A stretch of 38,231 bases of DNA from Thermoplasmata archaeon (GCA_021816745.1 JAKAWY010000005.1:1-38231); one strand, 5' to 3'. Positions 1-38,231 are shown, counted from the first letter of the stretch. Made by a program: numbers and translations. The notes: generated from the sequence alone by a model not told the origin.

Positions 1-110
1 AATCAAATTATTTCCTGAAATAAAGAATTTTGAACATAAAGGCGTTAAGAACGGAGTCAAATTACAATGAATCAATGCATCTTATAGAATTACTTGTTTA
101 TGGGAATAAG

Positions 111-184
111 TGGGCCCGACCGGATTTGAACCGGTGACCTCCGCCGTGTCAGGGCGACATCATAACCAACTAGACTACGAGCCC
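111..184 (-). tRNA. tRNA-Val (GAC anticodon)
   Basis: On the minus strand a full cloverleaf can be folded. The acceptor stem GGGCTCG pairs with CGGGCCC (one T-G wobble), the anticodon loop CTGACAC gives anticodon GAC, and the T loop is canonical TTCGAAT. The discriminator is A and CCA is not encoded. No intron is needed. An A/T box at 199-210 lies about 22 nt upstream of the mature 5' end and could be its promoter. Confidence 0.95.
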
Positions 185-198
185 TCTCAGGTGGATGC

Positions 199-210
199 TT
201 TATTATTTTA
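199..210 (-). promoter_or_regulatory. TATA-like box for tRNA-Val
   Basis: On the minus strand the run TAAAATAATAAA is centred about 20-22 nt upstream of the tRNA 5' end, similar to the box-to-start distance seen for protein genes in this window. The rest of 185-294 between the divergent tRNA and aldehyde dehydrogenase shows no gene. Confidence 0.4.
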
Positions 211-294
211 TTATCCTTTTCCTTCTGAGCACAACACATGGAGTACCTGTTTTAACCACAACAACCATAATAAGGGCAGATAAAATCATGAAAT

Positions 295-1830
295 ATGACA
301 GATATTAAGAGAGTAAGGGATGAAACCTTCAGGAAACTTGGACTCCAGGAAAAAAATTCTGGAATATTTAATGGAAAATGGATTGATTACACAGACGACG
401 GAAGGACTGAATCCATCAGTCCTATTGACGGAACAAGCTTAGCGTTTATTTCAACTGCAAAGGAATCAGATTATGAAAAAACCATTGAGATTATTTCAAA
501 GGCATTCACTGAATGGTCTGAAACTCCTGCCCCGTACAGGGGAAGCATTATAAAGAAAATGTCAGACCGGCTTGTGGAATATAAGGAAGATCTTGGCAGG
601 ATTGTAAGCATGGAAGCTGGGAAGGTGACAAGTGAAGGGCAGGGAGAAATCCAGGAAATGATCGATATTGGATATTTTGCCCAGGGACTTTCAAGGCAGC
701 TCTATGGACTTACAATGGCCAGTGAAAGGCCAATGCACAGACTGTTTGAACAATACGTACCACTGGGGCCCGTGGGAATCATTACCGCTTTTAACTTTCC
801 CTCAGCCGTCTGGTCATGGAATTCTTTCATAGCAGCAACAGTGGGAGACACCACTGTCTGGAAGCCTTCAAGCAAGGTAGCCTTAACTTCAGTGGCAGTA
901 ATGAAGATAATATCCAAAGTGATGGAAGAGGAGTCTCTACCCCCTATCTTTGCACTCCTGAATGGCAACGGCAAAGTGGTTGGAGAGAGAATGGCCAATG
1001 ACAGGAGAATTCCACTGATCTCTTTCACAGGATCTGTTAAAACCGGAAGGCACATAGGAACAAGGGTATCCGAAAGGCTTGGGAAATCAATTCTTGAACT
1101 TGGGGGGAACAACTGTGCCATTGTTACGCAGAACAGTGACATGAAAATTGCACTGAAAGGAGTTGCTTTTGGTGCCATGGCTACAGCGGGACAGAGATGC
1201 ACCAGTACCAGAAGGGTTGTCATTAACGAAAAAATATACAGCGAATTTCTGAACAAGTTAAAATCAATATATGAAAATGTCAAGATCGGAAGCCCATTGG
1301 AAAATGGAGTGTTAGTGGGGCCACTCATAGACAATGAGGCAGTGAAAAATTATCTTGCTGCTGTAAAAACAGCACAGGAACAGGGTGGAAAGTTATTATA
1401 CGGCGGGAAACCCCACAATAGCGGAAACTATGTTCTCCCCACAATTATTGAAGCAAAGGAAGGAATGCCCATTACAAGGGAGGAGACATTTGCTCCCATA
1501 CTGTATGCATTTAAGTATTCAACCATGGAAGAAGCAATGAGAATACACAATGATGTGCCACAGGGGCTTTCTTCCAGCATTTTCACCAACGACATAAGAG
1601 AAGAGGAATTTTTCCTTTCTGCAAGAGGGTCAGACTGCGGAATAGCTAATATAAATACATCAACCGCAGGAGCTGAGATTGGTGGAGCCTTTGGAGGAGA
1701 AAAGGATACTGGAGGCGGCAGAGAAAGCGGTTCAGATGCCTGGAAATCGTATATGAGGAGGCAGACTGTCACAAAGAACTTTGGAACAGATGTGCCACTC
1801 TCACAGGGTGTAAGGTTCAATATAGAATGA
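295..1830 (+). CDS. aldehyde dehydrogenase, ALDH7 (antiquitin)-like
   Basis: NAD(P)-dependent oxidation of an aldehyde to the acid, probably a soluble cytoplasmic enzyme. At 511 residues it matches family length. Visible motifs are the FTGS cofactor loop (in ISFTGSVKTG), general base E268 in LELGGNN and nucleophile C302 in GQRCTS. The N-terminal GLQEKNSGIFNGKW resembles the ALDH7/antiquitin group, whose members oxidise alpha-aminoadipate semialdehyde; the substrate here cannot be fixed, and a role in amino-acid breakdown is inference. An ATG at 288 is out of frame, so 295 is the start; CATAATAA at 266-273 is about 25 nt upstream, consistent with a leaderless mRNA. It converges on the sedolisin gene, with only 13 nt between the stops. 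A long antisense open frame inside it is a shadow. Confidence 0.88.
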   Translation: MTDIKRVRDETFRKLGLQEKNSGIFNGKWIDYTDDGRTESISPIDGTSLAFISTAKESDYEKTIEIISKAFTEWSETPAPYRGSIIKKMSDRLVEYKEDLGRIVSMEAGKVTSEGQGEIQEMIDIGYFAQGLSRQLYGLTMASERPMHRLFEQYVPLGPVGIITAFNFPSAVWSWNSFIAATVGDTTVWKPSSKVALTSVAVMKIISKVMEEESLPPIFALLNGNGKVVGERMANDRRIPLISFTGSVKTGRHIGTRVSERLGKSILELGGNNCAIVTQNSDMKIALKGVAFGAMATAGQRCTSTRRVVINEKIYSEFLNKLKSIYENVKIGSPLENGVLVGPLIDNEAVKNYLAAVKTAQEQGGKLLYGGKPHNSGNYVLPTIIEAKEGMPITREETFAPILYAFKYSTMEEAMRIHNDVPQGLSSSIFTNDIREEEFFLSARGSDCGIANINTSTAGAEIGGAFGGEKDTGGGRESGSDAWKSYMRRQTVTKNFGTDVPLSQGVRFNIE

Positions 1831-1843
1831 ACCAAATCCCCAC

Positions 1844-4800
1844 TTATTTCAAATTTTCAAACTCCTTCATTTGATTCTTTTTTCTTTTTCTCCTTCTTAG
1901 ATACGATATAACCACATAGGCATAAAGTCCCAATCCTGCGTAAATCATTAAGGATAGTCCAATATAGATGGGGTTGTTATACGATACTTGAACTGTGGAT
2001 GAATTCACCACAGTGTTGCTTTTCAGCACCACTGATATTCTCATATCATAAACGGTTCCTGGATAAATGCCGTTTACAAACGCAGAAGTTTGTGTGGGTG
2101 AACTAATTTTAATGGATGTCCAGTTTGTAGTTCCTGATGGCTTATATTGAAGCAGAAAATAGCTAATCTGGTTGACGATATTAGTACTCCAGGAAACATA
2201 TGATGTGAAAAATAGAAGGGGTATAACCCTTACAATTCCTATATCAGGTATGAAGCCATTTAAGGGTTTTGGAGAAGGATAAATCTCAAAATTAAAGCCG
2301 GACTGGTTTCCGTTCAATGATAAATTTTCGGTGAAATTTTTGTAAAATGGATTAGTAATACTTATTGCGACCCTTCCATTAGGTACCCATAGAACATAAT
2401 ATCCTGACGATGTAGTTATTGAGTAGTCAGTTGAATTTATGCTTATATTTGCACCTGAAACAGGCACGTTCAGATTTAAATTATTCAGGGAATTGAAATA
2501 TTCATTGTAAACGTGACCACTGAGAAAATATCCATTTCCAAGTCCTGACAGAGGAGACAGATTTTCAGTAATGTTATTCCCTGGAACTAGATTCACTGTG
2601 GACGCTATTCCTTTAAATCCAATGGCACTCAGACTGTAATTATACGATTCTGGTGTAAGTAACAGGGTAGAATTTGTTTTGACAGTTTGTCCGTTGAAAG
2701 CAAGGATTGATGATGATGGAAATGCAGTAAAACTCACATTTATTTTTCTTTCAACCAATGTCAGATTTATATTATTGCTATTTTTAATTGTATTGATAAA
2801 TGGATAAAATCCCCATGAGTTTCCTGATATGTAGGTGCTAATTCCGACCATTGAAAATGATGAACCATTTTCCACAGTCATTCTGGATGAATGATCCAGT
2901 GTAATGTTGAATTTTGCATTATAGTATTTTGCTGGAAAATCAAAATGAAGTACGGACTTTGAAAATACTGGAATAAAAACATTGAATTTTTTTGTTGTAC
3001 TGTTGTAAACCAGTGAAATATTATAATTTGTTCCAGAACTGACAGTCATGTTCTTTCCTACAAGTAGTTTTCCATTTACAGTTACAGCGGAAACAGAATT
3101 TGAGAATTGAATTTCTGGAGGATAACCCTGTGATATGTTAAAATATCTTGTATTTGACGATGGAGAAAGGGAGAAATTGCTAAGATTGGTGAATCCCGGA
3201 TTGAAATGATATGAATTTCCACTTTCAATTATTTGGAATATATTCAGAGAGTTGTCACCATACGGCAGAAGGTTGGTGTAAGAAGACGCAGTTTCGTTGT
3301 TTGCCGTAAATGAATTTGAGTGATAATAAACACCAGAAATTGTTGATGAGGAAAAGTTTACAGGCCTCATTCCGGTTGATACTGTCACAATGGTATTCAG
3401 TAATGAACCATATAAGGTGGATGGGAACACAGTTTCATTCAGTGTACGATTTCCGACAGATAAAGAGAGATCTGTACCGTTATAGCTGATTCCTGCACTG
3501 ACATTCCCGATAATTTTTGTAGAAAAAGTTGTTAATTTATTGCCGGATTTAAAATAGAAATAATTGCCATTTTTTTCCTGCAATATTCCTGTTGCAAATA
3601 ACTCTGAACCGCTAGAATAAATCCCTACCCCGTTCATATATGATGAATTGGTAGAATTCAATGGGACTTTGGTGGAAATTGAGAGATTGGACTTAAAAGT
3701 AAAACTGCTGTTGGAAATCTGGTTGAAATTAAGTGCAATGCCATAAGGACCCATGTATCTGGCCATTGCTCTTGCCAGAAGAAAAGCATTGACTGTTCCC
3801 AGCCCGGTTACAGGATTCCATTGGTTATCGGCAGAATAGACCCCATTGCTTCCGTAAGGCACAGGATATATGGAATTACCGTACTGCACCGTGCGTGAAA
3901 GTGCATAAAGATATGGATTAACGTTCCCCAGATCCTTACCCAGATACTGGCTGATTATCATAAATATTCCTGCAGCAATAGGTGTGGCAAGACTGGTACC
4001 ACCAATTTCGTATAATCCTCCTCCTGCGAATACGTAAACACCTCCGGAGTTTGGATTTGCATCAAAGGAAATATCCGGAACCCCTCTCATTGTACCATTG
4101 AAACCTGATGCATTCTGATAAGAATCAGCCTTGAAAACAGAGCTGAACCCACCTCCGCTACCATCCCATGCAAGCTGGTAAATCTTACCGTTTGAGTAAT
4201 ATATTGAAGAGCCTCCAACTGCAGTTAAAGTTGGATCAGAAGCAGGGAAGTTAACGGTGGGGGATCCGGTGCCATCCAGTGCCCCCTGATCTCCAGATGC
4301 TGAAAAAACTGAAATTCCTAATGCATTTGCGGTGGCGAATATCTTAGAATAATCAATCAAAAGGCCCTTTGGAACACCAGACTCTGGAGTCCCCCAGCTA
4401 AGGCTGATAGAATTTACAGTCATGTTATTCACTGTGTAATTTACCGCACCCTGGAGATAGCCAATATTGGCATTTGGAGTAATAATCAAATCAATGGTGG
4501 CCAAAGGTGCCATTGAATGAACCCATTCAATATCAGTGGAAGTTTCAACTGCCCAGCTGACGTTGTATTTTGCAGGATATCCATATGGGTAGTATGTATT
4601 TATTACTGGATTTGAAAGGTTGTTATAAGCGTCAAATGTAGAAAGGTCATAATTCAAATAAGGATCGCCATACGCATCAACTATGGCTACGGTTTGCCCT
4701 TGCCCAAGATAGCCTAACTTATGCAGGGGAGTCACATTATAAATAGAATTCATCTGGGAGGGAGAGATGGAATAAGGATAATTTTGGAGGTTGCTGGCGG

Positions 4801-4963
4801 GGGTGTATACAATGCAAGGATTAGCTACAATGTTTACAGTTTTATTTGAAGTGAAAGAATGAGTGGCGGTGTTTGAACTGCTAACACTCGTTCCACTAAC
4901 CATAGAAATGGCTGGAACTGCGAGAATTAAACATATTGCAAGTACTGCAAACCTATGAATCAT
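1844..4963 (-). CDS. sedolisin (S53) acid serine protease, secreted and membrane-anchored
   Basis: Extracellular serine-carboxyl protease, a family active at acid pH. The catalytic set is visible: E140 and D144 in WAVETSTDIEW, oxyanion-hole D225 in SASGD and nucleophile S324 in GGTSLATP. The WNPVTGLGTVN stretch near residue 385 matches the end of the family's catalytic domain with its calcium-site region. Residues 1-24 form a signal peptide. The catalytic domain begins near residue 65, so the usual N-terminal propeptide of about 170-200 residues is absent. Residues 410-1000 are Asn/Ser-rich, with many N-x-S/T sequons, and include a fibronectin-III-like segment near 920-995. A transmembrane helix (about 1000-1022) and a basic RRRKRKK tail anchor it. 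It probably feeds peptides to the cell. The ATG at 4963 is 23.5 nt from a TATTAATA box shared with priS. Confidence 0.9.
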   Translation of the reverse strand: MIHRFAVLAICLILAVPAISMVSGTSVSSSNTATHSFTSNKTVNIVANPCIVYTPASNLQNYPYSISPSQMNSIYNVTPLHKLGYLGQGQTVAIVDAYGDPYLNYDLSTFDAYNNLSNPVINTYYPYGYPAKYNVSWAVETSTDIEWVHSMAPLATIDLIITPNANIGYLQGAVNYTVNNMTVNSISLSWGTPESGVPKGLLIDYSKIFATANALGISVFSASGDQGALDGTGSPTVNFPASDPTLTAVGGSSIYYSNGKIYQLAWDGSGGGFSSVFKADSYQNASGFNGTMRGVPDISFDANPNSGGVYVFAGGGLYEIGGTSLATPIAAGIFMIISQYLGKDLGNVNPYLYALSRTVQYGNSIYPVPYGSNGVYSADNQWNPVTGLGTVNAFLLARAMARYMGPYGIALNFNQISNSSFTFKSNLSISTKVPLNSTNSSYMNGVGIYSSGSELFATGILQEKNGNYFYFKSGNKLTTFSTKIIGNVSAGISYNGTDLSLSVGNRTLNETVFPSTLYGSLLNTIVTVSTGMRPVNFSSSTISGVYYHSNSFTANNETASSYTNLLPYGDNSLNIFQIIESGNSYHFNPGFTNLSNFSLSPSSNTRYFNISQGYPPEIQFSNSVSAVTVNGKLLVGKNMTVSSGTNYNISLVYNSTTKKFNVFIPVFSKSVLHFDFPAKYYNAKFNITLDHSSRMTVENGSSFSMVGISTYISGNSWGFYPFINTIKNSNNINLTLVERKINVSFTAFPSSSILAFNGQTVKTNSTLLLTPESYNYSLSAIGFKGIASTVNLVPGNNITENLSPLSGLGNGYFLSGHVYNEYFNSLNNLNLNVPVSGANISINSTDYSITTSSGYYVLWVPNGRVAISITNPFYKNFTENLSLNGNQSGFNFEIYPSPKPLNGFIPDIGIVRVIPLLFFTSYVSWSTNIVNQISYFLLQYKPSGTTNWTSIKISSPTQTSAFVNGIYPGTVYDMRISVVLKSNTVVNSSTVQVSYNNPIYIGLSLMIYAGLGLYAYVVISYLRRRKRKKNQMKEFENLK

Positions 4964-4982
4964 TAACCCTGATTGGAAATTT

Positions 4983-4990
4983 TATTAATA
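4983..4990. promoter_or_regulatory. palindromic TATA box between sedolisin and priS
   Basis: TATTAATA is its own reverse complement, and its centre (4986.5) is exactly 23.5 nt from both start codons: ATG at 4963 on the minus strand and TTG at 5010 on the plus strand. The gap between the genes is only 46 nt and no other box fits, so one element may drive both leaderless transcripts. Confidence 0.55.
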
Positions 4991-5009
4991 TAGGTTTCAT
5001 CTTCATGCA

Positions 5010-6140
5010 TTGAATGATTCAGAAACTGATAAAATGAGATCACTTTTTCTCAAATACTATTCCAGGGTTGAGAATCTATATGTCAATGAATTAAACATGA
5101 GAGAGATAGGATACATTCCTTTCAAGGGTTCCATGATCCGCCATCAGAGAGTTGATCCAGGTAATTCTGGAAACGGGATGAAAATATTTGCCATAAGAAA
5201 TGTCCCGAGACATCTCTATAATTCTGTGGCTTTTTATAAAAAACCTGATGAAAGGATAATGAAGGAGAAAGAATGGCAGGGTGCAGAACTCATTTTTGAT
5301 CTTGATGCTGATCACATTGAAGGGAGTTCATCCATGAGTTATGAAGAAACACTTGACGAGGTTAAGAGGCACACAGATCGGCTTATTAACCATTTTTTGG
5401 TTGGAGAACTTGGAATAAGTGCGGATTCCATGTCCCTTTTCTTTTCCGGAGGGAGGGGGTACCATGTTCATGTAACCAAGGAGGGAATGCTGGAACTTAA
5501 TTCTGATCAGAGAAGGGAAATTTCAAATCTTATCAGAGGGGAAGGGTTGAAGGCCAAGGAATTCACAGAGGTTGCCAAATTAGGAATTCCAAGCGGAAAC
5601 GGATGGAAAAACGAGATTGATTCATTATTTACTGACGAATTAAGGATAGCCATGGAATCCAATGAACTTGAAGATCCGTTGCTTAAAAGGATTGGGAAAC
5701 ATTATGAAGACAGGAATAACCTAAAGCTGATGAATAAAAAGAAAATCTTGGTAAAAAATGGCCCGGAAAAATACAGGAATCTGTTAAAGGATGAACTTGA
5801 ACTGCTGGACAGGGTAATTCTAAATTTAAAAAATTCAATTTCCTGTGAAATAGATGAACCTGTCACCACAGATACGCACAGGCTTATCAGATTCCCTAAC
5901 AGCCTTCATGGAAAGACCGGATTCATGGTCAAGAGGATAAATATAGAGGATCTTGGAAAATTTAACCCGCTTGATGAGAGCATACCGGAAGCATTCATGA
6001 ATGGAGAAATGACTGTAAAAGCTAAATCCCCTTTCACTATTAATTTGATGAAAAGAAGATATATCATAGAAGGAATAGTTGATGTGCCTACATACGTGGC
6101 AGTATATACAGTCCTTTCAGGCAAAGGTACATTGGAATGA
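5010..6140 (+). CDS. priS: DNA primase small (catalytic) subunit PriS
   Basis: Makes primers for DNA replication as a PriS-PriL heterodimer; PriL is not in this window. The metal-binding acidic triad begins at D97 and D99 in LIFDLDADHIEG. The SGGRGYHVHV motif (about residues 148-157) and the TDTHRLIRFPNSLHG motif near 285-300 are characteristic of archaeal/eukaryotic primases. 376 residues is slightly longer than average for the archaeal subunit. The frame opens with TTG at 5010; the first in-frame ATG is codon 9 (5034). Promoter geometry favours TTG as a leaderless start, while ATG at 5034 would still keep the whole domain. It is divergent from the protease gene. Confidence 0.92.
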   Translation: MNDSETDKMRSLFLKYYSRVENLYVNELNMREIGYIPFKGSMIRHQRVDPGNSGNGMKIFAIRNVPRHLYNSVAFYKKPDERIMKEKEWQGAELIFDLDADHIEGSSSMSYEETLDEVKRHTDRLINHFLVGELGISADSMSLFFSGGRGYHVHVTKEGMLELNSDQRREISNLIRGEGLKAKEFTEVAKLGIPSGNGWKNEIDSLFTDELRIAMESNELEDPLLKRIGKHYEDRNNLKLMNKKKILVKNGPEKYRNLLKDELELLDRVILNLKNSISCEIDEPVTTDTHRLIRFPNSLHGKTGFMVKRINIEDLGKFNPLDESIPEAFMNGEMTVKAKSPFTINLMKRRYIIEGIVDVPTYVAVYTVLSGKGTLE

Positions 6141-6224
6141 GTAGTTAATAATAATTAAAATCAGTTGATAGTAAAATGCATAAATAAATATAGGGATTAT
6201 GAATCATGAAAATAGTGAGTAAAT

Positions 6225-6644
6225 ATGGAATTTGTAAAATCTAAAACAGTTGAAAACCTAAAGGCCGGTTTCGCAGGAGAGAGTCAGGCAAACAGGAGAT
6301 ATCTTTACTTCGCGCTTAAAGCAGACGAAGAGGGCTATCAGGAAATTGCACAGGTTTTCCGATCCACCGCAGATGGTGAAACAGCTCATGCCTTTGGCCA
6401 TTTGAAGTATCTGGCCCCTGTTGGAGATCCCGTTACTGGAGAACCAATTGGATCCACTGAGCAGAACCTGAAATCTGCCATTGCCGGGGAAACGTATGAA
6501 TACAGCCAGATGTATCCTGGATTTGCAAAAGATGCAAGAACAGAGGGATTCGAAGAGATTGCCCACTGGTTTGAGGTCCTTTCCAAGGCAGAAAAGTCCC
6601 ATGCAACAAAATATGAAAAGACACTTGCCTCAATGAAGCAGTGA
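6225..6644 (+). CDS. rubrerythrin-type diiron protein without rubredoxin domain
   Basis: Four-helix ferritin-like protein of the rubrerythrin family, whose members reduce hydrogen peroxide in anaerobes and microaerophiles. The diiron ligands are all visible: E19 (GESQANRRY), E52 and H55 (GETAHAFGH), E89 and E92 (GETYEYSQMY), and E123 and H126 (KAEKSHATKY). At 139 residues it stops after the diiron domain, so there is no C-terminal rubredoxin Fe(Cys)4 domain, as in sulerythrin-like short forms; electrons must come from a separate donor. An AT box at about 6182-6193 could be the promoter. A DUF3501 gene starts 10 nt downstream, a pairing seen in many genomes. Confidence 0.95.
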   Translation: MEFVKSKTVENLKAGFAGESQANRRYLYFALKADEEGYQEIAQVFRSTADGETAHAFGHLKYLAPVGDPVTGEPIGSTEQNLKSAIAGETYEYSQMYPGFAKDARTEGFEEIAHWFEVLSKAEKSHATKYEKTLASMKQ

Positions 6645-6645
6645 A

Positions 6646-6650
6646 GTGAT
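6646..6650 (+). promoter_or_regulatory. Shine-Dalgarno GTGAT before the DUF3501 gene
   Basis: GTGAT is complementary to the ATCAC of the archaeal 16S 3' end and sits four nt before ATG 6655. It is a better reading than GTG at 6646 as the start codon, because alba has the same arrangement (GTGAT, four nt, ATG). Confidence 0.6.
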
Positions 6651-6654
6651 CATA

Positions 6655-7224
6655 ATGAATTTTATACGGGTGGAGGATGTTATTCCTCCTGCTGATTATT
6701 CAAAAATAATAAATGAAGACCGTGAAAAGGTCATTGCACTGAAAAAGAAGAGACGTATTACCACAGAAAATTTCAGCTTTCTTTTCGAGAACATGGAAAC
6801 CGTGCTCAACCAGGTTAACGAGATGATGTTTGTGGAGAATGTCACAGATCCGTCAGAAACAAAACATCTTGTTGAAACCTACAATACACTGCTGCCTCAG
6901 GAAAATTTCCTGAGTGTTTCAATGTTCATTGAGATCAGTGATGAAAAGGAATTGCTGAAATCCATGCCATTGCTTTCAGGAATTGAAAAATCAGTATACC
7001 TTATATTCGGTAATCACGAAATAAGAGCCACTCCTGAAGAGGGAAGATCCACGGAAACACTTGAGTCAACACTGCAATACCTTAGAATTTATTTCACAAA
7101 GGAAGATGCGGATTTGTTCAAAAAATCCAAAAATGCCTTTTTATCAACAAAACACAAAAATTACAGTGAAACAGCTTTGATAAGTGGTTCTCTTCTTGAA
7201 GAACTGAAAAGCGAAATATATTAA
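6655..7224 (+). CDS. DUF3501 family protein
   Basis: A 189-residue protein matching my recollection of DUF3501: an N-terminal VIPPADYSKI segment, then VIALKKKRRI, FLFENMETVLNQVNEMM, the TYNTLLP motif, and late GRSTETLESTLQYLR. Its biochemical function is not known. DUF3501 genes commonly sit next to rubrerythrin, often with an Fe-S oxidoreductase, and here the rubrerythrin stop is 10 nt upstream, so one transcript and a shared role in peroxide or redox defence are likely. That role is inference; the Fe-S partner is not present. The start at 6655 is chosen because the upstream GTG at 6646 is the first triplet of a Shine-Dalgarno sequence. Confidence 0.82.
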   Translation: MNFIRVEDVIPPADYSKIINEDREKVIALKKKRRITTENFSFLFENMETVLNQVNEMMFVENVTDPSETKHLVETYNTLLPQENFLSVSMFIEISDEKELLKSMPLLSGIEKSVYLIFGNHEIRATPEEGRSTETLESTLQYLRIYFTKEDADLFKKSKNAFLSTKHKNYSETALISGSLLEELKSEIY

Positions 7225-7246
7225 ATTATAATTTCATTAATCCCTG

Positions 7247-8155
7247 ATGATAGAACTAAATGCTCTTACCAGAACTTACGGAAATAGTGAGAGCGGGATC
7301 TTTAATATATCAGGAACGTTGAAAACTGGTAAAATTTATGGAATTGTAGGAGAGAATGGCGCTGGCAAAACAACCCTCCTAAAGACCATTTCTGGAATAT
7401 TGAACCCTGATTCTGGCAGTGTAATTATCGACGGATATGAAAGTATAAGGGAAAGAAAAGAGGCACTTACAAGAATTGGCTTCATGCCTGACGGAATAAT
7501 TGTAAATAGTGATAGCCCAATTATAGAAATGCTTGCATACTATGGCCAGACAAGGGGATTAAGCAGGGAGGATTCCATGGAGAAGGCCACAGTATTGCTT
7601 GCGAGATTTGGCATTGATGGCAGGCTTGTCAGATCCTCCCTTAGAAGAATGTCACTGGGGCAGAAGAGAAGAAGCATGCTGGCCATGAGTTTAATGAATG
7701 ATCCAATGAATATTCTTATGGACGAGCCTTACAATGGTTTTGATCCCGATGGGATGAGAATGGTCAATGATGTGATCACGTTTGAGAAGGGCCGTGGTAA
7801 AACAGTCATCGTTTCTTCTCACATTCTAAAGGAACTGGAAAGCATTGCTGATGAGGTAATTTTCATCAGCAACGGAAAAATAAACGATCAGGTAGATGTT
7901 AAAAATATATCTAAAACTGGTAAGCGGAAAGTTTACCTTATTATTTCCAACGCTGATGCAGACCTGCTTGGACTCCTGGAAGGCTATGGCACAGTAAGGC
8001 AGATTGGAAACCAGTTCGAAATTAGCCTTGATTCAGGTAATAACATAAAACCGGAACAGATTAATTCTGCCATGGTGAAAAGTGGATATGAAGTTTCATC
8101 AATCAGAGTTGAGAATCCCTCATTAGAGGATATTTATTTTTCAAAAAAGAAGTAA
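7247..8155 (+). CDS. ABC transporter ATP-binding protein, no adjacent permease
   Basis: A 302-residue ABC ATPase with Walker A GENGAGKT (35-42), signature MSLGQ (135-139), Walker B NILMDE with catalytic E160, and switch His H192 (SSH). The C-terminal 90 residues resemble the extra domain of export or drug-resistance ATPases of the ABC-2 group. Such proteins normally energise a membrane permease, but no membrane gene is adjacent: upstream is DUF3501 (22 nt) and downstream a convergent gene. The AT-rich run at about 7221-7234 is 20-25 nt before the ATG, so it may have its own leaderless promoter. Its substrate is unknown and the partner must be encoded elsewhere. Confidence 0.9.
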   Translation: MIELNALTRTYGNSESGIFNISGTLKTGKIYGIVGENGAGKTTLLKTISGILNPDSGSVIIDGYESIRERKEALTRIGFMPDGIIVNSDSPIIEMLAYYGQTRGLSREDSMEKATVLLARFGIDGRLVRSSLRRMSLGQKRRSMLAMSLMNDPMNILMDEPYNGFDPDGMRMVNDVITFEKGRGKTVIVSSHILKELESIADEVIFISNGKINDQVDVKNISKTGKRKVYLIISNADADLLGLLEGYGTVRQIGNQFEISLDSGNNIKPEQINSAMVKSGYEVSSIRVENPSLEDIYFSKKK

Positions 8156-8162
8156 AAATATC

Positions 8163-8363
8163 TTACTTTATTTCAATTTTTTTCATCTTTGATGCAGTTT
8201 CCTCGCCAGCACCAATCATTTTCCTGCCCATTTTAATGAACTCTTCACCGGCTTCCTTCATCACGGAGAGGATATCTGAAACCCCTTCCTTGAATTCAGG
8301 AAATTCCACGTCAAGTTCAAAATGGATCCTTCCATTTCTTTTTTCCTGTTCTTTGGATGGCAT
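8163..8363 (-). CDS. small conserved-looking protein downstream of Get3/ArsA-like ATPase
   Basis: A 66-residue charged protein that I do not recognise. An N-terminal beta-like segment (GRIHFELDVEF) is followed by a long predicted amphipathic helix rich in Lys, Glu and Met (about residues 24-62). There is no signal peptide, membrane span or cysteine. Its ATG at 8363 lies one nt after the stop of the ArsA/Get3-like gene, so it is very probably the last gene of that operon and translationally coupled. The spacing suggests a partner or accessory of the ATPase, but that is inference. Confidence 0.7.
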   Translation of the reverse strand: MPSKEQEKRNGRIHFELDVEFPEFKEGVSDILSVMKEAGEEFIKMGRKMIGAGEETASKMKKIEIK

Positions 8364-8364
8364 C

Positions 8365-9528
8365 TTATATCATCTCAATAAGTAGAAATCCGTTATTAAA
8401 CTCTGCGTTAGAAGGAGTCTTTTCACTGAGAGACTGGGGCAGGAAAAAAACTCTTCTCCAGTTTTCCACCTGTACTATAAGTTCACCGCCCCTGTTATGG
8501 AGCTCCAATTTCTCTTTGGATACAAATGGAAATTTCATCTTGATAAAGGACTTGTCCTTCTTTGATATAAATTCCACAGGAGGTTGCAGATCGGAGAGGA
8601 TATCCCAAGGTTTCAAATCACCGTATATTTCCTTTCCCATTTCCATAAGAAGATTGTTGCCTGTCGGTTCAATATCATTCATAAAGACCTTCAGTATTTT
8701 TATGTCGGAGAACGATTCTTCAATATTCCGAAGTATAATTGCCTGGGATTCTCTCCATTTTGCCAGAAAGTTGCCTGAAGTCTCAGAGTATATTTTGTTT
8801 ACAATTATGGAATCTACGTTGTATCCGTACATCATCAGGTAGGTGTATGCTCGTTTTGTCTCGTTGAAAGACATGGTATCAGGATTGCTCACCAGCCTTA
8901 TGGTGGTAATTTTTTCGTCTGTGAGTATTTTCCTTACGTCCCTCATTCTTGAATACAGTTCCTCTATGCTCTGGAATACGTTATCATCGGGCAGTGGGAT
9001 ATTTAAAAATGGCTTGACGAAAGGCCTGACAACCTTTGCAGTTTTCCTGCTGATGGGGAATATTCTTTCCATGTACCATGACAGGGCTTCAGGGAATGAT
9101 AATAATTTAAGAGATTCTCCAGTGGGAGCTGTATCCATTATAATTACATCATAGTCACCCTTTTCCATGTAGTATAGAATATAGAGCAGTTGAGAAGCCT
9201 CATCAAATCCTGGAAGAGTTGCAATTTCTTCTGCAGCGATTCCTTCAACTCCCTGTGATCTCATAAGTGCTGTAAGATATATTTTCAGCTTGTCCCAGTA
9301 TTTTTTTATTGCATCAGTAGTGCTGATTTCCTGGACATCCAGATTTTCCATGACCTTCACAGGTTCAGGGGAAGTATCGATCAAAAATGCGTCTCTAAGG
9401 CTATGTGCAGGATCTGTGGAAATTATAAGGGTTTTCTTTCCCTCCATTGCACAACTAATGCCAGTGGCAGCCGAAACGCTGGTTTTTCCAACACCTCCTT
9501 TTCCCGTGAAAAGTATTATTCTCTGCAT
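8365..9528 (-). CDS. Get3/ArsA-family ATPase with C-terminal HSP20-like domain
   Basis: A 387-residue SIMIBI-class ATPase. The deviant P-loop GKGGVGKT (9-16), switch I STDPAHSLRDAF (about 38-49) and switch II DTAPTGESLKLLSFP (about 131-145) identify the ArsA/Get3 (TRC40) family, which covers arsenite-pump ATPases and targeting factors for tail-anchored membrane proteins. There is one ATPase domain, so it should act as a dimer. Residues about 310-387 are beta-rich (KMKFPFVSKEKLELHNRGGELIV is typical) and match the HSP20-like domain found at the end of some ArsA relatives. No arsenite pump or regulator is nearby, so a chaperone or targeting role is more likely than arsenic resistance, by inference. 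It starts one nt after the prenyl synthase stop and is followed one nt later by a 66-residue gene. Confidence 0.88.
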   Translation of the reverse strand: MQRIILFTGKGGVGKTSVSAATGISCAMEGKKTLIISTDPAHSLRDAFLIDTSPEPVKVMENLDVQEISTTDAIKKYWDKLKIYLTALMRSQGVEGIAAEEIATLPGFDEASQLLYILYYMEKGDYDVIIMDTAPTGESLKLLSFPEALSWYMERIFPISRKTAKVVRPFVKPFLNIPLPDDNVFQSIEELYSRMRDVRKILTDEKITTIRLVSNPDTMSFNETKRAYTYLMMYGYNVDSIIVNKIYSETSGNFLAKWRESQAIILRNIEESFSDIKILKVFMNDIEPTGNNLLMEMGKEIYGDLKPWDILSDLQPPVEFISKKDKSFIKMKFPFVSKEKLELHNRGGELIVQVENWRRVFFLPQSLSEKTPSNAEFNNGFLLIEMI

Positions 9529-9529
9529 T

Positions 9530-10510
9530 TTAAGCCCTTATTCTGCTAATTATACTGTACGCAATCTCAAAAAGTGTCTGAAGATTTGGAGAGTTCTTTG
9601 CCTGCTTCATAGCACCAATTCCATCATCTATGTAGTGTTTTGCCAATTCCAGTGAATTGTCCACAGCTCCACAGTCCACAAGGAAATTTTTTGCAGCATT
9701 GATGCTTTCAATATCTGTTCTGGTTCCCCGTATGACATTCTTTAAATTCACAGTGTCCACGCTTTCCTTTCCCCTTAATGCAAAAATCATCGGAAGTGTC
9801 AAGGCACTGTGCTTGAAATCCATGAAGGTCTGCTTTCCTATCAATTCCTCTTTACCCACTATATCCAGTATATCATCTGTGATCTGGAAAGCCATTCCAA
9901 TATTATAGGCAAATTTGAACATGTTTTTTTGTGTCTCCAAATCTGCGCCAGCTGCAATTGTGGCAGATCTTGCACCAGCACCAAAGAAGTATGCTGTTTT
10001 ATTGGTGATAATATTCTTGTAGATTGATTCGGTTATGTTCAGGTTTCCAAGATTTCTGGACTCAGTAATCTGTCCTTCTGCCAGTTTCCGTGCAGCCATG
10101 GCCACAGTGTCGGATACGTCATTGCCGTATTTTGCTCCCAGCCGATAGGCGACTGAAAATAAAAAATCGCCTGTAACAATGGCGTCCTGAATGTTATATT
10201 TTTTATGTAATGCTGGCTGGCCCCTTCTTTCCTCAGCTTCGTCAATTATGTCATCATGAATGAGGCTTGCAGAATGCATCAATTCGTACGCAACTGCGAG
10301 ATCCAGAGCATAAGAAATATCCCTGTCGGTGTTCATTTCATATGCCAGCAGGACTATCAATGGCCTTAATCGCTTACCTCCAGCCCTGATATTGTATAGG
10401 GACATCTGTGTCAAATCAGAGTTGTCTGTAATCAGAACCTCTTCAATCCTGCTATTTATCAGGGATAACTTACCACTGAGGTCCATTGAGAGGTTGAGAG
10501 TATCACTCAT
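9530..10510 (-). CDS. polyprenyl (probably geranylgeranyl) diphosphate synthase
   Basis: Trans-prenyltransferase condensing IPP with allylic diphosphates; in archaea it makes the C20 chain for ether lipids. At 326 residues it has both metal-binding motifs: DDIID at 86-90 (LIHDDIID) and DDILD at 212-216 (ITDDILD). GGKRLRP (44-50) is the IPP-binding segment. Small residues A81 and S82, five and four positions before the first Asp, leave a deep chain pocket and favour C20 or longer over C15. It is the first gene of a minus-strand operon with the Get3/ArsA-like ATPase. With EgsA at 16.8 kb it supplies both precursors of the membrane lipid. The exact product length cannot be read from sequence. 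Confidence 0.93.
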   Translation of the reverse strand: MSDTLNLSMDLSGKLSLINSRIEEVLITDNSDLTQMSLYNIRAGGKRLRPLIVLLAYEMNTDRDISYALDLAVAYELMHSASLIHDDIIDEAEERRGQPALHKKYNIQDAIVTGDFLFSVAYRLGAKYGNDVSDTVAMAARKLAEGQITESRNLGNLNITESIYKNIITNKTAYFFGAGARSATIAAGADLETQKNMFKFAYNIGMAFQITDDILDIVGKEELIGKQTFMDFKHSALTLPMIFALRGKESVDTVNLKNVIRGTRTDIESINAAKNFLVDCGAVDNSLELAKHYIDDGIGAMKQAKNSPNLQTLFEIAYSIISRIRA

Positions 10511-10581
10511 CTTATCAGCCGAGGAGTATTACTTCAATGCAATTTAATCTTATTAAGAAAAAATTTGATTAAATTTGGGTA

Positions 10582-10854
10582 TTACTCCTTCTGAATTGTA
10601 ATTTCTATAGATGAAACATTGGACTCCCCGCGTTCACCCTCAACCTTTTCAGTGCTTATCCTGATGCTTGAATAAGAGGATTTTGGAAGGAACCTGTTTT
10701 TCGTTATTTCAGCAATGTCCACTGCCTTGCTGATTGCTTTTCCCCTTGCTTTTACTGTAATTTTGTCGATATTGCTGTTGAACTGGGTTACTATTGCCAG
10801 TACGTAATTCATTGTAGGCTTTTTTCCGACGTAGATTATGTTTTCTTCGGCCAT
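10582..10854 (-). CDS. albA: Alba chromatin/nucleic-acid binding protein
   Basis: A dimeric archaeal protein of 90 residues that coats DNA and RNA. The N-terminal signature IIYVGKKPTMNYVLA, with K11 and K12 in the nucleic-acid binding position, and the downstream ITVKARGKAISKAVD segment are diagnostic. The open frame extends 30 codons further upstream, but that part is unlike Alba. The ATG at 10854 is preceded, four nt away, by GTGAT (10859-10863), matching the Shine-Dalgarno seen before the DUF3501 gene. It lies alone between the prenyl synthase and Lrp genes, all on the minus strand. Confidence 0.95.
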   Translation of the reverse strand: MAEENIIYVGKKPTMNYVLAIVTQFNSNIDKITVKARGKAISKAVDIAEITKNRFLPKSSYSSIRISTEKVEGERGESNVSSIEITIQKE

Positions 10855-10858
10855 TGCA

Positions 10859-10863
10859 ATCAC
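10859..10863 (-). promoter_or_regulatory. Shine-Dalgarno GTGAT deciding the alba start
   Basis: On the minus strand GTGAT lies four nt before ATG 10854. It can pair with ATCAC at the 16S rRNA 3' end and supports the 90-residue form over the 120-residue open frame. Confidence 0.6.
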
Positions 10864-11002
10864 TTGTGCTATCAATTTAACCTTACTATTTAACACTTTT
10901 GAGCGATAAAAGCAGTTATTTGTGCGCAAGTCCGGGAATTGCAATTATTTTATTATTCAAAGAGAAAAAAATAACTTTTAGTTCCTATTTTATTCTTAAA
11001 TC

Positions 11003-11428
11003 CTACTTCAGGCGGATAAGAGTCTCAGTATCCAGAACCTGTTCAATGGATCTTATTCGATCCACTATTTCGTTCAGGTATTCAAGATTATGATATTCCA
11101 CAAGCATGGCCAGATCATTTTTTCCTGATATTTCATAGAAGTTCCCCGGTATTTCTTTAAGTTTTAATAAAACTGTATTCTTCTCAGCATGTGAATATTT
11201 GATCAGTATTATGGCCTCACTCTGGCTTTTCCCCAACTGGATTGTAAATTTTCTTATAACTCCTGAATCCACCAGTTTTGAAATTCTTTTCCTGATAGTA
11301 CCCTCTGAAAGATTCATTATTCTCCCTATTTCAGAATTAGAGAGTCTGGAATTTCTGCTAAGAATATCCAGAATTTGAATATCTCTGGCATCAGATTCAT
11401 GTCTTGATTTATCGGTAGAGTGCTCCAT
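11003..11428 (-). CDS. Lrp/AsnC-family transcription regulator
   Basis: A 141-residue regulator. Residues about 13-62 form the winged helix-turn-helix (DIQILDILSRNSRLSNSEIGRIM, then LSEGTIRKRISKLVDSGVI), followed by the ligand-binding/oligomerisation RAM domain (about 68-141). Family members sense amino acids or other small molecules and act as dimers to octamers. Its target is unknown. Its first codons overlap the end of the upstream 95-residue gene by 20 nt, so the two are co-transcribed and probably coupled. Confidence 0.92.
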   Translation of the reverse strand: MEHSTDKSRHESDARDIQILDILSRNSRLSNSEIGRIMNLSEGTIRKRISKLVDSGVIRKFTIQLGKSQSEAIILIKYSHAEKNTVLLKLKEIPGNFYEISGKNDLAMLVEYHNLEYLNEIVDRIRSIEQVLDTETLIRLK

Positions 11429-11696
11429 CAGACCCCTTGTTCTTTTCAGGGATTCCCCTTTTGATGAGTTCCTTGGGTACCTGGTTCAATCTGATTATGT
11501 TTTGTGCCTGCAGAATGTAAACCGGAAGACCGGTGTCAGGTTGGTTTCCAGCTTTTAAAATACCCACAATTTCCATCTTTACCTGGATGACAGAACCATC
11601 CTCAAGCTTGACTCTTACCCATCTGGGTTCATCTTCTACTTCGAAATTTACTACTTCTGAATTTTCTGGTATCCCGTTGGGCATCATATAAATCAA
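11409..11696 (-). CDS. unknown beta-rich small protein overlapping the Lrp gene
   Basis: A 95-residue protein I do not recognise. It is rich in alternating hydrophobic strands (WVRVKLEDGSVIQVKMEIVGIL, then YILQAQNIIRL), suggesting a small beta-barrel. There is no signal, membrane span or cysteine. It overlaps the start of the Lrp/AsnC gene by 20 nt and likely forms a two-gene operon with it. A strong TATATATA box at 11711-11718 is upstream; its spacing fits an initiation near codons 4-5 (ATG at 11687 or 11684) better than the first ATG at 11696. Confidence 0.7.
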   Translation of the reverse strand: MIYMMPNGIPENSEVVNFEVEDEPRWVRVKLEDGSVIQVKMEIVGILKAGNQPDTGLPVYILQAQNIIRLNQVPKELIKRGIPEKNKGSDGALYR

Positions 11697-11710
11697 TGAT
11701 GTAAAATCAA

Positions 11711-11718
11711 TATATATA
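11711..11718 (-). promoter_or_regulatory. TATA box for the 95-residue/Lrp operon
   Basis: TATATATA centred at 11714.5 is 27.5 nt from ATG 11687. It is the strongest TATA match in the 85-nt spacer between this operon and the divergent kinase gene. Confidence 0.5.
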
Positions 11719-11754
11719 AGGATAGGTAAAATTTCAGTTGTACCGATAATAACA

Positions 11755-11760
11755 TTTATC
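11755..11760 (+). promoter_or_regulatory. TATA-like box for the kinase gene
   Basis: TTTATC, inside ACATTTATCTG, is centred 24.5 nt upstream of ATG 11782, matching the leaderless spacing found elsewhere in the window. Confidence 0.35.
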
Positions 11761-11781
11761 TGAATGTAATTAGGATGAAGA

Positions 11782-12564
11782 ATGGAAAATGAAGTGGAAG
11801 TTTTCGCCGGTCATAAGGATAATTATGAAGTAAAAGGTTTTTTTGCCAGCGGCGGAATGGGAGATATTTTTGACGCATTAGATTCGAGAGGCAATGAGGT
11901 TCTTATAAAGGTACCAAAAAAATTCAATGCAGGAAGAACAGACCCGATGAATATACAGGTATTGAGCGAAATCGAGAACATGAAACTGCTTATTCATCCA
12001 AATGTGGTTAAGTATGTAGACAGCGGAACCAGGGGCAATAAGCCATTTCTTGTAATGGAAAAGATTTATGGAACCAGCCTGAAAGAACAGGTTGAAGATG
12101 TGGACTACAGTTATGAACTTGCAACCAATGTATGCAAAGGAGTCTTATCTGCACTCAGTTATCTTAGATCAAGAAGGGTTGTTCACAGGGATATCAGCCA
12201 TTTGAACATTATTCTTTCAGAAGGAATTCCCAAGATCATAGATTTCAGCACATCCATAAGAATTCCTGAGGAAAATGACTTTTACAGGATCAAGGGTAGC
12301 AGGATAGGTACAGAGAATTTTTCCGCACCTGAACAGTTGAACGAAGGAACCGTGTATATAGATTCAGACATATATTCACTGGGAGCAGTGACATATTATT
12401 CATTGACAGGATTGAAACCTGAGAAGTCCAAGAAAGATCTTAAGCAGATTGAAAGATTCGAAGGCCTTCCTCTTTATTATATAATTAACAACTCCCTTCA
12501 GGATAAAAGATCTGACAGGATAAGAGACCTCAATATTTTTGAGCAGAAATTGAACGGGGCATGA
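11782..12564 (+). CDS. Hanks-type (eukaryotic-like) Ser/Thr protein kinase, variant motifs
   Basis: A 260-residue cytoplasmic kinase domain with no membrane or sensor region. It shows a glycine loop (FFASGGMGDIF, 20-30), ATP-contacting K43 (LIKV), an alpha-C Glu near 63-65, catalytic HRD at 135-137, N142, metal-binding D154 and APE at 182-184, followed by DIYSLGAVTYY (helix F). Two motifs deviate: the DFG triplet reads DFS, and the HRDxKxxN loop reads HRDISHLN, so the usual Lys is Ser. The catalytic Asp, Asn and Lys remain, so activity is plausible. It is divergent from the Lrp operon and followed by tRNA-Arg. Substrates are unknown. Confidence 0.9.
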   Translation: MENEVEVFAGHKDNYEVKGFFASGGMGDIFDALDSRGNEVLIKVPKKFNAGRTDPMNIQVLSEIENMKLLIHPNVVKYVDSGTRGNKPFLVMEKIYGTSLKEQVEDVDYSYELATNVCKGVLSALSYLRSRRVVHRDISHLNIILSEGIPKIIDFSTSIRIPEENDFYRIKGSRIGTENFSAPEQLNEGTVYIDSDIYSLGAVTYYSLTGLKPEKSKKDLKQIERFEGLPLYYIINNSLQDKRSDRIRDLNIFEQKLNGA

Positions 12565-12642
12565 AACCAGTCAATAATCTTTAGCAACGTATATTTTACC
12601 CGTCAAGATAAAATGTAAATTGAAGTGAGTCATATGTGACCT

Positions 12643-12716
12643 GGGCCCATGGGGTAGCCAGGATATCCTGATGGCCTTCGAAGCCGAAGACCCGGGTTCG
12701 AATCCCGGTGGGCCCG
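12643..12716 (+). tRNA. tRNA-Arg (TCG anticodon)
   Basis: The acceptor stem GGGCCCA/TGGGCCC is perfect, the T arm CCGGG-TTCGAAT-CCCGG is perfect, and the anticodon loop CTTCGAA gives TCG, with discriminator G. The anticodon stem is weak: position 27 A faces 43 A and 28 T pairs with 42 G. CCA is not encoded. A hairpin with a T run follows. Confidence 0.93.
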
Positions 12717-12724
12717 TGACTGGC

Positions 12725-12753
12725 AAAGTGTAAAAACACACTTTTTTATTTTT
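12725..12753 (+). terminator. hairpin plus T-run after tRNA-Arg
   Basis: AAAGTGT (12725-12731) pairs perfectly with ACACTTT (12738-12744) across a 6-nt A-rich loop, followed by T-rich sequence. The T-run alone would suffice for archaeal termination. 12754-12845 holds no gene that I can see. Confidence 0.6.
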
Positions 12754-12845
12754 GCAAATGAAACAATAGTGGAAATTTTCGTGGTACTCTCCTTATGAAA
12801 TCGTAAAAAAAGTATTAACTTAAATTGGAAGGCTAATTTGGAAAA

Positions 12846-13214
12846 TCATGGCCCTATACTGAGATGCTCATGTAAAATCTGCCACCCGTCGTTAATTAAT
12901 CTGAGAATGGTGGTACCCCTTCCTTCAGCAACAGTCAGTTTATCATCAATATAGCCCTCCGACCTGAAATTGTACACGCATGCTGCATAATCGTTATTTT
13001 CTATTATCCATTTCAAATTAGTGAGCAGGTATTTTTCATCCTTGATCTGTTCCCATGTATTTTCAAAGGCTTTCCTGATCTTGTCTTTTCCAATGAATGT
13101 ACCATCGCTGAACCAGAAAATAGCATTTTGGCCTATGAATTCCTCAACCAGGTTATAATTCCTGGAATTTGCGGCAGATTCGTACCTTTTCATAAACTGT
13201 TCGGGTGATTCCAT
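12846..13214 (-). CDS. SnoaL/NTF2-like domain protein
   Basis: A 122-residue single-domain protein with the cone-shaped NTF2/SnoaL-like pattern: an N-terminal helix (FMKRYESAANSRNYNLVEEFI), the FWFSDGTFIGKDKIRKAFENTW segment, then beta strands ending in GRGTTILRLINDGWQILHEHLS. The family includes isomerases, hydrolases and small-molecule binding proteins, so no reaction can be assigned. There is no signal peptide. It stands alone between tRNA-Arg and tRNA-Gly on the minus strand. Confidence 0.8.
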   Translation of the reverse strand: MESPEQFMKRYESAANSRNYNLVEEFIGQNAIFWFSDGTFIGKDKIRKAFENTWEQIKDEKYLLTNLKWIIENNDYAACVYNFRSEGYIDDKLTVAEGRGTTILRLINDGWQILHEHLSIGP

Positions 13215-13389
13215 TTGTTCCTGGCTACAATACCGTATTCATGATATAGATGTTTCTAAAATAATGGCTAAATCCTAAGTTTTGAAAGATAAAGCCCATG
13301 GAAATGATTATATTATTCAATGTTATAACACAAAAAATCCCATAGCAATCCCTTTCCCCATTATGCAGATATCAGGGATTTTGAGAAAA

Positions 13390-13462
13390 GCGGGTGTGGT
13401 GTAGCCTGGTAACACGCGAGCTTGCCAAGCTCGTGCCTCGGGTCCAAATCCCGGCACCCGCA
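13390..13462 (+). tRNA. tRNA-Gly (GCC anticodon) with C at position 55
   Basis: The acceptor GCGGGTG/CACCCGC and anticodon stem CGAGC/GCTCG are perfect; loop TTGCCAA gives GCC and the variable loop has 4 nt. The T arm is TCGGG-TCCAAAT-CCCGG, so position 55, almost universally T (pseudouridine in RNA), is C. Otherwise it is a sound tRNA. Its 3' end is duplicated at 16682-16697 with the canonical T at the matching position, suggesting this is the target site of an integrated element. Confidence 0.9.
13445..13460 (+). repeat. direct repeat copy 1 (tRNA-Gly 3' end, att-like)
   Basis: CAAATCCCGGCACCCG, inside the T arm and acceptor stem of tRNA-Gly, is identical to 16682-16697. The base just before it is C here and T in the other copy. 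Confidence 0.75.
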
Positions 13463-13831
13463 TAACCATAAAGATCCGATGCGTATTATTTTAACCTGCT
13501 AAATTATGTAGTTATTATTTAATAGAGATCTCCTGATTTATAAATATATTTTTATCATTATTTTTATTTAGGAATTATCAATAATATTTCATTCAAAGAA
13601 TGTTTTTCAAACAACAATTCTAAAACTAAATACCATTATGAGAATGGGTTGTCAGTTTTCCATCCTTTCTCAATATTCTTGGGGGGCTCGTATAACTCTT
13701 CCAAAAAAAGAATGAAGAACTTACAGAGAACAAGCTATCTAAACAAATGTTCAATCTTTGTTGGGTTTTCTTGTTTCCTCCCCATTCATAAGAACATCCC
13801 TTCTTATGTATGGAGAAATAAGCGGCAGTTT
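13463..13831. other. AT-rich stretch without a supported gene
   Basis: 369 nt downstream of tRNA-Gly. A reading frame from 13649 runs into the membrane-protein gene, but its first 61 codons look like translated spacer: no domain, odd composition and no promoter box at the expected distance. I see no RNA gene or transposase here. If the island is an integrated element, this is its left end. Confidence 0.5.
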
Positions 13832-14197
13832 ATGCTGGGAAAATTCCCATTCAAAAAAAGGCAAAGTAAACCCGATGAAAGGAGGGTGAAACCAATAATT
13901 GGACACCGGACTCCTGAACTGATCTCCCCTCTCCATATTTTTTCACATCCGTTGGGAGTATCCTACGGTGTCCATATCGGGTCGATGCATGTACTTGGTG
14001 GGATTTTCCTCTTGTCACTCCTTGCAGCTTTTGAGGTATTTTCAATACCTGCTGCAAAAGGTATTATCAATTTGTTTGGGTTTACAAAGGGGTTGGCAGG
14101 CTGGACATGGATAGGAGTTGCCATGCTAAGCGGTGGAATTGCTGTGGTACTCCACAAAGAAGAAGAAAACGATAAATATAGGAATGGGATAAGATAA
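13832..14197 (+). CDS. small two-helix membrane protein
   Basis: A 121-residue protein that I do not recognise. The first 45 residues are basic and His-containing (FPFKKRQSKPDERR), followed by two hydrophobic helices, about residues 50-70 (MHVLGGIFLLSLLAAFEVF) and 88-106 (GWTWIGVAMLSGGIAVVL), and a charged tail. ATG 13832 is preferred over the open frame's first ATG at 13649, because the protein-like composition begins here and TTATGTAT is centred 24.5 nt upstream. A 33-codon membrane-protein gene follows 2 nt downstream. It lies inside the tRNA-Gly island. Confidence 0.6.
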   Translation: MLGKFPFKKRQSKPDERRVKPIIGHRTPELISPLHIFSHPLGVSYGVHIGSMHVLGGIFLLSLLAAFEVFSIPAAKGIINLFGFTKGLAGWTWIGVAMLSGGIAVVLHKEEENDKYRNGIR

Positions 14198-14199
14198 AT

Positions 14200-14301
14200 A
14201 TGTATTCCTCCAAGAAGAAGATTGACTACACGTTAATATTCGGTTATTTTCTCATAGCCGGAGGTACATTAATCCTAGCATACGTTTTTGGCTTGATCTA
14301 A
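14200..14301 (+). CDS. 33-residue single-span membrane peptide
   Basis: A short frame beginning ATG TAT TCC and ending in TAA at 14299-14301. It encodes a lysine-rich head (MYSSKKKIDY) and one hydrophobic helix (LIFGYFLIAGGTLILAYVFG). It begins 2 nt after the stop of the two-helix membrane protein, which argues for a shared transcript and possibly a shared complex. A basic head followed by one span is typical of small membrane subunits, but no function can be assigned. Confidence 0.5.
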   Translation: MYSSKKKIDYTLIFGYFLIAGGTLILAYVFGLI

Positions 14302-14415
14302 ACAGTATTCTTTATTTTTGTTACTGCAGTATCAAACATCGTTTTCTTTTTCCTTGAGAGATCTCCTTCCAATATTTTTAAAAAAAAAGAGTTGTGATAA
14401 ATTTATTTTTATATA

Positions 14416-16203
14416 TCAAAGAGCAATCATGTTGATGTACGGATTTGGCATGTTTACCTCTGCGGATGAACCGTTGGGAAACTCCCATGTTACAGCCTGT
14501 GTACTGTAAAAGTATGTAGTGAACCCTGGATCTTGACCTGTCGCAAAATTCTGCAAATTTATATCAGAAAATGATGAAGTTTGCCATGTAAATGTGTAAG
14601 TAACAGTGGCCGTCTGTGCCGCTGAAAGGGCAAGCCCGATGCCTGCCAGGATTAATCCAACTGCGGCCACCGCCAATCCAACTCCTCCCGTTGGTATAGC
14701 TAATGCCAACCCGATCAATGCAATATCTATTCCGAGGCCTGCGACTCCCAATGCATAATTTCCTGACATGAATGCGTTAATACCTCCTCCTTGCGAAGCA
14801 TTCAAGCTTTCTTCCATTGCCTTTATGTAATTTGTTGAAGAGGTACTGAATGTTCCAGATTGAAAATCGTAGTTGAATGTGTTAGTTTGCCCTCCTTCGG
14901 GCACGTTTACCGTGTCTATGATCTTATGTGCGAAGATTGTGTATAAGATGTACCCAGTATCATTCACATACCTGTTAATCAATGTTACATTCGATGTAAA
15001 GTTTGATGGCAGGTTATAGGCTTTGGTAGGAGAACCAGTATAAATGTCAAGAGAATCATTGTTTCCGTTCAGTACTTTCACCGTGGTCTGGTTGTATGTT
15101 CCGATATATTCACAGTAGCTCCCGTCAACATGAAAGACCTTGATTACCTGAAAAATGATGCCATACTCGAAATGTTGCAATACTGCCATGGAGATGTTAG
15201 TCTGTGGGTTATTATGGCTGATACGGCTACTTTGAGGTTCCACTCCAATTGATGAGAAGTCAAAGGACACGTTCTTCCCAGTTCCCCATGCGGTATTCGA
15301 ACCAACAATAGTTCCGCTGCTTGACTGGTCGCAGGTCTGAACGCTTGTGGTATTCACCCATCCAGAACTTATGTATTTAATCGTTTCTGCCACTCCAGTC
15401 ATACCATAGCCATTTGTTATCTGTGCTGCATTGACTATGTATGGGCCCCAGTATGTTGTGACCTTTGAGCTCACACTATTCTCACAGTTCAGGTTTCCTC
15501 CTGGAGGGCCAATCTGCCCAGCATTTTTAGCATGAATGAAACTGGTAGTGGCGTTGCTCATGTTGAACACCACCGGCTTCTGGTTCATGTTGAAACCCAT
15601 GTCAAGATGGAAAGTGTATGCGTATAACCCTGTATTGAATTTGTGAGACAGTGGAGAAAAGGGAAGGGTGTTGTAATACCTGTACACATACATTTTTCCC
15701 TGATATGCAAACTGGTACTGTGCATCCACATCCAGCGACTGGATCATGTTTTTTCCGCTGTTTCCTGAAAACAGTGTAGAATACTCTGTGATGATATTAA
15801 GAAATGATGAACTGAGAGCACCATTTATCATTCCACTTTGACTCGCATGAGATGCGTTGAAAAGTTCAATGTATGATCCATTGTTAGTTACGGACTGTGA
15901 TCCTTGAACCTCAAGATATGGCGAAATGCCAAACACCCTCACAGAAACATTGGACATGTTGTATGAGTAAAAAGGGGACGAAGAAGAGATGGAATTTTGT
16001 CCGGAAAGGGCGGGAATCACTGCAGGTGATGGATTTCCAGAGAATGACACCTGGAAAGATACGTTAGGATTGTGGTATGAATCCTTTGGTGTCATGATGA
16101 CGTATGCTGAAAATATTGAAACTGAAACCATAACAATTACAACTGCTATGACAACAGGCCTTTTCAGGTATGTTTTCAATCTTTTACTGTTTTTATCCTC
16201 CAT
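14416..16203 (-). CDS. large surface protein with N-terminal anchor and Gly/Ala-rich hydrophobic hairpin
   Basis: A 595-residue protein, function unknown. A cytoplasmic basic head is followed by one span (about residues 16-37, VVIAVVIVMVSVSIFSAYVI), then about 440 residues of extracellular Asn/Ser/Thr-rich sequence with many N-x-S/T sequons and four cysteines (in NCENS, TCDQ and YCEY contexts, plus none in the tail). Near residues 480-530 there is a long Gly/Ala/Leu-rich stretch (GVAGLGIDIALIGLALAI, then GGVGLAVAAVGLILAGIGLAL), which looks like two tightly packed helices. The last 65 residues are again beta-like. The ATG at 16203 is preferred over 16260 because the TATA-like run at 16221-16230 is about 22 nt upstream and the 19 extra residues are unlike a signal. 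It lies inside the tRNA-Gly island. Confidence 0.7.
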   Translation of the reverse strand: MEDKNSKRLKTYLKRPVVIAVVIVMVSVSIFSAYVIMTPKDSYHNPNVSFQVSFSGNPSPAVIPALSGQNSISSSSPFYSYNMSNVSVRVFGISPYLEVQGSQSVTNNGSYIELFNASHASQSGMINGALSSSFLNIITEYSTLFSGNSGKNMIQSLDVDAQYQFAYQGKMYVYRYYNTLPFSPLSHKFNTGLYAYTFHLDMGFNMNQKPVVFNMSNATTSFIHAKNAGQIGPPGGNLNCENSVSSKVTTYWGPYIVNAAQITNGYGMTGVAETIKYISSGWVNTTSVQTCDQSSSGTIVGSNTAWGTGKNVSFDFSSIGVEPQSSRISHNNPQTNISMAVLQHFEYGIIFQVIKVFHVDGSYCEYIGTYNQTTVKVLNGNNDSLDIYTGSPTKAYNLPSNFTSNVTLINRYVNDTGYILYTIFAHKIIDTVNVPEGGQTNTFNYDFQSGTFSTSSTNYIKAMEESLNASQGGGINAFMSGNYALGVAGLGIDIALIGLALAIPTGGVGLAVAAVGLILAGIGLALSAAQTATVTYTFTWQTSSFSDINLQNFATGQDPGFTTYFYSTQAVTWEFPNGSSAEVNMPNPYINMIAL

Positions 16204-16392
16204 AAATTCATAATCATTTATATTATATAAAATTATTTTACATATATTCATTAATATCATATATTATGCGTATTTACTGTTTCTTCATTGAATCTGAAGT
16301 TTGTATATCTATATTTCGCACAGTTTGATCAATGACTAAATGTGTAGGACTAACAAGAATGTCGAAAAATTCATTTTGAGATGGCAAGCATG

Positions 16393-16628
16393 CTATATGA
16401 ATGGCAGTATCCTGATCCTTTCCCAATAAGGGGACTTTTGTCCATGTCTGCATTGAGCCATGGATCCATCATGTTCCCCGGGGGGTGACTCAGTAGCCTT
16501 CTGGGCAAAGAGGTGATGCAGGGTATTTTCTGAATGGATGATATTGTACCTTCTTTTTATTCCTGCCCTCTTCTTGCTTTTTGCAGTGCTGATCTGAGTT
16601 CATCTTCTATGGAATTTTTATAAATCAT
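16393..16628 (-). pseudogene. possible frameshifted gene remnant
   Basis: On the minus strand ATG 16628 begins a 23-codon frame ending ...ALQKARRGQE-stop. A one-nt shift at that point gives about 53 further codons (RRYNIIHSENTLHHLFAQKA..., ending SPYWERIRILPFI-stop at 16393). Together they read like one short protein with a frameshift. I do not recognise a family. Its place beside the displaced tRNA end would suit a decayed element gene. Confidence 0.3.
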
Positions 16629-16681
16629 AGAACAGATTTTTTGCATTATATTTAGAATGTTACCGCATTAGACTTATTATT

Positions 16682-16697
16682 CAAATCCCGGCACCCG
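16682..16697 (+). repeat. direct repeat copy 2 (displaced tRNA-Gly 3' end)
   Basis: Exact 16-nt match to 13445-13460. With the preceding T it reads TCAAATCCCGGCACCCG, i.e. T-loop TTCAAAT with canonical T55. No other part of a tRNA is present here. Confidence 0.75.
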
Positions 16698-16747
16698 AAT
16701 ATTTGTTTCCAAATCTCATCTTTTTGTCGAAACAAGGATCGTTAATC

Positions 16748-16755
16748 TTTATATC
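16748..16755 (+). promoter_or_regulatory. TATA-like box for the egsA operon
   Basis: TTTATATC lies about 36 nt before ATG 16788, allowing a short leader. It is the best A/T box between the island edge and egsA. Confidence 0.35.
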
Positions 16756-16787
16756 GAAAGATAACATGTAATGCAGAACTGATCAGG

Positions 16788-17849
16788 ATGGAGTTCGACA
16801 AATTCAGATTTATGCAATTCACCAGAGAGGTATATGTCGGGCATGGTGTTATAAACAAAGTACCTGATGTTGTGAATAAAAACCTTATGAAAGGCAATGT
16901 GGCCATTATCACAGGGCACAATACATACAAGATAGCCGGAAAGGAAATAGCGGATCTTCTGGAGGACGCATCCATTGAGAATTCAATTTTTATTTGTGAA
17001 AGCGCTGATGAGGAGAATTTGAACAGGGTTAATGCGGAAATAAAGGAATATGGTGCAGGCATTGTTATTGGAGCAGGGGGAGGAAGCAAAATTGACCTTG
17101 CAAAAAAGACGGCTTATAACCTGAACATTCCATTAATCAGCATCCCGACCACCCCAAGCCATGATGGTATCGCTTCACCAAGGGCATCCATTAAGAGAGG
17201 GAAATGGTCTGTTTCAGAAGAGGCAGTAATGCCAATTTCTATTATCGCGGATACATACATTATGTCAAAAGTCCCATACAGATATTTAAAAGCCGGAGCA
17301 GCTGATGTCATATCAAACGAATCAGCACTCCTGGACTGGAAACTTGCAAACAGGATTAAAGGGGAAGAATTCAGCAGCAGTGCTGCTGCCATAGCGGAGT
17401 ACGCTTCAAAGGAACTTGTGGAAAGAGCACACCTTATTATGCCGGAGGTGGAAGAGTCTGTCTGGCTTGTAACAAAACAGATTCTGGCATCTGGAACCTC
17501 AATGGCAATTGCAGCATCATCCAGACCTGCCAGCGGAAGTGAGCATCTTATTGCGCATGCTCTCGAAATGCTGGCCCCAGGTACTGCAATACACGGTGAA
17601 CAGGTTGCTCTCGGTTGCATTGTCTCGCTTTTCCTTCATGGAAAGGACTGGAAAGCCATGGAAAATGTGTTCAGGAAGATAGGAATATCAACCAGGGCCA
17701 GCGACTATGGAATAAATGATCATATAATGATCGAGGCATTAAGGACCGCCCACAGGATAAGACCAGAAAGATTTACAATCCTAGGAGAAGTTGACCTTAG
17801 CTTCCACGCAGCAGAATCTGCCCTGAAAATAACAAACATCATCGAATGA
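16788..17849 (+). CDS. egsA: sn-glycerol-1-phosphate dehydrogenase
   Basis: Reduces dihydroxyacetone phosphate to sn-glycerol-1-phosphate, giving the backbone with archaeal stereochemistry for ether lipids. At 353 residues it matches the family. Dinucleotide-binding GAGGGSKID spans about 95-103 and TTPSHDGIASP about 121-131; the zinc ligands are D173 (AADVISN), H253 (GSEHLIAHAL) and H269 (TAIHGEQVALG). It heads a tight operon: UPF0179 begins 15 nt after its stop, followed by a YchF-type GTPase. A long antisense frame at 17114-17620 is a shadow. Confidence 0.96.
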   Translation: MEFDKFRFMQFTREVYVGHGVINKVPDVVNKNLMKGNVAIITGHNTYKIAGKEIADLLEDASIENSIFICESADEENLNRVNAEIKEYGAGIVIGAGGGSKIDLAKKTAYNLNIPLISIPTTPSHDGIASPRASIKRGKWSVSEEAVMPISIIADTYIMSKVPYRYLKAGAADVISNESALLDWKLANRIKGEEFSSSAAAIAEYASKELVERAHLIMPEVEESVWLVTKQILASGTSMAIAASSRPASGSEHLIAHALEMLAPGTAIHGEQVALGCIVSLFLHGKDWKAMENVFRKIGISTRASDYGINDHIMIEALRTAHRIRPERFTILGEVDLSFHAAESALKITNIIE

Positions 17850-17864
17850 ACACAGGTAGATAAC

Positions 17865-18317
17865 ATGGCATCAAAGGTAACACTTATAGGATTGGATCAG
17901 GCAGAGGTAGGAAATGTTTTCAGGTATATCACACCGTTGCAGGTATGTTCTGACTGCAAGGTCAAAGGGGCCTGTTTTACACTGGAAAAAGGCAAAACCT
18001 ACAGGATCAATGAAGTCCGTGAAAAAGAGCATCCCTGCAAGATTTTCAACCATGACATGGTCAGGGTTGTATCGGTGGAGGAGGCCATGGAAGAATTCAT
18101 TGTTCCGTATGACAACAGGGTTCAGGAGGGTTCAACCCTTAACATAGGGGGAATGGACTGTGATTACATAACTTGTGATTTCATTGAGAAATGCAACCTT
18201 CTTCATAACAGGGAAGATGTTAAGGTGAAGATTTCAAAGATTGAAAGAAAGGTTGACTGCCCTAAGAATTATGATATGCGCGCCATAAGCGGCACCAAAT
18301 CCACCGGAAAAAAATAA
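17865..18317 (+). CDS. UPF0179 family cysteine-rich protein
   Basis: A 150-residue archaeal protein of unknown function (UPF0179). Eight cysteines at 28, 31, 37, 58, 99, 104, 110 and 132 include the CSDCKVKGAC cluster and a second set (MDCDYITCDFIEKC), suggesting metal or Fe-S binding; that is inference from spacing. It sits 15 nt after egsA and 3 nt before the YchF-type GTPase gene, so all three are likely co-transcribed. Its proximity to the GTPase may hint at a translation- or RNA-related role, but no reaction is known. Confidence 0.9.
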   Translation: MASKVTLIGLDQAEVGNVFRYITPLQVCSDCKVKGACFTLEKGKTYRINEVREKEHPCKIFNHDMVRVVSVEEAMEEFIVPYDNRVQEGSTLNIGGMDCDYITCDFIEKCNLLHNREDVKVKISKIERKVDCPKNYDMRAISGTKSTGKK

Positions 18318-18320
18318 TCC

Positions 18321-19469
18321 ATGGAAATTACCGTAGGAATAGCGGGAAAACCTAATGCGGGTAAATCAACACTGTTCTCAGCAATGACAGGCACCACTGT
18401 GGCCATTGGTGACTATCAGTTCACCACCACAGAAACCACCAGGGGAGTATCCTATATTGTCACAAAATGCCCCCACCTGGAATTAAAACATGAATGCAGC
18501 CCCAAACACGGTAAATGTTTTTCCGGGAGAAGATATGTCCCTGTAGATGTTTTAGACATACCTGGACTGATTGAAGGTTCAGGGCAGGGAAAAGGCATGG
18601 GAAACCAGTTCATGGATTCCATAAGGGGTGCTTCAGCCATGATTAACCTCATCAATCCATTTAACCAGGAAAAGGAAAGGATTCCTGTGGATCAGTTAAC
18701 AAATGAGGCACAGGAAGTAGAGAATGAAATCATTATATGGTTTGCATCCAGACTGGGTTCCGAATGGGAAAAATTTTGCAGGAAAGTTTCACATATGAAT
18801 GGGCCCCTGGAAGAAAAACTCATTCAGAAAGTGGGATTCTTCGGGATTGGACAGCCTGAAATCAGGAAGATACTGAACAGTGGCAATTTTCCTGAATTAC
18901 TGAATAGTTGGGGAAACGATGAAATGACGGAGTTCTCAAGAACTGCCATGACTGTCATCAGGCCCATGGAAAGAGTTGTAAACAAAGGCGATCTTATTCA
19001 TGATACCAGCGAACTCATAAACAGCGGCTTAAGAGTCATATCTGCAGATTACGAACTTTCCATCCAGAGAGCATACAGCCTTGGATTAATCACCGATATG
19101 GATTCCATAGAGCCAACCCCCAAAGCAAATGAAAAACAATCACTTGCCCTGGAAAAAATAAGGAACGAATACAGGGCTGGTAAACTGGTGAGAATACAGG
19201 ATGTCCTGACCGATCTGGTAAAAAACAGGATGGAAAATATTGTTGTTTACCCGGTGTATGACGATGGAAAATGGTGCGACAAGGATGGAAACATACTTCC
19301 AGACGCATTCATCATGAAGAAGGGTGAAACTGCCCTAGATCTGGCCTTTGCTGTTCATACAGACATAGGAAATGGATTCATAAGGGCGGTGGATGGAAGA
19401 ACCAGGATGATACTTGGAAAAACGCACGAACTGAAGGATTCTGATGTAATCAGGGTTGTTTCCAGGTAG
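18321..19469 (+). CDS. OBG/YchF-type P-loop NTPase with TGS domain
   Basis: A 382-residue TRAFAC-class NTPase of the archaeal YchF/OBG group, usually linked to ribosomes. G1 is GKPNAGKST (8-16), the switch region has TTTETTRGVSY (about 35-45), and G3 is DIPGLIEGSGQGKGMG (about 75-90). An alpha-helical insert follows. The last 75 residues form a TGS domain (DAFIMKKGETALDLAFAVHTDIG to LKDSDVIRVV), which binds RNA or ribosome in related proteins. It is the third gene of the egsA operon and ends 4 nt before the convergent UDG gene. GTP versus ATP preference cannot be read from sequence. Confidence 0.92.
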   Translation: MEITVGIAGKPNAGKSTLFSAMTGTTVAIGDYQFTTTETTRGVSYIVTKCPHLELKHECSPKHGKCFSGRRYVPVDVLDIPGLIEGSGQGKGMGNQFMDSIRGASAMINLINPFNQEKERIPVDQLTNEAQEVENEIIIWFASRLGSEWEKFCRKVSHMNGPLEEKLIQKVGFFGIGQPEIRKILNSGNFPELLNSWGNDEMTEFSRTAMTVIRPMERVVNKGDLIHDTSELINSGLRVISADYELSIQRAYSLGLITDMDSIEPTPKANEKQSLALEKIRNEYRAGKLVRIQDVLTDLVKNRMENIVVYPVYDDGKWCDKDGNILPDAFIMKKGETALDLAFAVHTDIGNGFIRAVDGRTRMILGKTHELKDSDVIRVVSR

Positions 19470-19473
19470 TTTT

Positions 19474-20142
19474 TTAAGGCGAATTCACAGCTTTTATAAT
19501 TATTTCCATGAATTTTTCCCTGGTTATCCTGCCTGTATTTACATTCCTCGGGCTTGGATGATATACGCAGAAAACCTTCAATCCGTTGAAATCGTATTCC
19601 CCTCCATTGCTGAATTTGACATTTCCTGTCTCAATTCCCTTTGATTTCAAACATGAAAGTAATGAATTAAATGCAAGGCCACCCAGAACTATAACTGTTT
19701 TCAGATTTTTCATCATTTCCATTTCACTGCAGAGATAAGGGAGGCAGTTTTTTATTTCGATATTATCTGGCCTGTTGTCCGGTGGGACGCATTTGACTGC
19801 CAATGTTATGAACGAATCGGTGTAAGCAAGCCCGTCTTCCTTTGAAACAGAATCTGGCTGAGTGGTAATTCCCGCTTCATGCAGGCAGGATACCAGAAAT
19901 TCTGAACTTTTATCTCCGGTAAATGGCCTTCCGGTCCTGTTGGCCCCGGAAGCTGCAGGGGCCAGACCGATTATCATTATTTTCCCGTTGATGTCTCCAA
20001 AACCGGATACGGGTTTTCTCCAGAATACTTCTCCTTCAAATTTTTTTGAATCCTTAAGCACACTTTCCCTGAATTCAACGAGTCTTGGACATTTTTTGCA
20101 GGAATGAATTTTATCCGCAAGATTAGAGAGGTTCTCAGGCAT
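19474..20142 (-). CDS. family 5 (UDGb-type) uracil-DNA glycosylase, Fe-S
   Basis: Removes uracil (and in this family often hypoxanthine) from DNA for base-excision repair, useful in a warm acidic habitat where cytosine deaminates. At 222 residues, motif I is GLAPAASGANRTGRPFTGD (59-77), the form typical of family 5, which lacks the usual catalytic Asp/Asn; motif II is HPSPRNVNTGR (195-205). Four cysteines, C15 and C18 (CKKC), C118 and C133, suit a 4Fe-4S cluster. It begins 43 nt after the acyl-CoA synthetase stop on the same strand. Confidence 0.92.
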   Translation of the reverse strand: MPENLSNLADKIHSCKKCPRLVEFRESVLKDSKKFEGEVFWRKPVSGFGDINGKIMIIGLAPAASGANRTGRPFTGDKSSEFLVSCLHEAGITTQPDSVSKEDGLAYTDSFITLAVKCVPPDNRPDNIEIKNCLPYLCSEMEMMKNLKTVIVLGGLAFNSLLSCLKSKGIETGNVKFSNGGEYDFNGLKVFCVYHPSPRNVNTGRITREKFMEIIIKAVNSP

Positions 20143-20184
20143 TATAAGTTCCGGTGAAAATTAGCGGATTGTATATAATCATAT

Positions 20185-21861
20185 TCATTGCGCCATGACC
20201 CTTTCCATAAGTGGTTTTTTCATGATTTTCCCAAGCGCATTCTTGGGAAGAAATTCCACAAATTCGATGGAATTTGGAATCTTATAATCTGCCAGGGATC
20301 TGTTGCAAAGGGTCAATATCTCTGCTTCTGTTACTTTTACCCCTTTCTTGGGGACAATGAACGCCTTGATATAGTAAATATCCTCTTTTTTATAACCAAG
20401 AACTGCAACCTCCTCAACATTCTTGTTTCCCATGATCACTTTTTCAACCTCTGACGGATAGACAAGAAATCCGTTGGAAGTAAATACGTCATGTTTTTTC
20501 CCGTGAATGAAAATGAACCCATCATTGTCAATACTGGCAATATCTCCTGTAAAAAGCCATCCTTCCCTTATATTTTTGTTAGTGGCCATGGGATTCTGAC
20601 AATATCCCAGCATGATCTGCGGGCCTTTTACTATGAGTTCTCCAGGTTCTCCTATGGGGACAAAACTCTTTCCTGTTTTTGTATCAACTATCCTTACAGA
20701 AGTGTTGGGTAAGGGCAGGCCAGCTGAGTTCTCCTTGTAAACATTGTATGAGACCGGCATAAATGAAATAGATGAGCTTGCCTCAGACATTCCGTAACCT
20801 TCAAGATATTCAGATCTCTTACTGGAATCTTCAGTTCCACTATTTTCCACGGAGAGGGAACCTCCAGATACCATTGCTGCAACGCAACTGACTGAAGGCT
20901 GTCGCTGGTTAATCGCCTTAAAAATCTCCCTGTGCATATATGGAATTGCCGGGAAAAATACGTTGCCTTCCCTGGAGATAGTGGAAAGTGCTTCCAGTGT
21001 GTCTGAAAAATCCTCTATGATAATAATTCTTGATCCCATGAGTATGGGTGAAATGATTCCTGAGACCAGTCCATAAACATGATGGAATGGTGCGCCTACC
21101 ACTACGGAAAGAGAGTCTTTAGGTATGGGTTGGGCCCATTCCCTGATCTGGTACGCATTTGAAATAAGGTTTGTATGCGTCAGAAGAACTCCTATGGGCA
21201 CTGAACTTGCACCGGATGTGAAACTTATAACCCCGACAGCCTTTGACTGATCTATTTTTTCCTCTTCCACCGATACAAATTCATTTTTTAATTCTGACAT
21301 ATAATGTATATTTACATTGGTAAGCCTGGATTCTACAAGGTTCGACATACGCTTCATCACGGTTGAAAAGACGTTTCCCCCTTTGTATGCCTCCTTGTCC
21401 ACGATAATAAGGTGTTTTAGTTCTGTGGAAAAAATATTCATAACCCTGGGGATTAGATCTTCCATTACGATGAAAATCTTGCTCTGCGTTTCCCTTGATC
21501 TCTCCCTGATCTCGTTTTCGGTAAACAGTATATTCATGGGTGCAACTGTACCTCCAAGTTTTACTATGGCAAACAGTGCAATAATAAACTGAGGACAGTT
21601 TGGTAAAAGTATTGCCACTGAATCTCCCATCTTAACCCCCTTTTCATGAAGGAAAGATGCAAATCTGTCAACTTCAGTCAATATTTCAGAATAAGTAAAT
21701 TTCCTGCCCAAGTATGATACAAAAATCCGTTCTCCATACATTTGGCACGAATTCTTAAGGAGAGCATATAACGTTATATTGGGAATATCAATGAATCGGC
21801 GCATCGATCCAGGATAATTTCTTTCCCAGATAGCCTCAAGTACAGGATCCTTGTCTATCAC
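20185..21861 (-). CDS. acyl-CoA synthetase-like AMP-binding enzyme
   Basis: A 558-residue ANL-superfamily enzyme that activates a carboxylic acid as an acyl-AMP and transfers it to CoA. It matches medium/long-chain fatty-acyl-CoA ligases: EGYGMSEASSS (motif A5, about residue 355), GWLFTGDIASIDNDG (A7, about 430) and A10 Lys K545 in ALGKIMKK. The phosphate-binding loop reads TSGASSVPIGV (215-225), so the Lys of the usual PKG is Ile. It starts with GTG; an ATG at 21863 is out of frame. An MFS gene lies 153 nt upstream. Substrate unknown; fatty-acid use is the simplest inference. Confidence 0.88.
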   Translation of the reverse strand: MIDKDPVLEAIWERNYPGSMRRFIDIPNITLYALLKNSCQMYGERIFVSYLGRKFTYSEILTEVDRFASFLHEKGVKMGDSVAILLPNCPQFIIALFAIVKLGGTVAPMNILFTENEIRERSRETQSKIFIVMEDLIPRVMNIFSTELKHLIIVDKEAYKGGNVFSTVMKRMSNLVESRLTNVNIHYMSELKNEFVSVEEEKIDQSKAVGVISFTSGASSVPIGVLLTHTNLISNAYQIREWAQPIPKDSLSVVVGAPFHHVYGLVSGIISPILMGSRIIIIEDFSDTLEALSTISREGNVFFPAIPYMHREIFKAINQRQPSVSCVAAMVSGGSLSVENSGTEDSSKRSEYLEGYGMSEASSSISFMPVSYNVYKENSAGLPLPNTSVRIVDTKTGKSFVPIGEPGELIVKGPQIMLGYCQNPMATNKNIREGWLFTGDIASIDNDGFIFIHGKKHDVFTSNGFLVYPSEVEKVIMGNKNVEEVAVLGYKKEDIYYIKAFIVPKKGVKVTEAEILTLCNRSLADYKIPNSIEFVEFLPKNALGKIMKKPLMERVMAQ

Positions 21862-22014
21862 ATGTTTAACTCCCGGGTAATTTTGAAGATTTTAGTTGCT
21901 ACTATTTTTAATTACTATGTGATAATTATATTTAGGTTTTTTCATAAAGAAATTTAAAAATTTGTTTGTTTCAGGTAATAATATATCTATATTTATTTAA
22001 ATAAAAAATTATTT

Positions 22015-23331
22015 TTAATTATTTATCCTGTCATATCCCCTGCTATATGTTTCCCTGGAAGTAAATACTCCCGCGAGCATTACCACCAATCCCAGTAGTA
22101 CCAGAAGTTCCCATACCATGAGGAAATGATTGTTGAAAAGGAGTATTGCTGTTATGATTGCCAGACCGAATGATGCAGGTAGGGATCCCAGGTTATATAT
22201 AGCTCCAATACCGGAAGTCCTGTGGGTTTTGCTGAATGTCTCAGCCAGGAAAGCGGGAATGGATGCAAATATAGTTGCCTCGAAAAATGCTATCATGCAG
22301 AATGCAATGAGTGCATTTATACCTGAAATTTGGACAAGAACGAAGGATGGAATCAGAATTACTGCGAATAAGAGAGAGAATAGAGTGAGATGGCTTGTGC
22401 GTTTGAATATTTTTAATCCTGCAAATCCACCAAACCAGACGCCAAAGAGAGAGACGAGATTAATTATGGCTATGTAGAAATCACCCACGGATGGGGAAAT
22501 GCTGTACACATCTGCCAAAATGAAGTAGAAATAATTGAAGGTCATGGCATTTACGAAGAGAAGTCCACAAATGAGAACAAGAACAGGAAGGAAATCCCTG
22601 TACTGCTTTAAAACGCCGAAAATAGGAACTCTTTCCAGTTTCCCTTCCTTTTCAATTTTTTGGAAGATGTCAGTTTCCTTGATTAACATCCTGAGAATCA
22701 ATGCTATAATTCCAGGAATTATGGCAGTCAGATACATATATCTCCAGGCCCAGTCTGGTGAAATGTTCAACGGCCCCTGAAGAGTTCCAAGGACAATGGC
22801 TACGACAAAATATCCTGCACCATATCCACTCTGTACGAAGGAACCAACCAGAACCCTCTTCTCCTGAGGCACGTTTTCCATTGACATGGCAGCACCTCCG
22901 GAATATTCTGCGCCTGCAAATATTCCAACAAACACAGTCAGAATATAGTATATCACAGGTGAGAACCACCCAACCTGTGAATACACAGGAATGAATGCTA
23001 TGAGGAAAGAAAATGTGGAAAATCCTATGATTGAATAAACCAGAAGAGTTTTTCTTCCGTACCTGTCACCAATAAAGTTCCCAAGTGCGGTCGATCCAAT
23101 GATTCTCGCATAAGCACCAAGCGGGAGAATTAGGAAAATTGAGAGAAGTGCGTATTCGTGATAAGAAGGCGGGAATAGTAAGTTTGACAATGTGATAGCT
23201 ACCAGAACAAAACCAATTGAAACATATCCATCCATCAGCCATCCAATAAAAGAAGCTGCAACTGGTGTCAGGTATGAATTATTTTTTTGATCCAGATTAC
23301 CTGGATTTTTAGAAATATTTGAATCTTGCAC
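22015..23331 (-). CDS. MFS transporter (metabolite:proton symporter type)
   Basis: About 438 residues with 12 predicted membrane spans, in the style of ProP/sugar and organic-acid symporters. The loop 2-3 motif GDRYGRKT is the MFS signature, and the EYSGGAAMSMENVP stretch lies in the expected region of span 4. The frame could open at TTG 23349, but GTG at 23331 is 24.5 nt from a perfect TATAAATA box (23352-23359, minus), so GTG 23331 is preferred. No substrate can be assigned. It lies between the acyl-CoA synthetase and the 98-residue gene and has its own promoter. Confidence 0.88.
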   Translation of the reverse strand: MQDSNISKNPGNLDQKNNSYLTPVAASFIGWLMDGYVSIGFVLVAITLSNLLFPPSYHEYALLSIFLILPLGAYARIIGSTALGNFIGDRYGRKTLLVYSIIGFSTFSFLIAFIPVYSQVGWFSPVIYYILTVFVGIFAGAEYSGGAAMSMENVPQEKRVLVGSFVQSGYGAGYFVVAIVLGTLQGPLNISPDWAWRYMYLTAIIPGIIALILRMLIKETDIFQKIEKEGKLERVPIFGVLKQYRDFLPVLVLICGLLFVNAMTFNYFYFILADVYSISPSVGDFYIAIINLVSLFGVWFGGFAGLKIFKRTSHLTLFSLLFAVILIPSFVLVQISGINALIAFCMIAFFEATIFASIPAFLAETFSKTHRTSGIGAIYNLGSLPASFGLAIITAILLFNNHFLMVWELLVLLGLVVMLAGVFTSRETYSRGYDRINN

Positions 23332-23351
23332 CGAACCACATTTAAACAAGA

Positions 23352-23359
23352 TATTTATA
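23352..23359 (-). promoter_or_regulatory. TATA box for MFS transporter
   Basis: TATAAATA on the minus strand, centred 24.5 nt upstream of GTG 23331 and only 6.5 nt from TTG 23349. It decides the start and shows the gene is not wholly dependent on the upstream gene. Confidence 0.6.
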
Positions 23360-23392
23360 ATGAGCCATGACTTAAATACTGTTCAAAATCTC

Positions 23393-23689
23393 TCAAATAA
23401 ACTGAAGCCAGAGCATTACGGGATCATCAACACCATCAAGTTCTGTCACCGTTTCTCCCAGTGAACTGATGGTACGGAAACTCGTAAAATATATTTTATT
23501 TTCATCAATGAAACCTGCCATGATGTGTTCAACCGGCTGGCCGTCAGGAAGATGTGCCAATGCTTCCGGCATTTGTGGAGAAAAATGGAGTTCAATGGTT
23601 CCATCCTTGTTCTCATGGAGCCAGTATGACCTGTTTACCATAATATATTCCTTGAGCTTCTCTATTTCGACATTCGGTTTGTCAATCAT
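23393..23689 (-). CDS. unknown 98-residue protein
   Basis: I do not recognise a family. It is acidic, with no signal, membrane span or cysteine, and reads as alternating short strands (WLHENKDGTIELHFS, HIMAGFIDENKIYFTSF). Its ATG at 23689 is about 26 nt from an AATAAATC run on the opposite strand (23711-23718), so it may be transcribed alone. It lies 44 nt downstream of deoxyhypusine synthase and 43 nt upstream of the MFS TTG. Confidence 0.65.
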   Translation of the reverse strand: MIDKPNVEIEKLKEYIMVNRSYWLHENKDGTIELHFSPQMPEALAHLPDGQPVEHIMAGFIDENKIYFTSFRTISSLGETVTELDGVDDPVMLWLQFI

Positions 23690-23733
23690 GTTTTTTTGAT
23701 CCCCCCATGGAATAAATCATTTTCTGAAAAACC

Positions 23734-24672
23734 TCATAGGAATGGAGCTATAAGCAAAGGCAGAAGAACCGTGGCATCACCATACACATTTACAAATCTG
23801 GCATCTGGTTTGATTTTTTTCCATGAGATGGCCTCCTCCAGTTTTGCCCCTGACAATGAACCGTCAAATTCCTGCGCAGTGGTGATATAAACAGAATAAT
23901 CCAGTCCGCCCCTGAACTGATTCCACCAGATGGTGTGGTGCTTGGATATACCTCCACCAATCATAAGAGAACCGGATTTCTTTGCATCAAATACAATGTC
24001 AGATAGTTCATGCTCATCCTGCAGAACATCAACCATGAAATCCTTGTGCATTTCCCTGAAAGACCATAGCTGGGAACCAAATGAACCGTCTGTTATTCCC
24101 GGTACAAATATCTTTATTCCATTCTTTGCAGCATTGTATAGGATAGATGATTCATTTTTGATCTCCAGTCCAATTCTGTAAATGATCTCCCATGATGGCC
24201 ACACCTTCTTTTCCTCATATAGCACCTTGAGTTTTTCCTGCATAAATTCTTCCATGATTTCGCCATAGGATTCGTCAGGTATCACAACGCTACCCAGCCT
24301 GTTTATACCAAGATCCTTAAGCTCCCTGTCCGGATAATCGAAGGAACCACAGTAATAGTCCCTGAAGGATCTGGCAATGTCGTGATCCAGAGTTCCAGTA
24401 GTTGTTATGATCACATCAACAAGCTTCTTTTTCACCATATCATTAATGATGCCCCTGGTTCCCGTTGATATGATATCTGCTGGAAATGATAGAAAAGTAG
24501 TGTTCTCTTCAGTTAACATATCTTTCATGATTCCGTAGGCCACTGAAACCTTTGAAGAGGTGAAACCACCTGAAGTTGAGAACTGCTCCATTAGTTCATA
24601 CAAAGATGTGTCTGCTTTCAGATGATTGTCTTTAACTGGTGTCGATAGGATGCTCTCCCTGTCTATAGGCAT
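23734..24672 (-). CDS. dys: deoxyhypusine synthase
   Basis: Transfers the aminobutyl group of spermidine to a lysine of aIF5A, the first step in making hypusine; needed for translation. 312 residues, standard archaeal length. Visible are the NAD-binding TSSKVSVAYG and STGTRGIIND stretches, TTTGTLDHDIARS, and PGITDGSFGSQLW. The catalytic Lys is K286, in SWKKIK near the C-terminus, aligning with the WGK of the human enzyme. The ATG is at 24672. aIF5A is not in the window. Confidence 0.95.
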   Translation of the reverse strand: MPIDRESILSTPVKDNHLKADTSLYELMEQFSTSGGFTSSKVSVAYGIMKDMLTEENTTFLSFPADIISTGTRGIINDMVKKKLVDVIITTTGTLDHDIARSFRDYYCGSFDYPDRELKDLGINRLGSVVIPDESYGEIMEEFMQEKLKVLYEEKKVWPSWEIIYRIGLEIKNESSILYNAAKNGIKIFVPGITDGSFGSQLWSFREMHKDFMVDVLQDEHELSDIVFDAKKSGSLMIGGGISKHHTIWWNQFRGGLDYSVYITTAQEFDGSLSGAKLEEAISWKKIKPDARFVNVYGDATVLLPLLIAPFL

Positions 24673-24797
24673 GGTTCAATATCCTAATCACGTATGTTTT
24701 TTTTTCCATTCATTTATTTATAAAGCTTTAATGAATAATAATATTTCATAACAGAACGTATAAATAGAATTCATAAATCTGGAATTAGGTTAACATA

Positions 24798-26069
24798 TTG
24801 CATAATTATGAAAATAAAATGGTTGGGAATTACAGAGGAATAACTTATGCCATGCTGATTTCACTGATCGTGGACGAATGGAATGTTTTCCTCATTCCAC
24901 AAACAAATCTTTTCGTTAGTTCCTATTTTCACCTGAACTCTTTATCATTTGGCTTTGTAACTGGAATTGTGTTTGCGGGAGCAGCCATTGGTTCCCTTAT
25001 TGGAGGTTATTTCACCGACAAATTCGGAAGAAAGCTGATTTTCCAGGTAGATATGCTTGTGTTCATAGTGGCAGCACTTGTTTCTGTATTTTCTCCTAAT
25101 TTCATGTGGTTCATAGGTTCCAGGCTGGTTGCCGGAATTGCAGTAGGGGCTGACATTGCAAACGTGTACGCATACATAATGGAGACTTCAAAAATCGGAG
25201 ACAGGGAATATACGGGTTCACTAAATACCCTCATGGCTTCAATCTCAATTCTTTCCATAAACTTTGTAGTGCTTTACATGCTTACAAGGGGAGGCCCCAC
25301 TTCCTATATCTGGAAATATCCATTGATTATCTCGGCTATTCCAGCCGCTGTAGGATTGTCTTATTCTTTTAAATTAAAGGAAACAACACTTTGGAAAAAG
25401 ATTTCTTCCAACACTGTGGAAAAGAAGAAAATATCTGACCTGTTCATTGACAGCCTGAAGAGGAAAACCACGTTATTTACCTGGGTTTCTGGAGCTGCCA
25501 GCACAATTGAAATTGGAACATTCGCATTTTTCATTCCGTTCATCATTGGAAAACTGGGTATTTCATCCCCTGAAATCCAGAGGATGATCATTATCCTGGT
25601 TTATTCCTTCGGAATACCTGCAGGATACCTGGGACCGGTACTACTCCCGCGCCTGGGACTTAGAGGCCTCAGCTATTCAGGATATATCATCACGATTGTT
25701 TCTTTGGTGCTTTCCGGATTGTTTCTCATCGAGGGAGAATATTTACTGGTTCCATTTTCCATGTTCATGTTTGTATGGGGAAACCACTGGAATTCCCAAC
25801 CTATCCTGACTTCACAGGCACTGGTTTCTGATACCGAGTTCAGGGGAAGATCTGTAGGAATAACCAATTTTATTTCAGAACTTCCGGCTTTTCTTTCAAT
25901 AACATTCTTTCCATCGCTGGTGGATTCATTTAAGCTTGGACCTTCAACACTTCTCATAACACTGGCCCCACTGGCTGGACTCATCACTGCCATATTCGTC
26001 TTCAAGGAGGTTTACGGTTACAAGGAAGATCTTGCAATACTGGGGACAGCCACAGTGGAATTTGCATAA
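24798..26069 (+). CDS. MFS transporter (sugar/metabolite type)
   Basis: About 416-423 residues, 12 spans, with the MFS signature DKFGRKL after span 2 and the repeat-equivalent LGLRGLSYS in the second half. It is distinct from the 22-kb MFS gene. The frame starts with TTG at 24798; ATG at 24819 (codon 8) is an equally plausible start. A good TATAAATA at 24759-24766 implies a short leader; a weaker CATAAATC at 24772-24779 would fit a leaderless TTG. The loss of seven polar residues would not affect the protein. It is divergent from dys. Substrate unknown. Confidence 0.88.
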   Translation: MHNYENKMVGNYRGITYAMLISLIVDEWNVFLIPQTNLFVSSYFHLNSLSFGFVTGIVFAGAAIGSLIGGYFTDKFGRKLIFQVDMLVFIVAALVSVFSPNFMWFIGSRLVAGIAVGADIANVYAYIMETSKIGDREYTGSLNTLMASISILSINFVVLYMLTRGGPTSYIWKYPLIISAIPAAVGLSYSFKLKETTLWKKISSNTVEKKKISDLFIDSLKRKTTLFTWVSGAASTIEIGTFAFFIPFIIGKLGISSPEIQRMIIILVYSFGIPAGYLGPVLLPRLGLRGLSYSGYIITIVSLVLSGLFLIEGEYLLVPFSMFMFVWGNHWNSQPILTSQALVSDTEFRGRSVGITNFISELPAFLSITFFPSLVDSFKLGPSTLLITLAPLAGLITAIFVFKEVYGYKEDLAILGTATVEFA

Positions 26070-26174
26070 TTTTTTTTTAATTTTTCAGGTAAAAATTTTA
26101 GAATATGTAGAGAAACATTTTACATACAAATAATATAAATTTCTGGAACCTCTGAAAATTCTTTTTTATCACAC

Positions 26175-26199
26175 CGATTTTAATCTAAAACTAAAATCG
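26175..26199. promoter_or_regulatory. inverted repeat upstream of the ABC operon promoter
   Basis: CGATTTTA (26175-26182) and TAAAATCG (26192-26199) are perfect complements around a 9-nt spacer, ending 7 nt before the TATA-like box. The place fits an operator or activator site; a factor is not identified. Confidence 0.4.
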
Positions 26200-26205
26200 T
26201 TAAAG

Positions 26206-26213
26206 TATTTATT
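26206..26213 (+). promoter_or_regulatory. TATA-like box for the ABC operon
   Basis: TATTTATT centred at 26209.5, 25.5 nt upstream of ATG 26235, in the leaderless geometry. Confidence 0.5.
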
Positions 26214-26234
26214 CATGACTACGTTAACAATTTT

Positions 26235-26981
26235 ATGGTGGAATCCTTACAGGGCAGAGATGTCGGAAATTTGGAAGCCCTGGCCTTTGATAATGTCACT
26301 AAATCTTTTGGGAAAAACATTGCAGTTAACCACCTTGGATTTACAATAAAGGACGGGGAGAAAGTTGCACTTCTTGGTGAAAATGGGGCTGGAAAATCAA
26401 CAACCCTGAAGATCATATGCGGGCTGATGAGGCCTGACTCTGGCAGGGTGAGAATCTATGGAATGTTGCCAAGCTCCATGAAGGCAAAGGCCCACATAGG
26501 ATATCTACCGGAGGATCCAAGCCCTTACCTGAACCTGTCTGTAAGGGAGAATATGGAATACATAGGGGCCATCAGGCAGACAAGGAACCTTGACGAAAGA
26601 ATTGAGGATCTTCTTTCACAGTTATACCTGAAGAAATATGAAAAACAAAAACCTCTTTCTCTTTCCAGGGGGAACAGGCAAAAACTCTGTCTTGCACTAT
26701 CCATAATTCATAATCCATCGTTTTGTGTAATGGATGAACCTCTGAACTATCTTGACATTCCAACCCAGGAAGCTATTTTTGAATATTTTGAAAATATGAA
26801 GAGTTCCTTCATCATTTCCACACACATTCTTTCCATCGCCAGAAGGCTTACTGAAAGAATAATTATTATTTCATCGGGGCAAAAAGTTTGGGACGGAAAA
26901 CTGGAAGAACTTGAAGAGATGGAATCTGCAGGGAAGTCCATGGAAATTGTTATCTCGGAATTGATGAGAAATGTTCCTTAA
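26235..26981 (+). CDS. ABC transporter ATP-binding protein (ABC-2 type)
   Basis: A 248-residue ATPase with Walker A GENGAGKS (48-55), signature LSRGN (143-147, where LSGGQ is usual), Walker B VMDE with E168, and switch His H197 (STH). It resembles ABC-2 export/antibiotic-type ATPases. Its last 11 nt overlap the downstream permease gene, so the two form one coupled unit. Transport direction and substrate are unknown. Confidence 0.92.
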   Translation: MVESLQGRDVGNLEALAFDNVTKSFGKNIAVNHLGFTIKDGEKVALLGENGAGKSTTLKIICGLMRPDSGRVRIYGMLPSSMKAKAHIGYLPEDPSPYLNLSVRENMEYIGAIRQTRNLDERIEDLLSQLYLKKYEKQKPLSLSRGNRQKLCLALSIIHNPSFCVMDEPLNYLDIPTQEAIFEYFENMKSSFIISTHILSIARRLTERIIIISSGQKVWDGKLEELEEMESAGKSMEIVISELMRNVP

Positions 26982-28374
26982 ATTACTGATTTTGTTATTA
27001 AGGACAAGATTTTCAAAATCGTTTATGCTTATTGTCTGCCTGGTTTTTGTTTACTCATTGATAGCACTGGGCCTGGGATTTGCCTCAGGTGGGATTATAC
27101 CTCAGTACTACCTGGGATTCATATTTTCAGTTTTCCTTCTTCCCGCCACGCTTTTCGGAGGCATATCAATTAACGAGGCCGACAGGGATTTCCTCTTTAC
27201 TTCATCCATCAGGAACAGGGACCTGATTCCATCTTTCTACATAGCCCAGGCAGTGGCCTCATCCATCATATTTGTTTCAGCGACTTTTGTCTATCTTTCA
27301 ATGCTCACAACCAAGCCATACTTTCTTTGGATGGGGATTGTTTCAGTTGTGGCCATGTCTTTTTTACCCATATCCATGAGTCTTTTCATGGCTGGAAAAC
27401 ACATCCTGATAAAGGTATCAGCCTCAATTCTGGAGATTTTGTGGATTTTTTCCTCCTTTGCAGGTTACAACTTCGGCCCACTTTACTTTCTAAATGAAAA
27501 TTCCGGCTCTTTGATATCAATGGGAATACTTGTTTCCATTACAGTAATTGTGACCGGGCTTGCATTCATGAGCATAAATGCAGAATCACTGCCATTCACT
27601 TTCTATTCTCTTTCAGAAAAGAACAGGAATTATTTCACAAGGAATCACAAGTTTTCAGGAATGAAAAGCACGAATGCCATTTTGAAGCTCAATTTTTCCC
27701 AGATTGATTTTACCAGCAGGATGGCCAGCGTCGGCAATATCAGGGTAAGAGTGAACAGGATCAGTGTGTATGCCATGTTCTTGATAATGTGCTTATTTTC
27801 CCTGATTTTCTATCTGATTGTACATTACTATCTGTTCAGAAATCCATTTGATCTTTTCATTGCCTCTGCATATGTGGCATGGTTCCTTATACTGGCCCTC
27901 AGCACAGGCACTATGTCCAAGGAAAGAGCATGGTTGTCCTTAAGTGCCATGTCCATAGACGGTTACCTCAGACTAATCCTAATTTCAAAAATCCTTCAGT
28001 CGATCTTTATTTCGCTTCCTTTCTTTGTGGTTTTTATGATTATGAGCCTTCAGGGAATGATGCCGTATGAGTATTCATTGCTATTCCTTTGCATAGTTCC
28101 TGCATTTTCAGGAATTAATTTCATTTTATCATTTCTCAGGAAACCATATCAGGTGTTACAGGAAGATATCCTCCCGGCAATCTACAATTCATCCCAGTTC
28201 ATGACCGTACCGATTTCCATTGTAAACCTTTTCTTCATTTTTATTGTAATGCTCTTTTCCTTTAGCTTTTATATTGTATTCCCGGCAGCAATTGTTATCC
28301 TGGCATTGGTAATTCACAGCAAATCCTACTGGAGAGACAGCATTTACAGATGGGTAGAAATTGGTTATATGTAA
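26971..28374 (+). CDS. ABC-2-like multi-span permease
   Basis: 467 residues, about ten to twelve hydrophobic spans in two halves separated by a hydrophilic region (about residues 205-255, with KNRNYFTRNHKFSGMKS). No recognised domain beyond its membrane topology and its context, but the 11-nt overlap with the ABC ATPase gene identifies it as the partner. GTG or ATG alternatives are not needed; ATG is at 26971. The stop TAA lies inside a perfect hairpin (28371-28393). Confidence 0.85.
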   Translation: MFLKLLILLLRTRFSKSFMLIVCLVFVYSLIALGLGFASGGIIPQYYLGFIFSVFLLPATLFGGISINEADRDFLFTSSIRNRDLIPSFYIAQAVASSIIFVSATFVYLSMLTTKPYFLWMGIVSVVAMSFLPISMSLFMAGKHILIKVSASILEILWIFSSFAGYNFGPLYFLNENSGSLISMGILVSITVIVTGLAFMSINAESLPFTFYSLSEKNRNYFTRNHKFSGMKSTNAILKLNFSQIDFTSRMASVGNIRVRVNRISVYAMFLIMCLFSLIFYLIVHYYLFRNPFDLFIASAYVAWFLILALSTGTMSKERAWLSLSAMSIDGYLRLILISKILQSIFISLPFFVVFMIMSLQGMMPYEYSLLFLCIVPAFSGINFILSFLRKPYQVLQEDILPAIYNSSQFMTVPISIVNLFFIFIVMLFSFSFYIVFPAAIVILALVIHSKSYWRDSIYRWVEIGYM

Positions 28375-28393
28375 TTCACTTTGTGTGAATTAC
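28371..28393. terminator. perfect hairpin at the permease stop, between convergent genes
   Basis: GTAATTCAC (28371-28379) pairs fully with GTGAATTAC (28385-28393) across a 5-nt loop. It contains the permease stop codon and lies 23 nt from the convergent guaB stop, with a TTTTTT run at about 28410-28415 that would serve the plus-strand transcript. A bidirectional termination role is inference. Confidence 0.4.
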
Positions 28394-28415
28394 CATACAC
28401 TTTTATACTGTTTTT

Positions 28416-29870
28416 TCAGTTAGCATAAAGCTGGTAGTTTGGAGGCTCGGATATGATCTTTATGTCGTGCGGATGATTCTCCATAAGTCCACTGTTTGTG
28501 ATCTTTATGAAAGTGGTCTTTTTCCTAAGTTCATCAATGTTTCTTGAACCTGCATATCCCATTCCTGCCCTGATGCCTCCCACAAGCTGGTAAAGAACCT
28601 CTTCAACTCTTCCCCTGTATGGAACTGCTCCTTCAACACCCTCAGCAACAAATTTGCTTCCGGTAAACTTGCCGTACCTGTCTGACCCCTTTGACATGGC
28701 ACCAATGGATCCCATTCCCCTGTATGATTTGTATTTCCTTCCGTTTATGATCATTTCAGTTCCCGGGCTTTCATCTGTTCCTGCGAGGAGTGATCCAAGC
28801 ATGACGGATTCAGCTCCTGCAGCCAGTGCTTTTACTATATCTCCTGAGAATCTTATTCCTCCGTCAGCAATTATCGGTATATCATGCTGTGAAGCAATAT
28901 CTGATGTATCGCTGATAGCCGTGATTTGAGGCACACCTACTCCTGCTACCACCCTGGTGGTACAGATCGAACCGGGCCCGATTCCTGTCTTGATTCCATC
29001 AATCTCGCAGGCTGCAAGATCTTCTGCGGCCTGTGCTGTAGCTATGTTTCCCACAACTATGTCCACATCAATCTTTTTTCTCATGGCCCTGACAGCAGAA
29101 AGAACATTTTCATTGTGTGCATGCGCAGTGTCAATGACTATAACGTCTGCCCCTTCCTTTTCCAGCAGCAATGCCCTGTCTAAGTCAAAGGGCCCAACAG
29201 CAGCGCCAACAACCAGTTGACCTTCATCGTCCCTGGTGGCAAGCGGGAATCTCTTTCTTGTAATGATATCCTTGGAAGTGATAAGGCCCACAACTTTCAT
29301 GTTTCTGTCAACCAGTGGGAGCTTTTCAATACGATTCTTGAACAGTATCATGGATGCTTCATCTGCAGTTATGGATTCGTCAGCGTAAATGACGTCCTTT
29401 GTCATTATGTCCTTGACCTTGGTTCCCGGGGGTTGCGCGAAACCTAAATCTCTCCTGGTGACTATTCCCACAAGTTTTTCATGCTGAATTACTGGAAATC
29501 CTGCAATGTTTTTTTCCTCCATTATGACAAGAGCAACACTGGCAGGTGTTTCCGGGTCAATTGTGTGTACATTTCTGATAACAATTGATTCTTCTCTCTT
29601 CACCTTTCTAATCATTGTTGCTTCTTCGTTTTTTGTCATATTCCTGTGGATAATTCCTATTCCTCCTGCCCTGGACATAGCCACTGCCATGTTCCATTCA
29701 CTCACTGTATCCATGGGTGAACTGGAAAAAGGTGAATTTAACTTAATGCGTTTTGAGAACCTGGTGACTACATCTGTCTGTGAAGGCTCAATCATGGATT
29801 TTGAAGGGAGAATAAGAACATCGTCAAAGGTGTACCCTTCTGTTATTTTTGAAAATTTCTCTTGGAACAT
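28416..29870 (-). CDS. guaB: inosine-5'-monophosphate dehydrogenase
   Basis: Oxidises IMP to XMP with NAD, the committed step to GMP. 484 residues with a TIM barrel interrupted by a CBS pair (about 95-215). The start [14 protein letters not shown] is typical; the substrate loop is [11 protein letters not shown] with catalytic C303; the active-site flap [14 protein letters not shown] follows, and the C-terminal KFVAEGVEG matches. The ATG at 29870 is 25.5 nt from TTAATAAATA at 29891-29900. The convergent ABC permease ends 41 nt away. Confidence 0.96.
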
Positions 29871-29890
29871 GAGAAGGAAGGGAGAACAAA

Positions 29891-29900
29891 TTAATAAATA
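29891..29900 (-). promoter_or_regulatory. TATA-like box for guaB
   Basis: TATTTATTAA on the minus strand, centred 25.5 nt upstream of ATG 29870. The remaining spacer to mqnA (to 30017) holds no gene. Confidence 0.5.
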
Positions 29901-30017
29901 TTGCTTATTTCTTGTTCAATTGCCTTAAAATTCACTCTTTTTACACAAATCAAAATATTATATGTTCACAAAAACGAACAGGTAAATTTTCATTCTATTT
30001 TTTCTGACTGTAAATTT

Positions 30018-30740
30018 TCAACTGGAAAAGATTCTGTCTGAATTCTGTTTGTATAGATTTTCCAGTTTTCCTATATGGGATTCCAACACTGAATCAAAAT
30101 TGTAGCTTATTACATCAAAATATCTTTCAAGGATTCCAATGGATACTCCTGTTTGTGTTTTGGCTGCCATTCTTCTCTTTTCCCATGGCATTACATTAAA
30201 ATCCTCAGGGAATTCAGATGGAACCGTGGATTTTCTGTTTGAAACAGTAACTGCATATATACTGTAAAGTCCGTATAAGGTGGTGAACATATGGGTAACA
30301 TCATAGATTATCCTGAGAGAAGTTTCGTAAACCGAAAGGGCACTGTCACCTATCAGCAGGGCATAATTCTCTTCAGCCAGCAGTTTATCATAGGTATGTT
30401 CCCTGCTTCGGATTAACTTTGAATCCCGAAATGTTTTATCCAGTACAAGTCTCAGAAAGAAAGCAGTGGTTTCTGTCTGTTCAGTCACAGCAATCCTCAT
30501 ATTATCCACTGGATCTTCCCCCTTTGATATTAGCAGATTGGACATAGAATGCCTCAACCCCGTAATAGTGGGGCCGTGTATCAGTTTCAAAAACTCCTTG
30601 TTCCGGAAATAATCCACCAGTGAAATCATGGCATAATCAACCTTGTTTTCAAGGATTAGTTTTAGATTTTCCCTGGTGTTATGACTTTCAACCTTCATTT
30701 TAGTGTTCAGGTGTTCTTTGAGGGGAATGCTGTGAGTCAA
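30018..30740 (-). CDS. mqnA: MqnA-like chorismate dehydratase (futalosine pathway)
   Basis: Makes 3-enolpyruvylbenzoate from chorismate, the first step of futalosine menaquinone synthesis. The 240-residue open frame matches the MqnA/MqnD periplasmic-binding-like fold: VDYAMISLVDYF (about 34-45), SNLLISK, the TEQTETTAFFLRLVL segment and ALLIGDSAL. Assignment as MqnA rather than MqnD rests on length and context. The TTG start at 30740 gives a form lacking the first beta strand; the frame stays open upstream, and a CTG at 30764 overlapping the mqnE stop would restore NSVSLIGLTHSIPL. It follows mqnE on the same strand. Confidence 0.72.
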   Translation of the reverse strand: MTHSIPLKEHLNTKMKVESHNTRENLKLILENKVDYAMISLVDYFRNKEFLKLIHGPTITGLRHSMSNLLISKGEDPVDNMRIAVTEQTETTAFFLRLVLDKTFRDSKLIRSREHTYDKLLAEENYALLIGDSALSVYETSLRIIYDVTHMFTTLYGLYSIYAVTVSNRKSTVPSEFPEDFNVMPWEKRRMAAKTQTGVSIGILERYFDVISYNFDSVLESHIGKLENLYKQNSDRIFSS

Positions 30741-30760
30741 TCCTATGAGGGAGACAGAAT

Positions 30761-31870
30761 TCAGAAGTATCCCCTTATATTGTAAAATGTGTCTCTCTTT
30801 GCAGGAATCTTCCCTACTTCCCTTATCATGGATGATAGTTCATTAATGGTGGTAAGTTCTCTGCGGTTGGTGGCCCCGAATATTTTTTCACTTGCTGCTG
30901 TGCCCACCAGATCATTTCCGCCACCGGTAAGGGCCATCTGGGCGATACCCTTTCCAAGAGCTACCCAGTAAACACTGATGTTTTTCATTGCCTTTCCCAT
31001 GATAATTCTTGCAAGCGCAATCACCTTGAGATCTTTGTCACCGGAGCAGGGCCCGTCAACCTTTCCCATTTTAAGCAATGGAGTGTTTTCAGGGCTGAAT
31101 TTTAAAGGAATGAACGACAGGAACCCGGGTACTTCCTCCTGCGCATCCCTGAGTTTTATCATATGGTCTGCAATATGATTCCATTTCTCCACATGTCCAT
31201 AAGTCATGGTGGAATTCCCCTTTATTCCCATTTTATGAAGTTGCTTGGCAATGTTGAGATATTCCTCTCCACTAATCTTTTCAGGGGTGGTGATAACCTT
31301 CCTGACTTCAGGATCGAATATTTCAGCCCCTCCACCGGTATGGGCCTGCATTCCTGCGTTATGCAGCCTTTCCATGGTCTCTTTGATTGAATTGCCTGTA
31401 ATCTTTGCAATGTAAGAAATCTCCGGTATTGTGAGTGCTTTAAGCGTGCTTTCAGGCATGTATTTCCTTACTGTGGAGAATACTTCCTCATAATATTCCA
31501 GTGGAAGGTATGGATTAAATCCCCCTACCATGTGGATTTCAGTGGGTTCGTATGCCTTAGCCTTTTCCAGTTCCTTCTTGACGTCTTCCACAGTCAGTTC
31601 AAAACCTCTGCTGTCCTTCCCTTTTGCTTTTGCTGGAACATAATAAGCACATATGGGACAGCTGGCAGCACAGTAATTGCTGTAATTTATGTTATACGAA
31701 ACTGCAAAAGTCACCCTGTTTCCAACCTGTATGTCAGTCATGGAATCTGCAATGGACATAAGTTCATGAATAGAAAGAGAGTCAAGCATCTCCAGGGACT
31801 CACCCACATTGAATCTGTGATCTCTTCTGATCAAATCCATCCAATAATCTGATGAGTAAGTGCTTATCAT
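30761..31870 (-). CDS. mqnE: aminofutalosine synthase MqnE (radical SAM)
   Basis: Radical-SAM enzyme that joins 3-enolpyruvylbenzoate to adenosine. The cluster motif is C-AAS-C-PI-C (cysteines 74, 78 and 81 counting from ATG 31891). VGGFNPYLPLEYYEEV, GGGAEIFDPEVRK, STMTYGHVE, SFIPLKFSPENTPL and YWVALGKGIAQMAL match MqnE. ATG 31870 is preferred to 31891 because a TTATAA box (31892-31897) is 24.5 nt upstream and overlaps the earlier ATG. Length is then 369 residues. It heads a minus-strand pair with mqnA and is divergent from mqnC. Confidence 0.88.
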   Translation of the reverse strand: MISTYSSDYWMDLIRRDHRFNVGESLEMLDSLSIHELMSIADSMTDIQVGNRVTFAVSYNINYSNYCAASCPICAYYVPAKAKGKDSRGFELTVEDVKKELEKAKAYEPTEIHMVGGFNPYLPLEYYEEVFSTVRKYMPESTLKALTIPEISYIAKITGNSIKETMERLHNAGMQAHTGGGAEIFDPEVRKVITTPEKISGEEYLNIAKQLHKMGIKGNSTMTYGHVEKWNHIADHMIKLRDAQEEVPGFLSFIPLKFSPENTPLLKMGKVDGPCSGDKDLKVIALARIIMGKAMKNISVYWVALGKGIAQMALTGGGNDLVGTAASEKIFGATNRRELTTINELSSMIREVGKIPAKRDTFYNIRGYF

Positions 31871-31891
31871 GATACCGTATTCTAATATCAT

Positions 31892-31897
31892 TTATAA
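31892..31897 (-). promoter_or_regulatory. TATA box for mqnE
   Basis: TTATAA centred at 31894.5, 24.5 nt from ATG 31870. It overlaps codons that the longer reading frame would use, so it decides the start. Confidence 0.5.
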
Positions 31898-31937
31898 CAG
31901 TTCATTCGTTGAATTTTGATGAATTTTTTGGCAATGA

Positions 31938-31947
31938 TTTATTTATT
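31938..31947 (+). promoter_or_regulatory. TATA-like box for mqnC
   Basis: TTTATTTATT centred at 31942.5, 23.5 nt upstream of ATG 31966, in the leaderless geometry. It lies inside the longer TTG-started frame. Confidence 0.5.
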
Positions 31948-31965
31948 CATGATTTATACTGGATT

Positions 31966-33075
31966 ATGCTCATGCAGCTTGAAGATCCCATGGATGACAT
32001 CCTGGAAAGGGCATCCAGAGGTATGCCCATAACAAGGGATGAAATAGCCTATATGTACAATGAAGTGGACATCAAGAAGCTTGGAATGGCAGCCAGGTTA
32101 ATCACAGATGGAATCACCGGAAGACAGGTAAGTTTTGTATCCAACATGATTTACAATTACACGAATATCTGCAATGTGAGATGCAAATTTTGCGCATTTT
32201 ACAGGACAGGAAAGGAAGAGGATGCCTATACCCTGACTCCGGATGAAATTGTGGAACATGTCAGAAAAATGCATGATGCGTACGGCATCAGGCAATTGCT
32301 TATCCAGGGCGGAGTAAATCCGGATCTTGGTATTTCTTATTACAAAGAAGTTTTTTCAAAAATAAAACAGAACATTCCCGATATTGGAATCAATGGACTT
32401 TCGACTTCAGAAATTTCTTACATTTCCAGAAAAGAGAAAATGAGCGTTGAGGATACCCTGAAATCACTCCGTGAGAGTGGACTTGACACCATACCGGGTG
32501 CAGGTGCAGAGATCTTTGACGATGAGGTCAGGAAGATATTGAGAAGACCACCGGGAAGCGGAGATCAATGGCTTGACGTCATGGAGACTGCACACCGGAT
32601 TGGATTAAAAACCAGTGCCACCATGATGTTTGGGCACGTGGAAAATTCATATCACAAGGCAGATCACCTCCTGTCTCTTTTAAAACTCCAGGAAAAATAC
32701 CATGGATTCCTCTCTTTTACCCCATGGAATTTTGAACCCGGAAACACCGAACTTGAAAAAGAAGGACTGGTAAGCCTGAGAGTTGGCGGAGAAGAGGTGC
32801 TGAGAAACATAGCCATATCAAGGATAGTACTCAACAGGCACATACCTGTAATCCAGTCTTCCTGGCTGACCAATGGAGTCGAAATGGGCCAGATGGCCAT
32901 ATACTACGGCGCAAACGACTGGGGTGGAACCATATACGATGAGAAAGTTATTCCAGCCACCGGAAAAAAGGTTGGAAACCTCAGGAAGGAGACGATTATC
33001 AGGGCCATTAGAAACATTGGAATGGTTCCAGTGGAAAGGGACAACGGATACAGGATAGTAAAGACCTATCTTTGA
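31966..33075 (+). CDS. mqnC: dehypoxanthine futalosine cyclase MqnC (radical SAM)
   Basis: Radical-SAM cyclase forming the bicyclic intermediate of the futalosine route. The cluster motif is ICNVRCKFCAFY (cysteines 88, 92 and 95 in the longer frame). LIQGGVNPDLGISYY, the SIPGGGAE-equivalent TIPGAGAEIFDDEVRK, TSATMMFGHVE, and SFTPWNFEPGNTEL match MqnC. The longest frame starts with TTG at 31909, but ATG 31966 is better: MqnC proteins begin near here (LEDPMDDILERASRGM) and a TATA-like box fits. Length is then 369. Its stop is 6 nt before truD. Confidence 0.9.
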   Translation: MLMQLEDPMDDILERASRGMPITRDEIAYMYNEVDIKKLGMAARLITDGITGRQVSFVSNMIYNYTNICNVRCKFCAFYRTGKEEDAYTLTPDEIVEHVRKMHDAYGIRQLLIQGGVNPDLGISYYKEVFSKIKQNIPDIGINGLSTSEISYISRKEKMSVEDTLKSLRESGLDTIPGAGAEIFDDEVRKILRRPPGSGDQWLDVMETAHRIGLKTSATMMFGHVENSYHKADHLLSLLKLQEKYHGFLSFTPWNFEPGNTELEKEGLVSLRVGGEEVLRNIAISRIVLNRHIPVIQSSWLTNGVEMGQMAIYYGANDWGGTIYDEKVIPATGKKVGNLRKETIIRAIRNIGMVPVERDNGYRIVKTYL

Positions 33076-33081
33076 ATCGAA

Positions 33082-34251
33082 ATGAGTTACTCAATAAAGA
33101 TGAGCCCTGAGGATTTCAGGGTTGAAGAGATCCCGAAAGATATTCCCAGAAAAGCTGACGGAAAGTATTTTGTGGCAAGGATCCGCCTTAATAACTGGGA
33201 GACAAACCATTTTGTGTCTACTCTGGCAAGGCAACTTTCCATCAGCAGGAAAAGAGTCACTTATTGCGGAACGAAGGATAAGAGGGCAATCACAGATCAG
33301 TATTTTTGCATAAATATCCAGGATAACCCTGACATCAGGATAAAAGATGTGGAGGTTCTGGAATCCTTCAGATCGGACAAGATGCTTTCCCTGGGGGATC
33401 TAATGGGAAATAAGTTTACCATTAAAGTGGATTCCAACATTCCAGAAGAAATCCTGCAGGAAAGAATTCACAAATCTATTGAAAAAGGTGGTTTCCTGAA
33501 CTATTTTGGAATACAGAGATTTGGTAGTGCCCGATCCAATACAGATATTGTGGGGAAAAAACTGGTAAAGGATGGGATTGAGGCTGCAGTGAAGGAATAC
33601 CTGTATGACAGCGATATAGACACTGAAGTGTACAGAGTTAACCTTGGGAATAGCTGGGATTTTGCTGCTGGATTCAGGGAATTCCCAGAACATCTTCAGT
33701 TCGAGAGAGCCATGCTGAATTCACTGGTTCACGAAGAGAATTATAACCTGGCATTCGAAGCTCTTCCTGGTAACCTGAGGATGATGTTTATACATGCTTT
33801 CCAGTCCAGGATGTTTAACAGGATACTGGATTTGCGGAAAAGTTTGCTGGAAGAGCCATTTAATGCAATTCCCGGTGATTTTGCTTCACCTGTTGACAAC
33901 TTCTCAAACATTGATGAAAGCCACATAATCCCGGTGGACAGCTTCAACCAGGTTCACATAAATGATCTTATTAAAAATAGGAAATTGACAGTTGTGGCCC
34001 CGCTCATCGGGTATGCTACACCAAAAGTGGATGGAATCCCTGGGGAAATTGTAGAAACTGCACTAAATGAAGAAAATGTAACCAGGGAGGAATTTAATAT
34101 GGATGGAAACAGGGAATTGTCATCATCCGGCACTTACAGAGCGGTTAGCTTCCTTCCCAGGGAACTCAGCCTTGAAAATGGCTGGATAAAATTTGGTCTG
34201 GGAAGGGGGACGTATGCCACCGTCCTTATTGATCAGGTTTATTCAGATTAA
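33082..34251 (+). CDS. truD: tRNA pseudouridine synthase TruD
   Basis: Makes pseudouridine-13 in tRNA. 389 residues with the TruD pattern: opening EDFRVEEIP, catalytic D66 in GTKDKRAITDQ, GNKFTI, the FLNYFGIQRFGS segment (about 134-145), and NSLVHEENYNLAFEALPGN. It begins 6 nt after mqnC and is likely co-transcribed. Its last 9 nt overlap the end of the convergent tbp gene. Confidence 0.95.
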   Translation: MSYSIKMSPEDFRVEEIPKDIPRKADGKYFVARIRLNNWETNHFVSTLARQLSISRKRVTYCGTKDKRAITDQYFCINIQDNPDIRIKDVEVLESFRSDKMLSLGDLMGNKFTIKVDSNIPEEILQERIHKSIEKGGFLNYFGIQRFGSARSNTDIVGKKLVKDGIEAAVKEYLYDSDIDTEVYRVNLGNSWDFAAGFREFPEHLQFERAMLNSLVHEENYNLAFEALPGNLRMMFIHAFQSRMFNRILDLRKSLLEEPFNAIPGDFASPVDNFSNIDESHIIPVDSFNQVHINDLIKNRKLTVVAPLIGYATPKVDGIPGEIVETALNEENVTREEFNMDGNRELSSSGTYRAVSFLPRELSLENGWIKFGLGRGTYATVLIDQVYSD

Positions 34252-34797
34252 ACCGACTTTTTGCAGTTCTTTCTTTACCTTGATTACTGCCTGCTCAATC
34301 TCGTTTTCTTCCTTGGCTCCAGTACATACGACCTTTCCTGAACCGAAAAGCAACAGCACAACCTTGGGTTCCTCTACCCTGTAAACAAGCCCCGGAAACT
34401 GTTCAGGCTCGTATTCCACGTTCTCCAGTCCCAGTGACATTGCGATCTGGGTCAGGTTAAGATCAGATTCCAGATCGTATACAGCAACTATGTTCTGCAC
34501 CACGATTTCTGGATCATCCTCAACCTCTATGCCGGATTTTTTCAACTTTTCTATGATAGTCTTGATGGTTAATCTCACATTTGCAAGATTTTTTGCCCCT
34601 GTACAGTTAACTTTTCCACTTCTGAATATAAGGACAGCTGTCTTTGGATCATGAAGCCTGTAAATTAAACCTGGAAACTGCTCAGGCTCGTATTCTGAAC
34701 CTTCCAGAGCTAAAGCGATCTTGCTGAGATCAAGATGCTCTGCCAATGAAGTTGATGCGACTATATTCTCAATCTTTATTTTCTCTCTCTCACTCAT
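34243..34797 (-). CDS. tbp: TATA-box-binding protein
   Basis: General transcription factor that binds the TATA box and recruits TFB and RNA polymerase. 184 residues with the two imperfect repeats: IVASTSLAEHLDLSKIALAL...YEPEQFPGLIYR...SGKVNCTGAKN and IVAVYDLESDLNLTQIAMSL...YEPEQFPGLVYR...SGKVVCTGAKE. The acidic tail is absent. The open frame extends 18 codons further, but ATG 34797 (MSEREKIKIENIVAS) is the family start. Several TATA-like elements stand upstream (34815-34846), suggesting it may feed back on itself; this is inference. Confidence 0.97.
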   Translation of the reverse strand: MSEREKIKIENIVASTSLAEHLDLSKIALALEGSEYEPEQFPGLIYRLHDPKTAVLIFRSGKVNCTGAKNLANVRLTIKTIIEKLKKSGIEVEDDPEIVVQNIVAVYDLESDLNLTQIAMSLGLENVEYEPEQFPGLVYRVEEPKVVLLLFGSGKVVCTGAKEENEIEQAVIKVKKELQKVGLI

Positions 34798-34814
34798 AAA
34801 AAACCATGATGTGA

Positions 34815-34846
34815 TATTTATACTATATATAAATGTTATATAAAGG
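34815..34846 (-). promoter_or_regulatory. cluster of TATA-like elements upstream of tbp
   Basis: On the minus strand three A/T boxes lie in 32 nt: TATAAATA (34815-34822), ATATATA (about 34825-34831) and TTATATAA (about 34836-34843). The nearest is 21.5 nt from ATG 34797. 34847-34935 is AT-rich with no gene. Confidence 0.45.
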
Positions 34847-34935
34847 AACAAAATTTTATTAATATTTTGCAGATAAATTAATATAGATTAGGGTTTAAAA
34901 TTTAATTTGTTAAATATAAGTGAAAATGAGTCCTT

Positions 34936-35235
34936 TCACATGTTTAGCTGATCACGGGCCACATCGGACATCATAGAAGGATTCCATGGTGGCTCCCATA
35001 CCAACTCCACATCTGCCATTTCAACTTCAGCCATATTTTCTGTTATTTTCTGTACTTCTGAAAGTATCCAGGGAGTCACTGGACAGGTTGGCGCAGTCAT
35101 GGTCATCCTAATGTATACTTTGTCCTCGTTTATTTGAACTTCATAGATAAGACCAAGGTTTACAATATCCATTCCAATCTCAGGATCTTCCACCGCCTTG
35201 AGTTCCTCTAATATTTGCTCCTTTGTGATCATCAT
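34936..35235 (-). CDS. DUF59/MIP18-family Fe-S assembly protein
   Basis: 99 residues. The family helps mature Fe-S proteins (SufT, MIP18/CIAO2 and PaaD relatives). The VEDPEIGMDIVNLGLIYEV opening (about 14-32) and the reactive Cys in MTAPTCPVTPW (about 46-56) are characteristic. A second partner (Suf or Nbp35-like) is not in the window. It follows SBDS by 55 nt on the same strand and precedes tbp. Confidence 0.92.
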   Translation of the reverse strand: MMITKEQILEELKAVEDPEIGMDIVNLGLIYEVQINEDKVYIRMTMTAPTCPVTPWILSEVQKITENMAEVEMADVELVWEPPWNPSMMSDVARDQLNM

Positions 35236-35290
35236 TATCGTTTAAGGATTAAAAACAGATTAATATGTTTATTGTATATTTCAAGGCTAA

Positions 35291-35983
35291 TCAGTTGATC
35301 TTCTTAATTTCTACCGAATCCCCTGCTTTCCTTCCAATGGTCCCCATGATGTCCCCGTACATACCGGCAGGTACCTCGAGTACACACATCCAGTGCCCGT
35401 CATTGCCCCATTCTTCCTTTATCATCTGGCCTGATCTGCTGATCTCACCATATAACTTTCCGTAGGCGTCTCCTCTCACCTTGATTGCCAGCTTTACCTT
35501 TTCCATCCTTATGGGAATCAGGGGCTTGATCTCTTTCAGGACCATGTTCATCTGTTCATTGACTGGTTTAAACGGATCTATGTGAATCCTGGCCTCCTCC
35601 ATGGCAGCCTCTATCCTCGCAGGAGGGTTGGGGGCGTTGGTTTGAGGGTTGATTCCTTCCCTGACAATCATGTCGATAATCATTTTTTTCTTGGATTCCT
35701 GCATTTTCTTGCGTTGTTCAGTAGTAAGTTGAATCTGGCCATTTTTTACTATATCCTGGGCAACTTTGATAATATCATTCGTACCAAAAATCTCCTTTAC
35801 CAGTTCTTCTCCGGCCTTATCTCCCTTCTTTGCATCCTTAAACACCATGTCGCTGGCCAGATCATCCTCCAGATCAAATTTTCCAGTCTTGATTTTATCC
35901 ACTGAATCAGGGTCGACTAGAATTTCGAACCTGTGCCCTGCATGCTCATATCTTGCTATGATGGCATCATCCAGTTTTACCAT
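35291..35983 (-). CDS. SBDS/SDO1-family ribosome maturation protein
   Basis: Helps ribosome assembly by release of the anti-association factor aIF6. 230 residues in the three-domain layout: N-terminal FYSH-like domain (EHAGHRFEILVDPDSV and the MVFKDAKKGDKA region), a helical middle with LTTEQRKKMQESKKKMI, and a C-terminal ferredoxin-like domain (MRMEKVKLAIKV, then YGDIMGTIGRKAGDSVEI). In many archaea it sits beside exosome genes; here it is followed instead by the DUF59 gene. CTTTATTT at 36007-36014 is a possible promoter. Confidence 0.94.
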   Translation of the reverse strand: MVKLDDAIIARYEHAGHRFEILVDPDSVDKIKTGKFDLEDDLASDMVFKDAKKGDKAGEELVKEIFGTNDIIKVAQDIVKNGQIQLTTEQRKKMQESKKKMIIDMIVREGINPQTNAPNPPARIEAAMEEARIHIDPFKPVNEQMNMVLKEIKPLIPIRMEKVKLAIKVRGDAYGKLYGEISRSGQMIKEEWGNDGHWMCVLEVPAGMYGDIMGTIGRKAGDSVEIKKIN

Positions 35984-36077
35984 GGTGGATAATAGTTAAT
36001 ACAGAGAAATAAAGTTTATTCCATAACGTGCAATTGAAATAGCTCGTTTGTTGTACTTGATTGTTTTTTCAAGGATA

Positions 36078-36085
36078 CTTAAATA
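36078..36085 (+). promoter_or_regulatory. TATA-like box for alaX
   Basis: CTTAAATA centred about 24.5 nt upstream of ATG 36106, supporting a leaderless 240-residue product. Confidence 0.45.
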
Positions 36086-36105
36086 ACATAATTCTATTTT
36101 CAGTA

Positions 36106-36828
36106 ATGACTGATAAAAAATACCTGGATGATTCGTACCTGAAGGAACTGAATTCCGTGATAACGGAAGTAAATGAAAATGGGATAATTCTGGAAAGCAC
36201 AGTTTTCTACCCCCGAGGAGGGGGCCAGCCGGGAGATTCCGGTTTCATTCTGAAAAATGGTAAAATGTTTAAAATTTCTGACACCACAAAGGATGGAGAT
36301 GCAGTGATACATCACCAGGAATCCCCGGATCCAGAACTTTCCGCTGGGGACACGATAAAATGCCAGATAGACTGGGATAAAAGGTATGCTCACATGAGGT
36401 ATCATACGGCCATTCACCTGATTGATGCTGTGGTCAATCTTAATCCGGGCTATAGAGGGCTTATCACAGGAAGCCAGATTTATGAAGACAGGTCAAGAGT
36501 GGACTTTTCCATGGAGGATCTTTCAGCAGATCTTGCCATATCCATCCTTGACAGGGCCAACGAAGAAATTGAAAAGGGGAGAAATGTGGAAGTAAGGTAT
36601 TTCAGCAGGGATGAGGCATTGTCCATCCCTAACCTTGCACGTACAAAACCGGGAAGGGAACTTATCAGTTCACTTGAAACAGTCAGGGTGGTTGAAATCA
36701 CTGGCCTTGATATGCAGGCCGATGGTGGAACACATGTCAAGAATCTCTCAGAAGTCGGAAAACTGAAATTTGCAAAAATGGAGAATAAAGGTAAGAACAA
36801 TAAAAGGGTATATTTCACGCTGGAATAG
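36106..36828 (+). CDS. alaX: alanyl-tRNA editing protein AlaX
   Basis: Free-standing editing enzyme that hydrolyses Ser-tRNA(Ala) (and, in some members, Gly-tRNA(Ala)). 240 residues with the Gly-rich FYPRGGGQPGDSGF (34-47), which is the larger AlaX class, zinc ligands H100 and H104 (HTAIH), and DGGTH with H210. The fourth zinc ligand, Cys in AlaRS (CGGTH), is D206 here. The open frame extends 15 codons upstream, but ATG 36106 is preferred from the TATA-like box at 36078-36085. Confidence 0.92.
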   Translation: MTDKKYLDDSYLKELNSVITEVNENGIILESTVFYPRGGGQPGDSGFILKNGKMFKISDTTKDGDAVIHHQESPDPELSAGDTIKCQIDWDKRYAHMRYHTAIHLIDAVVNLNPGYRGLITGSQIYEDRSRVDFSMEDLSADLAISILDRANEEIEKGRNVEVRYFSRDEALSIPNLARTKPGRELISSLETVRVVEITGLDMQADGGTHVKNLSEVGKLKFAKMENKGKNNKRVYFTLE

Positions 36829-36890
36829 GAAGAAGAAATGTTCCAGGATAGCGTGAAAAAGGTTTTTACAGTAGTTCAGACTCTTCAGAC

Positions 36891-38075
36891 ATGGCTGAAA
36901 TGAACTGGGTCAAGGAACAGCTTGATGAACTGAAAAATTCCGGGAGATATATTCCCATCAGAGTCCTGCAATCACCTCAGGGTGCTGAAGTTTCCATTGA
37001 GGGCAGAAAAGTCCTGAATATGTGTTCCAATAATTATCTGGGCCTTGCAAATCATCCTGAAATAAAAAAGGCAGCAATCAGAGCCATTGAAGAATTTGGA
37101 GTTGGAGCAGGTGCAGTGAGATCCATTGCTGGAACCATGGAAATACATGCGAAACTGGAGGAAAAGGTTGCAAAATTCAAGCATATGGAATCTGCACTTG
37201 TATACCAGGGAGGACTTCTGGCAAACGTTGGAACAATTCCAACTCTTATCGGGAAAGAGGATATTGTGTTCTCTGAAGAGCTGAACCATGCCAGCATCAT
37301 AGACGGTATGAGACTCAGTTCCGCAAAAAGATATGTCTACAGTCATATGTCCACGGAAGATCTTGAGAAAAACCTGAAAGAGCACAGGAATGAGGGTAAA
37401 AAATCCCTCATTGTCACGGATGGCGTATTCAGCATGGATGGTGACATTGCAAAAATTGATGAGATAGCAGAATTCAGGGAAAAATTCCATACTATGCTCT
37501 ACGTGGATGATGCACATGGAGAGGGAGTTCTTGGAAAAAATGGAAGAGGAATAGTTGATCACTTTGGCCTTCAGGGGAAAGTGGATGTGGAGATGGGAAC
37601 ATTCTCCAAAGCCATGGGTTCCATGGGAGGATTTGTGGCAGGAAGTTCAGAAATGGTGGAACTCCTGAAACAGAAAGCAAGGCCATTTTTATTCAGCAGC
37701 GGACTTAACCCTGCTGATGCTGCATCAGTCATGAAAGCCATAGAGATCCTGGAAAAAGACGATTCAATTATTAAGAAGCTCTGGAAAAATGCAGAAACAT
37801 TGCAGAGTGGCCTTAAAAATGAAGGTTTTAGGCTTACCACCACCAAGACACCAATTACACCGGTGATCACTGGAGATGAGAAAAAAACAGTTGAAATGAG
37901 CAGGGTCCTCTACACTGAAGAAGGAATATTTGCCTCACCCATTGTTTTTCCCACCGTGGCCAAGGGAGTGGCCAGGATAAGATTAATGCCTTCAGCTATT
38001 CACAGTGAGGAACAGATGAAGATTACTGTGGAGGCTTTTAGAAAAGTGGGAAAGAAACTGGGTATTATCAAATAG
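36891..38075 (+). CDS. kbl: glycine C-acetyltransferase / 2-amino-3-ketobutyrate CoA ligase-like PLP enzyme
   Basis: 394-residue alpha-oxoamine synthase: PLP enzyme joining an amino acid and acyl-CoA, or the reverse. The PLP Lys is K240 (TFSKAMGSMGG), D207 and H209 are in DDAHGEGVLG, and MCSNNYLGLANHPEI (44-58) and GAGAVRSIAGT (72-82) match the family. The best match is Kbl (threonine breakdown by 2-amino-3-ketobutyrate); 8-amino-7-oxononanoate synthase is the close alternative. A threonine dehydrogenase is not adjacent, so the name is provisional. ATG is at 36891. Confidence 0.85.
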   Translation: MAEMNWVKEQLDELKNSGRYIPIRVLQSPQGAEVSIEGRKVLNMCSNNYLGLANHPEIKKAAIRAIEEFGVGAGAVRSIAGTMEIHAKLEEKVAKFKHMESALVYQGGLLANVGTIPTLIGKEDIVFSEELNHASIIDGMRLSSAKRYVYSHMSTEDLEKNLKEHRNEGKKSLIVTDGVFSMDGDIAKIDEIAEFREKFHTMLYVDDAHGEGVLGKNGRGIVDHFGLQGKVDVEMGTFSKAMGSMGGFVAGSSEMVELLKQKARPFLFSSGLNPADAASVMKAIEILEKDDSIIKKLWKNAETLQSGLKNEGFRLTTTKTPITPVITGDEKKTVEMSRVLYTEEGIFASPIVFPTVAKGVARIRLMPSAIHSEEQMKITVEAFRKVGKKLGIIK

Positions 38076-38111
38076 GCACTTTCCTTACCCTATTTCCCAC
38101 TTAGGGCAAAG

Positions 38112-38120
38112 TTATTAATA
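38112..38120 (+). promoter_or_regulatory. TATA-like box for the final gene
   Basis: TTATTAATA centred 25 nt upstream of GTG 38141, in the leaderless geometry. Confidence 0.5.
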
Positions 38121-38140
38121 TTATCAATAATGACTAATCT

Positions 38141-38231
38141 GTGACCAAAATAATTGGGGCAATCCTTGCTGGAGGGTTCGGCAAGCGTCTTAAGCCCATC
38201 ACTGATGAGATTCCCAAGGTTCTGGTTGAAA
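38141..38231 (+). CDS. sugar-1-phosphate nucleotidyltransferase, partial at window end
   Basis: Only the first 30 codons are present. The GTG-started frame reads [22 protein letters not shown], the signature of nucleotidyltransferases that activate sugars (glucose/mannose-1-phosphate type). In-frame TAA at 38135 rules out an earlier start, and an ATG at 38130 is out of frame. The sugar cannot be deduced from this piece; such enzymes supply precursors for glycans or surface polymers. Confidence 0.85.

Follow-up and report, generated by a model that had tools for sequence, protein, structure and literature searches.

Why does the 3′ end of a tRNA-Gly gene recur 3.2 kb downstream in the genome of an acidophilic archaeon, and what is the DNA that lies between the two copies? 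We addressed this question in a contig of 38,231 nucleotides (C11, taken whole and referred to here as the window), which belongs to a 1.295-Mb genome assembly that is 79% complete and whose host is most likely a member of the genus Cuniculiplasma (Thermoplasmatales). As we set out below, the 3.2 kb are very probably the eroded remains of a once autonomous integrative element of about 11 kb, which would have entered by classical integration at tRNA-Gly(GCC). The features on which this reading draws are as follows, with the basis for each in parentheses.

13390-13462, plus strand: tRNA-Gly (anticodon GCC), the target gene (ARAGORN; Rfam RF00005)
13445-13460, plus strand: attL core, the tRNA 3′ tail CAAATCCCGGCACCCG (exact repeat, uniqueness in the genome)
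13473-13491, plus strand: probable arm-type site for the integrase, GATCCGATGCGTATTATTT, beginning 12 nt inward of the core (motif shared by relatives with identical spacing)
13687-13942, minus strand: remnant of the C-terminal part of a left-end gene, frame broken (65% identity over 54 aa)
13952-14197, plus strand: 5′-truncated gene for a small protein with two transmembrane segments (two-TM protein; homologs conserved only from about residue 41)
14200-14301, plus strand: gene for a 33-aa single-TM peptide (tblastn)
14416-16260, minus strand: intact gene for a 614-aa surface/membrane protein (p614), inferred cargo (homologs in Thermoplasmatales; host-like codon use)
16400-16581, minus strand: what is left of a dead tyrosine recombinase gene of the 413-aa type, two frames of which correspond to residues 246-278 and 285-307 (DNA and protein matches to intact relatives)
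16656-16674, minus strand: perhaps a degenerate arm-type site in inverted orientation, AGTCTAATGCGGTAACATT (weak evidence; an ungapped match of 11/19, no better than chance)
16682-16697, plus strand: attR, the displaced tRNA 3′ tail (exact repeat of CAAATCCCGGCACCCG)

The Duplicated tRNA Tail and Its Site in Related Genomes

An initial annotation had reported that the last 16 nt of tRNA-Gly are repeated exactly 3.2 kb downstream, and this proved correct: the tail CAAATCCCGGCACCCG of tRNA-Gly(GCC) has an exact copy on the same strand, with 3,237 bp separating the two and egsA (16788-17849, plus strand) lying beyond the displaced copy. When the two tails were extended to 20 nt there was a single difference (GCATA in the tRNA, GAATA in the displaced copy). 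Matches to the tail are not frequent, since the 1.295-Mb genome contains two exact copies, both in the window, with about 0.0001 copies per genome expected from base composition and 0.07 chance matches expected in the window when up to three mismatches were allowed. The 14-nt core of the tail, RATCCCGGCACCCG, was present once in each of nine genomes of the same genus and twice only in the genome of the window; two more assemblies of the genus, both incomplete, had no copy. A search of 12500-17000 against Rfam returned no family besides tRNA. In a genome of another family, the tRNA-Gly tail also occurs twice, 206 bp apart (L147; G057 C14:4821-5040), possibly as a very short remnant or a tandem tRNA.

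Related genomes were checked for a tRNA-Gly gene joined directly to egsA, and this empty site was found in three of the same genus (G003, G007, and G008; egsA 89-90% identical), where tRNA-Gly lies 226-237 bp before egsA with no insert. The corresponding distance in the window is 3,325 bp. In G008, as in the window, a tRNA-Arg gene lies upstream of tRNA-Gly. On the right flank, alignment with the relatives persists only just before egsA, and the spacer between attR and egsA (90 bp) is shorter than the gap of about 230 bp between tRNA and egsA in the relatives, so that this flank has changed as well. On the other side, the spacing from tRNA-Arg to tRNA-Gly is about 670 bp in the window and about 410 bp in G008, and a second small insertion or loss is therefore possible there; a SnoaL/DUF4440-like gene (12846-13214; Pfam E = 2.9e-11) occupies the interval between these two tRNA genes in the window.

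Fragments of tRNA genes do occur, and a repeat of merely 16 nt might be thought to have arisen by chance, or by partial duplication of the tRNA, with no relation to the genes between. We attach hardly any probability to this idea, given the very low number of copies expected per genome, the empty site, and two observations described below, i.e., a well-placed integrase remnant and an integration at the same site in G004.

The Integrase Remnant, the Element Ends, and Intact Relatives

The initial annotation had stated that no integrase was visible, and an earlier search of the window with XerA-like and tRNA-Ala integrases from the family had indeed returned nothing. The statement was nevertheless wrong: a broken remnant on the minus strand surfaced, only when the DNA of the whole element was compared with relatives, through matches to two 413-aa open reading frames in G009 and G004. 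The G009 protein belongs to Phage_integrase (PF00589, E = 6.6e-25), and the G004 integrase is 93% identical to it. The remnant in the window comprises 56 aligned residues in two frames and adjoins the displaced tRNA end. The N-terminal 245 residues are unrecognizable, the box II stretch HLFRHTR is absent, and a lysine stands at the position of the tyrosine in TRTYVHLS, which we take to be the nucleophile of the integrase. The integrase of the window is dead.

In G009, an intact element of about 10.6-10.7 kb lies on contig C1, with tRNA-Gly(CCC) at one end and CGGTTTCCGCATA, as a displaced copy, at the other. It encodes a 402-aa left-end product, a primase/helicase-like protein of 856 aa, and the 413-aa integrase, and also has small genes. 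Its left-end gene is on the minus strand at the tRNA, and its integrase gene is also on the minus strand with the 5′ end towards the displaced tail; the two corresponding remnants in the window have the same order and strands. In G004 (C31, a partial contig), the intact integrase is bounded by CGGCACCCGCATA, the tail of tRNA-Gly(GCC), i.e., of the same tRNA as in the window. G009 provides the empty counterpart of the G004 site: there, tRNA-Gly(GCC) runs straight into the flank seen in G004 (neighboring protein 99.5% and M24 peptidase 97% identical between the two genomes). The family of the 413-aa integrase is therefore seen at the target used in the window. A further relative, an 11.5-kb element on contig C41 of G042, lies between tRNA-Pro and a displaced 16-nt tail and contains a homologous left-end gene, a primase, an HNH protein, a two-TM protein, and a different integrase. 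The elements of this ~11-kb family are mosaics. G042 also contains another integrated element, in which an integrase gene and tRNA-Ala(GGC) share 19 nt at their 3′ ends (L067:1396-2339).

These results support the defective integrated element that the initial annotation had proposed, in that there are empty sites, a tail repeat not explained by chance, intact relatives with the same layout, and integration at the same tail in G004. "Defective" was the right word. The alternative in that annotation, "satellite-like," fits less well, since an integrase of its own belonged to what is now the remnant.

Archaeal integrases prefer the 3′ ends of tRNA genes as targets, and in the suicidal types, which are common among them, the integrase gene is split on integration (PMC8371274). 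Suicidal integration of the SSV type would have left the gene divided between both ends of the element, and in one locus of the same family (L069) a tRNA-like tail does lie inside the integrase gene. We nevertheless regard this as extremely improbable for the window, where no integrase fragment was found on the tRNA side and the split gene expected at both ends is thus not seen; moreover, the integrase gene of both the G009 and the G004 element is unbroken and internal, and the tRNA core precedes its start codon. Classical, non-suicidal integration is the mode that we favor, because the att site does not split the integrase gene, which is internal to the element and has its 5′ end on the attR side.

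The left end of the element tells of decay as well. The remnant at 13687-13942 was matched to a 397-aa protein that adjoins tRNA-Pro in G042, the homolog of the 402-aa product in G009, both of them encoded beside a tRNA. The decayed frame mentioned in the initial annotation is real. The open reading frame that begins at 13649, or at 13832 in a shorter reading, is a fusion product, in which the first ~37 codons (counted from 13832) are antisense to the left-end gene remnant. With residues numbered from 13832, conservation among homologs of the two-TM protein, which has a basic N-terminus and two hydrophobic helices, sets in only at about residue 41; an internal deletion therefore appears to have fused the two genes. 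The two-TM gene has a patchy, mosaic distribution in the family, with a 94%-identical piece of 216 bp in G011, and the 33-aa peptide adjoins it in five other loci (L064, L067, L069, L070, and L073; 42-97% identity by tblastn). The primase/helicase proteins of G009 and G042 had no tblastn match in the window at E = 0.01, and their gene has presumably been deleted from the element.

Near the core, GATCCGATGCGTATTATTT in the window, AGTCCGATGCGTGTTCTTA at tRNA-Leu in the same genome (L109), and AGTTCAATGCGTATAATGG at the left end of the G009 element all start 12 nt inside the core. The left motif of the window matches at 16/19 positions, a score that roughly 0.1% of 60-nt stretches drawn at random from the window attain. 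The integrase-side ends of G009 and G004 carry an inverted AGTTCAATGCGTRTCATTA at 14 nt; AGTCTAATGCGGTAACATT in the window is near the position of that site, with a match that is itself within chance. When 61 genomes were scanned for a 15-nt form of the motif, with a pattern drawn from four known element ends, seven places were found, i.e., those same four ends and three places elsewhere that are not beside a tRNA end. From its position and similarity, GATCCGATGCGTATTATTT is likely to be an arm-type site, which the integrase would have bound.

The same genome contains a related locus on contig C32 (L109:6269-6673), where the DNA after tRNA-Leu(TAA) is 77% identical over 160 nt to the stretch after tRNA-Gly, and a second, colinear piece of 51 nt follows. 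No displaced tRNA-Leu tail was found at this locus, which is probably a sibling remnant, more decayed than that of the window.

The course of events may be reconstructed as follows. An autonomous element of about 11 kb, with a tyrosine integrase of the 413-aa type, would have entered through a crossover between its attP and the 3′ end of tRNA-Gly(GCC). The attP end would have made the tRNA gene whole again, with its former 16-nt tail displaced to the far side. Internal deletions and mutations would later have cost the element its replication genes and inactivated the integrase, one deletion joining what was left of the left-end gene to the truncated two-TM gene, and p614 would have remained as the single intact gene. 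The original size and the order of decay in this scheme are our inference.

The Surface Protein p614 and Its Relatives

The frame of p614 is open over 614 codons with host-like codon use, and the protein has an N-terminal TM segment and a hydrophobic segment near residues 505-545. Its family is patchy across the Thermoplasmatales. No relative was found in Pfam, PHROG, NCBIfam, or PDB, and the structure predicted from an alignment of 15 sequences (mean pLDDT 41.6) was too poor for a fold search. One relative of p614 matched the MakA toxin (E = 0.0099, far below the cut-off), probably by chance through a hydrophobic stretch, and we rejected this candidate. The open frame of p614, set against the broken or truncated element genes around it, suggests that the gene was either kept by selection or arrived late. 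p614 is absent from the intact relatives (G009, G004, and G042), and it may therefore be a later insertion. The reading adopted here is that it entered as cargo of the element.

Homologs of p614 are found near tRNA genes in other genomes. In L138 (CP009479.1), from another genus, a homolog is the only gene in a 2.5-kb island (5500-8146) that has tRNA-Thr(CGT) at one end and two near-adjacent displaced tRNA-Thr tails of about 44 and 38 nt at the other, and in which no integrase remnant was detected. A third, diverged copy of the tRNA-Thr tail lies near 10557. In both L084 and L085, a tRNA-Leu gene is followed 0.3-0.7 kb downstream by a homolog, with no displaced tail detectable at these two loci. 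Together with the window, these represent 4 of about 19 p614-type loci that are less than 1 kb from a tRNA, a modest excess (p about 0.02). The solitary homolog in L138 and the proximity to tRNA genes would fit a non-autonomous satellite or cargo mini-element, in which p614 and its neighbors were mobilized in trans between att sites and which was always small. We consider this improbable for the window, where fragments of an integrase gene and of a left-end gene at the two ends point to derivation from a full-size element.

The two-TM protein was examined as a possible capsid or other virion protein, as would mark a spindle-shaped or other archaeal provirus; comparison with PHROGs, viral contigs, phage records, and PDB gave no informative match. 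Scans of viral contigs with single proteins yielded nothing, and an alignment of two-TM proteins showed too little conservation to serve as a query. Neither p614 nor a relative of the two-TM protein had a counterpart in phage records. At other loci, the two-TM protein is accompanied by a Zot-like ATPase, a zincin-like protein, a PKD-type surface protein, and a tyrosine integrase. It is conceivable, but in our judgment rather unlikely, that the two-TM family and these partners mark an undescribed group of viruses or plasmid-viruses of the Thermoplasmatales, in whose virions the two-TM protein would be a membrane component and which would have moved the p614 surface proteins repeatedly, as cargo, from one tRNA site to another. 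Modules at L064:456-6628, L068:1-7506, and L067:1449-14501, which are partly syntenic, combine the two-TM protein with a PKD-type surface protein, a zincin-like protein, small membrane proteins, and either a Zot-like ATPase or an HNH protein, and may represent an undescribed virus or plasmid family of this order.

Comparison with Known Elements

A decayed element integrated at a tRNA gene is a well-known kind of event. The island in the window resembles the classical archaeal tyrosine-recombinase elements (PMC8371274) in its tRNA 3′-end target and in the intact integrase of its relatives, and differs from them in that its own integrase is dead. With the tRNA-gene islands defined by Islander (PMC4383910) it shares a tRNA gene, a cognate 3′ fragment at the opposite end in the same orientation, and a length (3,237 bp) above 2 kb and within the 2-200 kb range of that method. 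It fails the integrase open reading frame filter of Islander, having only the broken remnant at 16400-16581, and is therefore a decayed island rather than an active one. The unoccupied site in G003, G007, and G008 is a check that we added outside the filters of Islander.

Islands associated with tRNA genes and integrases are known in Cuniculiplasma divulgatum and other acidophilic archaea (PMC5155288, PMC12302457), with reported sizes of 4.2-92 kb for acidophile islands (PMC12302457). The window shares the host group and the association with tRNA and integrase; however, we did not find its island, the ~11-kb relatives, or the att sites described in these reports. Compared with the ~11-kb elements of G009 and G004, two genes survive in the window, only as remnants: the integrase gene, which is at the att side and points its 5′ end to the core, and the left-end gene, which adjoins the tRNA on the other strand. 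The primase/helicase and small genes are missing. No description of this family was found in the literature searched, outside which most subscription journals fall, and the element of the window and its ~11-kb relatives appear to be undescribed.

Comparison among genomes places the integration event, which is present in one species and absent from three close ones, and links it to a family of intact ~11-kb elements that target tRNA-Gly genes in Cuniculiplasma. A surface-protein gene that outlived the element around it represents a plausible route by which such archaea may acquire variable surface proteins.
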